Part shown: one piece after another, positions 1 through 64,000 of the stretch | Position numbering within the stretch: the first letter of the stretch is position 1 | How the letters are laid out: the number at the start of each line of letters is the position of its first letter | NCBI RefSeq assembly: GCF_003687725.1 | Contig: NZ_RDOJ01000018.1 | Span: 1-64,000, forward strand | From: Faecalibacter macacae | Lineage (GTDB): Bacteria > Bacteroidota > Bacteroidia > Flavobacteriales > Weeksellaceae | Length of the DNA stretch: 64,000 nucleotides | Direction: 5' to 3' | Notes under the pieces: model-generated | Seen by the model: only the letters and a program-made list of their open reading frames with translations | What the model was told of the DNA's origin: nothing | The model's database searches: none | Program-made: the position numbers and the translations under genes

Positions 1-164
1 AAAAAATCAAGACTGTAAATCTATTAGACTAAAATTAAATATCATTTCGGAAATGAATTAAATATTTCCTTTCAGTCACTAATTCATTTTTATACTTCAT
101 TCTATTTAATTTTTTAACGTCTTAGATTTAAATGTCGGTTTATTATATATAAGATGCTTCGACA
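1..164. repeat. Palindromic intergenic repeat, copy 1
   Basis: This is the first of two long direct copies, offset by exactly 273 bp, that match almost base for base through about position 150 and again weakly to 164. Within the unit the left arm (about 11-60) is an imperfect reverse complement of the right arm (about 79-135): the outer blocks pair through GTAAATCTA/TAGATTTAAA, the middle through AAATTAAAT/ATTTAATTT and the inner through AAATGAATTA/TAATTCATTT. The transcript or single strand could fold into one long hairpin of about 125 nt. No coding potential is seen. It may be a MITE-like or REP-like element; no transposase is nearby. Confidence 0.75.
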
Positions 165-273
165 GGCTGCGGAGGATATTGCTGATTGACGATTTTAGAT
201 TTTTGATTAATTAAACTATTTTTTTTTATTCTATTTATATTATGTTCATTTTTGGTTTAATCCAAAACGAACC

Positions 274-437
274 AAAAAATCAAGACTGTAAATCTATTAG
301 ACTAAAATTAAATCTCATTTCGGAAATGAATTAAATGTTTCCTTTCAGTCACTAATTCATTTTTATCCTTCATTCTATTTAATTTTTTAACGTCTTAGAT
401 TTAAATGTCGGTTTATTATATATAAAACGATTCGACA
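274..437. repeat. Palindromic intergenic repeat, copy 2
   Basis: Second copy of the palindromic unit at 1-164, with only a few substitutions (for example atc/ctc near 314 and tac/tcc near 366). The copy boundaries are sharp on the left (the A6-T run at 274) and on the right the match fades after TATTATATAT at 414-423. The 110 bp between the copies are AT-rich and non-coding. Confidence 0.75.
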
Positions 438-457
438 AGCTAAGCATGACAAATTTT
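431..457 (+). repeat. REP-like interspersed sequence
   Basis: The 20-mer TTCGACAAGCTAAGCATGAC followed by AAATTT recurs in degenerate form in reverse orientation at 61537-61565 (16 of 21 matching, plus the ATGACAAATTT tail) and as a fragment (GCTTCGACAGGCT) after repeat copy 1 near 156. A related block, CTGAAACGAGTTCAG with a small dyad, lies at 511-525. These look like decayed members of one dispersed intergenic family. Confidence 0.45.
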
Positions 458-734
458 TAGATCCCTGAATACTGGAAGGACAGATTATGGATAAAAATAA
501 TGATGCGATTCTGAAACGAGTTCAGGAGGACAGTTGAATAAAACACTTAGGAATGACGAACCGGAAAATATTTTATAAAGAAAAAATGGAAGTGACAGCC
601 GAGATTGATTATTTTGTAATGCCTGCTTATTAAAAAGCAGGTGTTACGAAATACTTTGATGAAAGGACTCGGGAAAATGAGTTACGAAGCAACTCCTCTC
701 TCAATAACTAGTCAAAACAATATTCAAAAAAAAA
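438..734. other. Non-coding stretch downstream of the sirtuin gene
   Basis: No reading frame here looks like a gene. It holds REP-like debris (511-525) and a 7-bp hairpin, CCTGCTT 622-628 with AAGCAGG 635-641, without a strong T-run. The hairpin lies 94 bp beyond the sirtuin stop, so it is at most a weak terminator for that gene. Confidence 0.5.
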
Positions 735-1409
735 CTATTTTATGTATTGAACTAAATCATTTACTCCTTCAGTAGCGGATTTTTTGATATGAATGACATT
801 ATTATTAATAGGTAGTTCGTTTGGATCAATACAAATTACTTTTGCGTCTGTTTTTGTATAATCCAGGAGTGAAGCAGCAGGATAAACTTGAAGTGAGGTA
901 CCTATTATTATAAAAATATCAGCTTGAAGAGTTTCCTCGATTGCTGCATCCATCATTGGAACCATTTCGCCAAACCAAACGATGTGCGGACGAAGTTGAC
1001 CTCCATCTTTAGCTAAATCTCCAAGAAAAATATTTTCTGTACAGTCGAAAGTAACCTCATCATTACGTACACTTCTTACTTTATTCAATTCGCCATGCAA
1101 ATGGATAATTTTTGATGACCCTCCACGCTCGTGAAGATCGTCTACATTTTGAGTAATAATTGTTACATCATGATTACTATCTAAATTAGCAAGAAAATAA
1201 TGCGCCGAATTTGGTTTTACCGATTTTAGTTGTGCTCTGCGAACATTATAAAAATCTAAAACTAATTGAGGATTTGCATTCCAGCCTTCAATAGATGCCA
1301 CTTCCATTATATCGTGATTTTCCCATAACCCATTGGCATCTCTGAAAGTTGAGATTCCACTTTCTGCACTGATTCCAGCTCCGGTTAATACTACAATTTT
1401 TTTCATCAA
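735..1409 (-). CDS. cobB: NAD-dependent protein deacylase, sirtuin (CobB type)
   Basis: Sirtuin of 224 aa that removes acyl groups from lysine, using NAD. Visible motifs are GAGIS at 10-14 (NAD site), TQNVDDLH at 86-93 and HLHGEL with the catalytic His at 105. Tyr54 and Arg57 in FYNVRR match the Tyr/Arg pair that gives SIRT5-like enzymes and E. coli CobB their preference for succinyl or malonyl groups. Odd: the family normally has four zinc-binding Cys after HGEL, but here only one Cys (123) is present, and Ser113 stands where the first ligand would be. The C-terminal Rossmann part (GTSLQVYPAA, CIDPNE) is intact. The gene stands alone on the minus strand; the start could be either of the two leading Met codons. 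Confidence 0.9.
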   Translation of the reverse strand: MMKKIVVLTGAGISAESGISTFRDANGLWENHDIMEVASIEGWNANPQLVLDFYNVRRAQLKSVKPNSAHYFLANLDSNHDVTIITQNVDDLHERGGSSKIIHLHGELNKVRSVRNDEVTFDCTENIFLGDLAKDGGQLRPHIVWFGEMVPMMDAAIEETLQADIFIIIGTSLQVYPAASLLDYTKTDAKVICIDPNELPINNNVIHIKKSATEGVNDLVQYIK

Positions 1410-1452
1410 ATCAAATAAAATAATTAGTTAAAGATATTAATTAGACACAAAA

Positions 1453-1485
1453 AAGTCGAATCAATTCTTTTAATTAATTCGACTT
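1453..1485 (-). terminator. Terminator of the small membrane-peptide gene
   Basis: AAGTCGAAT (1453-1461) pairs with ATTCGACTT (1477-1485); read on the minus strand the stem is followed by TTTTTTGTG. It lies 23 bp beyond the stop of the 28-residue reading frame, so frame, promoter and terminator form a complete small unit. Confidence 0.65.
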
Positions 1486-1508
1486 CTCAATTGTATGTTG
1501 TTAATAAA

Positions 1509-1595
1509 TTATAAGATATCGTCATACACATAAAATGCATAGATTAAAGATAAACAACCGACAACTGATAATAAAATTACATTAAGTGGTTCCAT
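1509..1595 (-). CDS. Small single-pass membrane peptide, 28 aa
   Basis: A short reading frame, ATG at 1595 to TAA at 1509-1511, encodes a 28-residue peptide: MEPLN, then about 20 hydrophobic residues (VILLSVVGCLSLIYAFYV) and an acidic tail YDDIL. It has one probable membrane helix. A good flavobacterial promoter (TTG-N19-TAAATTTA) lies about 35 bp upstream and an intrinsic terminator 23 bp downstream, which argues that it is a real gene. No family is recognised; small subunits of membrane complexes such as KdpF or CydX are similar in size but share no diagnostic residues. It could also be a membrane-active toxin-like peptide, for which there is no direct evidence. Confidence 0.5.
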   Translation of the reverse strand: MEPLNVILLSVVGCLSLIYAFYVYDDIL

Positions 1596-1630
1596 AACAA
1601 TTTGTTTTATGATTAATACCTATCTCTATA

Positions 1631-1660
1631 TAAATTTACAAAAAAAATACTGAAATTCAA
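1631..1660 (-). promoter_or_regulatory. Promoter of the 28-aa membrane peptide
   Basis: On the minus strand TTG (1660-1658), a 19-nt spacer and TAAATTTA (1638-1631) fit the Bacteroidota sigma-A consensus TTG/TAnnTTTG. Transcription would start near 1624, about 28 nt before the ATG. Confidence 0.5.
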
Positions 1661-1680
1661 CAAGTTATATAATAAAAATA

Positions 1681-1813
1681 AAAACCTCAGATAATTACTT
1701 ACCTGAGGTCTTTTTCTCTACTAAAACTTAAGTACCATGAAAACTCAACTAACTTATATAAAAGACTAGTACTTAATATTTATATAACCAAAGGTTGTAC
1801 CAAACTAACAACC
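1681..1813 (-). ncRNA. Candidate small RNA ending in an intrinsic terminator
   Basis: Three hairpins follow one another without an obvious gene: GGTTGT/ACAACC (1793-1798, 1808-1813), TTAAGTAC/GTACTTAA (1728-1735, 1769-1776) and ACCTCAG/CTGAGGT (1684-1690, 1703-1709). On the minus strand the last is followed by TTTTATTTTTATT, so an RNA of about 130 nt would end there. On the plus strand it is also followed by CTTTTT, so orientation is uncertain. A weak promoter-like TTG-N21-TTAGTTTG is seen upstream on minus. A 10-codon frame (MKTQLTYIKD) at 1737-1769 on plus is probably chance. Confidence 0.3.
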
Positions 1814-1834
1814 AACTTGTTAAATAAAACAAAA

Positions 1835-1858
1835 AAGCAGCCTTAAATAAGGCTGCTT
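1835..1858 (-). terminator. Terminator of the beta-oxidation operon
   Basis: AAGCAGCCTT (1835-1844) and AAGGCTGCTT (1849-1858) form a 10-bp stem with a 4-nt loop, flanked by A-runs and T-runs on both sides. It lies 34 bp beyond the acyl-CoA dehydrogenase stop and ends the marR-fad transcript. Confidence 0.85.
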
Positions 1859-1891
1859 TTGATAATTATCACAAATAAATACGTTCTTTTA

Positions 1892-3694
1892 TTAGAATGT
1901 ATATTTATTTTCAGCGATTAATAAATCTGCGATTTCAGTTTTTAAGTTTACAACATTTGGATATTCGTTGTAACGAGTAAATCTTCTTAAACCAGATAAC
2001 ATCATACGTTGCTCATCACCTTCTGTGAAAGAAATAATACCACGAGTTGCTTCTGTCTTAACAATCTCTACAGATTTAAATAATTGTAATTGCACTAATT
2101 TCTCTGCATTTTTAACAGCATCAACTCCATTAGCGTTTGCTAATTTCTCTGCGCGTAACATTGCAGATTCAACCATATAAATTTCTTGCATGATACGAGA
2201 CGCTGCAATAATTAATTGTTGGTGTTGCTCTAATTCAGCACCAAATTTTTGTAATGCAGCTCCAGCAACCATAAAGAATACTTTCTTTAAGTTGGCGATG
2301 ATTTCTTTTTCTTGAGCGAATAATTCTGAATAATCAGGAACATCGAAAGATGGAATAGACATTAATTCGTTTGCAATTCCCATTGCTGGCGTCATTAAAT
2401 CTAATTTTCCTTTGAACGCACGTTTCACTAACATCGATACACATAATAATGTATTGATTTCGTTCGTTCCTTCATAAATACGAGAAATACGAGCATCTCT
2501 CCAAGCAGATTCCATTGGCATCTCTTTAGAATATCCCATACCACCGTAAATTTGAATTCCTTGATCCGATGCAACTTGTGCCGCCTCAGAAATCCAAACT
2601 TTTAAAATAGAAGCTTCGATAGCATACTCTTCAATACCTTTTAATTCAGCTTCAGCATGCGACATTCCTTTCGCTACATTATCTTCAATAGCATCTTGAA
2701 CATCTTTCGCAGCACGATAAGCACCCGCTTCTGATGTAAAAGTAGCAACAGCCATATCAGCTAATTTTTCTTTGATTGCACCAAAAGTATTGATAGAAAC
2801 ATTGAATTGTTTTCTTTCAGATGCATATTGTAAAGAGTTATCTAATACACGACGTTGAGCATCTAAACAAGCAGCACCTAATTTAATACGACCTACGTTT
2901 AAGGCATTCATCGCGATTTTGAACCCTCCATTTCTTTCACCTAATAAATTTTCAACAGGTACACGAACTTCATTTAAGAAAACTTGGCGAGTAGATGAAG
3001 ATACAATTCCCAATTTATCCTCTTCTTCACCTAAAGTAAATCCAGCTCCCGCTTTATCCTTTTCTACGATGAAACCTGTAATATTTTTATCATCATCAAT
3101 ACGAGCGAAAACGATAAAGATATCTGCGAAACCTGCATTCGTTATCCACATTTTTTGACCTGTGATGATATATTCTTTACCATCTTCTGATAATACAGCT
3201 TTTGTTTTTCCTGAATTGGCATCAGAACCAGCCTCTGGCTCAGTTAAACAATAAGAAGCGAAAACTTCTCCTGAAGCTAATTTTGGTAAATATTTTTGTT
3301 TTTGCTCTTCAGTTCCATATAAAGTAATCGGCATTGTACCAATACCAGTATGCGCACCAAATGCTGTTGCTAAAGAACCTGTTGCACCAGAAATGTAATC
3401 ACAAACTAGCATCGTAGTTACAAATCCCATTCCCATTCCACCATATTCTTCAGGAACTGAAATTCCTAATAAACCTAATTCACCAATCTTACGCATTAAC
3501 TCTTCAATTAAAGCATAATCTTTTTTCTCAATCCTGTGTTTATTTGGAACAACTTCTTTATCAATGAATTCTTTCGCTGACTCAAGAATCATTCTTTGCT
3601 CTTCTGACAAGTCTTCGTAAGTGAAGATATCATTATGTGTAGCATCTTTAATTAGGTATTGACCTCCGATTAATCTATTTGGATTTGTAGACAT
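1892..3694 (-). CDS. Acyl-CoA dehydrogenase, long form
   Basis: FAD enzyme of 600 aa that makes the first double bond in beta-oxidation of acyl-CoA. Signature blocks: CLTEPEAGSDANSG at 149-162, GERNGGFKIAMNALNVGRI at 252-270, QIYGGMGYSKE at 381-391 and IYEGTNEI at 406-413, where Glu408 is the likely catalytic base. About 180 residues follow the canonical 400-residue fold, as in the VLCAD-like enzymes common in Bacteroidota. It is the last gene of a minus-strand operon after thiolase (90 bp gap holding an AGTGAG/CTCACT stem) and ends at a strong terminator. Electrons would pass to ETF. Substrate chain length cannot be read from the sequence. Confidence 0.95.
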   Translation of the reverse strand: MSTNPNRLIGGQYLIKDATHNDIFTYEDLSEEQRMILESAKEFIDKEVVPNKHRIEKKDYALIEELMRKIGELGLLGISVPEEYGGMGMGFVTTMLVCDYISGATGSLATAFGAHTGIGTMPITLYGTEEQKQKYLPKLASGEVFASYCLTEPEAGSDANSGKTKAVLSEDGKEYIITGQKMWITNAGFADIFIVFARIDDDKNITGFIVEKDKAGAGFTLGEEEDKLGIVSSSTRQVFLNEVRVPVENLLGERNGGFKIAMNALNVGRIKLGAACLDAQRRVLDNSLQYASERKQFNVSINTFGAIKEKLADMAVATFTSEAGAYRAAKDVQDAIEDNVAKGMSHAEAELKGIEEYAIEASILKVWISEAAQVASDQGIQIYGGMGYSKEMPMESAWRDARISRIYEGTNEINTLLCVSMLVKRAFKGKLDLMTPAMGIANELMSIPSFDVPDYSELFAQEKEIIANLKKVFFMVAGAALQKFGAELEQHQQLIIAASRIMQEIYMVESAMLRAEKLANANGVDAVKNAEKLVQLQLFKSVEIVKTEATRGIISFTEGDEQRMMLSGLRRFTRYNEYPNVVNLKTEIADLLIAENKYTF

Positions 3695-3784
3695 TGTAAT
3701 AATTTTTTTATGATTTTGTAATATAGTTTTGAAAAAAGTGAGATCTGAATTAGACCAAGATCACCAACAGACCTCACTACCGCA

Positions 3785-4966
3785 TTATTTTAAGTATTCG
3801 AAAACAGAAGCAGCTCCTTGTCCGGTACCGACACACATTGTTACCATTCCATATTTTGCTTTACGCGCTTCCATTTCGTTCAATAATTGAACTGTTAATT
3901 TTGTTCCTGAACATCCAAGTGGGTGACCTAATGCAATCGCACCACCATTCACATTCACGATATCTGGATTTAAGTTTAACTCACGCATAATTGCAACTGA
4001 TTGAGATGCGAACGCTTCATTTAACTCGAATAAATTAATATCATCTAATTTTAAACCTGCTTGCTCTAATGCTTTTGGAATAGCATATAAAGGTCCCATT
4101 CCCATAATACGTGGCGCTAAACCAACAGTAGCATAAGAAACTAGACGAGCAACTGGCTCTAAACCTAATTCTTTTACCATATCCTCTGACATTACCATTA
4201 CGAAAGCAGCTCCGTCTGACATTTGAGATGAGTTACCAGCTGTAACTGAACCTCCGTTAGCGAATACTGGACGTAATTTTGCTAAACCTTCGATAGAAGT
4301 ATCCGCACGTGGACCTTCGTCTTGTTTGAAAGTCATTTTCTTAGTTTGGATTTTTTCATTCGCATCTAAGAAATTATACTCAACATCTAATGGAACGATT
4401 TGAGAATCGAATTTCCCTTCAGCTAAAGCTTTTAATGCTTTTTGATGAGAATTGAATGCAAATAAATCTTGATCTTCACGAGAAACTTTGTATTCATTTG
4501 CTACTGCTTCTGCAGTTAGTCCCATACCCCAGTAGTAATCTGGATGATCTTTTGCCATATCCGTTTCTGGAATTGGTTTATAACCTCCCATCGGAATGTA
4601 CGACATTGACTCTGCTCCACCCGCAATAATACACTCTGCCATTCCTGTACGAATTTTAGCAGCTGCTAAAGCGATAGCTTCTGAACCAGATGCACAGTAA
4701 CGGTTTACTGTAACTCCTGGAACTTTATCTGTGCTTAATCCCATTAACGAGATTAAACGTGCCATATTCAACCCTTGTTCAGCTTCTGGCATTGCACATC
4801 CTACGATTAAATCGTCGATACGTGCTGGATCTAAAGTTGGATAATCTTCCATTAATCTTTTTAACACTGTAGCAGCCATTTCGTCTGGACGAGTAAAACG
4901 TAAAGTTCCTTTTGGTGCTTTTCCTACAGCTGTTCTATATCCTGTAACAATATATGCTTGTTTCAT
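3785..4966 (-). CDS. fadA: Acetyl-CoA C-acyltransferase (thiolase)
   Basis: Thiolase of 393 aa that cleaves 3-ketoacyl-CoA to acetyl-CoA and a shortened acyl-CoA. The nucleophile is Cys91 (NRYCASGSEA), the general-base His is His348 (GGAIALGHPLGCSG) and the second Cys is Cys378 (MCVGTGQGA). The length is normal. In the operon it follows the multifunctional dehydrogenase/hydratase but is separated from it by an inserted four-helix-bundle gene; the 3' arm of that insert ends about 12 bp before this start codon, so its ribosome-binding region is largely the insert's sequence plus an A-rich run. A degradative role is inferred from the neighbours. Confidence 0.95.
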   Translation of the reverse strand: MKQAYIVTGYRTAVGKAPKGTLRFTRPDEMAATVLKRLMEDYPTLDPARIDDLIVGCAMPEAEQGLNMARLISLMGLSTDKVPGVTVNRYCASGSEAIALAAAKIRTGMAECIIAGGAESMSYIPMGGYKPIPETDMAKDHPDYYWGMGLTAEAVANEYKVSREDQDLFAFNSHQKALKALAEGKFDSQIVPLDVEYNFLDANEKIQTKKMTFKQDEGPRADTSIEGLAKLRPVFANGGSVTAGNSSQMSDGAAFVMVMSEDMVKELGLEPVARLVSYATVGLAPRIMGMGPLYAIPKALEQAGLKLDDINLFELNEAFASQSVAIMRELNLNPDIVNVNGGAIALGHPLGCSGTKLTVQLLNEMEARKAKYGMVTMCVGTGQGAASVFEYLK

Positions 4967-4977
4967 TTTTTTTTAAT

Positions 4978-5391
4978 TTAGTTTTTAGTAATTAGTCCTT
5001 AGTAATTAGTTTTTGTTGTAATGCGAAATTCATTTTTTGAATTTCAATAATTTTATTTTTTAGATGTAGAAATTCATCCTCTGAACAAAATTTCAACATA
5101 AACGAAATTTCTAATTGTGTTAGTAATTCATAACTTGAACCATGAGAAATCGCTAAAAATTGTTTGAATTCTTTTTTCGAATTTCTTCCAGCGCCTTCAG
5201 CAATGTTAGATGCTATTGAAACCGATGCTCTTCTCATTTGATTAATCAATCCAAATTTTTCAATTTCAGGAAAGTGAGTCGTTAAACTGTAAATTTCTAC
5301 AGATAACTCAACTGCTTTATTCCAAACTTTTAAATCATTTAGATTATTCATCTTCCTCTAATTACTATTTACTAACATCTAACTACTATTC
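4978..5391 (-). mobile_element. Putative cassette: four-helix-bundle gene between inverted arms (copy 1)
   Basis: The gene at 4992-5351 is bracketed by inverted arms. TTAGTCCTTAGTAATTAG (4992-5009) is the reverse complement of CTAATTACTATTTACTAA (5358-5375) at 15 of 18 positions, and both sides extend as further degenerate TTAGTAATTAG-like units (4978-5013; 5358-5391). The left arm contains the gene's own stop codon; the right arm lies just upstream of its ATG and begins at the stop codon of the preceding enzyme gene. The cassette fills the whole space between two operon genes. No transposase and no clear target duplication are visible. Mobility is inference; the inverted arms are seen. Confidence 0.55.
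4992..5351 (-). CDS. Four-helix bundle protein (23S rRNA intervening-sequence protein family)
   Basis: Protein of 119 aa with the conserved family blocks: LKVWNKAVEL at 7-16, FGLINQMRRASVSIASNIAEG at about 33-53, GRNSKKEFKQFL at 55-66 and a GSSYELLTQLEI block near 71. The family (often called S23 or IVP) folds as four helices and forms pentamers; relatives are encoded inside intervening sequences of bacterial 23S rRNA or act as Avd accessory proteins of diversity-generating retroelements. No reverse transcriptase or variable repeat is nearby, so the Avd role is not supported. The last residues (LITKD) are encoded inside the left inverted arm. A second family member lies at 55537 in the same architecture. 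Function unknown. Confidence 0.9.
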   Translation of the reverse strand: MNNLNDLKVWNKAVELSVEIYSLTTHFPEIEKFGLINQMRRASVSIASNIAEGAGRNSKKEFKQFLAISHGSSYELLTQLEISFMLKFCSEDEFLHLKNKIIEIQKMNFALQQKLITKD

Positions 5392-7791
5392 TTAGTTACG
5401 TAATGGTTTACCTGTTTTTAACATGTGTTGGATACGTTCTAAGGTTTTACGCTCACCACATAATGATAAGAATACTTCTCTTTCTAAGTCTAATAAGTAT
5501 TGTTCTGATACTTCAGTAGCTTCAGATAAGTTTCCACCTGTCATTACATATCCTAATTTATTCGCGATTAAACGATCGTGATCCGATGCGTAACGACCAG
5601 CAACTAATTGATCAGTTCCTACATAGAACATCCCTTGTGCTTCGCGTCCTAATACTTTCACTTTTTGCTTGATTGGACGTGTATATCCAGCTTCAGCCAT
5701 AATGATTGCATGTTTCTTCGCTTCGGCAATTTGACGATCTTTATCTACAACGATAATATCTTGATTACGAATAATTCCCATGTTTTTCGCTTCGTAAGCA
5801 GAAGTAGCTACTTTTGCCATTGCGATATTCATAAACGCATCTCTTAAGTGATTTGTTTTCACGTCATCAGCAATCACATTTTGTGCTGCACGCAAAGCAA
5901 ACTCTTTAGATCCACCTCCACCAGGGATAAGACCAACTCCAACCTCAACTAAACCAATGTAAGTTTCTGCAGCTGCAACAACTTTATCAGCATGCATTGT
6001 CATCTCACAACCTCCACCTAACGTCATTCCGTGAGGAGCAACAACTACTGGAATATCAGAATAACGAACTCTCATCATTGTATCTTGGAACATTTTGATG
6101 GCCATATTTAAATCCCACCAATCTTGTTCGGCAGCCATCATCATAATCATAGCTAAATTTGCTCCAACTGAGAAATTATCTGCTTGATTTCCGATAACTA
6201 AACCTCTATAGTCTTTTTCAGCTAATTCAATTCCTTTGTTGATTCCTTGTAAAACTCCTCCTCCTAAAGAATTCATTTTAGAACGGAATTCAACATTGAT
6301 AATTCCATCACCTAAATCTTGTATAGAAGCTTCTTTATTTGACCAAATTTCATTCGTTTTACGAATATTATCTAAAATAATGAACGCATCTTGACCTGGA
6401 ATCGGTTCGAATTGTTTTGAATTTTGATTGTAGAATAATTTTTTACCACCTTCAACTTTGTAGAAAGAATCCGCTCCAGTAGCTGCTAATTCTTTTACCC
6501 ATTCAGCTACTACATATCCTTCAGATTCTACTAATTCGATTCCTTTTGCTAAACCAACATAATCCCAAGTTTCGAAAGGACCATATTTCCATGCATAACC
6601 TGTACGTATCGCATCATCAATTGGATAGAAAATATCAGAAATCTCTGGAACTCGCTGAGAAACATAAGCAAATAATGATGCAAAATGTTTACGAATTAAA
6701 TCTCCATGTTTACCATCAGCTTTTAATAAAGTCGCTAATTTATTTTTTGTAGAACCTGCTTGTTTTGCTGCTTCAACTGCACCAACTTTTGCACGTTCCA
6801 TTGAACGATATTCTAATGTATCTAAATTTAAAGCGAAACGATTTGTGTTTCCTTCTTTATCAACTTCCTTATAATAGAAACCTTTCTTTGTTTTATCTCC
6901 TAAGAATTTATTCTCGATTAAGAATTCTAAAAATTTAGATTCTTTTAAATCTTGAATCATTTGATCACCTGTCGTGTTTTGTTGCAAACCTTTAGTTACG
7001 TTGTAAGCCGTATCTAAACCAACTAAATCACCTAATTTGAAAGTTCCAGTTTTAGGACGACCAAGTATAGAACCAGTTAAAGTATCTGCTTCTTCAATCG
7101 TTAAACCTAACTCTTGCGTTAATTCCATCACTTTCGCCATCGAATAAACACCTACTCTATTTCCGATGAAACCTGGAGTATCTTTACATAAAACTGCTGT
7201 TTTTCCTAAGAATAAACCTGCATAATTCATAAAGAAATCTAAAACAGATTGTTCTGTTTTTGGACCTGGAATTACTTCGAATAATTTTAAATAACGTGGA
7301 GGATTGAAAAAGTGCGTTCCACAGAAATGTTTTTGGAAATCTTCTGATCTATCTTCAGACATTAAATGAATTGGAATTCCTGAAGTATTAGAAGTAACTA
7401 ATGTTCCTGGCTTGCGTAATGCATCAACCTTTTCGAACATTGATTGTTTAATATCTAATCTTTCTATAATTACTTCGATAACCCAATCCGAGTTTTTGAT
7501 TTTATCTAAATCATCATCAAAGTTACCAACAGTTATACGTGAAGCAAATGCTTTATCATAAATTGGGGAAGGATTGCTTTTAAGAGCGAAATCTAGATGA
7601 GATTGAGCTGTTCTATTACGAACTACTTTACTCTCTAAAGTTAACCCTTTCGCTTGCTCTTGTGGTGTAAGCTCGCGAGGCACCATATCTAACATCAGAA
7701 CTTCGACACCGATATTTGCAAAATGACATGCAATACCAGATCCCATCACTCCTGACCCTAATACAGTAACATGTTTAATGTGTCTTCTCAT
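5392..7791 (-). CDS. fadB: 3-hydroxyacyl-CoA dehydrogenase / enoyl-CoA hydratase multifunctional protein
   Basis: Multifunctional beta-oxidation protein of 799 aa doing hydration and NAD-dependent dehydrogenation. The order is reversed compared with E. coli FadB: the NAD-binding dehydrogenase comes first (LGSGVMGSGIA at 11-21, catalytic pair His160 in GTHFFNPP and Glu172), then the C-terminal dehydrogenase domains (to about 430), then the enoyl-CoA hydratase/isomerase domain (about 490-690) with oxyanion/catalytic region GMTLGGGCEM and Glu596 and Glu616 in the expected places. It starts 3 bp after the marR stop, so the two are translationally coupled. The stop touches the right arm of the four-helix-bundle cassette. 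Confidence 0.93.
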   Translation of the reverse strand: MRRHIKHVTVLGSGVMGSGIACHFANIGVEVLMLDMVPRELTPQEQAKGLTLESKVVRNRTAQSHLDFALKSNPSPIYDKAFASRITVGNFDDDLDKIKNSDWVIEVIIERLDIKQSMFEKVDALRKPGTLVTSNTSGIPIHLMSEDRSEDFQKHFCGTHFFNPPRYLKLFEVIPGPKTEQSVLDFFMNYAGLFLGKTAVLCKDTPGFIGNRVGVYSMAKVMELTQELGLTIEEADTLTGSILGRPKTGTFKLGDLVGLDTAYNVTKGLQQNTTGDQMIQDLKESKFLEFLIENKFLGDKTKKGFYYKEVDKEGNTNRFALNLDTLEYRSMERAKVGAVEAAKQAGSTKNKLATLLKADGKHGDLIRKHFASLFAYVSQRVPEISDIFYPIDDAIRTGYAWKYGPFETWDYVGLAKGIELVESEGYVVAEWVKELAATGADSFYKVEGGKKLFYNQNSKQFEPIPGQDAFIILDNIRKTNEIWSNKEASIQDLGDGIINVEFRSKMNSLGGGVLQGINKGIELAEKDYRGLVIGNQADNFSVGANLAMIMMMAAEQDWWDLNMAIKMFQDTMMRVRYSDIPVVVAPHGMTLGGGCEMTMHADKVVAAAETYIGLVEVGVGLIPGGGGSKEFALRAAQNVIADDVKTNHLRDAFMNIAMAKVATSAYEAKNMGIIRNQDIIVVDKDRQIAEAKKHAIIMAEAGYTRPIKQKVKVLGREAQGMFYVGTDQLVAGRYASDHDRLIANKLGYVMTGGNLSEATEVSEQYLLDLEREVFLSLCGERKTLERIQHMLKTGKPLRN

Positions 7792-7793
7792 AA

Positions 7794-8237
7794 TTATTTT
7801 TTAAATATTTTTCTATCGGATATTAATTGATTAATCTTTACCATTACCTCAAAGAATATCTTCATCTTTTCTGGTTCTATATTTTCATTAATTGCACTAT
7901 TAAATTGAACTACGAATCTTTTAGATGTATCCCTCATTTTTAAACCTTCATTAGTTAATGTGATTAAAACACTTCTACCATCTTCCGGATTAGGTTTACG
8001 TACAATAAATTTTCTATCTTCAAGATTTTTTAAAGTTCTTGATAAACTTGTGGGTTCAATTCCCATTTTAGGCCCCAAAGATGTACTTGGCGTACCTGTT
8101 TTTGGATCAATAGACAATAATGTAAATGCATATACCATTGTCGAGTCATACTCGCTTGCTTGTTCATTATACATTTTTTGAACGGCCAACCATGTTGATC
8201 GTAATAAGTAGTCTATCGTTAAATCATCTCTCAGCAT
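7794..8237 (-). CDS. MarR-family transcriptional regulator of the fad operon
   Basis: Winged-helix regulator of 147 aa. The core has the MarR layout: helix-turn-helix around residues 55-80 (LGPKMGIEPTSLSRTLKNLE), the wing DGRSVLITLTNEG at about 93-105, and flanking dimer helices. It is the first gene of the beta-oxidation operon, and a 16-bp perfect inverted repeat sits across its promoter 31 bp upstream, so autorepression relieved by an acyl-CoA or fatty acid is the natural model (inference from operon content). Length and start are normal. Confidence 0.9.
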   Translation of the reverse strand: MLRDDLTIDYLLRSTWLAVQKMYNEQASEYDSTMVYAFTLLSIDPKTGTPSTSLGPKMGIEPTSLSRTLKNLEDRKFIVRKPNPEDGRSVLITLTNEGLKMRDTSKRFVVQFNSAINENIEPEKMKIFFEVMVKINQLISDRKIFKK

Positions 8238-8257
8238 ATCACTCAGTGTATATATGA

Positions 8258-8301
8258 CAAATATATATTATTTTTTATTATGCAAGCATAATAAAAAATA
8301 A
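8258..8301 (-). promoter_or_regulatory. marR-fad promoter with overlapping palindromic operator
   Basis: On the minus strand TTG (8285-8283), 17 nt, TATATTTG (8265-8258) match the flavobacterial promoter. A perfect inverted repeat with 16-bp arms (8268-8283 and 8286-8301, 2-nt centre, core TTATGCAAGCATAA) covers the -33 box and most of the spacer, the place expected for a repressor. The transcript would begin near 8251. Confidence 0.7.
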
Positions 8302-8577
8302 ATTTTTAACCTTTTTTACAATTTATTCATATATCATTTAATTATACTTATTTAAATACAATTTAAATTACCACAAACTGTACTTATTTAGATAAATTTT
8401 AAAAAATTTAATTATTAAAGACTATATAAATAAATATAGTGTACTTCTACACTAATAAATAGATTTTATCAACAATAAAATAGCCTGAATTATAAATAAT
8501 AAGTATTAAATTGAATTTAGCTAAGAAGTACATTCGTAAAAGATTTCAATAGAAATCTTTTTAATAATTAAAATTAT
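8302..8577 (+). promoter_or_regulatory. Kup upstream region with leader hairpin
   Basis: The 276 bp before kup are very AT-rich. Two ACTTATTTA motifs (near 8347 and 8390) and short dyads around GTGTACTTCTACAC (8439-8452) are present, but no clear TAnnTTTG box. A perfect 10-bp hairpin, AAAAGATTTC (8538-8547) and GAAATCTTTT (8552-8561), followed by a T, ends 16 nt before the kup ATG; it could modulate termination or translation in the leader. No known riboswitch is recognised. Confidence 0.35.
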
Positions 8578-10527
8578 ATGAGTACAAATTCAACTCACTC
8601 AAAAGTTACTTACGCTTCCCTACTTATTACATTTGGAATAATATTCGGAGATATCGGAACCAGTCCACTTTACGTAATGAAAGCTATCATAGGAAAGGAT
8701 AGACAAATTACAGAAGACATCGTTTACGGAGGAGTTTCTTGTATTTTTTGGACACTATTTTTTCAAACTACAATAAAATACATTTGGCTGACCCTTCAAG
8801 CTGATAATAATGGCGAAGGTGGAATAATTTCACTTTACTCATTAATTAACAAAAAAGGTAAAAAACTAATTATACCTACAATTATTGGAGCAGCCATGTT
8901 ATTTGCTGATGGAATAATTACACCTCCAGTCTCAGTAACCTCAGCCGTAGAAGGTTTAAGATTTATAAAAGGATTGGAAGAAATACCAATTATACCAATC
9001 GTACTTACAATAATTACAATTTTATTTCTTGTACAACGATCTGGAACATCTAAAGTTGGTAAAATATTTGGCCCAATGATGTTTATTTGGTTCACTTTCT
9101 TAATGGGAATTGGAATATACATGTTGACAAAATATCCTGAAATCATAAAAAGTTTGAACCCTTATTACGCATACAATTTATTAGTTAATTATCCACAAGG
9201 TTTTTGGCTACTTGGAGCTGTATTTTTGTGTACAACAGGAGCTGAAGCTTTGTATTCAGATTTAGGACATTGTGGTAAAAACAACATCAGAATCAGTTGG
9301 ATTTATGTAAAAATTGCATTAATCATCAATTACCTTGGACAAGCGGCTTGGTTGATGCATTCTGGACAAGAATACTTAAACGGAAAGAATCCATTTTTCG
9401 CCATGTTACCTGATTTTTTATTAATTCCTGGAATTATCATTTCTACATGTGCTGCTATTATTGCTTCACAAGCTTTAATCACAGGATCATTTACCTTAGT
9501 AAATGAAGCTATAAATATCGGATTATGGCCACGTACAATGGTTGTACAACCTAATGAAGAAAAAAGTCAAATTTACATTCCTACAATTAATGTATTACTT
9601 TGGGCAGGATGTGTTTTCGTAGTTTTATATTTTCAAAGTTCAGAACACATGGAAGCTGCTTACGGATTAGCCATCACTGTAACCATGTTAATGACTACTT
9701 ATTTATTAGCCTACTATTTATATCTATATAAAAAGATTCCTAAAGTAGCGATTGCAATAATCATTACAATTTTTACTATTATAGAAGTATCTTTTTTTAC
9801 TGCTAATATTTTAAAATTCCACGAAGGTGGTTATGTTGCACTTACGATAAGCTTGATATTTATTATTTTAATGTATTGTAATTACTATGGTAAAATTCTA
9901 AATGAAAGAAATCTTGAATTTGTCAATTTCAATAATTATAAGTGCATTTTATCTGAATTAAGCGAGGATAAAAGTATCAATAAATACTCTACTTTATTAT
10001 TCTATTTTACGAAATCAACAAAAAAGAATAAAATAGAGAAAAATATCATCAATTCTATTTTAGCAAAACGCCCAAAACGTGCCGACATGTACTGGTTTAT
10101 AAATGTAGAAAGAACAAATCAACCATATACTTTATCTTATGAATTAATAGAAATTGAACCAAAGAAGATTTACAAAATTATATTTAAAATCGGGTTTCGA
10201 GTACAACCAAAAACTGAATTATATATAAAAAGAATTATTAGTGATTTATACCAATCTGGAGAATTAGAACTAAAATATCTTCAGCCAACTTTAAAAAGAT
10301 ACAATTCAGAACCTGATATGAAGTTTATTTTATTACAAAAATTCCCTTCAATAGAAAGTCATTTCACATTAAAAGAAGCCACTATACTAAAAGTATATGC
10401 ATTAATTAAAAAAATAGAATATAATATTTCCAAAAGCTTTGGATTAGAGAAAAATGATGTAATTATAGAACAGGTTCCACTTTATTTACATTCTAAAAAC
10501 AAAATTGATTTACAGCGTATTAAATAA
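8578..10527 (+). CDS. kup: Kup-family potassium uptake permease
   Basis: Integral membrane K+ transporter of 649 aa (KUP/HAK/KT family, K+/H+ symport). The family hallmark GDIGTSPLYV lies at about 24-33 in the first membrane helix; further conserved blocks are DNNGEGGIISLY at about 76-87, GTSKVGKIFGPMMFIWF near 155-171 and GAEALYSDLGHCG near 220-232. About twelve membrane helices occupy the first 430 residues, followed by a cytoplasmic C-terminal domain of about 210 residues. It diverges from the marR-fad operon and is followed by a YegP-like gene. A Kbp-type potassium-binding protein is encoded at 36458, but the two are not linked. Confidence 0.95.
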   Translation: MSTNSTHSKVTYASLLITFGIIFGDIGTSPLYVMKAIIGKDRQITEDIVYGGVSCIFWTLFFQTTIKYIWLTLQADNNGEGGIISLYSLINKKGKKLIIPTIIGAAMLFADGIITPPVSVTSAVEGLRFIKGLEEIPIIPIVLTIITILFLVQRSGTSKVGKIFGPMMFIWFTFLMGIGIYMLTKYPEIIKSLNPYYAYNLLVNYPQGFWLLGAVFLCTTGAEALYSDLGHCGKNNIRISWIYVKIALIINYLGQAAWLMHSGQEYLNGKNPFFAMLPDFLLIPGIIISTCAAIIASQALITGSFTLVNEAINIGLWPRTMVVQPNEEKSQIYIPTINVLLWAGCVFVVLYFQSSEHMEAAYGLAITVTMLMTTYLLAYYLYLYKKIPKVAIAIIITIFTIIEVSFFTANILKFHEGGYVALTISLIFIILMYCNYYGKILNERNLEFVNFNNYKCILSELSEDKSINKYSTLLFYFTKSTKKNKIEKNIINSILAKRPKRADMYWFINVERTNQPYTLSYELIEIEPKKIYKIIFKIGFRVQPKTELYIKRIISDLYQSGELELKYLQPTLKRYNSEPDMKFILLQKFPSIESHFTLKEATILKVYALIKKIEYNISKSFGLEKNDVIIEQVPLYLHSKNKIDLQRIK

Positions 10528-10562
10528 ATACTTATATTTAATAAACCTTAAATTACAATACT

Positions 10563-10889
10563 ATGTTTGAAGTATATATTGACAAAGCTGGAGAATACAG
10601 ATTTCGTTTAAAAGCTAAAAATGGACAAAACATTTTAGCAAGTGAAGGCTACGCACAAAAGCAAGGTTGTCTTAACGGAATTGAATCTGTAAAAACTAAC
10701 GCTAAAGACGAATCAAAATTTGAAACTAAAACAACTGAATCTGGTAAATACCGATTTAATTTAAAAGCTGCTAATGGACAAATTATTGGTACAAGTCAAA
10801 ATTACGAGTCTGAGAATGGATGTAAAAATGGGATTGAATCTGTAATGAAGAATGCTCCAGAAGCTGAAGTTATAGAAGTAAAAGGATAA
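10563..10889 (+). CDS. YegP-like DUF1508 protein, two repeats
   Basis: Protein of 108 aa built of two copies of the DUF1508/YegP unit: residues about 3-47 (YRFRLKAKNGQNILASEGY, NGIESVKTNA) and 57-101 (YRFNLKAANGQIIGTSQNY, NGIESVMKNA). The two-unit form is the usual one in E. coli YegP. No signal peptide; probably cytosolic. Molecular function is not established. It starts 35 bp after kup and may be cotranscribed with it. The lysine-rich ends are low in complexity. Confidence 0.9.
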   Translation: MFEVYIDKAGEYRFRLKAKNGQNILASEGYAQKQGCLNGIESVKTNAKDESKFETKTTESGKYRFNLKAANGQIIGTSQNYESENGCKNGIESVMKNAPEAEVIEVKG

Positions 10890-10914
10890 ATCACAAACCT
10901 TTATAAAAAGCTGA

Positions 10915-10937
10915 AGCCTTGAACAAAGTCCAAGGCT
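10915..10937. terminator. Possible bidirectional terminator between YegP-like gene and dps
   Basis: AGCCTTG (10915-10921) pairs with CAAGGCT (10931-10937) between two convergent genes. There is no good T-run on the plus side, so it is a weak candidate. Confidence 0.4.
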
Positions 10938-10999
10938 CAACCTAATTAACACTAATATGAATTAACACTAAAAACTTATGAAGTAAAATAATGTTCACT

Positions 11000-11461
11000 T
11001 TATTTAAGATGCGATCTAAGCATCCAAGCAGTTTTTTGATGTTGCTCTAATAGACCAACTAAATAGTCCGATGTAGATACATCATTTAAATCTTCAATTT
11101 CCTTGATAGATTCGTTTAAGAAAGCAATAATAATTTCGTAATCGTTTAATAATTCTTTCATAAATGATAAACTATTATACTCTTCGATTTTGTTTTCTTG
11201 TAAATGAGTTAACTGCAAATACTCACTCATTGTAGCAGGCGCATAAACATCTTTTGTTCTGATTTTTTCTGCAACCTCATCAATTATTAACTGTAACTCG
11301 TTATACTGAGTTTCGAAATACACGTGTGCTGTTTGAAAATCTGGTCCTTCTACGTTCCAGTGCGCATTACGTGTTTTTAAATATAAAATTGTTTCGTCAG
11401 CTAATAATTGTTTTAAAATATTCGCGATTTTGTTTATTTGATCTTTCGTTAAAAAATTCAT
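11000..11461 (-). CDS. dps: Dps-family DNA-binding ferritin-like protein
   Basis: Miniferritin of 153 aa that oxidises Fe2+ with peroxide, stores the iron and protects DNA in starvation or oxidative stress. The inter-subunit ferroxidase ligands are all visible: His34 (NAHWNVEG), His46, Asp61 and Glu65 in the LIIDEVAEKIR block. It lacks the Lys-rich N-terminal tail of E. coli Dps, so direct DNA binding is uncertain. It is monocistronic, with a good TATATTTG -7 box upstream. Confidence 0.95.
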   Translation of the reverse strand: MNFLTKDQINKIANILKQLLADETILYLKTRNAHWNVEGPDFQTAHVYFETQYNELQLIIDEVAEKIRTKDVYAPATMSEYLQLTHLQENKIEEYNSLSFMKELLNDYEIIIAFLNESIKEIEDLNDVSTSDYLVGLLEQHQKTAWMLRSHLK

Positions 11462-11501
11462 GATATAGTTTATTTAGATTCTTGTTTGATTATTTCTAGT
11501 G

Positions 11502-11509
11502 CAAATATA
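11502..11509 (-). promoter_or_regulatory. dps promoter -7 box
   Basis: TATATTTG on the minus strand matches TAnnTTTG, about 41 bp before the dps ATG. No TTG is found at the usual distance upstream, which may mean that an activator is needed. Confidence 0.4.
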
Positions 11510-11902
11510 GAACCAACTTATCATATTGTTATAGATTTTTCAAATTAAAATCTAATCAAGTAATAAATAAATCTTATAGAACGTCTCTTGTAAATAATAC
11601 CTTTAATTCGGTATTCTTATAGGACAAAGTTAACGCAGATTCTCTGAAATAAAACAAATTTTACGTTAAATAAAGATTAAAATTCATTAAATCTTTTTCA
11701 TTATATATTACCTTCACAATAAACATACCACATTACACTGACTAACAATAATATATAAAAATATAACTTTTATAAATTCGAAAATAATTTCTACAAAACA
11801 ATAAATATTCGGGTAAATATTTATTTATTACGAGTTGATTTAGTTAAATTTTAAATAAATTTTAAGAAAACATAAAGAGAAGAGGAACTTTTTTCTATAT
11901 GT
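11510..11902. other. AT-rich gap between dps and uvrA
   Basis: No gene is visible. The stretch has a small dyad, AATACC/GGTATT (11596-11601, 11610-11615), and several AT-only dyads near 11850-11870. No convincing intrinsic terminator was found for uvrA, whose 3' end faces this gap. Confidence 0.5.
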
Positions 11903-14725
11903 TTAAAGCTCGTTTATTAAATACTTACCTGTTACACTTTTTTTATTTTTTGCAATTTCTTCAGGCGTACCCTCTGCAACAACTTTACCTCCATTTCTTC
12001 CTCCTTCTGGACCTATATCAATAACATGATCGGCTAACTTAATAACATCCAAGTTATGTTCAATAATAATTACAGTATTTCCAAACTCAACTATTGTATT
12101 TATTACATTCATCAAAATTCTTATATCTTCAAAATGTAACCCCGTGGTTGGCTCATCTAATATATATATTGTTTTACCTGTTTGCTTTTTAGACAGCTCT
12201 GTTGCTAATTTTACACGCTGCGCTTCTCCACCACTTAAAGTTGTAGATTGTTGACCTAATGTGATGTATCCTAAACCAACATCTTGTAACATTTTTACTA
12301 CTCGGAAAATCTTCGGAATTGGATCAAAAAACTCAACAGCTTCGTTTACAGTCATATCTAAAACATCAGCAATTGATTTTCCTTTGTAACGAATTTCTAA
12401 TGTTTCTCGGTTAAATCGTTTTCCATTACATGTTTCACAATTTACATGAATATCAGGCAAGAAATTCATTTCAATCACTCGTAGACCTGCTCCTTGGCAA
12501 GTTTCACAACGACCACCTTTTACATTAAAAGAGAATCGACCTGGTTTATAACCACGAATTTTAGCTTCAGGTAGATTTGTAAATAACGTTCTTATATCAG
12601 AAAAAATTCCAGTATAAGTTGCAGGATTAGATCTTGGCGTACGACCAATTGGCGACTGATCCACTTCTATTACTTTATCTAAATACTCTAAACCTTCTAA
12701 TTTTTTATATGGCATTGGTTCTTTTTCAGCTCTAAAGAAATGCTGATTTAAGATGCGATAAAGTGTTTCGTTAATCAATGTTGATTTTCCTGATCCAGAA
12801 ACTCCAGAAACAACTGTTAATGTTCCTAAAGGAATAGAAATATCTACATTTTTTAAATTATTACCTTTCGCTCCTTTTAAGGTTAAGAATTGTCCATTTC
12901 CTTTTCTGCGTTCAGCCGGAATTTCAATATTCTTTTGTTTATTTAAATATTGAGAAGTTAATGTGTCAGATTTCAACATCTCATCTGGTGTTCCTTCCCA
13001 AACGATTTGACCTCCATTTCTACCCGCTTTTGGACCAACATCAATTACGTGATCGGCTTCTAAAATCATATCTTTATCGTGTTCTACCACTAAAACTGAA
13101 TTTCCAATATCACGTAATTTCTTTAAAGAATCAATTAATTTTACATTATCACGCTGATGCAATCCAATACTTGGCTCATCCATAATATAAAGTACATTAA
13201 CTAATTGAGAACCGATTTGCGTTGCTAAACGAATACGCTGCGCTTCTCCTCCAGATAAAGTTTTTGATGAACGATTTAATGATAAATATTCCAATCCAAC
13301 ATCTAACAAAAACATTAAACGAGTCGAAATTTCTTTCAAAATCTCAAAACCTATTTGTTGTTGCGTAGAACTTAACGTATTCGGAACATTATCTATCCAA
13401 TCAAAAAGTGTTTTTAAATCTAAATTTGCAACTTCACCGATGTGTTTTTCATCGATACGAAAATGTAAAGATTCATTATTTAATCGATACCCATGACAAG
13501 ATGGACATTCGACCTTTCTTGATAATAATTTTGAAACTGCATTAGAATTTGAGTTTGTTTTATCATCAATTATATCTTGTAAATAAGGCAATAAACCTTC
13601 AAAATCAATTTTATAAGTTTTTTTAACAGAAGCGAATTTTAAATCAACATTTAAAGTTTCTACCAATCCGTGTAAAACATCATGTAATAATTCTTTTGAA
13701 AGATCCTTAAATTTTGTTTTCTGATCTGTATTGTGCTTTACAAAAATAGCTTCCAATTGTTTTTCAACTCTTGATGTATTTTTGATAATTTCAAACACTT
13801 CTTCCAAGTTATCATTTAAGGATTTTTTAGGATCTGTAAATAATTTTTCCATATTTACTTCTTTCAACTCCCCTAAACCAGCACAAGTTGGACAAGCACC
13901 TTTTGGCGAGTTAAATGAAAAAGTATTTGGTTCTGGTAAAGCATAAGACGAACCAGTTGTAGGACACATTAAATTTTTAGAATAAAATTTGGCCTCATTT
14001 GTTTCGTAATTCAGAATCATGATGATTCCGCTACCTTGATACATTGCTTGCGTAATCGAAGATTGTAAACGCTCGTCAGAAATTTTATCGTTTAATTTTA
14101 ATTTATCAATCACCAACTCGATATCATGCGTTTTGTATCGATCTAACATCATTCCTGGAGAAATTTCTTTTACTTCTCCATTGATGCGCATCTCCAAAAA
14201 TCCTTTTCGAGAATATTGCGAAAAAAGTTCGCGGTAATGACCTTTGCGTGATCGAACCAGCGGTGCTAAAATTGCAATTTTTTGATCATTGAAATTAGTT
14301 CGGATTAAATTAATGATTTGTTCTTCTGTATAAGAAACCATTGCTTCGTTTGTTTCTGTAGAATAAGCCGTAGAAACACGAGCGAATAATAAACGAAGAA
14401 AATCGTAAATCTCGGTAATTGTACCAACCGTTGAACGTGGATTTTTAGAAGTCGTTTTTTGCTCTATTGCAATAACAGGAGATAATCCATCAATTTTATC
14501 AACATCTGGACGCTCTAAACCTCCAAGAAATTGACGCGCATAAGCCGAAAAAGTTTCAATGTAACGACGTTGCCCTTCCGCATAAATCGTATCAAACGCT
14601 AAAGAAGATTTACCACTACCACTTAAACCAGTTATTACTACTAATTCGTTACGAGGTATTTTAACATCAATATTTTTTAAATTGTGTTCTCTGGCTCCGT
14701 AAACTTCAATAAAATCTTTATCCAT
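11903..14725 (-). CDS. uvrA: Excinuclease ABC subunit A
   Basis: DNA damage recognition ATPase of nucleotide excision repair, 940 aa from the chosen start. It contains two ABC modules: Walker A GLSGSGKS at 33-40 and GVSGSGKST in the second half, with LSGGEAQR signatures in both. The C-terminal zinc finger is complete (CETCQGAG ... CETCNGKR); the first finger begins CPTTG instead of CxxC but keeps CPTCAGLG, a pattern common in this phylum. The frame extends 15 codons further upstream (to 14770), but that part runs through the preceding gene's terminator and lacks family similarity, so MDKDFIEVYGARE is the likely start. Confidence 0.95.
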   Translation of the reverse strand: MDKDFIEVYGAREHNLKNIDVKIPRNELVVITGLSGSGKSSLAFDTIYAEGQRRYIETFSAYARQFLGGLERPDVDKIDGLSPVIAIEQKTTSKNPRSTVGTITEIYDFLRLLFARVSTAYSTETNEAMVSYTEEQIINLIRTNFNDQKIAILAPLVRSRKGHYRELFSQYSRKGFLEMRINGEVKEISPGMMLDRYKTHDIELVIDKLKLNDKISDERLQSSITQAMYQGSGIIMILNYETNEAKFYSKNLMCPTTGSSYALPEPNTFSFNSPKGACPTCAGLGELKEVNMEKLFTDPKKSLNDNLEEVFEIIKNTSRVEKQLEAIFVKHNTDQKTKFKDLSKELLHDVLHGLVETLNVDLKFASVKKTYKIDFEGLLPYLQDIIDDKTNSNSNAVSKLLSRKVECPSCHGYRLNNESLHFRIDEKHIGEVANLDLKTLFDWIDNVPNTLSSTQQQIGFEILKEISTRLMFLLDVGLEYLSLNRSSKTLSGGEAQRIRLATQIGSQLVNVLYIMDEPSIGLHQRDNVKLIDSLKKLRDIGNSVLVVEHDKDMILEADHVIDVGPKAGRNGGQIVWEGTPDEMLKSDTLTSQYLNKQKNIEIPAERRKGNGQFLTLKGAKGNNLKNVDISIPLGTLTVVSGVSGSGKSTLINETLYRILNQHFFRAEKEPMPYKKLEGLEYLDKVIEVDQSPIGRTPRSNPATYTGIFSDIRTLFTNLPEAKIRGYKPGRFSFNVKGGRCETCQGAGLRVIEMNFLPDIHVNCETCNGKRFNRETLEIRYKGKSIADVLDMTVNEAVEFFDPIPKIFRVVKMLQDVGLGYITLGQQSTTLSGGEAQRVKLATELSKKQTGKTIYILDEPTTGLHFEDIRILMNVINTIVEFGNTVIIIEHNLDVIKLADHVIDIGPEGGRNGGKVVAEGTPEEIAKNKKSVTGKYLINEL

Positions 14726-14760
14726 TGCAATTTTTTGATAAGTGGCAAAATTACAATAAA

Positions 14761-14782
14761 AAAGCCACATTTCTGTGGCTTT
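14761..14782 (-). terminator. Terminator of the SRPBCC gene
   Basis: AAAGCCACA (14761-14769) and TGTGGCTTT (14774-14782) form a 9-bp stem, followed on the minus strand by TTTTATT. It lies 17 bp beyond the stop of the gene at 14800. Confidence 0.85.
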
Positions 14783-14799
14783 AAAGACGTTAAATTATC

Positions 14800-15831
14800 T
14801 TAATTTGTTATTATCGGAATATAAATTCGTGTTTTTAATTGTAGTGAATCCGTTTCCTTCGGATCGTTTAAAAATACTTCTAATTCTCTATCTCCTAATT
14901 CTATTTTTTTACTTTTAGCATAATTCCTCATCAATTGCAGCGTATGTTTCTTCTTGTTACGAGAACCTTGATGCATTGTCAATAAATATTCACCTTCAGG
15001 AACTATAACTCTTTGCATTCCTTTTTGCAACGTTAATCCTTCTACAAAATTAATTCCGGCAAATAATGTTTTTTTCTTTTTTTCAGAGTCAATTTCAGTT
15101 GTATAAACTGTTGGAAAACCTAAATCAAAATCATAAGAATCTTCTTCATTAATTAATGATTTATAAATCACCTCAAATGCTTCATCTACTTTTTCCATCG
15201 CGTCGTTATCATCTAAAGAACTCGATTTTTTTATAGCCATAAGCACTTGTTTATTCAATTTAATTAATCTGAATTCTCCATAATTTAATTTACCTTCTTT
15301 TCTTTCTTTATCTAATCTAACTTTAACTAGTTCATTAAAATTTTCAATAGATTTTTCTACCTTTTTTAATGGAGATTTGAAGAATAAAAAATAACGGTAA
15401 TAGAATGGAACTTCTTGACTAGTGTAATGTACATTTAATAACGTATTTCCTGATGAAGTTTGTTCAAAATCTATCGATAAAGTATCTTCATCTTCCCAAC
15501 CTTCGTATTTAAAAATATAGTCAATCGATTGATTCATTTCAAAATTATCGATTTTTATTTTTCCATTTCCTACATCTGATTTTGTACTTTTCCATTCAGA
15601 GAATTCTTTCTCGATTTCCTCTTCACTAAAAGTCTTTATAACTGTAGAATCTTGCCCTGTAAATTGTTCCCATTTCGAGAATTTTCTTAAGTCTAAAAAT
15701 TCATCGTAAACTAATCCTATTGGAGCTTCAATCTCATAAGTTAATTTTTCATCAACCTTATTAGATAAGAAGAATGGAAAAAGAACAAACAAAAAAACCA
15801 AAACGATTAAAAATATATTTATTTGCTTCAT
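14800..15831 (-). CDS. Membrane-anchored SRPBCC protein with GyrI-like C-terminal domain
   Basis: Protein of 343 aa. A single membrane helix near the N terminus (residues about 4-24) is followed by an SRPBCC/polyketide-cyclase-like fold (about 30-160; KLTYEIEAPIGLVYDEFLDLRKFSKWE) and a C-terminal part (about 185-340) resembling GyrI-like/AraC effector-binding domains (ending LQLKTRIYIPI). Such pairs are frequent in Bacteroidota; ligand and role are unknown. The start at 15831 is favoured over one 16 codons upstream because a consensus promoter occupies 15849-15878 and would start transcription only about 10 nt before this ATG. Confidence 0.75.
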   Translation of the reverse strand: MKQINIFLIVLVFLFVLFPFFLSNKVDEKLTYEIEAPIGLVYDEFLDLRKFSKWEQFTGQDSTVIKTFSEEEIEKEFSEWKSTKSDVGNGKIKIDNFEMNQSIDYIFKYEGWEDEDTLSIDFEQTSSGNTLLNVHYTSQEVPFYYRYFLFFKSPLKKVEKSIENFNELVKVRLDKERKEGKLNYGEFRLIKLNKQVLMAIKKSSSLDDNDAMEKVDEAFEVIYKSLINEEDSYDFDLGFPTVYTTEIDSEKKKKTLFAGINFVEGLTLQKGMQRVIVPEGEYLLTMHQGSRNKKKHTLQLMRNYAKSKKIELGDRELEVFLNDPKETDSLQLKTRIYIPIITN

Positions 15832-15848
15832 TATTATGTTATAATGTA

Positions 15849-15878
15849 CAAATTTACCATTTCGATATATATTTATCA
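15849..15878 (-). promoter_or_regulatory. Promoter of the SRPBCC gene
   Basis: TTG (15878-15876), 19-nt spacer, TAAATTTG (15856-15849) on the minus strand: a near-perfect flavobacterial promoter. Its position fixes the translational start at 15831. Confidence 0.65.
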
Positions 15879-15939
15879 ACTGACATAAAAATATTTCAAC
15901 AAAAAAGATTATTTTTAGAGATAAAGAAATTTAAATACT

Positions 15940-16524
15940 ATGGACTTATCAACATTATTACAAGGCGAAATGGGACAAAAAATTGTAGGTGCTGCTGCCC
16001 AACAATTAGGTATTAACGAATCTCAGGCGCAAACTGCTGTTGGGGCTGCTATTCCTTTTTTATTATCTGCTTTAAATAAAAATGCACAAAGTGGAGGAGC
16101 TAATGGAATTGAAAATGCATTAAACCAGCACGATGGTAGCGTCTTAGATAATCTTTCTGGATTTTTAGGACAAGGAGGAAATATGCAAGATGGTTTAGGA
16201 ATCTTAGGACACGTTTTAGGAGGAAACCAACAAACTGTTGCAAATAATATTGGAAAACAATCTGGATTAGATTCAGGACAAATGATTAAAATTTTAGCTT
16301 TGGTTGCTCCAATCGTAATGGGATTTTTAGGAAAACAAAAACAAGCTCAAGGAGTTAAATCTGACGGTATCGCTGGATTATTAGGCGGATTAGTTGGTGG
16401 AACAAATCAAGCTTCTGGTGGTATAAATTTAGGTGGTTTTGAAAAATTATTAGATCAAGACGGTGACGGTAAATTAGATGCTGGAGATGTAATGGGATTA
16501 TTAGGAGGTTTCTTCAAAAAATAA
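15940..16524 (+). CDS. DUF937 (YidB-like) protein with calcium-loop-like tail
   Basis: Gly- and Gln-rich protein of 194 aa with the DUF937 pattern (GEMGQKIVGAAAQQLGINESQAQTAVG cut across residues 9-35, then AIPFLLSALNKNA). The C terminus contains DQDGDGKLDAGD at about 172-183, close to an EF-hand or dockerin calcium loop. No signal peptide. Function is unknown. It diverges from the SRPBCC gene and is followed by a strong terminator, so it is a single-gene unit. Confidence 0.8.
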   Translation: MDLSTLLQGEMGQKIVGAAAQQLGINESQAQTAVGAAIPFLLSALNKNAQSGGANGIENALNQHDGSVLDNLSGFLGQGGNMQDGLGILGHVLGGNQQTVANNIGKQSGLDSGQMIKILALVAPIVMGFLGKQKQAQGVKSDGIAGLLGGLVGGTNQASGGINLGGFEKLLDQDGDGKLDAGDVMGLLGGFFKK

Positions 16525-16547
16525 ATCTAATACAATTTTAATATATC

Positions 16548-16577
16548 ATGCGAGTTTATTCAAACTCGCATTTTTTT
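16548..16577 (+). terminator. Terminator of the DUF937 gene
   Basis: ATGCGAGTTT (16548-16557), loop ATTC, AAACTCGCAT (16562-16571), then a T-run to 16577. Confidence 0.9.
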
Positions 16578-16721
16578 GTCTATTATTTTTTCAACTTCGC
16601 AATAAAAAAAGACTTTTCAACTTTGATTAATAAATTTAAACCATTCTGAATTAAATTGCAATGGATAAAACAACTACAAATTTTACTTTTTATTAAATTT
16701 AGCCTACACATTAAACATAAA

Positions 16722-18071
16722 ATGAACACAATAGACCATTGCACAGAATTTATTGAACAAATAGCTTCTAAAAATCCGAATGAATCGGAGTTTATTCAAG
16801 CAGTAACTGAAGTTTCTGAAAATATTTTACCATTTATTGAGGAAAATCCTAGATATAAAAAATTTAAAATTTTAGAACGAATTACAGAACCCGAAAGAGT
16901 AATTCAATTTAGAGTTACTTGGGTTGATGATAAAGGCGAAATCCAAATCAACAAAGGTTATCGCGTTCAAATGAATTCAGCAATTGGACCTTATAAAGGT
17001 GGTTTACGATTTCATCCAACTGTAAATCTATCCATCTTAAAATTCTTAGCTTTTGAACAGGTCTTTAAAAACTCTTTAACAACATTGCCTATGGGCGGAG
17101 GAAAAGGAGGTTCTGACTTTGATCCAAAAGGTAAATCTGATATGGAAATTATGCGTTTTTGTCAAGCATTTATGACAGAACTTAGTAAACATATTGGAGC
17201 TGATACAGATGTACCCGCAGGAGATATTGGAGTTGGTGGTCGCGAAATTGGTTACTTATTTGGTCAATATAAAAAATTAAAAAACGAATTTACAGGTGTT
17301 TTAACTGGTAAAGGATTAGAATTTGGCGGATCATTAATCAGACCAGAAGCAACAGGTTATGGATTATTATATTTTGTAGAATGCATGTTAAATGAAAATG
17401 CAGATACATTAGCCGATAAAGTAATTACAATTTCTGGATCTGGAAATGTTGCACAATATGCTGCAGAAAAAGCTGTAGAATTAGGTGGAAAAGTTGTAAC
17501 ATTATCAGATTCGTCTGGATTTATATACGATGAAAAAGGTTTTACTTCTGAAAAATTAAAAACAATTTTCAAGATCAAAAATGAAAATTACGAGCGTATT
17601 TCTAAATATTTAGAATATCATCCTGAAGCAGAATATTATCCCAATGAAAAACCTTGGAACATAGCTTGTGATATTGCTTTACCTTGTGCCACTCAAAACG
17701 AACTAAATTTAGAAGACGCGATTATACTACATAGTAATGGATGTAAATTAATTGCAGAAGGTGCAAATATGCCAACTACGCCAGACGCTGTTCATTATTT
17801 CATTGCAAATGATATACTATATGGACCAGGAAAAGCTACAAATGCAGGTGGCGTTGCTACATCTGGACTAGAAATGTCTCAGAATTCAATTCGTCAGAAT
17901 TGGAGTAGAAATAAAGTTGATTCATACTTAAAAGAAATCATGATAAAAATACATGAACAATGTAAAACTTACGGAACTGAACCCTACCAGAAAAACATTA
18001 ACTACTATAAAGGCGCAAATATTGCAGGATTTGTAAAAGTCGCAGATGCAATGCTTGCTCAAGGAGTATAG
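16722..18071 (+). CDS. gdhA: NADP-type glutamate dehydrogenase
   Basis: Hexameric glutamate dehydrogenase of 449 aa, interconverting 2-oxoglutarate plus ammonia and glutamate. Substrate-site blocks GPYKGGLRFHP, PMGGGKGGSDFDPKGKS and the NAD(P)-fold region SGSGNVAQYAAEKAVELGG are present; the TDVPAGDIGVGGREIGYL segment is typical of the NADP-dependent short form. An in-frame ATG 22 codons upstream (16656) would add a Lys/Phe-rich stretch absent from the family, so MNTIDHCTEF is preferred. It supplies glutamate, the precursor used by the arginine genes in this window, but is not linked to them. Confidence 0.93.
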   Translation: MNTIDHCTEFIEQIASKNPNESEFIQAVTEVSENILPFIEENPRYKKFKILERITEPERVIQFRVTWVDDKGEIQINKGYRVQMNSAIGPYKGGLRFHPTVNLSILKFLAFEQVFKNSLTTLPMGGGKGGSDFDPKGKSDMEIMRFCQAFMTELSKHIGADTDVPAGDIGVGGREIGYLFGQYKKLKNEFTGVLTGKGLEFGGSLIRPEATGYGLLYFVECMLNENADTLADKVITISGSGNVAQYAAEKAVELGGKVVTLSDSSGFIYDEKGFTSEKLKTIFKIKNENYERISKYLEYHPEAEYYPNEKPWNIACDIALPCATQNELNLEDAIILHSNGCKLIAEGANMPTTPDAVHYFIANDILYGPGKATNAGGVATSGLEMSQNSIRQNWSRNKVDSYLKEIMIKIHEQCKTYGTEPYQKNINYYKGANIAGFVKVADAMLAQGV

Positions 18072-18096
18072 TTTTTTCCAAATATTTAATTCTTTT

Positions 18097-18121
18097 ATAG
18101 CCAAATCTACGATTTGGCTAT
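18097..18121. terminator. Bidirectional terminator between gdhA and the TPR genes
   Basis: ATAGCCAAATC (18097-18107) and GATTTGGCTAT (18111-18121) with a 3-nt loop; T-rich on both outer sides. It serves gdhA and the convergent gene ending at 18136. Confidence 0.85.
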
Positions 18122-18135
18122 TTTATTAAAAAAAA

Positions 18136-19251
18136 TTAGTTTAAAATTTCCTTAATTTTTTGTTGAATTGCAATAGTTTTTCTTCTTTTATTATAGATAA
18201 AAAATCCTAAAATTCCACTAATTAAAATTGCTGAAATTATAAAAATCATATTCATTCGATTATGAGTTTCTTTTAATTTACGAGTTTCTTCTAAATTAGA
18301 TTCAAACTGATAATCAATTGATTTACTTATAGACTGCAACTCATTCTGATTACGCTCAAAAGTAATTTTCTGAAATTTTTGATTATAGATTTTATAATTT
18401 TCAAATTCATTTAAAGCCAAATAATTTTTTGATTTTTCTTCATAAATTCCTTCATTCAACACTAAATCACCAATTTCTGTAGACAATACTTCTGCTTCAT
18501 CTAAAAGTTCTAAAGCTTTTTTATAATTACGTTCAGAAAAATATACTTCTGCCATTCCTTTATTCGCGAATGCTAATAAACTTTTTGCATTGCCAACTTT
18601 CGCAAATTCAGAAGATTTTTCAAATGCTTTTTTTGCATTATCTAATTCATTTAAATTAATATAAGAATAACCAATATTGTAATAAACTACACTTTGATTT
18701 GGACTTGCTTTATGTGTTAATCTATTAAAATACTCTATAGATTCTTTGAATTTCGCAAGAGCTAATTCAGGATTTGATTGACTTTTATAAATAATCCCAC
18801 GTACAGCGTAAATCCTACCAAGTATAGAATATTTAGCGTTATTATTTTCAACTTGTGGCGCTAAAAGTTCTGCTTCATTTAACGTTTCTAAACTCTTATT
18901 GTATAATTGCATTTGTTGATATTGAATCGCAATCTGAAGTAAAACATTTGTTTTATTTTTATCATTGGTTACAGAATTCAATAATCCTTTTGCTTTTAAA
19001 ATTACATTTAATGAAGTTTCGTAATCTCGTTTCGCCAAATAAGCTGTTGATAATAAAATGTAAAAATTTATTTTCTCATCAATAGAAACATTTTGTTTTA
19101 GCACCTCATTTGATAACTGTATACTGTAATCTGGATTTTTATACAGATTTTTTTCAGCCAAAACATAAATAGAATCCAACTTATCTGCTCCAAAAACAAA
19201 ACAAAAACATGAAAATGTTATCAATAAAAAATATTTTTCAAACCTCTTCAT
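18136..19251 (-). CDS. TPR-transmembrane protein without DNA-binding domain
   Basis: Protein of 371 aa: signal peptide or anchor (MKRFEKYFLLITFSCFCFVFG), tetratricopeptide-type helical repeats (about 30-310), one membrane helix near 335-355 and a short basic cytoplasmic tail ending at residue 371. Its layout parallels the upstream neighbour (signal, TPR, membrane helix) but it stops where that protein begins its helix-turn-helix region. The genes overlap by 14 bp, so they are cotranslated. It could be a partner or antagonist of the neighbour's sensor, or a duplicated copy that lost its output domain. No frameshifted remnant of an HTH is found between its stop and gdhA. Confidence 0.75.
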   Translation of the reverse strand: MKRFEKYFLLITFSCFCFVFGADKLDSIYVLAEKNLYKNPDYSIQLSNEVLKQNVSIDEKINFYILLSTAYLAKRDYETSLNVILKAKGLLNSVTNDKNKTNVLLQIAIQYQQMQLYNKSLETLNEAELLAPQVENNNAKYSILGRIYAVRGIIYKSQSNPELALAKFKESIEYFNRLTHKASPNQSVVYYNIGYSYINLNELDNAKKAFEKSSEFAKVGNAKSLLAFANKGMAEVYFSERNYKKALELLDEAEVLSTEIGDLVLNEGIYEEKSKNYLALNEFENYKIYNQKFQKITFERNQNELQSISKSIDYQFESNLEETRKLKETHNRMNMIFIISAILISGILGFFIYNKRRKTIAIQQKIKEILN

Positions 19252-20845
19252 TTCTCATCTGATTAAGTTGTTGAATATATACATTTGGAGACATTCCTGT
19301 AATGGATTTAAAAACTGTTGTAAAGGAGCTGTGTGACGAAAAACCTGAAACTTCGGCCAAATAACTCACTTTATAATTCAAAAATTCTGGATTTTCTTTC
19401 ATTAAATATGCGATATAATTCACCCTTAATTCATTAATATAAGAATTGAAATTTTTGCCTTTGTATTTGTTAATTACTTCAGACAAATATTTTGTATTTG
19501 TCTCAAACTGTCCAGCTAAAACAGCCAAAGACATTTCTTTACTTAAGAATCGATTCGATTTTTCAAAATCTTTTAACTTCTCTAAAATCTCATCTTCAGT
19601 TTCTTTTCCAATTATTAAATTTCGTTTCGTTTCTTTAATTTGAATTTCATCAACAATTTCTTCTAATTTATCTTGTTGATAACTATTAATAGCTTGATCT
19701 AATTTTTTATTTTGCTTCTCAAAAAAAACAAATTGTTTCTTTGCTTCAATACTCCTTTTATTCTCTGATATTAAATAAAATAATAAACCTACAACAAGTA
19801 TACAAGACGCAATACCTATATAAAATGATTTAGATTTTTCTGAGTCTGCTAAATATGAAAAAGAATTACTTTCATGAGCTTCAGTTAATTTTAATAAATA
19901 TCTAATTCCTTCTTTTTGATTTGATTCTAATTCAACTTTTGATTCTGAAAATAATGTATTATTCTCTTTATATTTTTCTTTATTATTTATTGCTAAATAA
20001 TTTTTGGCTAAACTTGAATAAATCACATTTTTCATTCCTAAATACTCATAATTATCAATTCTATTTAATGCTTTTTCATTTACATCTATAGCTAATTGAT
20101 AATTATTTTCTAAAAAATAAACATATGCCAATCGATGACTAGCTAAAGCAAAAAGAAAATTATAATCCGGATTAGACTCTAAATCCTTTAATATATTTAA
20201 CAACTGAGCTTTTGATTCATCTAAATGCCCTATTTGTCTAAAAACAGATGCTCTAAAAATTGAATTTTCTATTAATAGAATTTTATTCTCCTTTGAAGAA
20301 ATTTTTAAACTCTCATCACTTTTATTAAAAAACTCTAAAGCTTTTGTATAATCTTTTAAAACTAAATAGTTAAGTGCCTGAAGTTGATATAATTTTGCAA
20401 ACGTGATCAAATAATTCGCATTATCTTTTAATGATGGACGTTCTTCTTTAAGCAATTGATCTATTAACTTCTGAGATTGATTGTATAATTGTAGATTTTG
20501 ATACTGCTCTGCCAATACATAGTCTGAATAAAATTTAGCAAAATCAGAAGGTGTGTTATACGAATCTAATGTCTCTACATCTAAAGAAACACGAATTGAC
20601 TGAATATACTCACCCTTCATTGCATAAGCCTGTGAAATAACATTTTGAAGTAAATTTCTACGCTCTATACTCTGTTGATTTAAAATAATACCCTGAGTAA
20701 AGACAATACATTCTTCAGGATTTTGATATAGCTTTTCTATGCTTTTATCAAGCAAAGTGTAGAAATCGTCATTTTTTTCTGCTTTCAACACATTAGACAA
20801 GTGTAAAAAACATATTAAAATAACGAAAATCAGTCTTTTAGACAT
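19238..20845 (-). CDS. TPR-membrane-AraC-type transcriptional regulator
   Basis: Protein of 535 aa common in Bacteroidota: N-terminal signal (MSKRLIFVILICFLHLSNVLKA split at about residue 22), periplasmic TPR repeats (about 30-330), one membrane helix (about 350-370), a linker, then an AraC-type double helix-turn-helix (about 430-530; LAGQFETNTKYLSEVINKYKG and FSSHSSFTTVFKSITGMSP). It should sense a periplasmic signal and act on DNA from the membrane. The target may be the divergently transcribed T9SS protein gene at 21018, 172 bp away (inference from position). Confidence 0.88.
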   Translation of the reverse strand: MSKRLIFVILICFLHLSNVLKAEKNDDFYTLLDKSIEKLYQNPEECIVFTQGIILNQQSIERRNLLQNVISQAYAMKGEYIQSIRVSLDVETLDSYNTPSDFAKFYSDYVLAEQYQNLQLYNQSQKLIDQLLKEERPSLKDNANYLITFAKLYQLQALNYLVLKDYTKALEFFNKSDESLKISSKENKILLIENSIFRASVFRQIGHLDESKAQLLNILKDLESNPDYNFLFALASHRLAYVYFLENNYQLAIDVNEKALNRIDNYEYLGMKNVIYSSLAKNYLAINNKEKYKENNTLFSESKVELESNQKEGIRYLLKLTEAHESNSFSYLADSEKSKSFYIGIASCILVVGLLFYLISENKRSIEAKKQFVFFEKQNKKLDQAINSYQQDKLEEIVDEIQIKETKRNLIIGKETEDEILEKLKDFEKSNRFLSKEMSLAVLAGQFETNTKYLSEVINKYKGKNFNSYINELRVNYIAYLMKENPEFLNYKVSYLAEVSGFSSHSSFTTVFKSITGMSPNVYIQQLNQMRNEEV

Positions 20846-21017
20846 AATTCATCAAGTGTTAAATTGAATTTAAATTCTTAAATCAAAAAACTTAATCCAT
20901 TAATAATTAATGAATTAAAATTTTAGACTTTCGAATTTCACGAATTAAAAAAAACTATTATTTCATTCAAAATATTTAAATCATTAAAATTGATAAAAAT
21001 TAATAATTAACACAGTT

Positions 21018-22314
21018 ATGAAGAAATTATACTTTTTTACCTAGCTTATTATTAGGTGCTTCATTATTCATGAGTCAAAGTGCTAACGCACAATTACATT
21101 TATTAGGAATTGGAATTCAAGGTTCTGATGTAAACAATAGTGGTTTAGTTGGAGCTACTGCGAACAATGTTTCTAGTTATTTTTGGACAGCTGAATCTGG
21201 ATTAACTCAAATCAACACATTAGGAGTAAATTATTTAGCAGGTCGTACGTTAGTTTCTGAAAATAACGACAAAGTTATTGTTTACGCTACTAATCCTGAA
21301 ACTGAAACAAATACAGTCGCTGAATATACAATTAGTACAGGAGAATTAGTTTATTTACCAGATTTCTCTGGAAATATGGATGCAAGTTCTGCTTCTCCAT
21401 GGGGAATTAGTAACGATGGTAACCATATTGTAGGTTTAGGATATTTTCCGAACGCTGATGCACACGCTATTAAATGGGATGGTGCAAGAAATGTTACAGA
21501 TATGGGTACTACTACTGAAGATAGAGCCAGTAGAGCAAATGCTGTGAATGATGATGGTACTGTAATTGTTGGTTGGCAAGATGCTGATAGTGGTGCAAGA
21601 CAAGCTGCTCGTTGGGTAAATGGTGAACAAACAATTTTAACGGATAACAATGGAAATGTTTTAGGTGAAGCTGGTGCAGTTTCTGCAGATGGTAACACTG
21701 TTATTGGTTTAATGGGATTATATCCATACATCTGGACACCTACATCTTATACAGAAATTACTCACCCACAATCTGGAACTTTCTTCAGAGGTGGTGCAAC
21801 AAGTCTTACAGCAGATGGTAACACTGTTATTGGATACTTCAGAGGATGGCCAGGTGCACCTCATTTCGGTGAAGGATTTATCTGGGATGCTGAAAACGGT
21901 AGAAGAAATTTAAATGAATATGCTGAAAGTTTAGGAATTGATACGCAAGGTTACATTTTAGCTTTACCTCTTGCAATTTCTCCTGACGGAACTAAAATTA
22001 CTGGTACAGCAAAAGCGCTAGACGGTGGACAAATGGGATTCTATTTAGATTTATCAGCTTATTTAAATACTTCAAATATTGCTGAATCTAAAAACAAAGT
22101 ATCTATCTACCCTAATCCTGTAATTGATGTATTAAATATTAGTGGTTTAAAAACTGAAGCAAAAGTTGAAATCACAAACATCTTAGGACAAAAAGTTAAA
22201 ACTGAAGAAGTAAAAAATAACAAAATTAATGTTCAGAACTTAACTAAAGGAACTTATGTTATTTCTGTAACAGAAAATGGAACAACAACTAACCATAAAT
22301 TTATCAAAAAGTAA
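21018..22314 (+). CDS. T9SS-exported HAF-repeat-like protein with frameshift in signal peptide
   Basis: The reading frame open from 21070 lacks a signal peptide, but the ATG at 21018 begins MKKLYFF and hits a stop at 21042-21044. Removing one T from the six-T run at 21033-21038 gives a textbook signal peptide (MKKLYFLPSLLLGASLFMSQSANA) that runs directly into the mature frame QLHLLGIG; the protein would be 431 aa. The body has repeated GWQDA/IWTP/SADGNTVIG blocks like HAF-type beta-propeller repeats (about 90-330). The C terminus is a type A T9SS sorting domain (SIYPNPVIDVLNISG, GTYVISVTENG, KFIKK). Either a sequencing error, a real inactivation, or a phase-variable tract. Confidence 0.8.
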
Positions 22315-22336
22315 TTTTTCGATAATTCAAATGAAA

Positions 22337-22360
22337 AAAGCTCGGTTAAAACCGAGCTTT
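22337..22360. terminator. Bidirectional terminator
   Basis: AAAGCTCGGT (22337-22346), loop TAAA, ACCGAGCTTT (22351-22360). It separates the convergent T9SS gene and the response regulator; its right edge overlaps the regulator's stop codon. Confidence 0.88.
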
Positions 22361-23042
22361 AATATTTTATTGGCAAATTAATTCTATAACCTACACCACG
22401 TACAGATTCAAACTTAATCGATTGATCATCTTGAAAATATTTTCTTAATCTTGTCATAAAAACATCCAAACTACGTCCAAAAAAATAATCATTTTCTCCC
22501 CAAATCGATTCCAAAATATCTTTTCTTGGAATTAATCTTTGGTTGTTTTGAATAAAAAAATTCAACAAATCTGCTTCTTTTTCGGTTAATTGAATCAATT
22601 GATTTTGATATAATAAACTCAAATTTAGTTTATCATATTCGTAATCACCTATTTGAATAATATCCTTTTGGATTGAAGCTGATCTTTTTAAAATATTTTT
22701 AATTCTCAAGACCAATTCTTCTGGATCACAAGGTTTTGTAATATAATCTTCAGCGCCAAGTTTTAAACCTAAAACACGATCAAAACCTTGCGCTTTCGCT
22801 GTTAAAAAAAGAAATGGAATCTGAACTTTTTGACTAACTATTTTAGAAAGTGAAAAACCATCTATTTCAGGCATCATCACATCAAAAATAATTAATTGAT
22901 ATTGATTCATCTTCTCTATTTTCTTTAATAAATCATTTGGATGATTGAACCAATTCACTTCAAAATCAGAAAATTCAAGATATTGTTTTAAAACTTGACC
23001 TAAATCCAAATCATCTTCAACTAAAATAATTTTATTTTTCAT
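22359..23042 (-). CDS. OmpR/PhoB-type response regulator
   Basis: Two-component regulator of 227 aa: receiver domain (1-120) with acidic pair Glu9/Asp10-Asp11, phosphoacceptor Asp54 (IIFDVMMPEIDG) and LTAK near 81-84; C-terminal winged helix (about 130-225; LTEKEADLLNFFIQN, SVRGVGYRINLP). Start MKNKIILVEDD is preferred over a Met six codons upstream. It overlaps the histidine kinase gene by 11 bp, so the two are cotranslated. Confidence 0.92.
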   Translation of the reverse strand: MKNKIILVEDDLDLGQVLKQYLEFSDFEVNWFNHPNDLLKKIEKMNQYQLIIFDVMMPEIDGFSLSKIVSQKVQIPFLFLTAKAQGFDRVLGLKLGAEDYITKPCDPEELVLRIKNILKRSASIQKDIIQIGDYEYDKLNLSLLYQNQLIQLTEKEADLLNFFIQNNQRLIPRKDILESIWGENDYFFGRSLDVFMTRLRKYFQDDQSIKFESVRGVGYRINLPIKY

Positions 23043-24297
23043 TTGGAATCGATATTTCAAATTTTACACCTTTCGATTTTTGATTAACAACCAAAATATT
23101 GCCATTATATTTTTCAATACATTTTTTTACCAAATACAAACCTAGTCCTACTCCACTTATTTTTTGGTTAATCTCACGGTTTACGCGATAATATTTACGA
23201 AATATATTTTCCAAATCTTCGGTAGGAATTCCTATTCCGTTATCTGTTACGGTAATTTTTATGGATTGACTAAAATTCAAATCAACCTTAATACTACTTG
23301 CGCCATATTTTGCTGCGTTTTCTATTAAATTATTTAGAATCAATTCAAAATCATTTTTTGTAAGATAATTGTTAGCATCAAAATTAATAGAAGACAAAAG
23401 TTGAACGGTAGAATATTGGTTTTTCAATTCTACTAAATAATCATCTATATGTTTTTTTTGAACCAAATATTCTTTTGAATTTTGTTCTTGAAAAATAGCC
23501 TGTACACTTTTTTCTAAACGATTAATTTGACGTAAAACAATGGATTTCGTTTCTGATTTATCAATTTGTTGAGCTGCAAATTTTAGAGTTGTGATTGGCG
23601 TATTTAATTCATGTGCGATAGAATCTATTGTCAAATATAATTGTTTATTAACAGTCTCTTGTCTATGAACATTCTTTAGTGTTTGAATATATAAATAAAT
23701 GAGAAAGAAAAGAATAATTAGACTGACAACAATTAATGGAATAATCTTCTTAAACACTAAAAAACGAACATTTTTTAATTCAAAATCAACAGAAGATTTT
23801 ATACGGTATTTATGTTCTTCTTTATTGTTAATTCCTAAATCTGTATCAGTTTCATTACTCAAATCATTCGTCGCCCAAATACCTTCATTTATCGTTTTAG
23901 GCTCTACTATTTTAGCACTCGATTGATAGATTAAAAGTGGTTTATCCCCTAAGATTTCTTTCGAATTTATTTCATCATAAATAGAATTAACCTTCTTTTC
24001 TAAAGCTATTTCATACCCATAATCAGAAGAAGCTTTTAACAACAATGCATCTAATTTTTCCGATAACTTTTTGAATCGTAGATTTACTTCGGATTTAATT
24101 ACATTTAATTCACCAAACTGTTCATTATTAATATGAGACATTTTCTTAAAATTCTTAATCAAATCCTCTTCACTTTCATCTTCTAGATTATCCATTTCTG
24201 TCAAAATTGTTGTAGCAATTTTAACTGCATCACTTTTTAATTCTTTTTCTTCTAATTGAAACGAATTAAAAATATAATACCCTTGCAAACCAATCAA
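23032..24297 (-). CDS. Sensor histidine kinase, apparently 5'-truncated
   Basis: Two-component kinase of 421 aa from a TTG codon: periplasmic domain (about 15-180), second membrane helix (185-205), HisKA with His229 in DSIAHELNTP, and an HATPase domain with NLIENAAKYG, DNGIGIP and SGVGLGLYLV. The first membrane helix is only partly inside this frame. In-frame codons upstream to 24336 read ENYAVLYAIIVFVLIG, completing that helix, but there is no ATG; just beyond, the sequence turns into the oppositely oriented outer-membrane gene. The natural start codon appears to have been lost at that junction. It may still be translated from TTG (24297) with a shortened anchor. Confidence 0.8.
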   Translation of the reverse strand: MIGLQGYYIFNSFQLEEKELKSDAVKIATTILTEMDNLEDESEEDLIKNFKKMSHINNEQFGELNVIKSEVNLRFKKLSEKLDALLLKASSDYGYEIALEKKVNSIYDEINSKEILGDKPLLIYQSSAKIVEPKTINEGIWATNDLSNETDTDLGINNKEEHKYRIKSSVDFELKNVRFLVFKKIIPLIVVSLIILFFLIYLYIQTLKNVHRQETVNKQLYLTIDSIAHELNTPITTLKFAAQQIDKSETKSIVLRQINRLEKSVQAIFQEQNSKEYLVQKKHIDDYLVELKNQYSTVQLLSSINFDANNYLTKNDFELILNNLIENAAKYGASSIKVDLNFSQSIKITVTDNGIGIPTEDLENIFRKYYRVNREINQKISGVGLGLYLVKKCIEKYNGNILVVNQKSKGVKFEISIPNEK

Positions 24298-24336
24298 TAC
24301 AAAAACAATGATCGCATATAAAACAGCATAATTTTC

Positions 24337-25013
24337 AGGGAGACGCCAATGCTATTTCGACAATCATTCATAATTTAAATCTGACTTACACGTATAAAAA
24401 CTCGAATTTTGAAGCTTATTATCGTTACGAAAAAAATCCAGCAATGGAAATTTCCATTCAAAACAACGAAACTTTCGAAACGGTTTATCACTTCACAAAT
24501 ATCAAAAATGGTGAAGCGGTTGGAATAAATTTATCGAAACAAATTGATCTTAAAAATTGGTGGAAAGTGAATATTTTTGCGATGTCTGAATATAATTCGA
24601 ATTATTATATAGGTGCCGATCAGCAACAATATAAAAATGAAATTTTATTTTATAACCTCAACTTAAACACACAAATTGATTTGAATTCGGATAAAACATT
24701 TAGTGTTTCGGCAGGATATGTTTACAATTCTAAAATGATTCAGGCATCTTTTGATATCAGTTCTTCACAAAATATGTATGTAATCATTAATCGAAAATTT
24801 TGGGATAAACGATTGGATATTGGTTTAGTTTTTAATGATATTTTTAAAACTGACCGCAATACAATTAGCACCAATTATGCAGACCAGAATCAATATTTTA
24901 AAGATTACCAAGACACACAATATTTCATGCTGAATGTAAAATATAATTTTGGCAATCAGAAAGTTAAAGAAGCAAAAAAAGTTCAACAAACTGAAGAGCA
25001 AAATAGGATATAA
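24337..25013 (+). pseudogene. 3' remnant of an outer-membrane beta-barrel (TonB-receptor-like) gene
   Basis: The open frame continues upstream of the first ATG (24444) without stop to about 24337, reading QGDANAIST, HNLNLTYTYKNSNFEAYYRYEKNP, the style of the C-terminal barrel strands of PF14905-type outer-membrane proteins. About 225 residues remain of a family usually near 700-900. The end ...FMLNVKYNFGNQK is the typical last strand, followed by a charged tail. No signal peptide, plug or promoter is present, so it is a fragment. It abuts the truncated kinase head-to-head. Barrel genes of this type are often divergent from, and controlled by, an adjacent two-component pair. Confidence 0.75.
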
Positions 25014-25060
25014 ATCAGAAAGCCTCTATTTTAGAGGCTTTCTGATTTATATCCTATTTT
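25000..25060. terminator. Perfect 29-bp palindrome acting as bidirectional terminator
   Basis: Positions 25000-25028 pair without mismatch with 25032-25060, leaving a TTT loop. The inner part (AGAAAGCCTCTA) is an ordinary terminator stem, but the perfect pairing runs outward through the last codons and stop of the barrel remnant. It ends the convergent barrel fragment and SDR gene. The perfection and length are unusual. Confidence 0.85.
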
Positions 25061-25068
25061 AAAAAAAT

Positions 25069-25824
25069 CTATTTTTTATAAATCGTCGCTCCTCCAGCTT
25101 GTGCCTTCGGAAAAATAGTAACATCTGCAATCTGCACATGTTTTGGCGCATTTAAAGCATAGGCAATAGTATCAGCAATATCTTCTGCAACTAAGGGCTC
25201 AAAACCTGCATATACATTATCAGATTTATCTTGATCTCCCTTAAATCTAACCAAAGAAAATTCAGTTTCAACCGCTCCAGGTGCAACGTTCATCACTTTT
25301 ACACCATAAGGCAATAAATCATAACGCATTCCTTTACTCAAAGATTCAACTGCAGCTTTTGAAGCACAATAAGTTGCTCCGTTTGGATACACTTCTTTTC
25401 CTGCAATTGAAGAAATGTTTACAATATGTCCATTTTCTGATTGTTTTATCAACGGAATTACTGCTTTAGAAACATAGATTAAACCTTTTACATTGATATC
25501 AATCATCGCTTCTAAATCTTCTAATTCAGCCGAATCAAATGTTGCTAAACCATGAGCGTTTCCTGCGTTATTTATTAAAACGTCAATTGACTTCCATTCT
25601 TCTGGTAAATTTTCAATTGCATTAAAAACTGAAGCCTTATCGCGAACATCAAAATTTAATGTAAAAACATCAGTTTCATTAGCAAGAACGTCCTTCAATT
25701 CGTCTAACCTATTTTGTCTTCTACCACATAAAATTAAACGAAAATCTTTTGCTATTTTTTTGGCAGTTGCCATTCCAATCCCTGATGACGCACCAGTAAT
25801 CAAGGCTGTTCTTTTTATATTCAT
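25069..25824 (-). CDS. Short-chain dehydrogenase, YdfG-like
   Basis: NAD(P)-dependent SDR of 251 aa. Cofactor motif TGASSGIG at 10-17 with Arg35/Arg36 after beta-2 favouring NADP; NNAG at 85-88; catalytic Ser139, Tyr152 and Lys156 (YCASK). The C terminus DVTIFPKAQ resembles E. coli YdfG (3-hydroxy acid / serine / malonic semialdehyde dehydrogenase). A small palindrome, TTGCTT-TT-AAGCAA (25842-25855), lies 18 bp upstream of the start and may be an operator. Substrate uncertain. Confidence 0.88.
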   Translation of the reverse strand: MNIKRTALITGASSGIGMATAKKIAKDFRLILCGRRQNRLDELKDVLANETDVFTLNFDVRDKASVFNAIENLPEEWKSIDVLINNAGNAHGLATFDSAELEDLEAMIDINVKGLIYVSKAVIPLIKQSENGHIVNISSIAGKEVYPNGATYCASKAAVESLSKGMRYDLLPYGVKVMNVAPGAVETEFSLVRFKGDQDKSDNVYAGFEPLVAEDIADTIAYALNAPKHVQIADVTIFPKAQAGGATIYKK

Positions 25825-25879
25825 TATGTAATAAGAATTGTTTGCTTTTAAGCAACTAAGTTACGAGCAAAATTTATGA

Positions 25880-28690
25880 TTAAAAAATTAACAAAGTCTG
25901 TTTTAAACCGTCAAGTAAACAAGCTAAAAAGAAATTAAAAAACGATTTTTCTTGATCGCGCTCTACCTCCTTTATTTCAGTTTGTTTCTCCTCTTCTTTT
26001 TTATTATCTTTAATCACGACATTAGCAATTTTGGAAAGAAATTTACGTTCCGTCCCATCGTCTTTAAGTAAATTAACTTTTAAATTATTGTACCTAATAT
26101 CAAATTCTCCTTTTGCTTTTTTATCATTTCCTAAGATATCAAAATTAACCTCATCAAATTTCCCTTCTGCCGAAACCTTTAAATAAGGCTTTAAAAATGG
26201 ATCCATGTCTTTTAATGAAAGATTTTTTATGTAGCCTTTAATTTTAAAATCTTCATTCTTGTTCATTGGATTAAAAGTCCAATTTGCATACATATTTCCA
26301 CCCATAAAATTAGATTTCCAATCTAAAGTTAAATCAGGTAATGTTTTCATTTTGTAGCCAGAATTAATGTTTTTGCCCACCGCATTAATATTAGAAAAAG
26401 TTAATTTTCCACTCCCAATACTATTTGGTCCTTCTTCAGCATACTCTAATTTAGAATTTATTATATCTAATTGTTTAACAGCTAAACCAAATTTCATTTT
26501 TCTTAATTTTTCAGAAAACATCGTTTTTCGCGATGTATCATCAGGCGGAATTTTGCTTCTAAAAATATTAGCGTTAAGTCCATTTAATGAAAATCTATTA
26601 GCGTTAAGATTAAAATCTTTCTGAGCATCAATATTCCACTTCACTCCTTTTCCGGTAATTTGATTGATAGAAAACGAATATAAATCTTGTTCTTTTTTTA
26701 ATTTCGACACAAAAGCACTACGAGAAATTTTAGGATTTAACTTTAAATTTTTAACTAATAAATCTCCATTACTAAATTTTAGCAAATTGGTATTTAATCG
26801 ATAAGTTTCATTCATATCAAAATCTAATCCTTGCGATTGTAATAATACTTTATCGTATAAAAACGGAATTGAATTTTTAATTGTCGATGGATCTACTTTA
26901 ATATTACTAAAACCTAAATCAAAAGTTTTTAATGTAAAATTCGGATTTGTTTTACCGTACGGAATCATTTTTAAAGTTCCGTTTTGCACAGATGTATTCT
27001 TTATTTTAATGATGTCATTAAATGAATTTGGAGTAACTGCATCTCGCTGAGCTACACGTTCTGGTTGACCAAATATTGTAAATTGTGGATTTCTTACGAT
27101 TAAATGATTTGCAACCAATTCCTTTGAATAATAATTTTTTAAACCAAGAAGTGTAATGTTCACATTGTTAAAATCAAACTTTTCGTTGGCTATAAATCGA
27201 GATTTTTTAATTTGAATTGTATCCACAATCAAATCAAAATCAATTAAAAATTTCTTGGTAGCATTTTCAGCTTTTTTAGCTATCGTTTTTTCATTTTTTT
27301 GATTGATGATTCTAACATTTACATCATCCAATTTAATTGCATTCGTTTTAAAATAAAATTGTGATTGATTAAATCCCCATTCATTATTCGTCATTCGTAA
27401 AATCGGAGCTTCGATATCTAATAATGTATTGGACGAAGTTCTATTATGAACAAATTGTTGATTAGATATCAATGGTTTCATTTTGAAATCTTGTAAAACC
27501 AAATTTTTCGTTGTAAAATCTAATTTAGATGCACATAGGTATTGTACTTCATTCAACTCATAATACATTGAATCAAGTTTAATTTTAAAGGTTTTATAAT
27601 CTATCGGAATTTCTGAAGTTCTTGTGATCGAATTCAATCGAATTCCATCAATATTACAAATTACATTATTGATATAAAAACGAGGCCTAGATGCGTCAGG
27701 ATACCACATTTTAATACTTCCATTTTCAATCTCAAAACGTTTTACGTTGATTAATTCAGCTTCAGGTTGCTTTATATTTTTAGTCGGTTTTACTGTTTTA
27801 TTCGCAGGTTTTGCCGAAATAATATTTATCGTTGGATTTGTAAATTTTATTAAATCAGATTTAAAGTAGAGTTTATCATGATTATCAAAACCCCAATCGG
27901 TATTGGTTAAAACTAATTTCGGAGATTCTATATCAAAAATATCTGCATCGGATCCATTAGGTGCATATTTTTTTCCATTTTTCTGAATCGGTTTTAATCT
28001 ATAATCATTCAGAATTAATTCTTCATCGCTCCATTTTACATGACTTGAAACCATGTATTGATGATTATTCATTCTAAAAACCATTGTATCAACCTCAATA
28101 TTAAAACTTGAAAATTGAAAAGGAATTTTCTTTTCGACAGTACGTTTATTGAATCTTATACCGTCAAAATCAATATTAATATTTTGTATGTTAGCTAACT
28201 TATCATTTCCTGTAGGAGAAAATAGATTAAAATTACCACCTTTAATCTCTAATGAATTAATATCTATACTTTGACCTACTTTTACTTGCGTTGTGTCTTT
28301 CTTAGCTTTGTTAGTAGGTTGATAATAATTTACATTTGGCTCTTTAATTTGAATTTTTAAAGCAGCGAGCTCTTTATTTTTAAAGAGTTTTATAAAATTT
28401 ACACCAACTACATTTATCTCTTTTACCTTACCAGTAACTTCTATTGAGTCTTTAATTGTAGCTGAATCTTTGGGTGAAACTTCTACATCACTTAACGAAA
28501 GTGAACTTTTTAAAATAGAAAAATTAACATCTTTATAAACAAAATTATAAGGTGTATCATTTTTCTCTGCAATAATACCTGGAAGTCGTTGATGAATAAG
28601 AAAGGATATTAAATAACCTAAAACAAAAAGTATCGCAATGACTGATGCCAAAGCGATACCCAATATTTTTATCCATTTTTTTATTATCAT
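25880..28690 (-). CDS. AsmA-like inner-membrane protein with large periplasmic beta-rich domain
   Basis: Protein of 936 aa: N-terminal membrane helix (about 8-32), then a long beta-rich periplasmic region of alternating segments such as FNSFNIEVDTM-, -NDYRLKPI- and -LKMIPYGKTN- type repeats, and a C-terminal part (about 780-900; SAEGKFDEVNFDILGN, KGEFDIRYNNLKVNLL) typical of AsmA/DUF748-like proteins. The last 20 residues (FFNFFLACLLDGLKQTLL) are amphipathic. AsmA-like proteins are thought to bridge lipids between inner and outer membrane. The first third contains two internally similar blocks (about 170-290 and 310-470). It stands alone, transcribed from minus. Confidence 0.75.
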   Translation of the reverse strand: MIIKKWIKILGIALASVIAILFVLGYLISFLIHQRLPGIIAEKNDTPYNFVYKDVNFSILKSSLSLSDVEVSPKDSATIKDSIEVTGKVKEINVVGVNFIKLFKNKELAALKIQIKEPNVNYYQPTNKAKKDTTQVKVGQSIDINSLEIKGGNFNLFSPTGNDKLANIQNINIDFDGIRFNKRTVEKKIPFQFSSFNIEVDTMVFRMNNHQYMVSSHVKWSDEELILNDYRLKPIQKNGKKYAPNGSDADIFDIESPKLVLTNTDWGFDNHDKLYFKSDLIKFTNPTINIISAKPANKTVKPTKNIKQPEAELINVKRFEIENGSIKMWYPDASRPRFYINNVICNIDGIRLNSITRTSEIPIDYKTFKIKLDSMYYELNEVQYLCASKLDFTTKNLVLQDFKMKPLISNQQFVHNRTSSNTLLDIEAPILRMTNNEWGFNQSQFYFKTNAIKLDDVNVRIINQKNEKTIAKKAENATKKFLIDFDLIVDTIQIKKSRFIANEKFDFNNVNITLLGLKNYYSKELVANHLIVRNPQFTIFGQPERVAQRDAVTPNSFNDIIKIKNTSVQNGTLKMIPYGKTNPNFTLKTFDLGFSNIKVDPSTIKNSIPFLYDKVLLQSQGLDFDMNETYRLNTNLLKFSNGDLLVKNLKLNPKISRSAFVSKLKKEQDLYSFSINQITGKGVKWNIDAQKDFNLNANRFSLNGLNANIFRSKIPPDDTSRKTMFSEKLRKMKFGLAVKQLDIINSKLEYAEEGPNSIGSGKLTFSNINAVGKNINSGYKMKTLPDLTLDWKSNFMGGNMYANWTFNPMNKNEDFKIKGYIKNLSLKDMDPFLKPYLKVSAEGKFDEVNFDILGNDKKAKGEFDIRYNNLKVNLLKDDGTERKFLSKIANVVIKDNKKEEEKQTEIKEVERDQEKSFFNFFLACLLDGLKQTLLIF

Positions 28691-28750
28691 ATTAGGTTAA
28701 AGTTAATTAACTAAATACTAACAAATTTTAATCCAAATATTTAAATCGAA

Positions 28751-29380
28751 TTACTCTGTGATGTCGTAAATTTCTTTAATGTCTTTCAAAATTTTATCAA
28801 AATCAAGTTTTAAATCAATAATTTGACCTGAAAACAAATCAAAAACCCATCCATGAACAACTAAACCACCGTTTAACATAGCTCTTTGTACAAAAGGATT
28901 TTTAACCGCATTTACGCATTGTTCTTGTACGTTTAATTCAACTAAACGATTATATCGCATACCTTCATTTTCAATCGCATTTAATTCATCCGCATGTAAA
29001 CGATAAACATCACGAATATTGCGTAACCATGGATTCATGATTCCTAAATCTTTAGGTATCATTGCTGATTTTATACCTCCACAATTGTAGTGTCCACAAA
29101 CAATAATATGCTTTACTTTTAAATGCTCTACAGCATAATCTAAAACAGAAGTAGTATTCATATCCAAACCAATTACCATATTGGCAATATTTCTGTGTAC
29201 AAAAACTTCTCCTGGTTCGGCACCTAATAACTCTTCAGCTGTTACGCGACTGTCCGAACAACCGATATACAAAACTTCAGGATTTTGACCTGAAGATAAC
29301 TCATCAAAATACGATGGATTCTGAGCTAAACGCTTATCAATCCATTCTTTATTATGCTCAAAAATTTTTTCTATATTCAT
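28751..29380 (-). CDS. can: Beta-class carbonic anhydrase
   Basis: Zinc enzyme of 209 aa, interconverting CO2 and bicarbonate. Zinc ligands Cys41, His97 and Cys100 with the Asp43-Arg45 dyad (CSDSR; GHYNCGG) are in place. Length and blocks (VFVHRNIAN at 59-67) match the E. coli Can type. It follows a small acetyltransferase gene with a 3-bp gap. It would supply bicarbonate, for example to carbamoyl-phosphate synthase at 57062-61392, as a general housekeeping function. Confidence 0.95.
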   Translation of the reverse strand: MNIEKIFEHNKEWIDKRLAQNPSYFDELSSGQNPEVLYIGCSDSRVTAEELLGAEPGEVFVHRNIANMVIGLDMNTTSVLDYAVEHLKVKHIIVCGHYNCGGIKSAMIPKDLGIMNPWLRNIRDVYRLHADELNAIENEGMRYNRLVELNVQEQCVNAVKNPFVQRAMLNGGLVVHGWVFDLFSGQIIDLKLDFDKILKDIKEIYDITE

Positions 29381-29383
29381 AAT

Positions 29384-29662
29384 CTAAACTACGTCTTGCA
29401 CCTCTGGATGATTCCCAATATAAACACTAACATATGAACAAAATGGACGAATTTTAAGCTGATTTTCTCTTGCATAATCTACAGCTTTTAAAACCAATTT
29501 TTCAGCCAATCCTTGTCCTCTAAGATTTGGATTAACTCCTGTATGATTAATGATCATTTCTTTATCTCTCAATAAAAAAGTTAATTCACCTACTGCAAAT
29601 TTTTGATCATCTATTAATTCAAAAACACCATTATTTCCGTTCAATTTTAATTCAATATTCAT
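29384..29662 (-). CDS. Small GNAT-like N-acetyltransferase (YjdJ type)
   Basis: Single-domain protein of 92 aa of the short Gcn5-related group: FLLRDKEMIINHTGVNPNLRGQG covers the beta-strand and the CoA loop (about 33-55; NLRGQGLAEKLV), ending with RPFCSYV and NHPEVQD. Partners of this kind (YidJ/YjdJ, human NATD1) have unknown substrates. A Met 11 codons upstream (29695) is possible, but MNIELKLNGN fits the family. Operon with carbonic anhydrase. Confidence 0.85.
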   Translation of the reverse strand: MNIELKLNGNNGVFELIDDQKFAVGELTFLLRDKEMIINHTGVNPNLRGQGLAEKLVLKAVDYARENQLKIRPFCSYVSVYIGNHPEVQDVV

Positions 29663-29888
29663 AGTTAAATTTTTATATGTTAGTAAAATATTCAATTATC
29701 TATCCAAAAGCATTAATTTAATTGTAAAATTTCATAACAAATTTAGCGCACGAAATTTTAAAAATGATGATGATTTTGAGTTAATTTTTCGAATAATTTA
29801 CAATTTATTAAACCATTGATTAACAATATGTTTATAAATCGTTATATAAATAATGTATAACAAGCGATTTTATTCGTTCGATATTTCT

Positions 29889-29896
29889 TACATTTG
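29889..29896 (+). promoter_or_regulatory. dnaN promoter -7 box
   Basis: TACATTTG fits TAnnTTTG about 32 bp before the dnaN ATG; no TTG at the right distance, so support is partial. Confidence 0.3.
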
Positions 29897-29927
29897 TTAG
29901 ATATATTTAGGAAAATATTCTTCTCTT

Positions 29928-31046
29928 ATGAAATTTATTGTATCAAGCAACACGCTATTAAAAAATGTTAACTTAATTGGTGGTGTTATCAACTCGAATA
30001 ACACATTACCTATCCTTGATAATTTTTTATTTGAATTAGACGGAAATCAATTAACAATTACTGGATCTGATTTAGAAACTACAATTTCAACAACTTTAGA
30101 AGTTGAATCAAACGACAGTGGAAAAATTGCAATTCCATCTAAAATCTTAACTGATACGTTAAAAACTTTCCCTGCACAGCCTTTAACTTTTATCCAAAAA
30201 GAAGGTCACACGTTAGAAATTGTGTCAGAACAAGGAAACTATCAGTTAGCATTTGAAGATGCTAATGAATATCCTCAAACTCCAGATATCGAAGATGCAA
30301 GCAATACAACAGTTGGTGCAAGCATTTTATCTGAAGCTATCGTAAAAACAATTTTTGCTACTGGAAACGACGAATTACGCCCAATTATGACAGGTGTATT
30401 CTTTCAAGCAGATAATGATATTTTCCGTTTTGTTGCAACTGATGCGCACCGTTTAGTGAAATACACACGTACAGGTTTAGAAAACGCTGGAACTTCTGAA
30501 TACATTATGCCTAAAAAACCTTTAAACTTATTAAAGAATATTTTAGGAGGAAATAATGATGATGTAACAATCGAATACAACAAAACAAATACTCGTTTCT
30601 CTTTCCAAAACATCGTTTTAACTTGTCGTTTAATCGACGGAAAGTACCCAAATTATGAAGCGGTAATCCCAAAAGAAAATCCAAACGTATTAACAATTAA
30701 CAGAAACTTATTCTTAACATCGTTAAAACGTGTGGCAATTTTCTCTAACAAAACAACAAATCAAGTTCGTTTAAAATTAATTGGAAACTCATTAACGATT
30801 TCAGCAGAAGACGTAGACTTCGCTAACAAAGCAGAAGAACGTTTACCTTGCGATTACAACGGTACAGATTTACAAATTGGTTTCAACTCTCGTTTTTTAA
30901 TTGAGATGTTAAACAATTTACAATCAGACGAGATTACATTAGAAATGTCTGAACCTAATCGTGCCGGAATCATTAAACCAGTTGATGGTTTAGAAGATGG
31001 TGAAGAAATCTTAATGTTAGTTATGCCTGTAATGTTAAACGCATAA
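29928..31046 (+). CDS. dnaN: DNA polymerase III beta subunit (sliding clamp)
   Basis: Processivity clamp of 372 aa with the three repeated beta-clamp domains; conserved stretches include GSDLETTIS near 44-52, LRPIMTGVFFQ near 147-157, FVATDAHRLV near 165-174 and the C terminus EEILMLVMPVMLN. Length is normal. It is not beside dnaA in this window; pheT follows 33 bp later, so cotranscription is possible. Codon use is the most GC-tolerant of the region, as expected for a highly expressed gene. Confidence 0.97.
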   Translation: MKFIVSSNTLLKNVNLIGGVINSNNTLPILDNFLFELDGNQLTITGSDLETTISTTLEVESNDSGKIAIPSKILTDTLKTFPAQPLTFIQKEGHTLEIVSEQGNYQLAFEDANEYPQTPDIEDASNTTVGASILSEAIVKTIFATGNDELRPIMTGVFFQADNDIFRFVATDAHRLVKYTRTGLENAGTSEYIMPKKPLNLLKNILGGNNDDVTIEYNKTNTRFSFQNIVLTCRLIDGKYPNYEAVIPKENPNVLTINRNLFLTSLKRVAIFSNKTTNQVRLKLIGNSLTISAEDVDFANKAEERLPCDYNGTDLQIGFNSRFLIEMLNNLQSDEITLEMSEPNRAGIIKPVDGLEDGEEILMLVMPVMLNA

Positions 31047-31079
31047 TCAAACAGATAAAAATCTTTTTTTCAAATAACA

Positions 31080-33494
31080 ATGAAAATTTCATATAATTGG
31101 CTTAAAACCTACATCGATACTGAAGTTTCTTTAGACGAAATTTCAGCGGTATTAACAAATATCGGACTTGAAGTTGAAGGTGTAGAAAAAGTAGGTGGAG
31201 CTAAAGAATACTTAGAAACAGTAGTGGTTGGTAAAGTGTTAGAAACTCAACCTCATCCAAATGCTGATAAATTAAAAGTTACTAAAATCGACTTAGGTGA
31301 CGGACAAGCAACGCAAATCGTATGTGGTGCGCCAAACGTAGCTGCAGGACAAACTGTACCTGTTGCAACAATTGGGACTGTTTTCCCTGGTGATTTTAAA
31401 ATTAAAAAATCTAAAATTCGTGGAGAAGAATCTTTCGGAATGATTTGCTCTGAAGTAGAGTTAGGAATCGGAGAAGATAATTCTGGAATTTTAGTATTGG
31501 ACGATGCCTTAGTTGCAGGAACTCCATTAGCAACAGTTTTTGTTGAAGAAGAAGATCATTTAATTGAAATTGGTTTAACACCAAACCGTGCAGATGCTAT
31601 GTCTCACTTCGGTGTTGCTCGTGATTTATATGCTGCTTTCAAAGCGCGTGAAATCAACGGATCTTTCACTTCTTACAATGTTGATACTTATCCAACAACA
31701 GATTTTGGAGCAAATCCAATCGCTATCGAAGTTGTAGACACAGAAGCTGCACCTCGTTACGCTGGGATTTACTTAAAAAATGTTACGGTTAAAGAATCGC
31801 CAGATTGGTTAAAATACAAATTACGTACTATTGGTTTATCGCCAATTAACAACGTAGTAGATATTACAAACTTTATTTTACACGATTTAGGGCAACCTTT
31901 ACACGCATTTGATGCTGATAAAATCGAAGGAAATAAAGTTAAAGTTCAGAAATTAACTGAAGGAACTAAATTTACAACATTAGACGGAGTTGAGCGTACG
32001 TTAAAAGGTCACGAATTAATGATCTGCAACGAAAATGCGCCAATGTGTATGGCTGGTGTTTTTGGAGGACAAGATTCTGGAATTTCAGAAACTACTAAAA
32101 ACGTATTCTTAGAATCAGCTTACTTCGAGCCTGTAACAATTCGTAAAGGAGCAAAAGCGCACGGTTTAAACACGGATGCTTCTTTCCGTTTCGAACGTGG
32201 AATTGATCCTACAATTACAGTTGATGCTTTAAAGAAAGCTGTAATGATGTTAGTAGAATTAGCAGATGCTGAAATCTCTTCTAACATTACAGATATTTAC
32301 CCAACTACAATCGAAAACTTTAAATTCGATTTACGTTTAGCGAAAGTTAAAGAATTATTAGGTGTTGAAATTCCTGAAGCAACAATCAAAACGATTTTAG
32401 CAGCATTAGACATCAATATCTTAAACGAAACTGAAGGAACATTAGCAATTGAAGTTCCTGCTTACCGTGTAGACGTACAACGTGAGGTAGATATCATCGA
32501 AGATATTTTAAGAATATACGGATACGATAACATCGAGATTCCTTCTAAATTCTCATTCTCATACGTTCCTACAACTTCTATTGATCCTGAAAAAACAGAA
32601 GATTTTGTTGCAAGACAATTAACTGCTTCTGGTTTCAACGAAGCAATGAACAACTCTTTAACTAAAAAAGAATACGAAAATGTATTCTTCTATCCAGAAG
32701 GAGAAAGTGTTGAAATGTTAAACCCATTATCAGCAGATTTAGCTGTTATGCGTCGTACATTATTAAACGGATTATTAGAAAATGTTGCATTCAACGTAAA
32801 TCGTCGTAATACAAACGTTAAATTATTCGAATTCGGAAAAATTTATCGTAAATTAAATGGTATTTACGAAGAAAAAAGATGTTTAGCAATTACATTATCT
32901 GGTAACTACACTTCTGAATCTTGGACAGGAAACTTACGTAAAGCTTCTTTTGCAGATTTAAAAGGTTTAGTACAACAATTATTTGTTCGTTTAAAAATCG
33001 AAATCACTGCTGAAAAAGCAGCTAATAACGATAATTACACAGATGGAATTGAAGTTTTCCACAACGAAGTTTCTTTAGGAACTGTTGGAATCATCAATAA
33101 AAAATTAGCGAAGAAAATTGGTGTTAGTCAAGAAGTATTTTACGCACAATTAGATTGGGATGCGATTCTTACTTTAGCTAATGAGCAAAAATTAACATAC
33201 CAAGATATTGCTAAATTCCCATCGTCTCGTCGTGACTTAGCTTTATTATTAGATAATACAGTTAAATATGAAGAATTATATAATGCAGCTCGTACAGTTA
33301 AAACGAACTTATTAAAAGATATTAATTTATTCGACGTTTACGAAGGAGATAAATTACCTGCAGGTAAAAAATCATACGCGTTAAGCTTCATCATTCAGGA
33401 TGAAAATAAAACATTAAGCGATCAAGAAATTGATGGAGTAATGAATAAATTAATCAAAGTTTACCAAACACAATTCAATGCTGAATTGAGATAA
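31080..33494 (+). CDS. pheT: Phenylalanyl-tRNA synthetase beta subunit
   Basis: Protein of 804 aa, normal length. Domains in order: EMAP/tRNA-binding (about 40-150; GKVLETQPHPNADKL), B3/B4 editing region (about 210-400; GLSPINNVVDITNF, LGQPLHAFDADK), B5 (about 410-480), the catalytic-like core (about 490-690) and the C-terminal anticodon-binding FDX-ACB domain (KFPSSRRDLALLLD to the end). The alpha subunit gene pheS is elsewhere. The short gap to the META lipoprotein (11 bp) suggests read-through. Confidence 0.97.
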   Translation: MKISYNWLKTYIDTEVSLDEISAVLTNIGLEVEGVEKVGGAKEYLETVVVGKVLETQPHPNADKLKVTKIDLGDGQATQIVCGAPNVAAGQTVPVATIGTVFPGDFKIKKSKIRGEESFGMICSEVELGIGEDNSGILVLDDALVAGTPLATVFVEEEDHLIEIGLTPNRADAMSHFGVARDLYAAFKAREINGSFTSYNVDTYPTTDFGANPIAIEVVDTEAAPRYAGIYLKNVTVKESPDWLKYKLRTIGLSPINNVVDITNFILHDLGQPLHAFDADKIEGNKVKVQKLTEGTKFTTLDGVERTLKGHELMICNENAPMCMAGVFGGQDSGISETTKNVFLESAYFEPVTIRKGAKAHGLNTDASFRFERGIDPTITVDALKKAVMMLVELADAEISSNITDIYPTTIENFKFDLRLAKVKELLGVEIPEATIKTILAALDINILNETEGTLAIEVPAYRVDVQREVDIIEDILRIYGYDNIEIPSKFSFSYVPTTSIDPEKTEDFVARQLTASGFNEAMNNSLTKKEYENVFFYPEGESVEMLNPLSADLAVMRRTLLNGLLENVAFNVNRRNTNVKLFEFGKIYRKLNGIYEEKRCLAITLSGNYTSESWTGNLRKASFADLKGLVQQLFVRLKIEITAEKAANNDNYTDGIEVFHNEVSLGTVGIINKKLAKKIGVSQEVFYAQLDWDAILTLANEQKLTYQDIAKFPSSRRDLALLLDNTVKYEELYNAARTVKTNLLKDINLFDVYEGDKLPAGKKSYALSFIIQDENKTLSDQEIDGVMNKLIKVYQTQFNAELR

Positions 33495-33505
33495 AATATA
33501 AGCTT

Positions 33506-33940
33506 ATGAAATTAGTAAAAGTATTATCAGTTTTCGCTTTATCAGGTTTACTATTAACTGCTTGTTCTACATCAACAGGTGCATCAACAGGCTATAACGT
33601 ATTATCTAAAAGTAAATCTTCATTAACAGATACACAATGGAATTTAGTTGAGGAAGACGAAATCGTAAAAGGTTTTAACGGAGATAATGTACATATAACA
33701 ATTACTGAAGATGGTAAATTAAATGGTTATGCAGGATGTAATCAAATATTTTCCGAAGGTGTTTTAAATGGTTCTTCTATTAAATTTGATTTGATTGGAG
33801 GAACAAAGATACTTTGTCCATCTAATAAAACTGAAGAATCATTCACAAGTATTTTAAAATCTGTTGATCGTTACGAAATCAAAGGAAACGAATTATATTT
33901 TTACAAAGGAAATATGCTTTTATTAAAGTTTAAAAACTAA
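33506..33940 (+). CDS. META-domain lipoprotein (HslJ-like)
   Basis: Lipoprotein of 144 aa: signal peptide with lipobox LTAC and lipidated Cys20, short linker, then a META domain (about 42-140; LTDTQWNLVE, GYAGCNQIFSEG, LCPSNKTEESF). The paired Cys in GCN and LCP are the usual disulfide of this family. META proteins are envelope proteins linked in other species to stress and antibiotic tolerance. It lies 11 bp after pheT and ends at a strong terminator. Confidence 0.9.
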   Translation: MKLVKVLSVFALSGLLLTACSTSTGASTGYNVLSKSKSSLTDTQWNLVEEDEIVKGFNGDNVHITITEDGKLNGYAGCNQIFSEGVLNGSSIKFDLIGGTKILCPSNKTEESFTSILKSVDRYEIKGNELYFYKGNMLLLKFKN

Positions 33941-33960
33941 GAGAAGAATATATAAATAAA

Positions 33961-33989
33961 AAAGGCGAACCAATTGGTTCGCCTTTTTT
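33961..33989. terminator. Bidirectional terminator
   Basis: A perfect 26-nt palindrome (33961-33986, arms AAAGGCGAACC/GGTTCGCCTTT) with T-runs outside separates the META gene from the convergent antiporter gene. Confidence 0.9.
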
Positions 33990-33996
33990 ATTTTAT

Positions 33997-35274
33997 CTAA
34001 TGTGAAGTTTCTGCTTCAGATTCTTCACCAGAATCATCTTTTAAAAGTTTATTTGCTACTTTTCCTACTGTTAACCCTTGTACAACAATTGAGAATAATA
34101 CGACAATATATGTGATTTCTAATAATAAATCTTTCCATTCACCATTAGGCAAAGACATTACAAGTGCAATTGAAACACCTCCTCTAATCCCTCCCCAAAC
34201 CATTACTGGTAGAGAACCTTTAGAATATGGATTTCTTCTTAACAATGTCTTGAAAGGAATTAAAATTGATAAGAAACGAGAGAATAACACAATAAAAATA
34301 GATGCTACACCTAATAAAATCTGATCTAATAAATCGTCAATTAATAATAATTCGAATCCAATGAATAAGAATAAAATAGCATTCATAATCTCATCGATTA
34401 ACTCCCAAAATTTACCTAAGTAATCTTGTGTTTCTTTAGACATTGCAACCGATTTACCATAATTCCCGATAATTAGACCAGCAATTACCATAGCTAATGG
34501 AGAAGAAACATGCGTTTCTTTTGCAATTAAGAAACCTCCCATTACAATAGCTAATGTCATTAAAACAGAAACTTTATAGTCATCTATCTTCTTCATTAAA
34601 TTAGATGCTGTTAATCCTAAGAATGCTCCTAAAGCAATTCCACCGACTGCTTCTAATAAAAATAATTTAGAAACTGAAACAAAATTAGCATCAAAGTTTG
34701 GATTCGTTGCAATTTGTAAAACAACTGCAAACATAACTACCGCAACCCCATCATTAAACAAAGATTCTCCTGTAATCTTAGTTTCAATTGATTTAGGGAC
34801 TTTAGCTTGTTTTAAAATTCCTAAGACAACGATTGGATCTGTTGGTGAAATTAATGTACCAAATAACAAACAGTAGATGTAAGGAATGTTAATTCCGAAA
34901 TAAGGTGCTAAGTAATACAAAATTCCAGAAACTATAAATGCAGATAATACAACACTAATAGTTGCATAGGTCATAATCGCCCATTTTTGATCTTTCAGAT
35001 CACTAAACTTAACATGGAGCGCCCCAGCAAATAATAAAAAATTAAGCATTGCACCCATTAAGATTTCATTAAAATCTAAATCGGTAAATAATTCGTACAA
35101 TTCCTTAGTTGCATCAGGAAAAAATTGATCTCCTAGTAAACGAATAACAACAGAAACTAACATAGCGATAATCATAATTCCGATTGTTCCCGGAAGTTTC
35201 AAAAACCGCAGATTAACGTAAGCAAAAATCGAGGCAAGCACAATCAAAGCAGAAAAAGAGTAATACAATTCCAT
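33997..35274 (-). CDS. CPA1-type Na+/H+ antiporter
   Basis: Membrane protein of 425 aa with about twelve helices. Diagnostic blocks: [18 protein letters not shown] near 139-156 (the ion-binding ND-like region of CPA antiporters), [13 protein letters not shown] near 170-182 and [16 protein letters not shown] near 361-376. It would exchange Na+ (or K+) for protons. The C-terminal tail is short and acidic ([10 protein letters not shown]), without the large regulatory domain of some NhaP proteins. Confidence 0.92.
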
Positions 35275-35322
35275 TGGCTGAAAAATAATTGTTTAAAAAT
35301 TTATGAAGCCTAAAGATACGAA

Positions 35323-35346
35323 AAAAGCCACTTTTCAGTGGCTTTT
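35323..35346 (-). terminator. Terminator of the OmpA-like lipoprotein gene
   Basis: AAAAGCCACT (35323-35332), loop TTTC, AGTGGCTTTT (35337-35346); on the minus strand followed by TT and then a short AT run. Confidence 0.85.
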
Positions 35347-35388
35347 AACATTTATAAAGAAAAATAAAATTCTATTTTTATGAAATCA

Positions 35389-36231
35389 TTAATCTTTTGG
35401 AGCTTGACCAATTAATTCCATAAATTGATCTAACTTAGGTAAGATAATAATTTGTGTACGACGGTTTTTTGAACGTCCATCTTCTGATGCGTTAGAAGTT
35501 AATGGGTTGTATTCACCACGTCCACCAGCTGTCATACGTTTTCCATCAACACCATATTGGTTTTGTAATGCTTGTACTACAGATGAAGCACGTAATGCAG
35601 ATAAATCCCAGTTATTACGGATATTAGTTTTATTAATAGGCACATTATCTGTATTACCTTCAATTAATACATCGTAATCTCTGTAATCATTAATAATCTT
35701 TGCAATTTTACTTAAAGTCTCACCAGCTGCTGGAGAAATTTCGTAAGAACCAGATTTGTATAACATGTTATCTGATAACGAAATATAAACCACACCTTTT
35801 AATACTTGTACATCAACATCCTTAGTTTCTTCACGAGATAAAGAACGAGTTAAATTGTTCGTTAAAACCATGTTTAAACTATCAGACTTATTTTTAGTAT
35901 TAACTAAATGCTTGATGTATTTATTTGATTCGTTAATTTCTTTTACTAATTCAGCAACATTTTTGTTACCACCTTCAATACAATTCGATAAAGCCTTTTG
36001 TAATTCACGTACTTGTGCACGTTCGCTAGAAACTGTGTTTTCGAATTGATTATTTGAGTTCTCGAAATTAGCTAATTTAGATTTAGCTACAGCTAATTCA
36101 GTTTGACATCCTTGGTTTTCAGAATAAACTGAATTAAAACGGTTTGATAACTCGTCATACTTTTTTTGACTCACACAACTAAACATAGTTGTCCCAGCGA
36201 TTAACACTAGTGGGAAAATTGAAACTTTCAT
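35389..36231 (-). CDS. OmpA-family peptidoglycan-associated lipoprotein
   Basis: Lipoprotein of 280 aa: signal with lipobox and Cys19 (TTMFSCVSQ), coiled-coil stalk (about 25-135), then an OmpA domain (about 140-270) that binds diaminopimelate peptidoglycan: LIEGNTDNVPI, NWDLSALRASSVVQAL and GRGEYNP ... SKNRRTQIII with the conserved Asp and Arg. It would tether the outer membrane to the wall. Related flavobacterial proteins are abundant; no partner gene adjacent. Divergent neighbours and its own terminator indicate a single-gene unit. Confidence 0.92.
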   Translation of the reverse strand: MKVSIFPLVLIAGTTMFSCVSQKKYDELSNRFNSVYSENQGCQTELAVAKSKLANFENSNNQFENTVSSERAQVRELQKALSNCIEGGNKNVAELVKEINESNKYIKHLVNTKNKSDSLNMVLTNNLTRSLSREETKDVDVQVLKGVVYISLSDNMLYKSGSYEISPAAGETLSKIAKIINDYRDYDVLIEGNTDNVPINKTNIRNNWDLSALRASSVVQALQNQYGVDGKRMTAGGRGEYNPLTSNASEDGRSKNRRTQIIILPKLDQFMELIGQAPKD

Positions 36232-36395
36232 AAATATTCTAATATTTAATTAATACGAATTTATAACTTTATCACAATAAGTCTAATATATTCATTATGC
36301 AATGAATAATACATTAAAATTTTGTTGTGATACTAATTAGTAAAATTACTTCATATGTAGTTATAATATGATATTATTAAAGCTAATATATTACA

Positions 36396-36430
36396 AAAAG
36401 CTCTCCAAAACATGTTATTGAAGAGCTTTT
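36396..36430 (-). terminator. Terminator of kbp
   Basis: AAAAGCTCT (36396-36404) and AGAGCTTTT (36422-36430) with a 17-nt loop; T-runs on both sides. Confidence 0.75.
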
Positions 36431-36457
36431 TTATTAACAATTATATTTTTCTATAAT

Positions 36458-36913
36458 CTATCCTTGCGGAATGTATAACACTTGTCCTGGATAAATTTTA
36501 TCTGGATCAGACAACATTGGCTTATTTGCATCAAAAATAACAGGATATTTCATTGGATCTCCATAAACTTCTTTTGCAATTTTAGATAATGAATCTCCAC
36601 TTTTTACAGTATACATAGTAACTGCAATATCTGGAATTTCAATTTTTAATGGTGTTTTTAAAGTTAATTGATCCTCTACTCCTTCTACTCCATCAACGTT
36701 ACCAGCTGTTGCTAAAATTTTTTGTTTTTCATCAATATTTAAAGCTTGTCCAGAAACTACAATAGTATCTCCATTTGCTGAAAAAGAAACATTAGATAAA
36801 TCAAAATTAAATTTTGCTACGTGTTCTTTCACTTTAGCTGCTTTTTCTTCTGGAGTATCTGCTCCTCCAAAAATTTTTTCTCCTGCGTTTTTAATAAAAG
36901 AGAATAATCCCAT
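36458..36913 (-). CDS. kbp: Potassium-binding protein Kbp (BON + LysM)
   Basis: Cytoplasmic protein of 151 aa closely following E. coli Kbp/YgaU: start MGLFSFIKNAGEKIFG, a BON domain (about 25-85; VVSGQALNIDEKQKILATAG cut at 50-69), and a LysM domain (about 98-150; YTVKSGDSLSKIAKEVYGDP, IYPGQVLYIP). No signal peptide, consistent with a soluble protein that binds K+ ions. Single gene with its own terminator. K+ binding is transferred from the E. coli protein. Confidence 0.9.
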   Translation of the reverse strand: MGLFSFIKNAGEKIFGGADTPEEKAAKVKEHVAKFNFDLSNVSFSANGDTIVVSGQALNIDEKQKILATAGNVDGVEGVEDQLTLKTPLKIEIPDIAVTMYTVKSGDSLSKIAKEVYGDPMKYPVIFDANKPMLSDPDKIYPGQVLYIPQG

Positions 36914-36985
36914 AGTTTTATTTTTTTGTAGTTAATATGTAATTAAAATATTGGTTACTATAAATATAGGATTTTTTTCTAATTA

Positions 36986-37819
36986 TTAACGCTCTATAGA
37001 TTCAAATTTTGATTTAAGATTATCAATTGCTGATCTTTGTGTTTGTAACTGCGATGTAACCACATCTATTTGGCCATCTAAAACGTTATTATATTCTTCA
37101 GCCATTGTTACTTTACCAGTTAAAACCTGAATTTTATCTTCCAAAGTTTTAAACTTATTCACTTCCTTCGTCTTCTTTTTCATCAAAACATCAATTTGTT
37201 TATCATCAGAAGCGCGCTCCAATTGATTTTCTATCAATTCTAACTTTTCACCAACTAAAGTTCTTTTATTCTCTAGTTTTAATAATTCGTTATTCGATTT
37301 TAAGTAAGATTTTATAGACGAACCTTTCTTTGTTTGTAATTCTACATTTTGTTTACTCAATCTAATCATAGATTCATTAGCAACTCTCAAATTATTACGT
37401 ACACAAGCTCTTCTTGATTGATAAGATAAATCTCTTAATTTCTCGTAAATTTCATTATAATCTGGATTGTTTTCAGAAAAATACATTCCATTTTGATCTT
37501 GTAATGTATTAATCAAAGTTAACTTTGTTGGCGAATCTTCAACAATACTTAAAATAATTTTATAACTATCCTGAGAGTTTTTAAACTGAAGATTATTTGC
37601 TTCATTTTTCTTTAAAATATTAAACGATCCCGCTTTGTTTAATACCCAGTTTTGCCAAGTATTATGAACAGTTGTTTGCGAACAATTTTCTACCGAATAG
37701 GCATACGAATTCATTTGTCTTCCATTCATTTCATATTCCACGGCAAACAATCCTTCATTTTCTTGTGCAAAACTAACTCCTGAAAAAAATAGCGAAACTG
37801 CTAAAGCTAAATATCTCAT
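36986..37819 (-). CDS. Secreted coiled-coil protein of unknown function
   Basis: Not assigned to a family. 277 aa: signal peptide MRYLALAVSLFFSGVSFA cleaved before QENEG, a globular part (about 20-150) with two or three Cys (Cys46 in ENCSQTT and Cys139 in RRACVRN) that may form a disulfide, then an almost uninterrupted coiled coil (about 150-277; SKQNVELQTKKG, LENKRTLVGEKLELIE, VMSQLQTQ-like heptads). Probably periplasmic or outer-membrane associated. Neither neighbour suggests a role. Confidence 0.7.
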   Translation of the reverse strand: MRYLALAVSLFFSGVSFAQENEGLFAVEYEMNGRQMNSYAYSVENCSQTTVHNTWQNWVLNKAGSFNILKKNEANNLQFKNSQDSYKIILSIVEDSPTKLTLINTLQDQNGMYFSENNPDYNEIYEKLRDLSYQSRRACVRNNLRVANESMIRLSKQNVELQTKKGSSIKSYLKSNNELLKLENKRTLVGEKLELIENQLERASDDKQIDVLMKKKTKEVNKFKTLEDKIQVLTGKVTMAEEYNNVLDGQIDVVTSQLQTQRSAIDNLKSKFESIER

Positions 37820-37940
37820 TGTTTTAAATCTTGATGTATTAATCTTATTTCAAAAAACAATTTAATCAAATTTCATACAATGTTAATATTGTTGTACAGA
37901 TTTTTTTTAATAATTACTTTTATACATATTTTCAGACTAC

Positions 37941-38978
37941 ATGCAAACAAAAATTTTATTAGTATATACTGGTGGAACTATCGGAATGGCAAAAGATTAT
38001 GGAGACCAATCATTAAAACCATTCAATTTTGATAATTTGATAAAACAAATTCCTGAATTATCATTAATCGATTGTAAAATTGAATATCACAGTTTTGAAA
38101 CACCGATTGATTCTTCTGATATGAAACCTGAATATTGGATTGAAATTGCTAATACTATTGAAGATAAATACAACGATTATGATGGATTTGTCGTTTTACA
38201 TGGAACTGATACAATGGCTTATACAGCTTCTGCATTAAGTTTTATGGTTGAAAATTTAGAGAAGCCTATCATCTTTACTGGATCGCAATTACCAATTGGT
38301 GATTTACGAACTGATGCCAAAGAAAATTTAATTACATCCATTCAATTAGCTGCAATCAAAAAGAATGATAAACCTATTATTCAAGAAGTTTGCATCTACT
38401 TCGAGTATAAATTATTTAGAGCGAACAGAGCTACAAAAATCAATGCTGAAAACTTTGATGCTTTCGAGTCTCCAAATTATCCAATCGTTGGTGTTTCTGG
38501 TGTACATCTAGAAATCAAAGAAAATTTATTATTAGACAAAGAAATAACTGGTTCTTTATCATTCAATAAAAATCTTTGTGCTGATGTTGGCGTTTTAAAG
38601 ATTTTTCCTGGTATGAATCGTTGTTTTATCGAAAGTGTTTTAAATGCTCCTTGTACAAAAGCTTTTATTATTGAAGCATTTGGGACTGGAAATATTTTTA
38701 CCGATCAATGGTTTATCGATTTATTACAAGAAAAAGTAAATCAAGGAATTCATTTAATTATTAATACGCAATGTTCAGGCGGAATGGTAGAAATTGGTCG
38801 TTATGCAACAAGTGATGCGTTGTTAGAAATGGGTGCAATTTCTAGTTATGATTTAACGATGGAAGCTGCCATTACAAAAGCAATTTATCTACTTGGTCAA
38901 GATTTATCCAGAGATGAATTCCGCACACAATACGAATCAAATTTAAAAGGTGAACTAAGACATCACTTTTACAATTAA
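37941..38978 (+). CDS. ansA: Type I L-asparaginase
   Basis: Cytoplasmic amidohydrolase of 345 aa converting asparagine to aspartate and ammonia. Active-site Thr13 in YTGGTIGM and the second Thr89-Asp90 in LHGTDTMAYTAS are present, with the Lys of DAKENL (about residue 135). No signal peptide, so AnsA rather than the periplasmic type II. It ends at a 15-bp terminator shared with the convergent exporter gene. Confidence 0.95.
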   Translation: MQTKILLVYTGGTIGMAKDYGDQSLKPFNFDNLIKQIPELSLIDCKIEYHSFETPIDSSDMKPEYWIEIANTIEDKYNDYDGFVVLHGTDTMAYTASALSFMVENLEKPIIFTGSQLPIGDLRTDAKENLITSIQLAAIKKNDKPIIQEVCIYFEYKLFRANRATKINAENFDAFESPNYPIVGVSGVHLEIKENLLLDKEITGSLSFNKNLCADVGVLKIFPGMNRCFIESVLNAPCTKAFIIEAFGTGNIFTDQWFIDLLQEKVNQGIHLIINTQCSGGMVEIGRYATSDALLEMGAISSYDLTMEAAITKAIYLLGQDLSRDEFRTQYESNLKGELRHHFYN

Positions 38979-38985
38979 ATAAAAC

Positions 38986-39020
38986 AAAAAGGAGCTTATC
39001 ATTTTGATAAGCTCCTTTTT
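38986..39020. terminator. Bidirectional terminator
   Basis: A perfect 15-bp stem (38986-39000 with 39006-39020, AAAAAGGAGCTTATC arm) with a 5-nt loop between ansA and the MFS gene. Confidence 0.92.
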
Positions 39021-39021
39021 G

Positions 39022-40434
39022 TTATTCTTCTATCTTTCCAGACATTGACGAACCATCATTTGCTTTTAACAAAAAGAAAATATAGGTTGATAAAATAGTT
39101 AAAATTCCTAAAGTTAAAAACGAATATCGAAAGGCTTGGACATCGACACCATTCGTTATAAAATCTAATTTTCTAAATATACCTAAAACCAAAGCCGCTA
39201 CAGATATCCCAAAAGTTAGTGATAATTGTTGCGTGACAGAAAGTAAACTATTTCCTTCGCTTGAAGTATTTTCATCCAAATCAGCAAGTGACAATGTATT
39301 CATCGCGGTAAACTGAATAGAACTAAAAAATCCATTTAAAACCATTAAAGGAATCAAATAAGTAATTGATGTTTCTGAATTTAATAAAGCAAATGAACAG
39401 ATGATTATTCCTAAAATAATTGTATTACCAATTAATGTATTACGATAACCAAATTTATTAACAATTGGCACAGCAAAAGATTTTGCAATTATGTTACTCG
39501 CTGCTGCCGGAATCATCATCAATCCTGCAACTGTCGCTGTGTAACCATACCCTACTTGTAGCAATAACGGAATTAAAAACGGTATTCCTCCGATTCCTAA
39601 TCGGGTAATTAAATTCCCAATAATACCAATTTTTAAAGTTCTAATATTGAATAAATTCAAATCAATCAAAGGATGTTTCTTTTTTCTTGCATGATAAACA
39701 TAAAAGACAATCAAAATCAAAGCTATAACCGAAAGAATTAATATTGATAACCAACTAATCCCATGAGAAGAAACCAATTCCATCATCAGAGTGATTACAA
39801 TCACTGCTCCTGAAAAGAGAATCAATCCCATCATATCAAATTTAAATACTTTATTGGTGAAATTAGGAATTGCAAAACTCGTCATCCATAAGGCGATAAT
39901 TCCGAATGGAATATTAACTAAAAAAATCCAATGCCACGACAAAGTTTCAACCAAAACACCTCCTATTGTTGGTCCTAATAAAGGTCCTATTAAACCAGGA
40001 ATTGTAATAAAGTTGATTACTTTTAATAATTCTTTTTTGGGATAAGCATATAAAATAGCTAATCGCGAAACCGGAACCATCATCGCTCCTCCAACTGCCT
40101 GAATTACTCTTGAAATAATTAAAGATGTTAATGAGGTAGAAAATGTACAAAGCACCGATCCTAACGTAAAAACCAATATTGCTAATTGAAATATTTTTTT
40201 TGTTCCATATTTATCCGATAACCAACCACTGAGTGGAATTAATAACGCAACAGTTACAGAATAAGCCACTATAATGGATTGAATTTCTAACGGCGATTTT
40301 CCTAAATCTTTCGCAATTGATGGCAATGAGGTATTTAAAATCGTAATATCCAACGCATGCATAAAAATAGCCATAGCTGCTAACCATGGCAAAAATTTCA
40401 ACATTTTTGGTGTTACTTCAGTTGTTGAGTTCAT
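39022..40434 (-). CDS. MFS multidrug exporter, DHA2 (14-helix) family
   Basis: Membrane transporter of 470 aa with about 14 helices. The DHA2 motif LDITILNTSLPSIA at about 23-36, the loop GWLSDKYGTKKIF near 69-81 and motif C-like GPLLGPTIGGVLVE near 147-160 identify drug:H+ antiporters of the EmrB/QacA group. No EmrA-type adaptor or regulator is adjacent, so substrate is unknown. Divergent from the TatD gene across 72 bp. Confidence 0.9.
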   Translation of the reverse strand: MNSTTEVTPKMLKFLPWLAAMAIFMHALDITILNTSLPSIAKDLGKSPLEIQSIIVAYSVTVALLIPLSGWLSDKYGTKKIFQLAILVFTLGSVLCTFSTSLTSLIISRVIQAVGGAMMVPVSRLAILYAYPKKELLKVINFITIPGLIGPLLGPTIGGVLVETLSWHWIFLVNIPFGIIALWMTSFAIPNFTNKVFKFDMMGLILFSGAVIVITLMMELVSSHGISWLSILILSVIALILIVFYVYHARKKKHPLIDLNLFNIRTLKIGIIGNLITRLGIGGIPFLIPLLLQVGYGYTATVAGLMMIPAAASNIIAKSFAVPIVNKFGYRNTLIGNTIILGIIICSFALLNSETSITYLIPLMVLNGFFSSIQFTAMNTLSLADLDENTSSEGNSLLSVTQQLSLTFGISVAALVLGIFRKLDFITNGVDVQAFRYSFLTLGILTILSTYIFFLLKANDGSSMSGKIEE

Positions 40435-40506
40435 AATTTAATAGCCGCAAATTTTATTCCTCTTTCTAGCTTATAAAAGTATTTATAAAAATATTATTTT
40501 TGGTAG

Positions 40507-41154
40507 ATGTTAATCAATACACATACACATCATCTTACAAATTCTTCTAAAAAAATTCTGGACATTTACAATCAATATCCTTGGAATTTTATAGAAAACG
40601 ATGCGTATTACTCAATTGGAATTCATCCTATTTTTATCGATCAATCAACTCTTGAAAAAGATTTATTAACAATAGAACATCATCTTCTTGATGAAAAATG
40701 TTTAGCAATTGGAGAAATTGGGTTAGATAAAATAACACCTATAGATTTAGAAACCCAAACCAAAGTTTTTAAAGATCAACTTAAAATTGCAGAACAGCAT
40801 CAAATTCCGGTTATTATACATTGCGTACGTGCTTATCAAGAAATTTTACATATCCGAAATGAAATGAAATTGACAGTTCCTTTTATTTTTCATGGATTTA
40901 ATAAAAATCAACAATTAGCACAACAAATTATAAGTAATAATTGCTTGCTTTCATTTGGAAAAAATTTACTTCAAAACCCAAACTTACAAACTATATTTGC
41001 AAACCTTTCGCAAGAAAATTTCTTTTTAGAAAATGATGACAGTCAAATCCCTATTGAAGAAATATACTCGAAAGCAGCAGAAATTAGAAATACGTCTGTT
41101 GATGAAATTCAGAATATTATTCAGAATAATTTCAATCGTATTTTCAAAAAATAA
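40507..41154 (+). CDS. TatD-family metal-dependent hydrolase
   Basis: TIM-barrel hydrolase of 215 aa, shorter than the usual 250-265. Metal-site residues are recognisable: THTH near 5-8, the Glu of AIGEIGLDK near 75-82, His of IIHCVRA near 108, His of FHGFN near 131 and Asp in ENDDSQIP near 180 (usually ETDxP, so the acidic residue is slightly shifted). TatD proteins are DNases or 3'-exonucleases. It is followed 23 bp later by tcdA on the same strand, a common pair in this phylum. Confidence 0.88.
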   Translation: MLINTHTHHLTNSSKKILDIYNQYPWNFIENDAYYSIGIHPIFIDQSTLEKDLLTIEHHLLDEKCLAIGEIGLDKITPIDLETQTKVFKDQLKIAEQHQIPVIIHCVRAYQEILHIRNEMKLTVPFIFHGFNKNQQLAQQIISNNCLLSFGKNLLQNPNLQTIFANLSQENFFLENDDSQIPIEEIYSKAAEIRNTSVDEIQNIIQNNFNRIFKK

Positions 41155-41177
41155 GTAAGAAAAAATAAATTTATCAT

Positions 41178-41900
41178 ATGGCAATTTGGCAAGAAAGAGC
41201 TGAGTTATTATTTAAAGAAGAAGGTTTAAAAAACCTTAAAAATTCTAACGTTTTAGTTGTAGGTTTAGGAGGTGTTGGATCGTTTGCAGCAGAATTTATC
41301 GCTCGTGCTGGAGTTGGTAAAATGACAATTGTAGATGGCGACACTGTTGACATTACAAACATTAATCGCCAATTACCTGCTTTACATTCTACTGTTGGAA
41401 TGAATAAAGTAGATGTAGTTGGTGATCGTTTAATGGATATTAATCCTGAATTAGAATTAACTCGTATCAACGAATTTTTATCGCCAGAGCGTACACACGA
41501 AATAGTTACAGAAGATTTTGACTATGTGATGGATTGTATTGACTCGGTTACTCCAAAATTAAACTTAATTATTGCAGCAAAGCGCAAAAAGATTAAAGTT
41601 GTTAGTAACATGGGAGCTGGTGGAAAATTTTTAGCAAGCAAAGTTCAAGTTAAAGATATTAGTAAAACTGATGTTTGTCCTTTAGCTAAAAATGTTCGTA
41701 AGAGATTAAAAAAAGCTGGAATTTCTAAAGGTGTAAAAGCTGTTTTTTCTACTGAGGTTCCAGATGAAAGTTCAGTTAAATTAACGGACGGAACTAACTT
41801 TAAAAAATCTTTTTACGGTACGAATAGTTGGATGCCTGCATTATTTGGATTACATGCTGCAGAAACTGTCATCAAACATTTAATAAAAAAGGACCAATAA
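41178..41900 (+). CDS. tcdA: tRNA threonylcarbamoyladenosine dehydratase
   Basis: E1-like enzyme of 240 aa that cyclises t6A at position 37 of ANN-decoding tRNAs with ATP. The nucleotide motif GLGGVGSFAAEF at 29-40, DGDTVDITNINRQLPA at 53-68 and the C-terminal FYGTNSWMPALFGL are typical. No sulfur-carrier partner or Cys-containing crossover of ThiF/MoeB is present, which favours TcdA. Same strand as TatD and the next TPR-like gene. Confidence 0.92.
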   Translation: MAIWQERAELLFKEEGLKNLKNSNVLVVGLGGVGSFAAEFIARAGVGKMTIVDGDTVDITNINRQLPALHSTVGMNKVDVVGDRLMDINPELELTRINEFLSPERTHEIVTEDFDYVMDCIDSVTPKLNLIIAAKRKKIKVVSNMGAGGKFLASKVQVKDISKTDVCPLAKNVRKRLKKAGISKGVKAVFSTEVPDESSVKLTDGTNFKKSFYGTNSWMPALFGLHAAETVIKHLIKKDQ

Positions 41901-41963
41901 TATCGTATTTTACGAAGTGTTTTTATTATTTTAGAGACCTTAAAAAACATAACACATTAAGAA

Positions 41964-42677
41964 ATGAATATCAACTACGATTATATCACGTACGATGATG
42001 TCTTACGCGCCCGCCGTGAGATGTATGAAAGAGCATATGAAAAACACGCTACGAATTCAATTTTAAATTCTGCACGTGATTTGTTTAGTCAAGGAGCATT
42101 CGATATGTGTATTAACATTTGTAAAGGATTATTAGACACAAATGATCCTAAGCAATTATACGATGCAAAAAAATTAATAGCTTTATCTTATTACAGCAAG
42201 CAAGACCATGCAAATGCAGATGAAGCTTTTTATGATTTAACTATAAATTCTACGAATTCTGATGATTACTTTAATGCTGTTATTTCTGCTGCATTAAATA
42301 AAAACTTTGACCGTAGTAAAGCTCTTTTTGAGGTTGCTTTAGAAAAATATACACACCACGGTACACAAAAAAACATGCCTTCTGTACAATTAATTCTTCA
42401 TTACATGATTACTTTAATTACTGTCGAAGAATTTGAATTAGCAAAAGAGCAGTTTCATTTATTGAAAGAAATTTACATCAAAGTTAAAAACACAGACGAA
42501 AAATTTTTACGTTCTCGTGCCTTAGAACCTATTGAAAGATTTTTAGAATTATCTACACCAATCTTACAGCAATATTCTGAAGACGAGTTAGAAATTATTT
42601 ACGATGCATTACACAGTAACATTGACGAAGCTGGTAAAGAAAAAGTAGAAGATTACTTCAACTCTATCGTAAAATAA
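41964..42677 (+). CDS. TPR-like helical protein, unknown function
   Basis: Cytosolic all-helical protein of 237 aa. Residues about 25-130 have TPR-like pairs (ARDLFSQGAFDMCINICKGLL, LIALSYYSKQDHANADEAFYDL, AALNKNFDRSKALFEVAL). No signal, no membrane helix, no known partner. It lies 63 bp after tcdA and ends at a terminator, so may be the last gene of a tatD-tcdA unit. Confidence 0.7.
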   Translation: MNINYDYITYDDVLRARREMYERAYEKHATNSILNSARDLFSQGAFDMCINICKGLLDTNDPKQLYDAKKLIALSYYSKQDHANADEAFYDLTINSTNSDDYFNAVISAALNKNFDRSKALFEVALEKYTHHGTQKNMPSVQLILHYMITLITVEEFELAKEQFHLLKEIYIKVKNTDEKFLRSRALEPIERFLELSTPILQQYSEDELEIIYDALHSNIDEAGKEKVEDYFNSIVK

Positions 42678-42704
42678 AATATTTCATCTCTTTTAAAATA
42701 TTCG

Positions 42705-42734
42705 AAAGCATGCCAATAGGCGTGCTTTTTTTTT
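42705..42734 (+). terminator. Terminator of the TPR-like gene
   Basis: AAAGCATGCC (42705-42714), loop AATA, GGCGTGCTTT (42719-42728; one G-T pair), then a T-run to about 42734. Confidence 0.85.
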
Positions 42735-42824
42735 AGATAATTATAACATTTTTTGTCATTAATTAAGATTTAACGGAATAATTCATGTTTTTAAATACTT
42801 AGTTATAAACTAAAAAAGAAACAT

Positions 42825-43454
42825 ATGAAAACATTAATTAAATCAACTGCGTTAGCAATCGCAGGAATCGTCTCCTTCTCATTTACCTCTTTAGATGATA
42901 AAGATCCAAAAGTTGTAATTATTGATATTGTTGATAACATTGAAACAACAAACAATCAAAACTTAACTGATTCATTTAAAAAGTCTATTGATTCGATTAA
43001 CCAAACAGAAGAAGTTAAAGTTTTAGATTGGAAGCAAATTACAAGCGGATTAGACGAAAATAAAAAGCAAGTCTTACTAGACAGTATAAAACCAGATGTT
43101 GTATTAACGCTAAATTTCAAAAATTCTGAAAAAGGGAATAATGCAGTTACAGCAGTCGTTTTTAAAGGAAATAAACATTTTGAGCATTCACTTACTTCAG
43201 CAAAAGAATTAACAAGTTCTTTTAACGAAGCTGTTATTAAAAACGAAGGTGTATTTCAAGCAGATTCGGAATACGTACAAGATAACGCAACACCAGCATT
43301 GTTCGTAAGTATCGAAACGAAAAACGATTCATCATCTAACAAAGAAATCGTTTCGACATTATCTGACTTTATTAAGAAAGTAGATTCAGACCAAGCCAAT
43401 TCGAATCAAGAAAATAAATCAGAAATTATCCAAAAAGATATAAAAGTAGAATAG
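42825..43454 (+). CDS. Secreted protein resembling an inactive Amidase_3 fold
   Basis: 209 aa with a signal peptide (MKTLIKSTALAIAGIVSFSF). The remainder follows the order of N-acetylmuramoyl-L-alanine amidase (Amidase_3) strands and helices: VVIIDIVD where VVIDPGHGG is expected, a QNLTDSFKKSI helix, VKVLDWKQ, a helix then PDVVLTLNFKNSEKG where DLFVSIHANA lies, and TPALFVSIETKNDSSNK-type where PAVLVELGFLSN lies. The zinc His residues and catalytic Glu are replaced. If right, it is a non-catalytic wall-binding relative. The assignment is by eye and uncertain; it may be only a hypothetical protein. Single gene with terminator. Confidence 0.55.
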   Translation: MKTLIKSTALAIAGIVSFSFTSLDDKDPKVVIIDIVDNIETTNNQNLTDSFKKSIDSINQTEEVKVLDWKQITSGLDENKKQVLLDSIKPDVVLTLNFKNSEKGNNAVTAVVFKGNKHFEHSLTSAKELTSSFNEAVIKNEGVFQADSEYVQDNATPALFVSIETKNDSSSNKEIVSTLSDFIKKVDSDQANSNQENKSEIIQKDIKVE

Positions 43455-43486
43455 TTTAACTATCATTCTTATTCCACACTATTTTC

Positions 43487-43522
43487 AAGTAGTACTCAAA
43501 AATTGGGTACTACTTTTTTTTT
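43487..43522 (+). terminator. Terminator of the amidase-like gene
   Basis: AAGTAGTAC (43487-43495) pairs with GTACTACTT (43507-43515), then an 8-9 T run. Confidence 0.85.
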
Positions 43523-43560
43523 ACTTTAATTTCTTTAAATTTGTTTCAAAGCAGAAATCA

Positions 43561-44475
43561 ATGTCAAAACAAGGATATATCGCGCGTTACTTTAATATTG
43601 TAAGAAAATTATCTCAACAAAAATATTGTTCATTCGAAGATTTATCTTCTTTTTTAGAAGATCAATTCGAGATGATGCAAATCTATGATGATACGCTAGA
43701 ATTTAATTTTTCTAAAAGAACTTTACAAAGAGACATCCGTGAGATTAGAACAATTCTTGGAATTGATATTGTATATAGCCGATCGAACAAAGGTTATCAT
43801 ATCGAACAAGACGACTATTCTTCTGATTTATTTTTAAAAACAATCGAAGAAATAAATAGCTTTTCTGCATTAAAACTAACTAACTCATTAGATAATGTAG
43901 TTTATTTAGAAAAACGTCAGCCAAAACGTGCCGAATATTTGCCAGATATAATTCAAGCAATTCAAAAGAAACGAAAATTAGAATTTAGTTACTTAAAATT
44001 TGGAGAAACTGAAGAATCTTCACGTAAAGTAAATCCAATTGCAATTAAAGAATTCAATAATCGTTGGTATCTAATTGCGGAAGAACAAAATTTAATTAAA
44101 AACTTTGGAATTGAACGTATGTCTAAAGTTTTGATTTCTGATGAACGAATTGGAAAAAAAATTGAATTTGATTACGATGAAAAATATCAACATTGTTTCG
44201 GAATTATTGCGCCAAATTCTGAGGAACCTTTTGATGTTCAATTAGAAGTAGATTTAAAACAAGGCGCATATCTAGAAACTCTACCGCTGCACAGTTCTCA
44301 AAAAGTAATTAAAAAAACAGCTGATAAAATGGTGTTTGGACTAAAGGTCTACATCACAACAGATTTTATCAGCGAAATATTATCAATGGGTAAATTTATT
44401 AAAATAATTGAACCTCAAATTTTAAAAGATCGTATTAAAGCACATCTTAGAGTTTTGAACGAATATTATAATTAA
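43561..44475 (+). CDS. WYL-domain transcriptional regulator
   Basis: Protein of 304 aa: N-terminal winged helix-turn-helix (about 1-75; FSKRTLQRDIREIRTILGID), WYL domain (about 130-205; FSYLKFGETEE, KVNPIAIKEFNNRWYLIAEE with the name-giving WYL triplet) and a WCX-like C-terminal domain (about 220-300). WYL domains bind nucleic acids or other ligands and often regulate DNA-damage or defence genes; no defence gene is adjacent. It is directly convergent with topB: the two stop codons are adjacent without a spacer or terminator. Confidence 0.9.
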   Translation: MSKQGYIARYFNIVRKLSQQKYCSFEDLSSFLEDQFEMMQIYDDTLEFNFSKRTLQRDIREIRTILGIDIVYSRSNKGYHIEQDDYSSDLFLKTIEEINSFSALKLTNSLDNVVYLEKRQPKRAEYLPDIIQAIQKKRKLEFSYLKFGETEESSRKVNPIAIKEFNNRWYLIAEEQNLIKNFGIERMSKVLISDERIGKKIEFDYDEKYQHCFGIIAPNSEEPFDVQLEVDLKQGAYLETLPLHSSQKVIKKTADKMVFGLKVYITTDFISEILSMGKFIKIIEPQILKDRIKAHLRVLNEYYN

Positions 44476-46614
44476 TTATCGTTCAAAATCTAATTTAAAC
44501 ATCGTATCTAAAATCAACTTAGCATCAAATTTTTCGTTCGTATTTGCATCTACAAAACCTTTAATTTTAGTTGTTTTCTGTTTCGTTAATAATTGATGAA
44601 TTTGGTTGTCAGTTAACTTCTTTCCACCAATTTCAAATGGAATCATAAAACCACATGCCTTAAAGTTAGCGCAACCATAAGCCGTTTTACCTTTCATTAT
44701 TTTATGCTCCTTACATTTAGGACAAGTGGAATCTTCGATAACGATTTTCTCTTTTTCCTTTTTAGGTTTTACCGTTTTCTCCGCAACCGTTTTCGTAGTA
44801 TGCGAAGCAATTGGACGGAAATAACTTTTCTTCACAGAATTTGTTAATTCAGTTACCATCAAAATCAATTCTTGCTTAAAGGTTTCTAATTCATATTCAC
44901 CTTTTTCCATCAAACGCAATTTACGTTCCCAAACACCTGTCAATTCAGGTGATTTTAGTAATTCGTCCTGAATCATATCAATCAAATCAATACCCGTTTG
45001 AGTCGCAATAATATTACGTTTTTTCTTTTCGATGTACTTACGTTTAAAAAGCGTTTCAATAATATTGGCACGTGTTGAAGGACGACCTATTCCATTGTCT
45101 TTCATTAACTCGCGCATTTCTTCATCATCAACTTGTCGTCCAGCTGTTTCCATGGCACGCAATAAAGTTGCTTCTGAATAAAATTTTGGAGGTGTCGTTT
45201 TTCCTTTATGGATAAATGGCTCATGAGGACCTTTTTCACCAATCGTAAAAATTGGCATTAGTTTTTCTTCCTCATCTTTTTTATCGTCTTGTTTGTCTTT
45301 GGCGTAAACTTCTCTCCAACCCATTTCAAGAATCTGCTTTCCAGATGCTTTAAAATTAATTGCCGATAAATTACCATCTTTCCCATTATTCTCTACTTTT
45401 CCCTCCACATTCGTGTTGGCTACTTTACATTCTGGGTAAAAAACAGCAATAAATCGACGAGCAACTAAATCATAAATTCGTTTTTCATCTAAATTTAAAC
45501 CTTGCGGGAAGATTTCTGTTGGAATAATAGCATGGTGATCCGTTACTTTAGCATCATCAAAAACTGCTTTCGATTTCGGAATCGGTTTCATTAATAAAGG
45601 AGCAACCAATGGTTGATAAGCAACTAATTTCTGTAAAATGCCCGGAACTTTTGGATAAATATCTTCTGATAAATAAGTTGTATCTACACGCGGATAAGTC
45701 ACAAACTTCTTCTCATATAAACTTTGAATATATTTTAAAGTATTCTCTGCCGAATATGCATATTTCTTATTCGCTTCTACTTGTAACGATGTTAAATCAA
45801 ATAACCGTGGATTTTTTTCTTTACCTTCTTTAATTTCGAAGTTGATAATCTCAAACTCTCTATCATTAATAAAAGATAAACCACTTTGCGCTTTATCTTC
45901 TGATTTTAAACGTGGAATATCAGCCGTAAATTCTACTGACTTATATATAGTCTTTAATTCCCAGTACTCCTCAGAATTAAATGCGTCGATTTCTTTCTGT
46001 CGTTTGACAATCATCGCTAAAGTTGGCGTTTGTACACGACCTATAGATAAAACTGTTTTGGGTGGAGCAAATTTCTTTGTAAATAAACGAGTAGCATTCA
46101 TACCCAATAACCAATCACCAATTGCTCGAGCTTGCCCTGCTGCGAAAAGGTTTTCGTATTGCGCACCTAAACGTAAATTAGCAAAACCTTCTTTGATAGC
46201 TTCTTCAGTTAATGAAGAAATCCATAAACGGCGTAATGGTGCTTTACTTTTAGCTTTTAATAAAACCCAACGTTGTATTAATTCTCCTTCCTGCCCAGCA
46301 TCGCCACAGTTAATCACTTCTTCTACAGCATCATTAGTTACTAAACCTTGAATTATTCTAAACTGTTTTTTTACTCCTGCATTTTCTATCACCTTAATAC
46401 CAAAGGATGATGGAATCATTGGTAGATAGTTTAAATCCCAACTTTTCCATTCAGGCGCATAATCCTGAGGTTCTTTTAAAGTACATAAATGCCCAAAAGT
46501 CCATGTCACTTGATACCCGTTACCTTCATAGTAACCATCTTTTTTTTGATGAGCTCCTATCACTTTTGCGATATCTTTAGCAACACTTGGTTTCTCTGCA
46601 ATACAAACTTTCAT
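44476..46614 (-). CDS. topB: DNA topoisomerase III
   Basis: Type IA topoisomerase of 712 aa. TOPRIM at the N terminus (MKVCIAEKPSVAKDIAKVIG; CGDAGQEGELIQRW), IGRVQTPTLAMIV near 191-203, and the active-site block FVTYPRVDTTYLS with the catalytic Tyr near residue 308. Bacterial forms usually read YPRxD(S/T); Val and Thr here are minor changes. The C terminus carries a four-Cys zinc ribbon (CPKC ... CANFKACGF) and a tail of 40 residues. It relaxes and decatenates negatively supercoiled DNA. It shares no promoter with the WYL gene. Confidence 0.95.
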   Translation of the reverse strand: MKVCIAEKPSVAKDIAKVIGAHQKKDGYYEGNGYQVTWTFGHLCTLKEPQDYAPEWKSWDLNYLPMIPSSFGIKVIENAGVKKQFRIIQGLVTNDAVEEVINCGDAGQEGELIQRWVLLKAKSKAPLRRLWISSLTEEAIKEGFANLRLGAQYENLFAAGQARAIGDWLLGMNATRLFTKKFAPPKTVLSIGRVQTPTLAMIVKRQKEIDAFNSEEYWELKTIYKSVEFTADIPRLKSEDKAQSGLSFINDREFEIINFEIKEGKEKNPRLFDLTSLQVEANKKYAYSAENTLKYIQSLYEKKFVTYPRVDTTYLSEDIYPKVPGILQKLVAYQPLVAPLLMKPIPKSKAVFDDAKVTDHHAIIPTEIFPQGLNLDEKRIYDLVARRFIAVFYPECKVANTNVEGKVENNGKDGNLSAINFKASGKQILEMGWREVYAKDKQDDKKDEEEKLMPIFTIGEKGPHEPFIHKGKTTPPKFYSEATLLRAMETAGRQVDDEEMRELMKDNGIGRPSTRANIIETLFKRKYIEKKKRNIIATQTGIDLIDMIQDELLKSPELTGVWERKLRLMEKGEYELETFKQELILMVTELTNSVKKSYFRPIASHTTKTVAEKTVKPKKEKEKIVIEDSTCPKCKEHKIMKGKTAYGCANFKACGFMIPFEIGGKKLTDNQIHQLLTKQKTTKIKGFVDANTNEKFDAKLILDTMFKLDFER

Positions 46615-46939
46615 GGGATTAATTTAAAGAAGTACAAAATTCCTGATAAAATATTTAATTATAAAATATTTTTTAAAAACTAATAATTAAAAAACACAAC
46701 ATATAGAAAAAAGAACTAAATTAGATGTTTAGATAATTAAACATCAGTATTTTAAATGAAAATAAAGCGAATATACATATAATTTAACCACATTATCATT
46801 CTCATAATAATTGAATATAAAATCATATTTATTATAAATTTAACGTGATATGTGAATAAAAAATATAGATGATTTAAAATATTTTCACTTAATTTACACC
46901 CACATTAATAAAAATCATAATATTTAAAAGAATTAGTAA
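46615..46939 (+). promoter_or_regulatory. exbB upstream region with promoter and Fur-like dyad
   Basis: This 325-bp gap has no gene. On the plus strand TTG (46811-46813), 21 nt and TAAATTTA (46835-46842) form a candidate promoter, start near 46850. Just upstream an inverted repeat ATTATcattctcATAAT (46792-46808) resembles half of a Fur box; iron control of a Ton motor would be expected, but the match is weak. A leader of about 90 nt precedes exbB. Confidence 0.4.
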
Positions 46940-47752
46940 ATGGAAAAGAATGTATCAGTACCAGCTAAAGGTAAAAAAGGAGGTATAAATCCTGTTATTA
47001 CTATTATCGTATTAATCATCGCTGCAATGGGGCTTTTTTACGGTGTATTTGGAGCTGAAGGAAACTTCGAAGGAGGAGACACTGCTAAAGGTCACCCATT
47101 AAACATGTTAGGAATCATTTTTAAAGGAGGGGTAATTATCCCATTCTTAATCTCATTCTTCTTTATGGTAATTGTTTTCTCAATTGACCGTGCTATCGTT
47201 TTAAACAAAGCGAAAGGAACAGGAAGTGCTGATAAATTTGTAAATGACATCCGTGCATTATTAAACAAAAACGAAATTAACAAAGCGTTAGAATTATGTG
47301 ACAAACAAAAAGGTTCTATCGGTAACGTAGTTAAAGAAGGTTTAACAACTTACAAAGCGTTAGAAAACGATACAACTTTAAACAAAGAGCAAAAATTAGC
47401 GCAATTATCTAAAACTTTAGAAGAGGCAACTACTTTAGAAATGCCAACTTTAGAGAAAAATATGACAATTATCTCTACTATTGCTTCTGTAGGTACATTA
47501 ATTGCCTTAATGGGAACAGTATTAGGTATGATTAAATCTTTCTTCGCATTAGGAGAAGGTGGAGGATCTGTGGATTCAGCTACATTATCTGTAGGTATCG
47601 CGGAAGCCTTAATTAACACAGGTATTGGTATTGGTGCATCTGCATTCGCAATTATGGCATACGCTTTCTTTACTTCTAAAATTGATGATTTAACATTCAA
47701 AATTGACGAAGTAGGTATGAGTATCCAACAATCTTTCTCTGCTCACAATTAA
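46940..47752 (+). CDS. exbB: ExbB/TolQ/MotA-family proton channel
   Basis: Motor subunit of 270 aa. Three membrane helices (about 15-36, 58-82, 178-200 and the last at 212-235) with the pore-lining block GTLIALMGTVLGMIKSFF near 191-208 and ALINTGIGIGASAFAIMAY near 223-241. The N-terminal extension before the first helix is basic. With two ExbD proteins and TonB immediately downstream it should power TonB-dependent uptake. A 6-bp hairpin (47770-47785) lies in the 79-bp gap before exbD. Confidence 0.9.
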   Translation: MEKNVSVPAKGKKGGINPVITIIVLIIAAMGLFYGVFGAEGNFEGGDTAKGHPLNMLGIIFKGGVIIPFLISFFFMVIVFSIDRAIVLNKAKGTGSADKFVNDIRALLNKNEINKALELCDKQKGSIGNVVKEGLTTYKALENDTTLNKEQKLAQLSKTLEEATTLEMPTLEKNMTIISTIASVGTLIALMGTVLGMIKSFFALGEGGGSVDSATLSVGIAEALINTGIGIGASAFAIMAYAFFTSKIDDLTFKIDEVGMSIQQSFSAHN

Positions 47753-47831
47753 TATTCAACAAATCGACACAAAGTTTACACTTTGAGATTTAGTAAAGCA
47801 AATTAGAATATTAATATAAATACAGAGAAAA

Positions 47832-48422
47832 ATGGCAAGAGTAAAACCGAAAAGAAGAGGTCCTTCGATGGACTTAACAGCTATGTCTGACATGGCTTGG
47901 CTTTTGTTATCTTTCTTTATCTTAACATCTAACTTCCGTGAGCCAGAAACTGTAGCAGTAGTTACTCCTACATCTGTTTCTAACGAAAAAATGGCGGAAG
48001 AAAACATGATGATCGCTAAAATTGATGGAAAAGGAAATTTCTTGATGTCTTTCGAAGAAGACGATAGAATTCCAGCTCTTGAAAGAATGGGTGAGAAATA
48101 TGGTGTTAAGTTCACAGACGCTGAAAAGAAAGCATTCAAAAGTTTACCAGAATTTGGAGTTCCAATGGCAGAAATGAGACAATTCTTAAATCTTCCAGCG
48201 GACAAACAAGCAACATATAACCCAGGTGTTCCATTAGATACTATTGGTGGAGCTAAAGTGGAATTAGTTGATTGGATTTTTGAAGCAAAAGAAACAAATC
48301 CTGATTTATTCTTAGCAATTAAAGGTGATGAAGCATCTGAATACAAACAATTTAAGACTTTAATCAAACAATTGCAAGAGAAAAACATGAACAAGTTTCA
48401 GTTAATCACATCACAAGAATAA
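47832..48422 (+). CDS. exbD: ExbD-family protein, first copy
   Basis: Biopolymer transport protein of 196 aa. Short cytoplasmic basic start (ARVKPKRRGPSMDLTAMSDMAWLLLSFF cut at about 2-29) with the membrane helix at 20-38 containing the key Asp25 in MSDMAW, then a periplasmic domain of about 155 residues, longer than E. coli ExbD (141 aa total) through an insert with several Lys/Glu. Tandem ExbD genes behind ExbB are usual in Bacteroidota; which one pairs with which TonB is unknown. Confidence 0.9.
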   Translation: MARVKPKRRGPSMDLTAMSDMAWLLLSFFILTSNFREPETVAVVTPTSVSNEKMAEENMMIAKIDGKGNFLMSFEEDDRIPALERMGEKYGVKFTDAEKKAFKSLPEFGVPMAEMRQFLNLPADKQATYNPGVPLDTIGGAKVELVDWIFEAKETNPDLFLAIKGDEASEYKQFKTLIKQLQEKNMNKFQLITSQE

Positions 48423-48440
48423 TTAAAAGAAGTTTAAGAA

Positions 48441-48980
48441 ATGGCGCAAATAGATACATCAGCCGATAGTGGCGACGGAAAAAAAGTCCGTTCCAAGAAG
48501 CAGTCAACGAAAGTTGATATGGCACCGTTAGTTGACTTAGGTTTCTTATTAATTACTTTCTTTATGTTCGCAGCGACGCAAATCAAACCGAACGTGATGA
48601 ACTTAAATATGCCTCCGAAATTAAATGAACAGGTTGAGAAACAAGTAAAACCAGAAATTGATTTACGTAACTCATTATCTGTTGTATTAGGAAAAGAAGG
48701 AAAAATCTTCTGGCATCAAAAGGACCAAACTTTAACTGCAGCTGATTTAAATGAAACAGATTATTCTGCTGAAGGTATTCGTAAAGCCATCACTGATGCT
48801 TATGCGAAAGCACCTCAAAAAGAAATGTTTACTGTTATCATTAAACCAACAGACGGAGCAAGTTATAAAAACTTAGTTGACGTTTTAGATGAAATGGAAA
48901 TTACGAAATCTACTAAATATGGTATCGTTGAAGTAGCTCCTTACGAGCAAGCTGCATTAGACGAGAAAGTAGGTAAATAA
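48441..48980 (+). CDS. exbD: ExbD-family protein, second copy
   Basis: ExbD homologue of 179 aa with start region KKVRSKKQSTKVDMAPLVDLGFLLITFF (helix about 28-46; Asp33 or Asp37 as the proton-carrying residue) and a periplasmic domain ending EVAPYEQAALDEKVGK. It differs strongly from the first copy outside the membrane helix, so they are old paralogues, perhaps forming a mixed dimer. It begins 18 bp after the first copy. Confidence 0.9.
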   Translation: MAQIDTSADSGDGKKVRSKKQSTKVDMAPLVDLGFLLITFFMFAATQIKPNVMNLNMPPKLNEQVEKQVKPEIDLRNSLSVVLGKEGKIFWHQKDQTLTAADLNETDYSAEGIRKAITDAYAKAPQKEMFTVIIKPTDGASYKNLVDVLDEMEITKSTKYGIVEVAPYEQAALDEKVGK

Positions 48981-49013
48981 CGTAGATTGATTAATTAAAA
49001 AAGAAATTTTAAA

Positions 49014-49964
49014 ATGTCAGATAACAATAAGAATATAAAATCTTTAGACGATATCGTATTCGAGAACAGAAATAAAGAGTATGGGGCGTACGATTTACGT
49101 ATGACTGAGAAAAACTCTTTATTACGCGCTCTTTTACGTGGAGGTCTTATCATTTTATTGATGGTTGGTGGAATTCTTTTCTCTGTTTCTGATTTAGCAG
49201 GAGGAAATAAAAATGAAGATATTTCTGTTGAAGTAGATTTATCTCAGATTGATATCCCTGAAGTAGAAGAACCAGAAGAAGTAGAACCAGAACCGGAAGA
49301 GCCGGAACCAGAACCAGAACAAAATCACTACCAAGAGGAAACGGCACAAGAGAAATTCGTGATGCCAGAACCAAAACCAGAACCTAAAGTTCAGGAAACG
49401 GTTCCTCCAACGGAAGATTTAAAAGGTAAAGATTTATCTTTTGAAAAACGTGAAGGTAAAGAGTCAGCAGGACAAACTGGTGGTGGACCAGTTAACTTAA
49501 ATCCTGAGGCTCCTAAAAATACAACACAAGCTCCTAAAAACGATAGTGACAGCAACAAACCAGCTGCTCCAGCTACAGTAACTGCTCGTTCAGCAACTGT
49601 AATGGCAGTTTACCCAGGATGTGAGAAAGACGCAGCTAAAGGTAAACAACAAGCAATTGATTGTATGTCTAAACGTTTAAGTGCTGATATTGGAGATGAA
49701 TTAGCAGATTTCGCTGAAATTGCAGAACGTGATGGTATCACTAATGCAGTAGCTAAATTAAACTTCCAAATCAACACACAAGGACACATTGTAAAAATCT
49801 CTCCACAAGGTGATGCGAAATTAGGTCCTGAAGCTAAAAAAGCTTTAGAGCGTATTACGCAAAAACAACAAAGAAGAGGTAAAACAATTAAACCTGCAGA
49901 ATCAGATGATGGTAGACCAGCGATCTTAAACTTTAATATCCCTGTTCGTTTCCAACAGATGTAA
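49014..49964 (+). CDS. tonB: TonB energy transducer
   Basis: Protein of 316 aa: cytoplasmic start (NKEYGAYDLRMTEKNSLLRALLRGG cut at 17-41), one membrane helix near 42-62, a Pro/Glu-rich periplasmic stalk (about 80-130; many EPEPEEPEPE units), and a C-terminal TonB domain (about 210-316; AKLNFQINTQGHIVKIS, IPVRFQQM). It transmits the ExbB/ExbD proton-motive energy to outer-membrane receptors. A conserved SATVMAVYPGCE... segment near 195-205 matches flavobacterial TonB. Two terminators follow. Confidence 0.9.
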   Translation: MSDNNKNIKSLDDIVFENRNKEYGAYDLRMTEKNSLLRALLRGGLIILLMVGGILFSVSDLAGGNKNEDISVEVDLSQIDIPEVEEPEEVEPEPEEPEPEPEQNHYQEETAQEKFVMPEPKPEPKVQETVPPTEDLKGKDLSFEKREGKESAGQTGGGPVNLNPEAPKNTTQAPKNDSDSNKPAAPATVTARSATVMAVYPGCEKDAAKGKQQAIDCMSKRLSADIGDELADFAEIAERDGITNAVAKLNFQINTQGHIVKISPQGDAKLGPEAKKALERITQKQQRRGKTIKPAESDDGRPAILNFNIPVRFQQM

Positions 49965-49972
49965 TCATATAA

Positions 49973-50006
49973 AAAATGGATATCAATTTGATATCCATTT
50001 TTTTTT
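49973..50006 (+). terminator. Terminator of tonB
   Basis: AAAATGGATATCAA (49973-49986) and TTGATATCCATTTT (49988-50001) with T-run to 50006. Confidence 0.9.
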
Positions 50007-50015
50007 GTTTAAAAT

Positions 50016-50044
50016 AAAAGGCGAATCTTACGATTCGCCTTTTT
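50016..50044 (-). terminator. Terminator of the argB-argE operon
   Basis: AAAAGGCGAATC (50016-50027), loop TTAC, GATTCGCCTTTT (50032-50043). Works for argE on the minus strand and as backup for tonB. Confidence 0.88.
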
Positions 50045-50056
50045 AAAATCTATTTA

Positions 50057-51124
50057 TTAGAAATTGAAATCTTTTAATAATTTGATGTAACGATCAATTC
50101 CGTGTTCTATTTCTGAAATTAAAATATATTCATCAGGGGTATGCGAACGAGCTGAATCTCCTGGTCCAATTTTAATTGTATCAAAAGCCATCATCGTTTG
50201 GTCTGACATTGTTGGCGATCCATAAGTAGAACATCCTAATGAGATTCCTTTTTGAACTATTGGATGATCAATTGAAATACGTGACGAATTTAAACGTAAT
50301 GATCTTGGTTTAACTTCAGCGTTTGGTAAAGCTGTTTTTATTATATCAGCAACTTCTTCGTTTGTGTACATTTCGTTCACACGACAATCAACAACCATTG
50401 TACATTCATCTGGAACTACATTATGTTGTTTTCCTGCATTGATTTGCGTCACAGTAGTTTTTACTGGTCCTAACATATCAGAAACTTTATCAAACTGAAA
50501 TTCTTTAAACCAATTAATTACTTCTAAAGCTTCATAAATTGCATTCACACCTTCTTCACGTGCTGCATGCCCAGTTTTTCCTTTAGCAATAACATCAAAA
50601 ACGATTAAACCTCGTTCAGCAATAGCCATATCCATTTTTGTTGGTTCTCCTACAATTCCTAAATCAATTTTAGGTAAAGAAGGTAATAAACTTCCAACGT
50701 TTAATTTTCCTGAACTCTCCTCCTCTGCTGTAATTGCTACAATTAAATTGAAAGGAATATCTTCATTTAAATAATTAATAAAAGTTGCCAATAAACTAAC
50801 TGCCGATGCTCCTGCATCATTAGATCCTAAACCTGTTAATCGATCACCTTCTATTGTTGCTTGTAATGCATTATATGTCCAAGAAGATCCAAATTTTACC
50901 GTATCATGATGAGAATTTAATAAAATTGTTTTCTTAGATTCATCAAAACCAGGATGTATTGCGTACACATTATTATCTTGGCGTTTTGGTTCTGCTCCAT
51001 TTTCTTTTAAGAAGTTGAAAATAATCTCAGCAGTTTCATGTTCTTCACTTGAAAATGATTGCGTTTCGATTAACGTACACAATAAATCAACTGCTTTTTG
51101 TTTTAAAACGCTTAATTCTAACAT
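50057..51124 (-). CDS. argE: M20-family amino-acid deacetylase (ArgE-type)
   Basis: Metallopeptidase-fold deacetylase of 355 aa that removes the N-acyl group from an arginine intermediate. Zinc-site residues: His72 and Asp74 (NSHHD), Asp103 (GSNDAGA), Glu134-Glu135 (TAEEE) and the GEPTKMDMAIAERG block near 165-178. In Bacteroidota, arginine synthesis runs through N-acyl-citrulline, so the substrate may be N-acetylcitrulline rather than acetylornithine (family knowledge, not visible here). It overlaps argB by 7 bp, so the two are cotranslated. Confidence 0.85.
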   Translation of the reverse strand: MLELSVLKQKAVDLLCTLIETQSFSSEEHETAEIIFNFLKENGAEPKRQDNNVYAIHPGFDESKKTILLNSHHDTVKFGSSWTYNALQATIEGDRLTGLGSNDAGASAVSLLATFINYLNEDIPFNLIVAITAEEESSGKLNVGSLLPSLPKIDLGIVGEPTKMDMAIAERGLIVFDVIAKGKTGHAAREEGVNAIYEALEVINWFKEFQFDKVSDMLGPVKTTVTQINAGKQHNVVPDECTMVVDCRVNEMYTNEEVADIIKTALPNAEVKPRSLRLNSSRISIDHPIVQKGISLGCSTYGSPTMSDQTMMAFDTIKIGPGDSARSHTPDEYILISEIEHGIDRYIKLLKDFNF

Positions 51125-51885
51125 AAAATAGTTTTAATATCTCCGTTAATATTATTTGCATGAACTAGAGTTACTTCTTTCACTCCATTGTCAATTACAC
51201 GGAATGCATTATCTAATTTCGGAATCATTCCTTCAAAAATTACACCTTCAGCTTTTAACTCTTGGTATAATTCTTTATTGATTACTGGAATTAAAGTAGA
51301 ATCGTCATTTACATCACGTAGAACTCCTATTTTATCAAAACAGAAATTTAATTGTACTTCATTCTTCACAGCTAACGCTTCAGCAACCGTAGATGCAATT
51401 GTATCTGCATTCGTATTTAATAATTGAGAATTTCCGTCGTGTGTAATTGCACATAAAACAGGCGTGTATCCATTATCTATTAACAATTGTAAAAAATCAA
51501 CATTAATTCCGTCCAACGTAATATCACCTACAAATCCATAATCAATCGTTTTAACTGGACGTTTATTTCCTTTAATTACATTTCCATCAGCTCCAGATAA
51601 ACCAACTGCATTAGTTCCGAATTCTTGTAAATTAGCAACAATAGATTTGTTTAAATTACCTGCGTACAATCCTGTCACAACGTCAAGTGTTGGTTGATCT
51701 GTAATTCGACGACCATCCACCATTTTTGGTTCAATTCCTAACTGTTGTAACATCTTAGAAGCTCCTTTACCTCCCCCATGTACTAATACTTTAGGACCTT
51801 CTATCTTAGAAAACGCATTTAAAAATTGCGTTAACTCTTGCGGATTATCGATAATACCGCCTCCTATCTTAATAATTTTAAGCAT
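51118..51885 (-). CDS. argB: Acetylglutamate kinase
   Basis: Amino-acid kinase of 255 aa using ATP to phosphorylate N-acyl-glutamate. Blocks: IKIGGGIID at 5-13, VLVHGGGKGASKML at 34-47, RRITDQPTLDVVTGLYAG at about 59-76 and LNTNADTIASTVAEALA near 156-172. Length 255 is typical. It is the first gene of the minus-strand argB-argE pair and diverges from the GNAT gene across about 250 bp with a candidate promoter box TATTTTTG (51934-51927). Confidence 0.93.
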   Translation of the reverse strand: MLKIIKIGGGIIDNPQELTQFLNAFSKIEGPKVLVHGGGKGASKMLQQLGIEPKMVDGRRITDQPTLDVVTGLYAGNLNKSIVANLQEFGTNAVGLSGADGNVIKGNKRPVKTIDYGFVGDITLDGINVDFLQLLIDNGYTPVLCAITHDGNSQLLNTNADTIASTVAEALAVKNEVQLNFCFDKIGVLRDVNDDSTLIPVINKELYQELKAEGVIFEGMIPKLDNAFRVIDNGVKEVTLVHANNINGDIKTILC

Positions 51886-51917
51886 GTTAATAATTATGTA
51901 AAATTTATTGTGTTTTT

Positions 51918-51970
51918 TTGGTAAGACAAAAATAAAGTATTTAACTTTGCACTTCAGTATAATAACTGAA
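51918..51970 (+). promoter_or_regulatory. Divergent arg promoter region with operator-like dyad
   Basis: On the plus strand TTG (51918-51920), 21 nt, TAACTTTG (51942-51949) form a candidate promoter for the GNAT gene; TATTTTTG (51934-51927) is a box for argB on the other strand. An exact 6-6-6 dyad, TTCAGT-ATAATA-ACTGAA (51953-51970), covers the plus start point. Its half-sites point outward compared with ARG boxes, so binding by ArgR is uncertain. Confidence 0.45.
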
Positions 51971-52041
51971 TATCTTGTTGATTAATGGAAGAAATTTCTA
52001 AGAACATTCTTCTCTTCTCTGAGAAAAAATCTTTTAATGTA

Positions 52042-52103
52042 AAAGTTTCTAACACTTTTAGAAACTTTCATGGTAATGATGGCTATTGGTCATCCTTTTT
52101 TTT
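52042..52103 (+). promoter_or_regulatory. Leader hairpin and possible attenuator before the GNAT gene
   Basis: An 11-bp perfect hairpin (AAAGTTTCTAA 52042-52052 / TTAGAAACTTT 52058-52068) is followed by a weaker stem GATGG/TCATC (52078-52082 / 52090-52094) and an 8-T run (52096-52103). This is the shape of an intrinsic terminator in a leader about 180 nt long, 33 bp before the GNAT start. No known riboswitch fold is recognised. Confidence 0.35.
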
Positions 52104-52136
52104 AACCTCTATTTTCTTAATCAACTCTCCTAAATT

Positions 52137-52718
52137 ATGTATGTAAGAATAGCAAATGCAGACGATGCCAAGTATTCAGAGCTTTTGTGCGAATGGTATG
52201 AAGAATCCGCTCGTATGAGAAAGACTGGTATCGCGAAAAGAAATCCGGTTTACCTGGAACGCAAAATGCGAAACGGGAATGCGGTAATTGCTTTTGATGA
52301 CGATGATCAAGTAGCAGGATTTAGTTACATCGAAACCTACGAAGAAGAAAAATTCGTAGTCAATTCAGGTTTAATTGTACGTACTGATTTAAGGAGTTCG
52401 GGAATCGGAAAAGAAATTAAACATGCAGTGTTCAAATTATCTCGAACGAAATTCCCTAATTCTAAAGTTTTCAGTATTACAACGTCACTTGCTGTGATGA
52501 GAATGAATACTAAACTGGGGTACAAACCAGTAACTTTTTCAGAATTAACTCAATCAGATGAATTTTGGAATGGTTGTAAAAGTTGTAAAAATTACCACAT
52601 CTTAATGGATAACGACCGTGATAGATGTATTTGTACAGGATTAGTGTACGATAATTTAGATGATGATTATGCAAAGGAAGCAAGACAACAAAACAATGAT
52701 GATAACAAGAATGAATAA
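52137..52718 (+). CDS. GNAT-family N-acetyltransferase in the arginine cluster
   Basis: Acetyltransferase-fold protein of 193 aa: motif A-like VVNSGLIVRTDLRSSGIGKE (about 74-93; SSGIGKE as CoA loop), then MNTKLGYKPV (motif B) and a C-terminal extension with a Cys cluster CKSC (143-146), His149 and CIC (159-161), which may bind zinc. The acidic tail is Asn/Asp/Glu-rich. It heads the plus-strand arginine genes, and its stop codon overlaps the first ARG-box-like site. Since no argA or argJ is visible, it is a candidate for the N-acylation of glutamate that starts the pathway (inference). Confidence 0.8.
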   Translation: MYVRIANADDAKYSELLCEWYEESARMRKTGIAKRNPVYLERKMRNGNAVIAFDDDDQVAGFSYIETYEEEKFVVNSGLIVRTDLRSSGIGKEIKHAVFKLSRTKFPNSKVFSITTSLAVMRMNTKLGYKPVTFSELTQSDEFWNGCKSCKNYHILMDNDRDRCICTGLVYDNLDDDYAKEARQQNNDDNKNE

Positions 52719-52727
52719 TTATTCGTT
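52710..52727 (+). promoter_or_regulatory. ARG-box-like operator 1
   Basis: AATGAATAATTATTCGTT matches the ArgR operator pattern (GAAT-4 A/T-ATTC at 52713-52724) except one base in the right flank. It overlaps the stop codon of the GNAT gene and lies about 28 bp upstream of the argR -7 box. Confidence 0.7.
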
Positions 52728-52754
52728 CTAAGGTTTTTTTTTGCCTAAAATGAG

Positions 52755-52785
52755 TATATTTGCAAAAATATTCGAATAAATATTC
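52755..52785 (+). promoter_or_regulatory. argR promoter -7 box and ARG-box-like operator 2
   Basis: TATATTTG (52755-52762) fits TAnnTTTG. The second GAAT-AAAT-ATTC dyad at 52774-52785 lies just 3 bp before the argR start codon, inside the transcribed leader. Two operators on either side of the promoter suit cooperative repression by an ArgR hexamer. Confidence 0.65.
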
Positions 52786-52788
52786 AAA

Positions 52789-53241
52789 ATGAGTAATAAA
52801 AAATACAGATTTCAAGTCATTAAAGATTTAATCGCTACAGAAGAAATAAGTAGCCAAGATGAATTATTAAAAAAATTAATGGACATCGAAATTGTAGTAA
52901 CTCAAGCAACTTTATCGAGGGATTTACGCGAATTAAAGGTTTCTAAGTTTCCAAATCATCACGGAAATTACATTTACAAATTAACAGAAGCTGAGCCTAC
53001 TCATCAAACAGTTACGCATAGTAATCACATTACTCTAACTTTTTCACAAAATTTAGGAGTTATAAAAACAAAACCTGGTTATGCTACAAGTTTAGCATTT
53101 GAAATTGATAATGCAGCTTTCAAAAGTATAATCGGAACAATTGCTGGTGATGATACGTTACTTATCATAATGAAAGAATCTAGCACAAGAGAAGAAGTAA
53201 CACATGAATTAAGAACAATAGTTCCCAATATAAACAAATAA
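52789..53241 (+). CDS. argR: Arginine repressor
   Basis: ArgR-type regulator of 150 aa: N-terminal winged helix-turn-helix (about 1-65; TQATLSRDLRELKVSKF at about 38-54) and a C-terminal oligomerisation/arginine-binding domain (about 75-148; GTIAGDDTLLIIMK at 112-125, where GDDT holds the arginine-contacting Asp pair). The start ATG follows operator 2 by 3 bp. It is placed directly before argG and should be autoregulated and control the plus-strand cluster. Confidence 0.9.
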   Translation: MSNKKYRFQVIKDLIATEEISSQDELLKKLMDIEIVVTQATLSRDLRELKVSKFPNHHGNYIYKLTEAEPTHQTVTHSNHITLTFSQNLGVIKTKPGYATSLAFEIDNAAFKSIIGTIAGDDTLLIIMKESSTREEVTHELRTIVPNINK

Positions 53242-53250
53242 CAAACAACG

Positions 53251-54432
53251 ATGAGCAACAAAGCAGTTTTAGCTTACAGTGGAGGTTTAGATACATCTTA
53301 CTGTTTAGTTAACTTAACAAAAGACCAAGGAATGGAAGTACACACAGTAATTGTAAATACTGGTGGATTTTCTGATGAAGAGTTAAAAGAAATCGAAGCT
53401 CGTGCATATGAGTTAGGTTCTTCTAAACACGTAACAATCGATATTACAGATAAATATTATAACGATTGTGTTCGCTACTTAATCTACGGAAACGTTTTAA
53501 AAAACAACACTTACCCATTATCTGTAAGTGCAGAACGTATGTTCCAATCGATTGCTATTGCTCAGTACGCAAAAGATGTAGATGCAGAATACATCGTACA
53601 CGGATCGACAGGTGCAGGAAATGATCAAATTCGTTTTGATGTTGCTTTCGCTGTGATCTCACCAAATTCAAAAATTATCACTCCAATTCGTGACGAAAAA
53701 TTATCTCGTCAACAAGAAGTAGATTACTTACAAGCGAATGGAGTAAGTTATAGTTGGGAAAAAGCAAAATACTCTATCAACAGAGGTATTTGGGGAACTT
53801 CAGTTGGAGGTGTTGAAACATTAACTTCTAACGAAGCTTTACCAGAGGATGCTTATCCAACACAATTATCAAGAACGGAATCTTCTGTAATCGAAGTAGA
53901 ATTTGAAAAAGGAATTCCAGTTGCTTTAGATGGAGAAAAAATGTCTCCAGTTGCTTTAATCCAAAAATTAAACGAAATCGGTGGTGAATATGCTATCGGT
54001 CGTGATATCCACGTTGGTGATACAATCTTAGGTATCAAAGGACGTGTTGGTTTTGAAGCTCCTGCTGCTTACATCTTAATCAAAGCCCACCACTTATTAG
54101 AAAAACACACTTTAACAAGATGGCAATTATTACATAAAGATTCTTTATCTAACTGGTACGGAACTTTATTACACGAAGCGCAGTATTTAGATCCTGTAAT
54201 GCGTGATATTGAAGCCTTCTTAGAATCTTCTCAAGAAAGAGTTACTGGTAAAGTTAAAATGCAATTAAACCCTTACCACTTCTCAATGATCGGTATTGAA
54301 TCTCCATACGATATGATGCAGTCTAAAGTTGCTGTATATGGTGAAGAGAACGATGCTTGGGATTCGAGAGATGCAAGAGGATTTATCAAAATATTTGGTA
54401 ATCAATTAAAGATTGTTCATAGTTTCGATTAA
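53251..54432 (+). CDS. argG: Argininosuccinate synthase
   Basis: ATP-dependent ligase of 393 aa joining citrulline and aspartate. N-terminal PP-loop AYSGGLDTSY at 8-17 and the domain YSWEKAKYSINRGIWG near 166-181 (substrate region). Length typical of the bacterial type. It starts 9 bp after argR. In an N-acetylcitrulline pathway it acts after deacetylation. Confidence 0.95.
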   Translation: MSNKAVLAYSGGLDTSYCLVNLTKDQGMEVHTVIVNTGGFSDEELKEIEARAYELGSSKHVTIDITDKYYNDCVRYLIYGNVLKNNTYPLSVSAERMFQSIAIAQYAKDVDAEYIVHGSTGAGNDQIRFDVAFAVISPNSKIITPIRDEKLSRQQEVDYLQANGVSYSWEKAKYSINRGIWGTSVGGVETLTSNEALPEDAYPTQLSRTESSVIEVEFEKGIPVALDGEKMSPVALIQKLNEIGGEYAIGRDIHVGDTILGIKGRVGFEAPAAYILIKAHHLLEKHTLTRWQLLHKDSLSNWYGTLLHEAQYLDPVMRDIEAFLESSQERVTGKVKMQLNPYHFSMIGIESPYDMMQSKVAVYGEENDAWDSRDARGFIKIFGNQLKIVHSFD

Positions 54433-54513
54433 TTGATTCGTTAAAGTGGGTTCATTGACTTGGATCCACTTTATTTCAATATAGATTACAATAAACACGC
54501 ACAACAAACAAAA

Positions 54514-55500
54514 ATGACAAATAAAATTAACGTTAGTATCGTAGGTGGAGCTGGCTACACGGCAGGAGAATTACTACGCATTCTGATTTATCATCCGAAT
54601 GTAAACATCTCTTCTGTGTACAGTACTTCTAATGCTGGAAACCCCGTTTCTAAAGTTCACGACGATTTATTAGGTGAGACCGATATCGTATTTTCAGACA
54701 AAATTGATGAAAATGCTGATGTCGTTTTTTTATGTTTAGGCCATGGTAAATCGGCAGAATTTTTAGCAAATAATACATATGCTGAACATACTGTTGTGAT
54801 CGATTTAAGTAACGATTTTCGATTAGATGCTAATAATGAACATGAAGAAAGATCGTTTGTTTACGGATTACCAGAATACAACCGCGCTGCAATTTTAGAA
54901 GCAAAAAACATTGCGAACCCAGGATGTTTTGCTACTGCAATTCAATTAGCTTTGTTACCATTAGCTGCGAGTAAATCAATCACAGAAGATATTCACATCA
55001 ATGCTGTAACAGGTTCAACAGGAGCTGGACAAGCTTTAGCTGCTTCTACACACTTTAGCTGGAGAAATAACAATGTTTCTTTTTACAAAGAGTTTTCACA
55101 TCAACACGAAGGAGAAATTTATCAAACTCTAAAATTATTAGAACCTGGTTTTAATAACAAAGTGTACTTCTTACCAATGCGTGGAGATTTTGCTCGTGGA
55201 ATTTTAGCTGGTGTTTATTTAAAATCTGATTTATCAGAAAAAAAAGCAATTCAATTATTCAAAGAATATTACAAAGACGAGCCTTTTACACACGTTTCAG
55301 ATGCACCAATTGCATTAAAACAGGTGGTAAATACAAACAAGTGTTTATTACACATCCAAAAACAAGACGACGTTTTATTAATCACTTCGATTATTGATAA
55401 CTTAACAAAAGGTGCATCAGGTCAAGCGGTTCAAAATATGAACATCATCTTCGGATGGGAAGAGAATTTAGGACTTAATCTTAAAACGGTAGCGTTTTAA
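54514..55500 (+). CDS. argC: N-acetyl-gamma-glutamyl-phosphate reductase
   Basis: NADPH reductase of 328 aa from ATG 54514. NADP motif IVGGAGYTAGELLRIL at 9-24 and the catalytic Cys138 in NPGCFATAIQ. The frame extends 18 codons upstream to 54460 (MDPLYFN...), but family similarity begins with MTNKINVSIVGGAG. The stop codon (55498-55500) is followed at once by the inverted arm of the second four-helix-bundle cassette. Confidence 0.93.
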   Translation: MTNKINVSIVGGAGYTAGELLRILIYHPNVNISSVYSTSNAGNPVSKVHDDLLGETDIVFSDKIDENADVVFLCLGHGKSAEFLANNTYAEHTVVIDLSNDFRLDANNEHEERSFVYGLPEYNRAAILEAKNIANPGCFATAIQLALLPLAASKSITEDIHINAVTGSTGAGQALAASTHFSWRNNNVSFYKEFSHQHEGEIYQTLKLLEPGFNNKVYFLPMRGDFARGILAGVYLKSDLSEKKAIQLFKEYYKDEPFTHVSDAPIALKQVVNTNKCLLHIQKQDDVLLITSIIDNLTKGASGQAVQNMNIIFGWEENLGLNLKTVAF

Positions 55501-55932
55501 TTAAGTTATGAGTATTGAGTTATAAGTTTTGAGATTATGCAAGACTACAGAAAATTAACAGTTTGGAATCGTTCACATCAATTAGTATTAGATTTATATA
55601 AACTTGTAAATCTGTTTCCTAAAGAAGAACAATTTGGACTAATTTCTCAAATCAAAAGAGCAGTATCTTCCATGCCTGCAAATATTGCAGAAGGTTGTGG
55701 TAGAAACTCAAATAAAGACTTTGCTCAATTCTTAAATATAGCTTTAGGTTCTTTGAATGAAGTTACATACTTTATTCTATTAGCCAAAGATTTAAAATAC
55801 ATTAATATTGAAGATTATTCAAAATTAACCGATGAGTGTAATGAAATAAAAGCCATGTTAATTTCACTAATTAAAAAAATTAGAGAAAAAAACTAACTCA
55901 TTACTCAAAACTCATCACTCAAAACTTTTAAT
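55501..55932 (+). mobile_element. Putative cassette: four-helix-bundle gene between inverted arms (copy 2)
   Basis: TTATGAGTATTGAGTTATAAG (55506-55526) upstream matches the reverse complement of CTCATTACTCAAAACTCATCA (55897-55917) downstream at 17 of 21 positions, and AAGTTTTGAG (55525-55534) pairs perfectly with CTCAAAACTT (55919-55928). Arms are built of repeated TGAGT(A/T)(A/T)TGAGT units. The cassette fills the entire argC-argD gap, from 1 bp after the argC stop to a few bp before the argD start, as copy 1 fills the fadB-fadA gap. The arms of the two copies differ in sequence but not in layout. Confidence 0.55.
55537..55896 (+). CDS. Four-helix bundle protein (23S rRNA intervening-sequence protein family), second copy
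   Basis: 119 aa, the same length as the copy at 4992, with the same blocks: LTVWNRSHQLVLDLY near 7-21, FGLISQIKRAVSSMPANIAEG at about 33-53, GRNSNKDFAQFL at 55-66 and a GSLNEVTYFIL block near 71. Roughly 40 percent identity to the first copy by eye. The protein should assemble as a four-helix bundle; enzymatic residues are not apparent. It interrupts the argC-argD pair and would be cotranscribed with the arginine genes, which do not otherwise explain it. Confidence 0.9.
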   Translation: MQDYRKLTVWNRSHQLVLDLYKLVNLFPKEEQFGLISQIKRAVSSMPANIAEGCGRNSNKDFAQFLNIALGSLNEVTYFILLAKDLKYINIEDYSKLTDECNEIKAMLISLIKKIREKN

Positions 55933-57069
55933 ATGAAACTATTCGACGTATATCCATTAATGAACGTAACTCCGGTTAAAGCCAAAGATTGTATTCTTTG
56001 GGACGAAAACGGAAAAGAATATTTAGACTTATACGGAGGTCACGCAGTGATTTCTATCGGGCACGCACACCCACACTATGTGCAAAAAATTACAGAACAG
56101 ATCAACAATATCGGATTTTACTCTAATTCAGTTCAAATTCCAATTCAAACAGAATTAGCTGAAAAATTAGGACGTTTATCTGGATATGATGATTATACAT
56201 TATTCTTATGTAACTCTGGAGCAGAAGCTAACGAAAATGCAACAAAATTAGCTTCTTTTCACACAGGAAAAGATCGCATCATTGCATTTAACGGTGCTTT
56301 CCACGGACGTACATCAGGATCGGTTGCTTTAACAGACAACCCAAAAATTGTTGCACCATTCAACGCACACCACAAAGTTTCTTTCGTAGATTATAACATC
56401 GACGCAATCAAAGAAATTATCGCTGGTGGAGATGTTGCAGCTATCATTTACGAACCAATTCAAGGAGTTGGAGGAATCATTTTACCTTCAGACGAATTTA
56501 TCCAAGAATTAAGAACTGTTTGTACAGAAAACGGAGTGATTTTAATCGCAGACGAAGTTCAATCAGGATACGGACGTTCAGGAAAATTCTTCGCTCACCA
56601 ACATTCTAACATCAAAGCTGATTTAATCACGATGGCGAAAGGAATGGGGAACGGATTCCCAATCGGTGGAGTTTTAATTTCTCCAGAATTTAAAGCTTCT
56701 TACGGATTATTAGGAACAACTTTCGGAGGAAACCACTTAGCGTGTGCGGCTGCAGTTGCTGTTTTAGATGTAATCGAGCAAGAAAACTTAATCGAAAACG
56801 CAAAAGAAATCGGTGAATACATCGGTATTCAATTAAATAAATTCCCAAAAATAACTGAAGTTCGTGGTCGAGGATCAATGATCGGAATCGAGTTCGACTT
56901 CCCAATTGCGGAATTAAAGAAAAACTTACTAGCGAAACACAACATTTTTGTTGGATACGCAGGAACAAATGTAATTAGATTACTACCACCACTTACTATT
57001 ACAAAACAATACGTAGATAAATTCATATCAGCTTTAGAAACTGAAATTAACATTATCATCAATGGATAA
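55933..57069 (+). CDS. argD: Acetylornithine aminotransferase
   Basis: PLP-dependent class III aminotransferase of 378 aa. GAEANENATKLA near 96-107 (phosphate region), DEVQSGYGRSGKF near 207-219, and the PLP-binding Lys236 in ITMAKGMGNGFP. It overlaps the carA start by 8 bp, so the two are coupled. In Bacteroidota it could use the succinyl or acetyl intermediate. Confidence 0.95.
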   Translation: MKLFDVYPLMNVTPVKAKDCILWDENGKEYLDLYGGHAVISIGHAHPHYVQKITEQINNIGFYSNSVQIPIQTELAEKLGRLSGYDDYTLFLCNSGAEANENATKLASFHTGKDRIIAFNGAFHGRTSGSVALTDNPKIVAPFNAHHKVSFVDYNIDAIKEIIAGGDVAAIIYEPIQGVGGIILPSDEFIQELRTVCTENGVILIADEVQSGYGRSGKFFAHQHSNIKADLITMAKGMGNGFPIGGVLISPEFKASYGLLGTTFGGNHLACAAAVAVLDVIEQENLIENAKEIGEYIGIQLNKFPKITEVRGRGSMIGIEFDFPIAELKKNLLAKHNIFVGYAGTNVIRLLPPLTITKQYVDKFISALETEINIIING

Positions 57070-58150
57070 GACAGTAAAATTAGTATTCCAAGACGGATTA
57101 GAAATCGAAGGAAAATCTTTCGGTGCATATACTTCTGCCGCAGGAGAAGTAGTATTCAACACAGCTTTAGTTGGATACAATGAAAGTTTGACTGACCCTT
57201 CTTACAAAGGTCAGATTATGGTTATGACAGCTCCAATGATCGGAAACTACGGTGTTCCTGATGATAAAGCAATGATCGAATCAATCGAAACTTGGATGGA
57301 ATCTAACAAAATTCAAGTGACTGGATTAGTTGTTTCTTACTATGCTGATGATTATTCGCACTGGAACGCTATTCAAAAATTAGGAGCTTGGTTAGAAAGT
57401 CAAAACATTCCTGGTATTTATGGAGTTGATACACGTATGATTACAAAAAAATTACGTGAGCAAGGTTCTACTTTAGGAAAAATTGTTGCAGATACAGACG
57501 TAGAATTTTACAATCCAGATTTAGATAATTTAGTGGATCAAGTTTCTTGTAAAGAAGTAATTCGTTACAACGAAGGTGCTGATGTAAAAATTGTTTTAAT
57601 CGACTGTGGAGTTAAAAATAACATTATCCGTTGTTTCACAAACCGCGGTGTTGAAGTAATTCGTGTGCCTTGGGATTACGATTACTCAACGTTAGAATAC
57701 GATGGATTATTTATTTCGAATGGACCTGGAGATCCTGCTTTATGTGTTCCAACAATCAACAACATCAAAGCATCTTTAAAAGGTGATAAACCAATCTTTG
57801 GGATTTGTTTAGGTAACCAATTGGTAAGTTTAGCGGCTGGTGCATCTACATTTAAATTAAAATACGGACACCGTTCGCACAACCAACCCGTACAATTAGT
57901 TGGTACGAAGAAATGTTTCATCACTTCTCAAAACCACGGTTTCGCAGTAGATGATTCTAAATTACCAGAAGGATTCAAAACATTCTTCACGAACTTAAAT
58001 GATGGTACGTGCGAAGGAATTCGTCACGAATCTAAACCAATCTTTACAGTTCAATTCCACCCAGAAGCAATGGGAGGTCCAGTGGATACAGAGTATTTAT
58101 TTGATGAATTCATCGAAGAAGTAAAAAAATATAAAAGCGCTAACGCATAA
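57062..58150 (+). CDS. carA: Carbamoyl-phosphate synthase small subunit
   Basis: Glutamine amidotransferase subunit of 362 aa, feeding ammonia to CarB. Class I amidotransferase domain with catalytic Cys249 (FGICLGNQ) and His of VQFHPEAMGGP near 334-343; the N-terminal domain starts GLEIEGKSFGA. Its coupling to argD and carB (11 bp gap) places carbamoyl phosphate with arginine synthesis here. Confidence 0.96.
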   Translation: MDKTVKLVFQDGLEIEGKSFGAYTSAAGEVVFNTALVGYNESLTDPSYKGQIMVMTAPMIGNYGVPDDKAMIESIETWMESNKIQVTGLVVSYYADDYSHWNAIQKLGAWLESQNIPGIYGVDTRMITKKLREQGSTLGKIVADTDVEFYNPDLDNLVDQVSCKEVIRYNEGADVKIVLIDCGVKNNIIRCFTNRGVEVIRVPWDYDYSTLEYDGLFISNGPGDPALCVPTINNIKASLKGDKPIFGICLGNQLVSLAAGASTFKLKYGHRSHNQPVQLVGTKKCFITSQNHGFAVDDSKLPEGFKTFFTNLNDGTCEGIRHESKPIFTVQFHPEAMGGPVDTEYLFDEFIEEVKKYKSANA

Positions 58151-58161
58151 TCAGAAGCACG

Positions 58162-61100
58162 ATGTTAAAAAAAGATATTAAAAAAGTATTAGTATTAGGA
58201 TCAGGAGCATTAAAAATTGGTCAAGCGGGTGAGTTTGATTACTCTGGTTCTCAAGCGTTAAAAGCCTTAAAAGAAGAAGGAATTAAAACAGTTTTAATCA
58301 ATCCAAATATTGCAACTGTTCAAACTTCTGAAGGTATTGCAGACGAAGTCTACTTCTTACCTGTTACCCCTTACTTTGTAGAAGAAGTAATTAAAAAAGA
58401 AAAACCAGACGGAGTTTTAGTTGCCTTTGGAGGACAAACAGCTTTAAATTGTGCGGTTGAATTAAATAAAGAAAACATCTTTGAAAAATACGGTGTTGAA
58501 GTTTTAGGAACACAAATTCCTGTCATTGAAGCAACAGAAGACCGTGATATTTTCATCGAAAAATTAGACCAAATTGGTGTTTTAACAGCGCGTTCAGAAG
58601 CGGTTGAAACGGTAGAAGATGCAATGGCAGCTGGTAAACGTATCGGTTTCCCATTAATCATCCGTGCAGCTTATGCTTTAGGAGGTTTAGGTTCTGGTTT
58701 CGCGAACAACGAAGAGGAATTATTAGAATTAGTAGAAAAAGCATTCAACTACTCTACGCAAGTATTAGTTGAAGAGTCTTTAAAAGGATGGAAAGAAATT
58801 GAGTACGAAGTTGTACGTGATGCATACGATAACTGTATTACCGTTTGTAATATGGAAAACTTCGATCCAATCGGTGTTCACACAGGTGAGTCTATCGTAA
58901 TCGCTCCATCTCAAACGTTATCAAACTCAGAATACCACAAATTACGTGAAGTTGCTATCCGTACAATTCGCCACCTTGGTGTAGTTGGAGAATGTAACAT
59001 TCAATACGCATTTGATACAGTTTCTGAAGAATACCGTGTAATTGAAGTAAACGCTCGTTTATCTCGTTCTTCTGCCTTAGCATCTAAAGCAACTGGTTAT
59101 CCATTAGCTTTCGTAGCAGCTAAATTAGCATTAGGATATTCATTATACGAATTAAAAAACAGCGTGACGCAAACAACATCTGCGATGTTCGAACCAGCGT
59201 TAGATTACTGTGTAGTTAAATTACCTCGTTGGGATTTAAACAAATTCTACGGCGTTCGTCGTAACATTGGTTCTGCAATGAAATCAGTTGGTGAGGTGAT
59301 GGCTATCGGACGTTCTTTCGAAGAAGCAATTCAGAAAGGTGTTCGTATGTTAGATATCGGACACAGAGGTTTTGTAGCAAACTCATTTGTTATCCCTGAA
59401 GGAGAATCATTAGATACTTGGTTAGCTGAGCCAAATGATGAGCGTTTATACGCGATTACTGAAGCGTTCAAAGCTGGATATTCAATTGAGAAAATCCACG
59501 ATTTAACGAAGATCGACTTATGGTTCTTACAACGTTTAGAAAGAATTTTCAATATTTCTAAAGAATTTGAAGCCTTAGAAAGATTTGAACAAGTGGATGC
59601 TGACTTAGTGAAAAAAGCAAAATTAGCTGGTTTCTCTGATCAACAAATCGCAGTTTTAGTAAAAGGTAACCAAAATGTTCACCGTAACGAATTAACAGTT
59701 CGTGAATTACGTAAAAACTTCGGAATTGTTCCGGTTGTTAAACAAATTGATACGTTAGCAGCTGAATTCCCAGCGCAAACAAATTATTTATATGTAACAT
59801 ACCACGGTACTGAAAATGATATCGCAACTGAAACTGAAAAATCAGTTTGTATCTTAGGTTCTGGTGTTTACCGTATCGGTTCGTCAGTTGAGTTCGACTG
59901 GTGTTGTGTAAATGCTGCTCAAACAGCGTCTAAAAACGGATACAAAACAATCATCATCAACTATAATCCAGAAACAGTTTCTACGGATTATGATGAGTCA
60001 GACCGTTTATACTTCGAAGAATTATCTTTCGAACGTGTAATGGATATCTTGGATTTTGAACAACCTGATGGAACAATCATTTCGACAGGAGGACAAATTC
60101 CAAACAACTTAGCGATGAAATTGTACGATGAGAAAATCAATATTTTAGGAACTTCTCCTTTACGTATTGATGATGCAGAAAATCGTCACAAATTCTCTGA
60201 GATCTTAGATGAATTAGGAATCGACCAACCACGTTGGAAAGAGTTATCTTCTTTAGAAGCGATTCACAATTTCGTAGAAGAAGTAAACTTCCCAGTTTTA
60301 ATTCGTCCTTCTTACGTTTTATCTGGTGCAGCGATGAACGTAGTATCGAATAAAGAAGAATTAGATGCATTCTTAAAATTAGCGAAAGAAGTTTCTCCAG
60401 ACTATCCAGTTGTCGTTTCAGAATTCGTACAAGGAGCAAAAGAAATCGAATTAGATGCAGTTTGTCAAAACGGAGAAATTGTAGATTACGCTATTTCTGA
60501 GCACGTGGAATTTGCCGGAGTTCACTCAGGTGATGCAACAATGTACTATCCACCTCAAAAAGTGTACATCGAAACGATTCGCCAAATGCGTAAAGTTGCA
60601 GCGAAAATTGCAAAACGTTTCGAAATCTCTGGTCCAATGAACATTCAGTTCTTATCAAAAAACAATACAGTTCGTGTAATCGAAACTAATATTCGTGCAT
60701 CTCGTTCGTTCCCATTCGTATCGAAAGTTGCAGGAAACAACATGATCGAAAAAGCGACTAAAGTTTTATTAGGATTAGAAGTAGAAAAAGGGCATTCAGA
60801 AATCGTTTACGATTTAGATTACGTCGGTGTTAAAGCCTCTCAGTTCTCATTTACTCGTTTAGCTGGTGCTGATCCAGTTTTATCTGTAGATATGTCGTCT
60901 ACTGGTGAGGTTGGATGTATTGGAGATACAGCGGAAGAAGCCTTATTAAAATCGATGTTATCTGTAGGATATGAAATTCCTGAGAAAACAGTTTTAATTT
61001 CTGGTGGACCAATCGAATCGAAAGTAGCATTATTAGGACCTGCGAAACAATTAATCGAAAAAGGTTACAAAATTTACGCGACTGAAGGAACACACAAATT

Positions 61101-61392
61101 CTTTACAGAAAATGACGTGTACTCTACGTTAGTGTATTGGCCATCTGATAAAAAAGAGCCAAACGTAATGTCGTACTTACACGATAAGAAAATTGATATG
61201 GTGATCAACATCCCGAAAAACTTAACTAAAGCGGAATTAGATAACGATTACCAAATTCGTCGTACAGCAGTAGATTTCAACATTCCATTAGTTACAAATG
61301 CACGTTTAGCTTCGGCTTTCATCAACGCATTTACAACGTTATCTATGGAAGATTTAAAAATCAAAACTTGGAACGAATACCGTAACAAGTAA
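58162..61392 (+). CDS. carB: Carbamoyl-phosphate synthase large subunit
   Basis: Enzyme of 1076 aa making carbamoyl phosphate from bicarbonate, ammonia and two ATP. Two tandem ATP-grasp halves: first at about 1-540 (LVLGSGALKIGQAGEFDYSG; NARLSRSSALASKATGYPLA), second at about 550-930 (ILGSGVYRIGSSVEFDWCCV; TNIRASRSFPFVSKVAG), and a C-terminal MGS-like allosteric domain. Length is standard. The gene ends the arginine cluster; its terminator is 28 bp beyond the stop. argF, expected next in many flavobacterial clusters, is absent. Confidence 0.96.
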   Translation: MLKKDIKKVLVLGSGALKIGQAGEFDYSGSQALKALKEEGIKTVLINPNIATVQTSEGIADEVYFLPVTPYFVEEVIKKEKPDGVLVAFGGQTALNCAVELNKENIFEKYGVEVLGTQIPVIEATEDRDIFIEKLDQIGVLTARSEAVETVEDAMAAGKRIGFPLIIRAAYALGGLGSGFANNEEELLELVEKAFNYSTQVLVEESLKGWKEIEYEVVRDAYDNCITVCNMENFDPIGVHTGESIVIAPSQTLSNSEYHKLREVAIRTIRHLGVVGECNIQYAFDTVSEEYRVIEVNARLSRSSALASKATGYPLAFVAAKLALGYSLYELKNSVTQTTSAMFEPALDYCVVKLPRWDLNKFYGVRRNIGSAMKSVGEVMAIGRSFEEAIQKGVRMLDIGHRGFVANSFVIPEGESLDTWLAEPNDERLYAITEAFKAGYSIEKIHDLTKIDLWFLQRLERIFNISKEFEALERFEQVDADLVKKAKLAGFSDQQIAVLVKGNQNVHRNELTVRELRKNFGIVPVVKQIDTLAAEFPAQTNYLYVTYHGTENDIATETEKSVCILGSGVYRIGSSVEFDWCCVNAAQTASKNGYKTIIINYNPETVSTDYDESDRLYFEELSFERVMDILDFEQPDGTIISTGGQIPNNLAMKLYDEKINILGTSPLRIDDAENRHKFSEILDELGIDQPRWKELSSLEAIHNFVEEVNFPVLIRPSYVLSGAAMNVVSNKEELDAFLKLAKEVSPDYPVVVSEFVQGAKEIELDAVCQNGEIVDYAISEHVEFAGVHSGDATMYYPPQKVYIETIRQMRKVAAKIAKRFEISGPMNIQFLSKNNTVRVIETNIRASRSFPFVSKVAGNNMIEKATKVLLGLEVEKGHSEIVYDLDYVGVKASQFSFTRLAGADPVLSVDMSSTGEVGCIGDTAEEALLKSMLSVGYEIPEKTVLISGGPIESKVALLGPAKQLIEKGYKIYATEGTHKFFTENDVYSTLVYWPSDKKEPNVMSYLHDKKIDMVINIPKNLTKAELDNDYQIRRTAVDFNIPLVTNARLASAFINAFTTLSMEDLKIKTWNEYRNK

Positions 61393-61401
61393 TACGTTTT
61401 A

Positions 61402-61420
61402 ATTAGTAAGTTATAAGTTT
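61402..61420 (+). repeat. Lone arm-like sequence after carB
   Basis: ATTAGTAAGTTATAAGTTT lies just after the carB stop. It shares GTTATAAGTTT with the upstream arm of cassette copy 2 (55519-55529) and TTAGTAA with copy 1. No second arm or four-helix-bundle gene follows. It could be a scar of a lost cassette, or chance in AT-rich DNA. Confidence 0.3.
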
Positions 61421-61447
61421 AAAGCCTCGCAATTGCGAGGCTTTTTT
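61421..61447 (+). terminator. Terminator of the arg-car cluster
   Basis: A 24-nt perfect palindrome (61421-61444, arm AAAGCCTCGC, centre AATT) followed by T's. Confidence 0.9.
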
Positions 61448-61511
61448 ATTTAGTTTCCGTCATATTAAACTTGTTTCAACATCACACATAAAAATCAAAA
61501 ACAGGATGAGA

Positions 61512-61565
61512 AGCTGAAATAAATTCAGCTTGACCAACGAAATTTGTCATTACGAGCTTGACGAA
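61512..61565 (-). repeat. REP-like sequence and hairpin
   Basis: Hairpin AAGCTGAA (61511-61518) / TTCAGCTT (61524-61531), then a block (61537-61565) that is the degenerate reverse complement of the element at 431-457. These are fragments of one dispersed repeat family. Confidence 0.45.
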
Positions 61566-61569
61566 AAAT

Positions 61570-62178
61570 CTAACTCTTTCTAAAATTAAATCCTAAACTC
61601 ACAATTAAAAGTATTCCTAAAACGCCTAAACCAATCCAATAATATTTCTCTTTTCTTTCAGCAGTTAATTGATACAAATCATTTTTTTTTGATAATATCA
61701 CTATATCATCATTTTCATAAGAAGGCAATATGATTTCATTAGATGCAATAAATTCTTCATTTAATTTTTGCAATTGATTGATTTCTTCTTCAGAAACATT
61801 ATTTAATGCATCTGATCTTGTACATATACTTGTTGAAACACCAAAAGAAGTTGGATAACCATAGACCAAATATTTTTCATTTAAATTGAATGTCATTCCA
61901 CAACCACCAAATAGACTTCCTAAAGGGGTATAAATTGTGGTATAATATTTCTTTGAATTTTGCTTAGATAATTCTCGTTTAAAATCTTTTTCGATTTCAA
62001 AAGTATAGGCATAAACTGTATTGGAAGAATAATCATACTTAGATGAATCGACAGCTATAACTTTACCAATAAATATTGCATCAGAATTTTGATAAGAATC
62101 TTTTATTGTAGGAAATGCACAACTACAACCAAAAGCAGAACTAGAAAATAAGAATAGTAAAAAAAATATGTATTTCAT
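61570..62178 (-). CDS. Membrane-anchored TIMP/NTR-like domain protein
   Basis: 202 aa. Signal peptide (MKYIFFLLFLFSSSAFG) is followed by CSCAFPT with Cys18 and Cys20 at the new N terminus, then DSYQNSDAIFIGKVIAV and a beta-rich OB-fold-like region with further Cys (GGCG, STSICT), the pattern of bacterial proteins related to tissue inhibitors of metalloproteinases. A C-terminal membrane helix (about 178-196) ends in FRKS. The Cys-x-Cys could instead be a lipobox, though Phe at -2 is unusual. Function unknown; surface or periplasmic. Confidence 0.65.
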   Translation of the reverse strand: MKYIFFLLFLFSSSAFGCSCAFPTIKDSYQNSDAIFIGKVIAVDSSKYDYSSNTVYAYTFEIEKDFKRELSKQNSKKYYTTIYTPLGSLFGGCGMTFNLNEKYLVYGYPTSFGVSTSICTRSDALNNVSEEEINQLQKLNEEFIASNEIILPSYENDDIVILSKKNDLYQLTAERKEKYYWIGLGVLGILLIVSLGFNFRKS

Positions 62179-62189
62179 AAATGTGAATA

Positions 62190-63221
62190 TTATACGTGTA
62201 GATAAGAATAGATTACGATTCCAATGATAATTGTAAAAAAGATAAATGAATTTATTCCAATCAATATTAATCCTTTTAGTAATGTTATAAATCTATTCTC
62301 TTTATATCTTCGGTGTAATGCCAATATAAAATTGATTATTGTGAAAATTCCAATAATAACAGCTATAAATCTAAGAATTGAAACAATAAAACTTATTTCA
62401 ATATAACTAGATAATGCGGTTAAAATATAAATTGTTAGAACGGCAAGTAAAATAACAGAGAAATAATGCAGGGTGAAAATCCCGTGATCGAAATACCAAT
62501 ATTTTTTCTTGTTGTAAAATAACCAAAGTAAGAATGAAAAGATTGGCATATAGACAAATAAAGCCTTTGGAATTAATTTTAAGCTATGTTCTATAATACT
62601 TTCAGCAATTTGTTCAGTAGAAATATTATTCGCTTTTAATTCTTTAAATTTACTGATGAAACGTGTAAGTATAGGTGCTTGTGCATCTACTTTCTTTTCT
62701 ATTTGTTCTATTGTTGCTATATCAACTTCATTTAAAGAAATCTCAGTATTATTCTCAACCGCTTTATTAATTAAATCTTTTTGCTGTTTACTAATTACAC
62801 TATTTATAGCCAAACTATCTAAGCTTTGTTTAACTTCAGCTTTTTTATCAATCTGAACTTCTTTCGGAGGATTTACCTTAATATTATCTTCAGTAACACG
62901 AGTTTTAGTTGGAATAATGGCAATTAAAAAAAAAGTAATAAAACTGATAAAGATATAGAGCTTAACAGGATTTACGGAACTATTACGTTTTCCTGATAAG
63001 TATTCATTAGTGATTCTTCCAGGCTTAAAAAATAAATTCTTAATCGTATGCCAAAAACTACTATCGTAATGAATAAAATCTTCAATAAAATGGGTTATTA
63101 AAAAATAAAAAGGCTGCCTTGTTTCTGTATTTTCTTGTCCACAATGCGAACAATAATTTTCAATAACTGTGTTATTGCAATTCTGACAGATATTATCTTC
63201 TCTTAGCTTTCCGTCGCTCAT
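62190..63221 (-). CDS. DUF3667 membrane protein with N-terminal zinc ribbon
   Basis: 343 aa. N-terminal zinc ribbon CQNC (11-14) and CSHCGQEN (22-29), then the DUF3667 block FIEDFIHYDSSFWHTIKNLFFKPGRI (about 42-67) and NSSVNPVKLYIF. A coiled, charged region (about 110-200) separates an N-terminal helix (about 85-105) from four membrane helices at the C terminus. Bacteroidota-specific family of unknown function. Start MSDGKLRED is preferred over one 13 codons upstream, which adds a hydrophobic stretch that is not needed before a cytoplasmic zinc ribbon. Confidence 0.8.
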   Translation of the reverse strand: MSDGKLREDNICQNCNNTVIENYCSHCGQENTETRQPFYFLITHFIEDFIHYDSSFWHTIKNLFFKPGRITNEYLSGKRNSSVNPVKLYIFISFITFFLIAIIPTKTRVTEDNIKVNPPKEVQIDKKAEVKQSLDSLAINSVISKQQKDLINKAVENNTEISLNEVDIATIEQIEKKVDAQAPILTRFISKFKELKANNISTEQIAESIIEHSLKLIPKALFVYMPIFSFLLWLFYNKKKYWYFDHGIFTLHYFSVILLAVLTIYILTALSSYIEISFIVSILRFIAVIIGIFTIINFILALHRRYKENRFITLLKGLILIGINSFIFFTIIIGIVIYSYLHV

Positions 63222-63350
63222 TTCATATGTATTAATTAGAAACAAGTTAAAAATAAACAATATTTAAACACAAATTATAAATAAAATTTTATAAATTAAT
63301 GAATAGCAAGTGTTTAATTATTTATTTATCAATTATAAAAACCTTTACTT

Positions 63351-64000
63351 ATGAAAAATTTATTGTTCTTAATAGTTTTAAATTCTTTTCTTCAAGCGCA
63401 AGATTATATTCCATTTATACAAAACGGAAATGTTTGGAAATATTCTCTAACTGATAATCCAATGTGTTTTCAGGATGAAAATGATAGAATTGATGTGGTT
63501 TATGATTATTCTTTAGGTAATGAAGTTATTATAAACGATGAAGTATTTAAAGAATTATACGTTCAATATCATTTCAAATCATTATCTGATTTTATTGAAA
63601 GAAAAAATTGTGATGATGAATACGATTTAAGTATACATTTAGGTCATTTAGATATAAATAATTATAATACGCGTCATCTAATTGGTTATGTAAAGGAAGA
63701 TATTCAAAACAAAAAAATTACAATTAATAGTATTAACAATTCTGGAACAAGAATATACGATTATATTAATAATAATAGAACTTTATTAGCAATCAATGAA
63801 GTAACAAAATATAACATTCATACAAAAGAATATGAATATGATTATTTAGCTTATTCACCAAACAAATATTACTTATACGAAGGAATTGGTGATGGATATG
63901 ATTTTTTTCGATCAACGTTCGATCATATTGATCCTCCTTTCAGTGGTTTATATGCATTCTCTTCAGATAATGGGACAACATTTTATACATCAAATAATCA
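63351..64000 (+). CDS. Secreted protein of unknown function, cut by the window end
   Basis: Open from ATG 63351 to the last base with no stop, so 216 codons are seen and the 3' end is missing. Signal peptide MKNLLFLIVLNSFLQA cleaved before QDYIPF; the mature start QDYIPFIQNGNVWKYSL is typical of flavobacterial secreted proteins. The rest is rich in Asn, Tyr and Asp and beta-like, with no motif recognised. A T9SS sorting domain may follow outside the window. Confidence 0.75.
   Translation, partial: MKNLLFLIVLNSFLQAQDYIPFIQNGNVWKYSLTDNPMCFQDENDRIDVVYDYSLGNEVIINDEVFKELYVQYHFKSLSDFIERKNCDDEYDLSIHLGHLDINNYNTRHLIGYVKEDIQNKKITINSINNSGTRIYDYINNNRTLLAINEVTKYNIHTKEYEYDYLAYSPNKYYLYEGIGDGYDFFRSTFDHIDPPFSGLYAFSSDNGTTFYTSNN

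Follow-up and report, generated by a model that had tools for sequence, protein, structure and literature searches.

This study addressed the question of what occupies the gap between argC and an argD-like gene in Faecalibacter macacae, within a stretch of 64,000 nt (positions 1 to 64,000 of contig NZ_RDOJ01000018.1, here called the window). The distance from the argC stop (55500) to the argD ATG (55933) is 432 nt, and it divides without remainder into a 36-nt arm, one ORF and a second 36-nt arm (Table 1). The initial annotation had described a 119-aa PF05635 homologue that exactly fills this gap between inverted arms with a 10-bp perfect pair, and this proved to be real: the arms pair over 28 nt (55506-55533 and 55904-55931) with 82% complementarity, and they include the perfect 10-nt pair AAGTTTTGAG / CTCAAAACTT, read from the sequence. 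According to the ORF list, the IVP gene is the only coding content of the element. The pattern is family-wide and is explained here in part. On balance, it is probably a compact element that belongs in one class with the ORF-bearing intervening sequences (IVS) of 23S rRNA but resides in an untranslated gap of a protein operon.

Table 1. Coordinates of the argC-argD cassette, its neighbours and the second cassette of the window.
Feature	Position	Strand	Basis
argC, upstream operon gene	54514..55500	+	TIGR01850 above cut-off
Left arm, about five 7-nt units, up to the IVP start codon	55501..55536	+	sequence, arm-pair scan, pattern search
Left-arm units: AAGTTAT GAGTATT GAGTTAT AAGTTTT GAGATT	55501..55536	+	
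IVP (S23p-like) gene, 119 aa, PF05635 / TIGR02436, four-helix bundle	55537..55896	+	profiles, structure model
Right arm, inverted 7-nt units, up to the argD start codon	55897..55932	+	sequence, arm-pair scan, pattern search
Right-arm units: CTCATTA CTCAAAA CTCATCA CTCAAAA CTTTTAAT	55897..55932	+	
argD-like aminotransferase, downstream operon gene	55933..57069	+	best model TIGR00707, 378 bits, below cut-off 410
Second cassette, left arm, TAGT-type units	5358..5388	-	I4 of inverted-pair scan
Second cassette, IVP gene, 119 aa, 39% identical to the argC-argD IVP	4992..5351	-	profiles
Second cassette, right arm, overlaps the gene end, precedes the thiolase gene	4979..5009	-	I4, pattern search

The window holds a second cassette, flanked on one side by a 3-hydroxyacyl-CoA dehydrogenase-like gene and on the other by a thiolase gene, with an ORF of equal length and arms of 31 nt that are 74% complementary. 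The two had been described as alike in geometry and different in arm sequence; the geometry was confirmed, but the arms are not unrelated, because both consist of 7-nt units with an AG core. A scan for inverted pairs returned 84 in the window, and among the 25 longest, which were examined, the arms of the argC-argD and the second cassette were pairs I5 and I4. Both cassettes had arm scores above all of 25 shuffles. A four-unit heptad pattern with AGY in each unit matched five times in the 64 kb, compared with 0.06 on average over 100 shuffles; every match belonged to one of the two cassettes, and three of the four arms were represented. Arm-paired folding of the argC-argD element gave a z of -3.74, and Rfam had no match in the window. 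Elsewhere in the window, a perfect inverted repeat of 29 nt around a 3-nt loop (25000-25060) is perhaps a terminator. Another PF05635 gene of the same genome (G000:C12:58853-59164) contains a single in-frame TAG, and LSU rRNA, sought for comparison, was not present in the assembly.

The protein is well assigned. The argC-argD and second-cassette copies scored 141.3 and 133.4 bits against PF05635 (cut-off 33.8), and 141 and 122.2 bits against TIGR02436 (cut-off 24). The structure model (pLDDT 96.4) has a four-helix-bundle fold, with TM-scores of 0.93 to 2gsc_B and 0.81 to 2rld_B; the next structural matches, with weak E-values and TM-scores near 0.8, were Avd (4dwl) and a DGR ribonucleoprotein (8ub7). 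Both 2gsc and 2rld were deposited with five chains, and we take this type of fold to be a pentamer in solution. The IVP protein is under purifying selection, with dN/dS between 0.05 and 0.19 in all 24 pairs compared, which partly overlap. The PADLOC defence models returned no family for either window protein.

The initial annotation had asked for the arms to be compared with shuffled controls around other family members, and here they were enriched. All 14 genomes of the genus carry PF05635 matches (2-8 each, 64 in total), of which 63 were read, one fragment of a broken gene being omitted, and 58 intact ones scored; the arms of 37 exceeded the 95th percentile of shuffles (p95) and those of 29 exceeded p99. 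A wider set joined 29 loci from the phylum to the named loci, of which the best 80 out of 549 confirmed were taken; without one locus that lacked the motif (L201) and one with a short flank, 107 remained, and 83 of these lay above p95, 69 above p99 and 51 above p99.9. With phyla read from record titles, passes at p99 outside Bacteroidota included Poribacteria (3/3), Chloroflexota, Ignavibacteriota and Omnitrophota (2/2 each), Planctomycetota, Pseudomonadota and Bacillota (1/2 each) and Fibrobacterota (1/3), while the single loci from Cloacimonadota and Nanoarchaeota were not above p99. When the set was enlarged to 242 distinct PF05635 genes, which are not independent because many are orthologues, 181 exceeded p95 and 150 exceeded p99, leaving 61 not above p95. 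The controls were dinucleotide-preserving shuffles and 328 neighbouring genes; 38 of the latter were above p95 and 24 above p99, and some of these neighbours share the arms.

Arm positions in the 242-gene set had medians of 20 nt before the ATG and 3 nt after the stop. Among the 107 loci (including the best 80 of 549), self-match at a lag of 7 nt was 0.428 in the 60-nt upstream flanks against 0.295 (sd 0.004), and 0.403 in the 60-nt downstream flanks against 0.280 (sd 0.005), with harmonics at lags 14 and 21 in both. A small excess was seen at lag 8, and a few loci have 8-nt units, yet the best period was 7 in 59 of the 69 strong arms. Inverted heptad arms are a family-wide pattern, also beyond Bacteroidota. 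Three loci from three genomes (L032, L033, L064), with identical IVP proteins, have very long arrays of 7-8-nt units in both orientations and on both flanks.

When the 69 strong arms were aligned in phase, one core emerged, A (0.80) G (0.90) in each left-arm heptad, often followed by T or C, with the AG on the opposite strand in the right arm. The core held 3.09 bits of information, compared with 0.75 in shuffles, and is common to arms from several phyla; the other heptad positions vary between loci, and AG is missing from some arms. It is also conserved between orthologues. In 42 scored of 53 syntenic orthologue pairs, 38 of 430 positions had changed in AGs with another AG 7 nt away, against 105 of 554 in other AGs and 219 of 931 fourfold sites of the IVP gene, the positions not being fully independent. 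Conservation of the core rests on this larger set and not on the sets of few arms, which gave a p of 0.02 at one threshold and no significance at three others; there too, AGs in phase had changed less than those out of phase (2 of 92 against 11 of 82 at the widest threshold). The earlier suggestion that such elements recognise structure rather than sequence is therefore unsupported, given a shared AG per 7 nt and the conservation of phased AGs.

Several proposals about the unit were considered and set aside. Stop codons in all three frames were enriched in left arms (0.40 against 0.25 in shuffles) and right arms (0.25 against 0.11), but most arms are without them, so that this is not favoured as the purpose of a 7-nt unit. 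Nor is there a rule of exactly five heptads, one per pentamer subunit, as runs range widely, mostly from 1 to 6. Co-evolution of arm and protein was weak across genomes (Mantel 0.068, with 15 of 500 permutations as high) and absent within them. Across genomes, arm similarity was 0.23 at protein identities below 0.4, and 0.30, 0.42 and 0.61 at 0.5-0.6, 0.6-0.7 and above 0.7; within genomes, arm flavour and protein similarity gave a Spearman coefficient of -0.003, and fine recognition is therefore not favoured. Four-unit heptad arrays lay within 150 nt of an IVP ORF in 85 of 134 distinct cases and farther away in 49 (212 loci), in a sample biased by its selection for IVP genes or arm matches, with some arrays counted in overlapping registers.

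Whether the arms pair as RNA or as DNA was explored through their mismatches, and the evidence for RNA pairing is mixed. GU and AC mismatches were nearly equal in the 107 loci that include the best 80 of 549 (75:72), the 242 genes (117:109) and the 42 orthologue pairs (26:29), so that these larger counts lack the GU excess to be expected under selected RNA pairing and speak against it; 14 pairs within the genus gave 11:3. In the orthologue pairs, 22 paired columns had changed on both sides where 10.8 were expected, and 13 of the 22 were complementary; on this account the two arms apparently evolve together, perhaps as DNA, although misaligned heptads could add to the count. The genus set had 3 double changes against 2.5 expected.

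PF05635 genes sit mainly in the reading direction of their surroundings. Crude, ORF-based calls placed both neighbours on the gene's own strand in 190 of 242 cases; 18 genes were antisense between co-directional neighbours, and 34 had divergent, convergent or uncalled neighbours. Recurrent neighbours, named by eye except where profile scores backed them, included argC, argD-like genes, the fad pair and his genes. There were 22 argD-like neighbours in the named set (best 80 of 549), a share that is biased because the set was chosen by similarity to the window copy. In Pedobacter, Chitinophagaceae and other Bacteroidota, armed IVP genes, some of a different type, stand just ahead of argD-like start codons (L113, L114, L116, L118, L149, L167, L172), and for this reason the argC-argD gap may be a recurrent target. 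The four helix bundle gene of Flavobacterium columnare between guanylate kinase and nicotinate mononucleotide adenylyltransferase, which the accessible part of PMC5524665 tabulates as a phage element, may be another operon-gap copy.

Sites without the gene, which the initial annotation had proposed to look for, were found at argC-argD itself. The IVP gene is present there in 9 of the 14 genus genomes, with three arm flavours: four copies of the window type (one frameshifted), two with ACGTATA units and three with CGTTTAG units. In the other five, the gap is short in three, holds an arms-only scar in one (L044) and is occupied by another, unrelated gene in the last (L045, genome G003), at the ends of which stand apparent leftovers of arms, of two different flavours. 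The three flavours at one site, together with the varying heptamer number in Coxiella that is described in the available text of PMC4990558, make plausible the earlier idea that arms evolve by turnover of tandem units. Of 19 IVP-less gaps, 12 were tested: four were 7-nt periodic beyond 200 of 200 shuffles (L044, L051, L053, L057), two weakly so (L048 and L052, with 8 and 10 of 200 shuffles as high), and six had no such periodicity. In L051 and L057, hairpin folding also exceeded that of all 100 mononucleotide shuffles. Elsewhere in the genus, other genomes have intergenic heptad hairpins that enclose no gene (L099, about 2013-2090; L100, about 1970-2030; L101, about 1980-2030), the first two apparently at one locus in two species.

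Comparison of the window genome (G000) with a second species (G010) revealed a distinctive pattern. Their argC-argD elements have three differences in the IVP gene and none in the arms, with dS of 0.03 for IVP, 1.21 for argC and 0.79 for argD. Outside the element, the first differences occur 18 nt short of the argC end and 33 nt into argD, although the start of argD is conserved throughout the genus. Because a near-identical element stands between divergent genes, the argC-argD copy has, on this sequence evidence, evidently been exchanged between the two species, as alleles. In seven pairs, the dS of IVP was below that of both flanking genes in five, the exceptions being G010-G004 (above argC) and G006-G005 (above argD). 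The notion of recent independent insertions was not supported: on the genus tree the site labels need 8 changes, compared with 26.4 for shuffled labels, and 0.69 was the highest identity in 169 pairs of strong-armed, non-syntenic genes from the same genome, so that no recent copy at a new site was found. The argC-argD copies are not one strict clade, with at least 2 forced changes.

The most likely explanation is a selfish or semi-domesticated, IVS-like element whose heptad arms are recognised by the protein that it encodes. The IVP protein would form a pentamer, and its subunits would recognise the AG heptads in the arms of the same element, whether as RNA or as DNA. Binding would hold the arms together and govern the element's own stretch of message, and could perhaps help site-specific transfer, for which homing-like copying and short-tract recombination are candidate acts. 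Against this stand its place outside 23S rRNA, the 61 genes without arms above p95, the independence of arm flavour from protein similarity within genomes, the equal GU and AC counts (117:109 and 26:29), which speak against selected RNA pairing, a unit number not fixed at five, the 49 of 134 distinct arrays away from IVP genes in that biased sample, and the absence of copying to a new site among the 169 pairs. A broader proposal is offered tentatively, as somewhat short of probable: PF05635 genes across bacteria would be one class of minimal elements that encode no reverse transcriptase themselves. Their helix-bundle protein, a pentamer, would read the inverted arms of its own element by a 7-nt ruler, with AG recurring once per 7 nt; the 23S IVS would be a special case, and operon gaps such as argC-argD would be recurrent homes where one whole element replaces another in a homing-like manner. 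A ruler with a conserved core at most sampled family members provides a concrete candidate ligand for a widespread protein of unknown function, and operon copies are easier to study than rRNA copies.

A rather unlikely alternative, but one with several observations in its favour, is that the cassette is no element but a resident regulatory module, in which the protein binds heptads before its own start and that of the next gene and tunes translation of the operon, the shared sites reflecting descent, loss and ordinary recombination. TRAP, which reads spaced NAG triplets, offers an analogy. The sense orientation of 190 of the 208 genes between co-directional neighbours is consistent with such a role, as are the strong purifying selection, the closeness of the arms to start and stop codons, the lack of recent copies at new sites and, from the available text of PMC4679880, the interpretation of TAACTGA heptamers upstream of start codons as possible regulator sites. 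It is less easily reconciled with the five of 14 genus genomes that lack IVP at argC-argD, the three flavours at one site, the near-identical copy between divergent flanks in two species, and host pathways that are unrelated to one another.

It is improbable that the cassette is a DNA element or retroelement mobilised in trans, with the arms serving as terminal inverted repeats for a transposase or reverse transcriptase whose gene lies elsewhere. The inverted arms and gene-less arm pairs do resemble terminal repeats and MITEs, the concerted changes of the arms would fit, and a TTTTAAT repeat (55495-55501 and 55926-55932), a candidate target-site duplication, flanks the window copy and that of G010. 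This repeat was, however, not seen around the other arm types at argC-argD, no close copies were seen among the 169 same-genome pairs, and a flavour private to its locus is unlike the usually similar terminal repeats of one transposon family. The initial annotation had seen no reverse transcriptase in the window, and this extends to the whole genome, where PF00078 had no match, so that a retroelement acting in trans was rejected. Chance complementarity of AT-rich flanks, to which the 61 genes not above p95 might be ascribed, is refuted by the 7-nt period, the dinucleotide-preserving shuffles, the window pattern search and the neighbouring genes (24 of 328 above p99, against 150 of 242).

Among known systems, the preferred reading of an IVS-like element has to be set beside three. 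The IVP protein is like Avd of the diversity-generating retroelements in fold (4dwl, 8ub7) and, distantly, in sequence (NF033474, phrog_3206), and the likeness of PF05635 and Avd is noted in the accessible part of PMC10053308. The cassette differs from these retroelements in that its genome lacks a PF00078 reverse transcriptase and its two window proteins, at 34.9 and 21.5 bits, fall below the cut-off of 80 for the Avd equivalog. TAACTGA heptamer repeats, described in the available text of PMC4679880 from Beggiatoaceae, Cyanobacteria and some Bacteroidetes, and often just upstream of start codons, are similar in being 7-nt tandem units, and the CT of TAACTGA matches the right-arm unit; unlike the window arms, those arrays have one fixed unit and are almost only direct repeats. 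That text, as far as available, makes no mention of 's23', 'four-helix' or 'intervening', and no description of heptad arms as a general PF05635 feature outside rRNA was found among the open-licence PMC papers searched. The fit of TAACTGA to the right-arm unit is a lead only, and the heptad arms are in turn a lead for those unexplained arrays.

The closest resemblance is to the 23S rRNA IVS of Coxiella burnetii which, in the portion of PMC4990558 available, is given as 428 nt in length and combines an S23p ORF and a terminal stem of 28 bp with GACAGAT heptamers that directly precede the ORF and vary in number among strains; it is cut out by RNase III, its ORF is reported to decay, and the function and origin of such IVS are called unclear. 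The argC-argD element matches it in size (432 and 428 nt), in having one S23p/PF05635 ORF, in its inverted terminal arms and in the heptamers before the ORF. It differs in that both arms are built of heptads, its protein is under purifying selection instead of decaying, and its site is an operon gap rather than 23S rRNA, the location by which an IVS is defined. Since that location is lacking, it is filed as an IVS variant and not as a 23S IVS, and the same arm type in most of the relatives examined suggests an operon-dwelling form of the rRNA insert.
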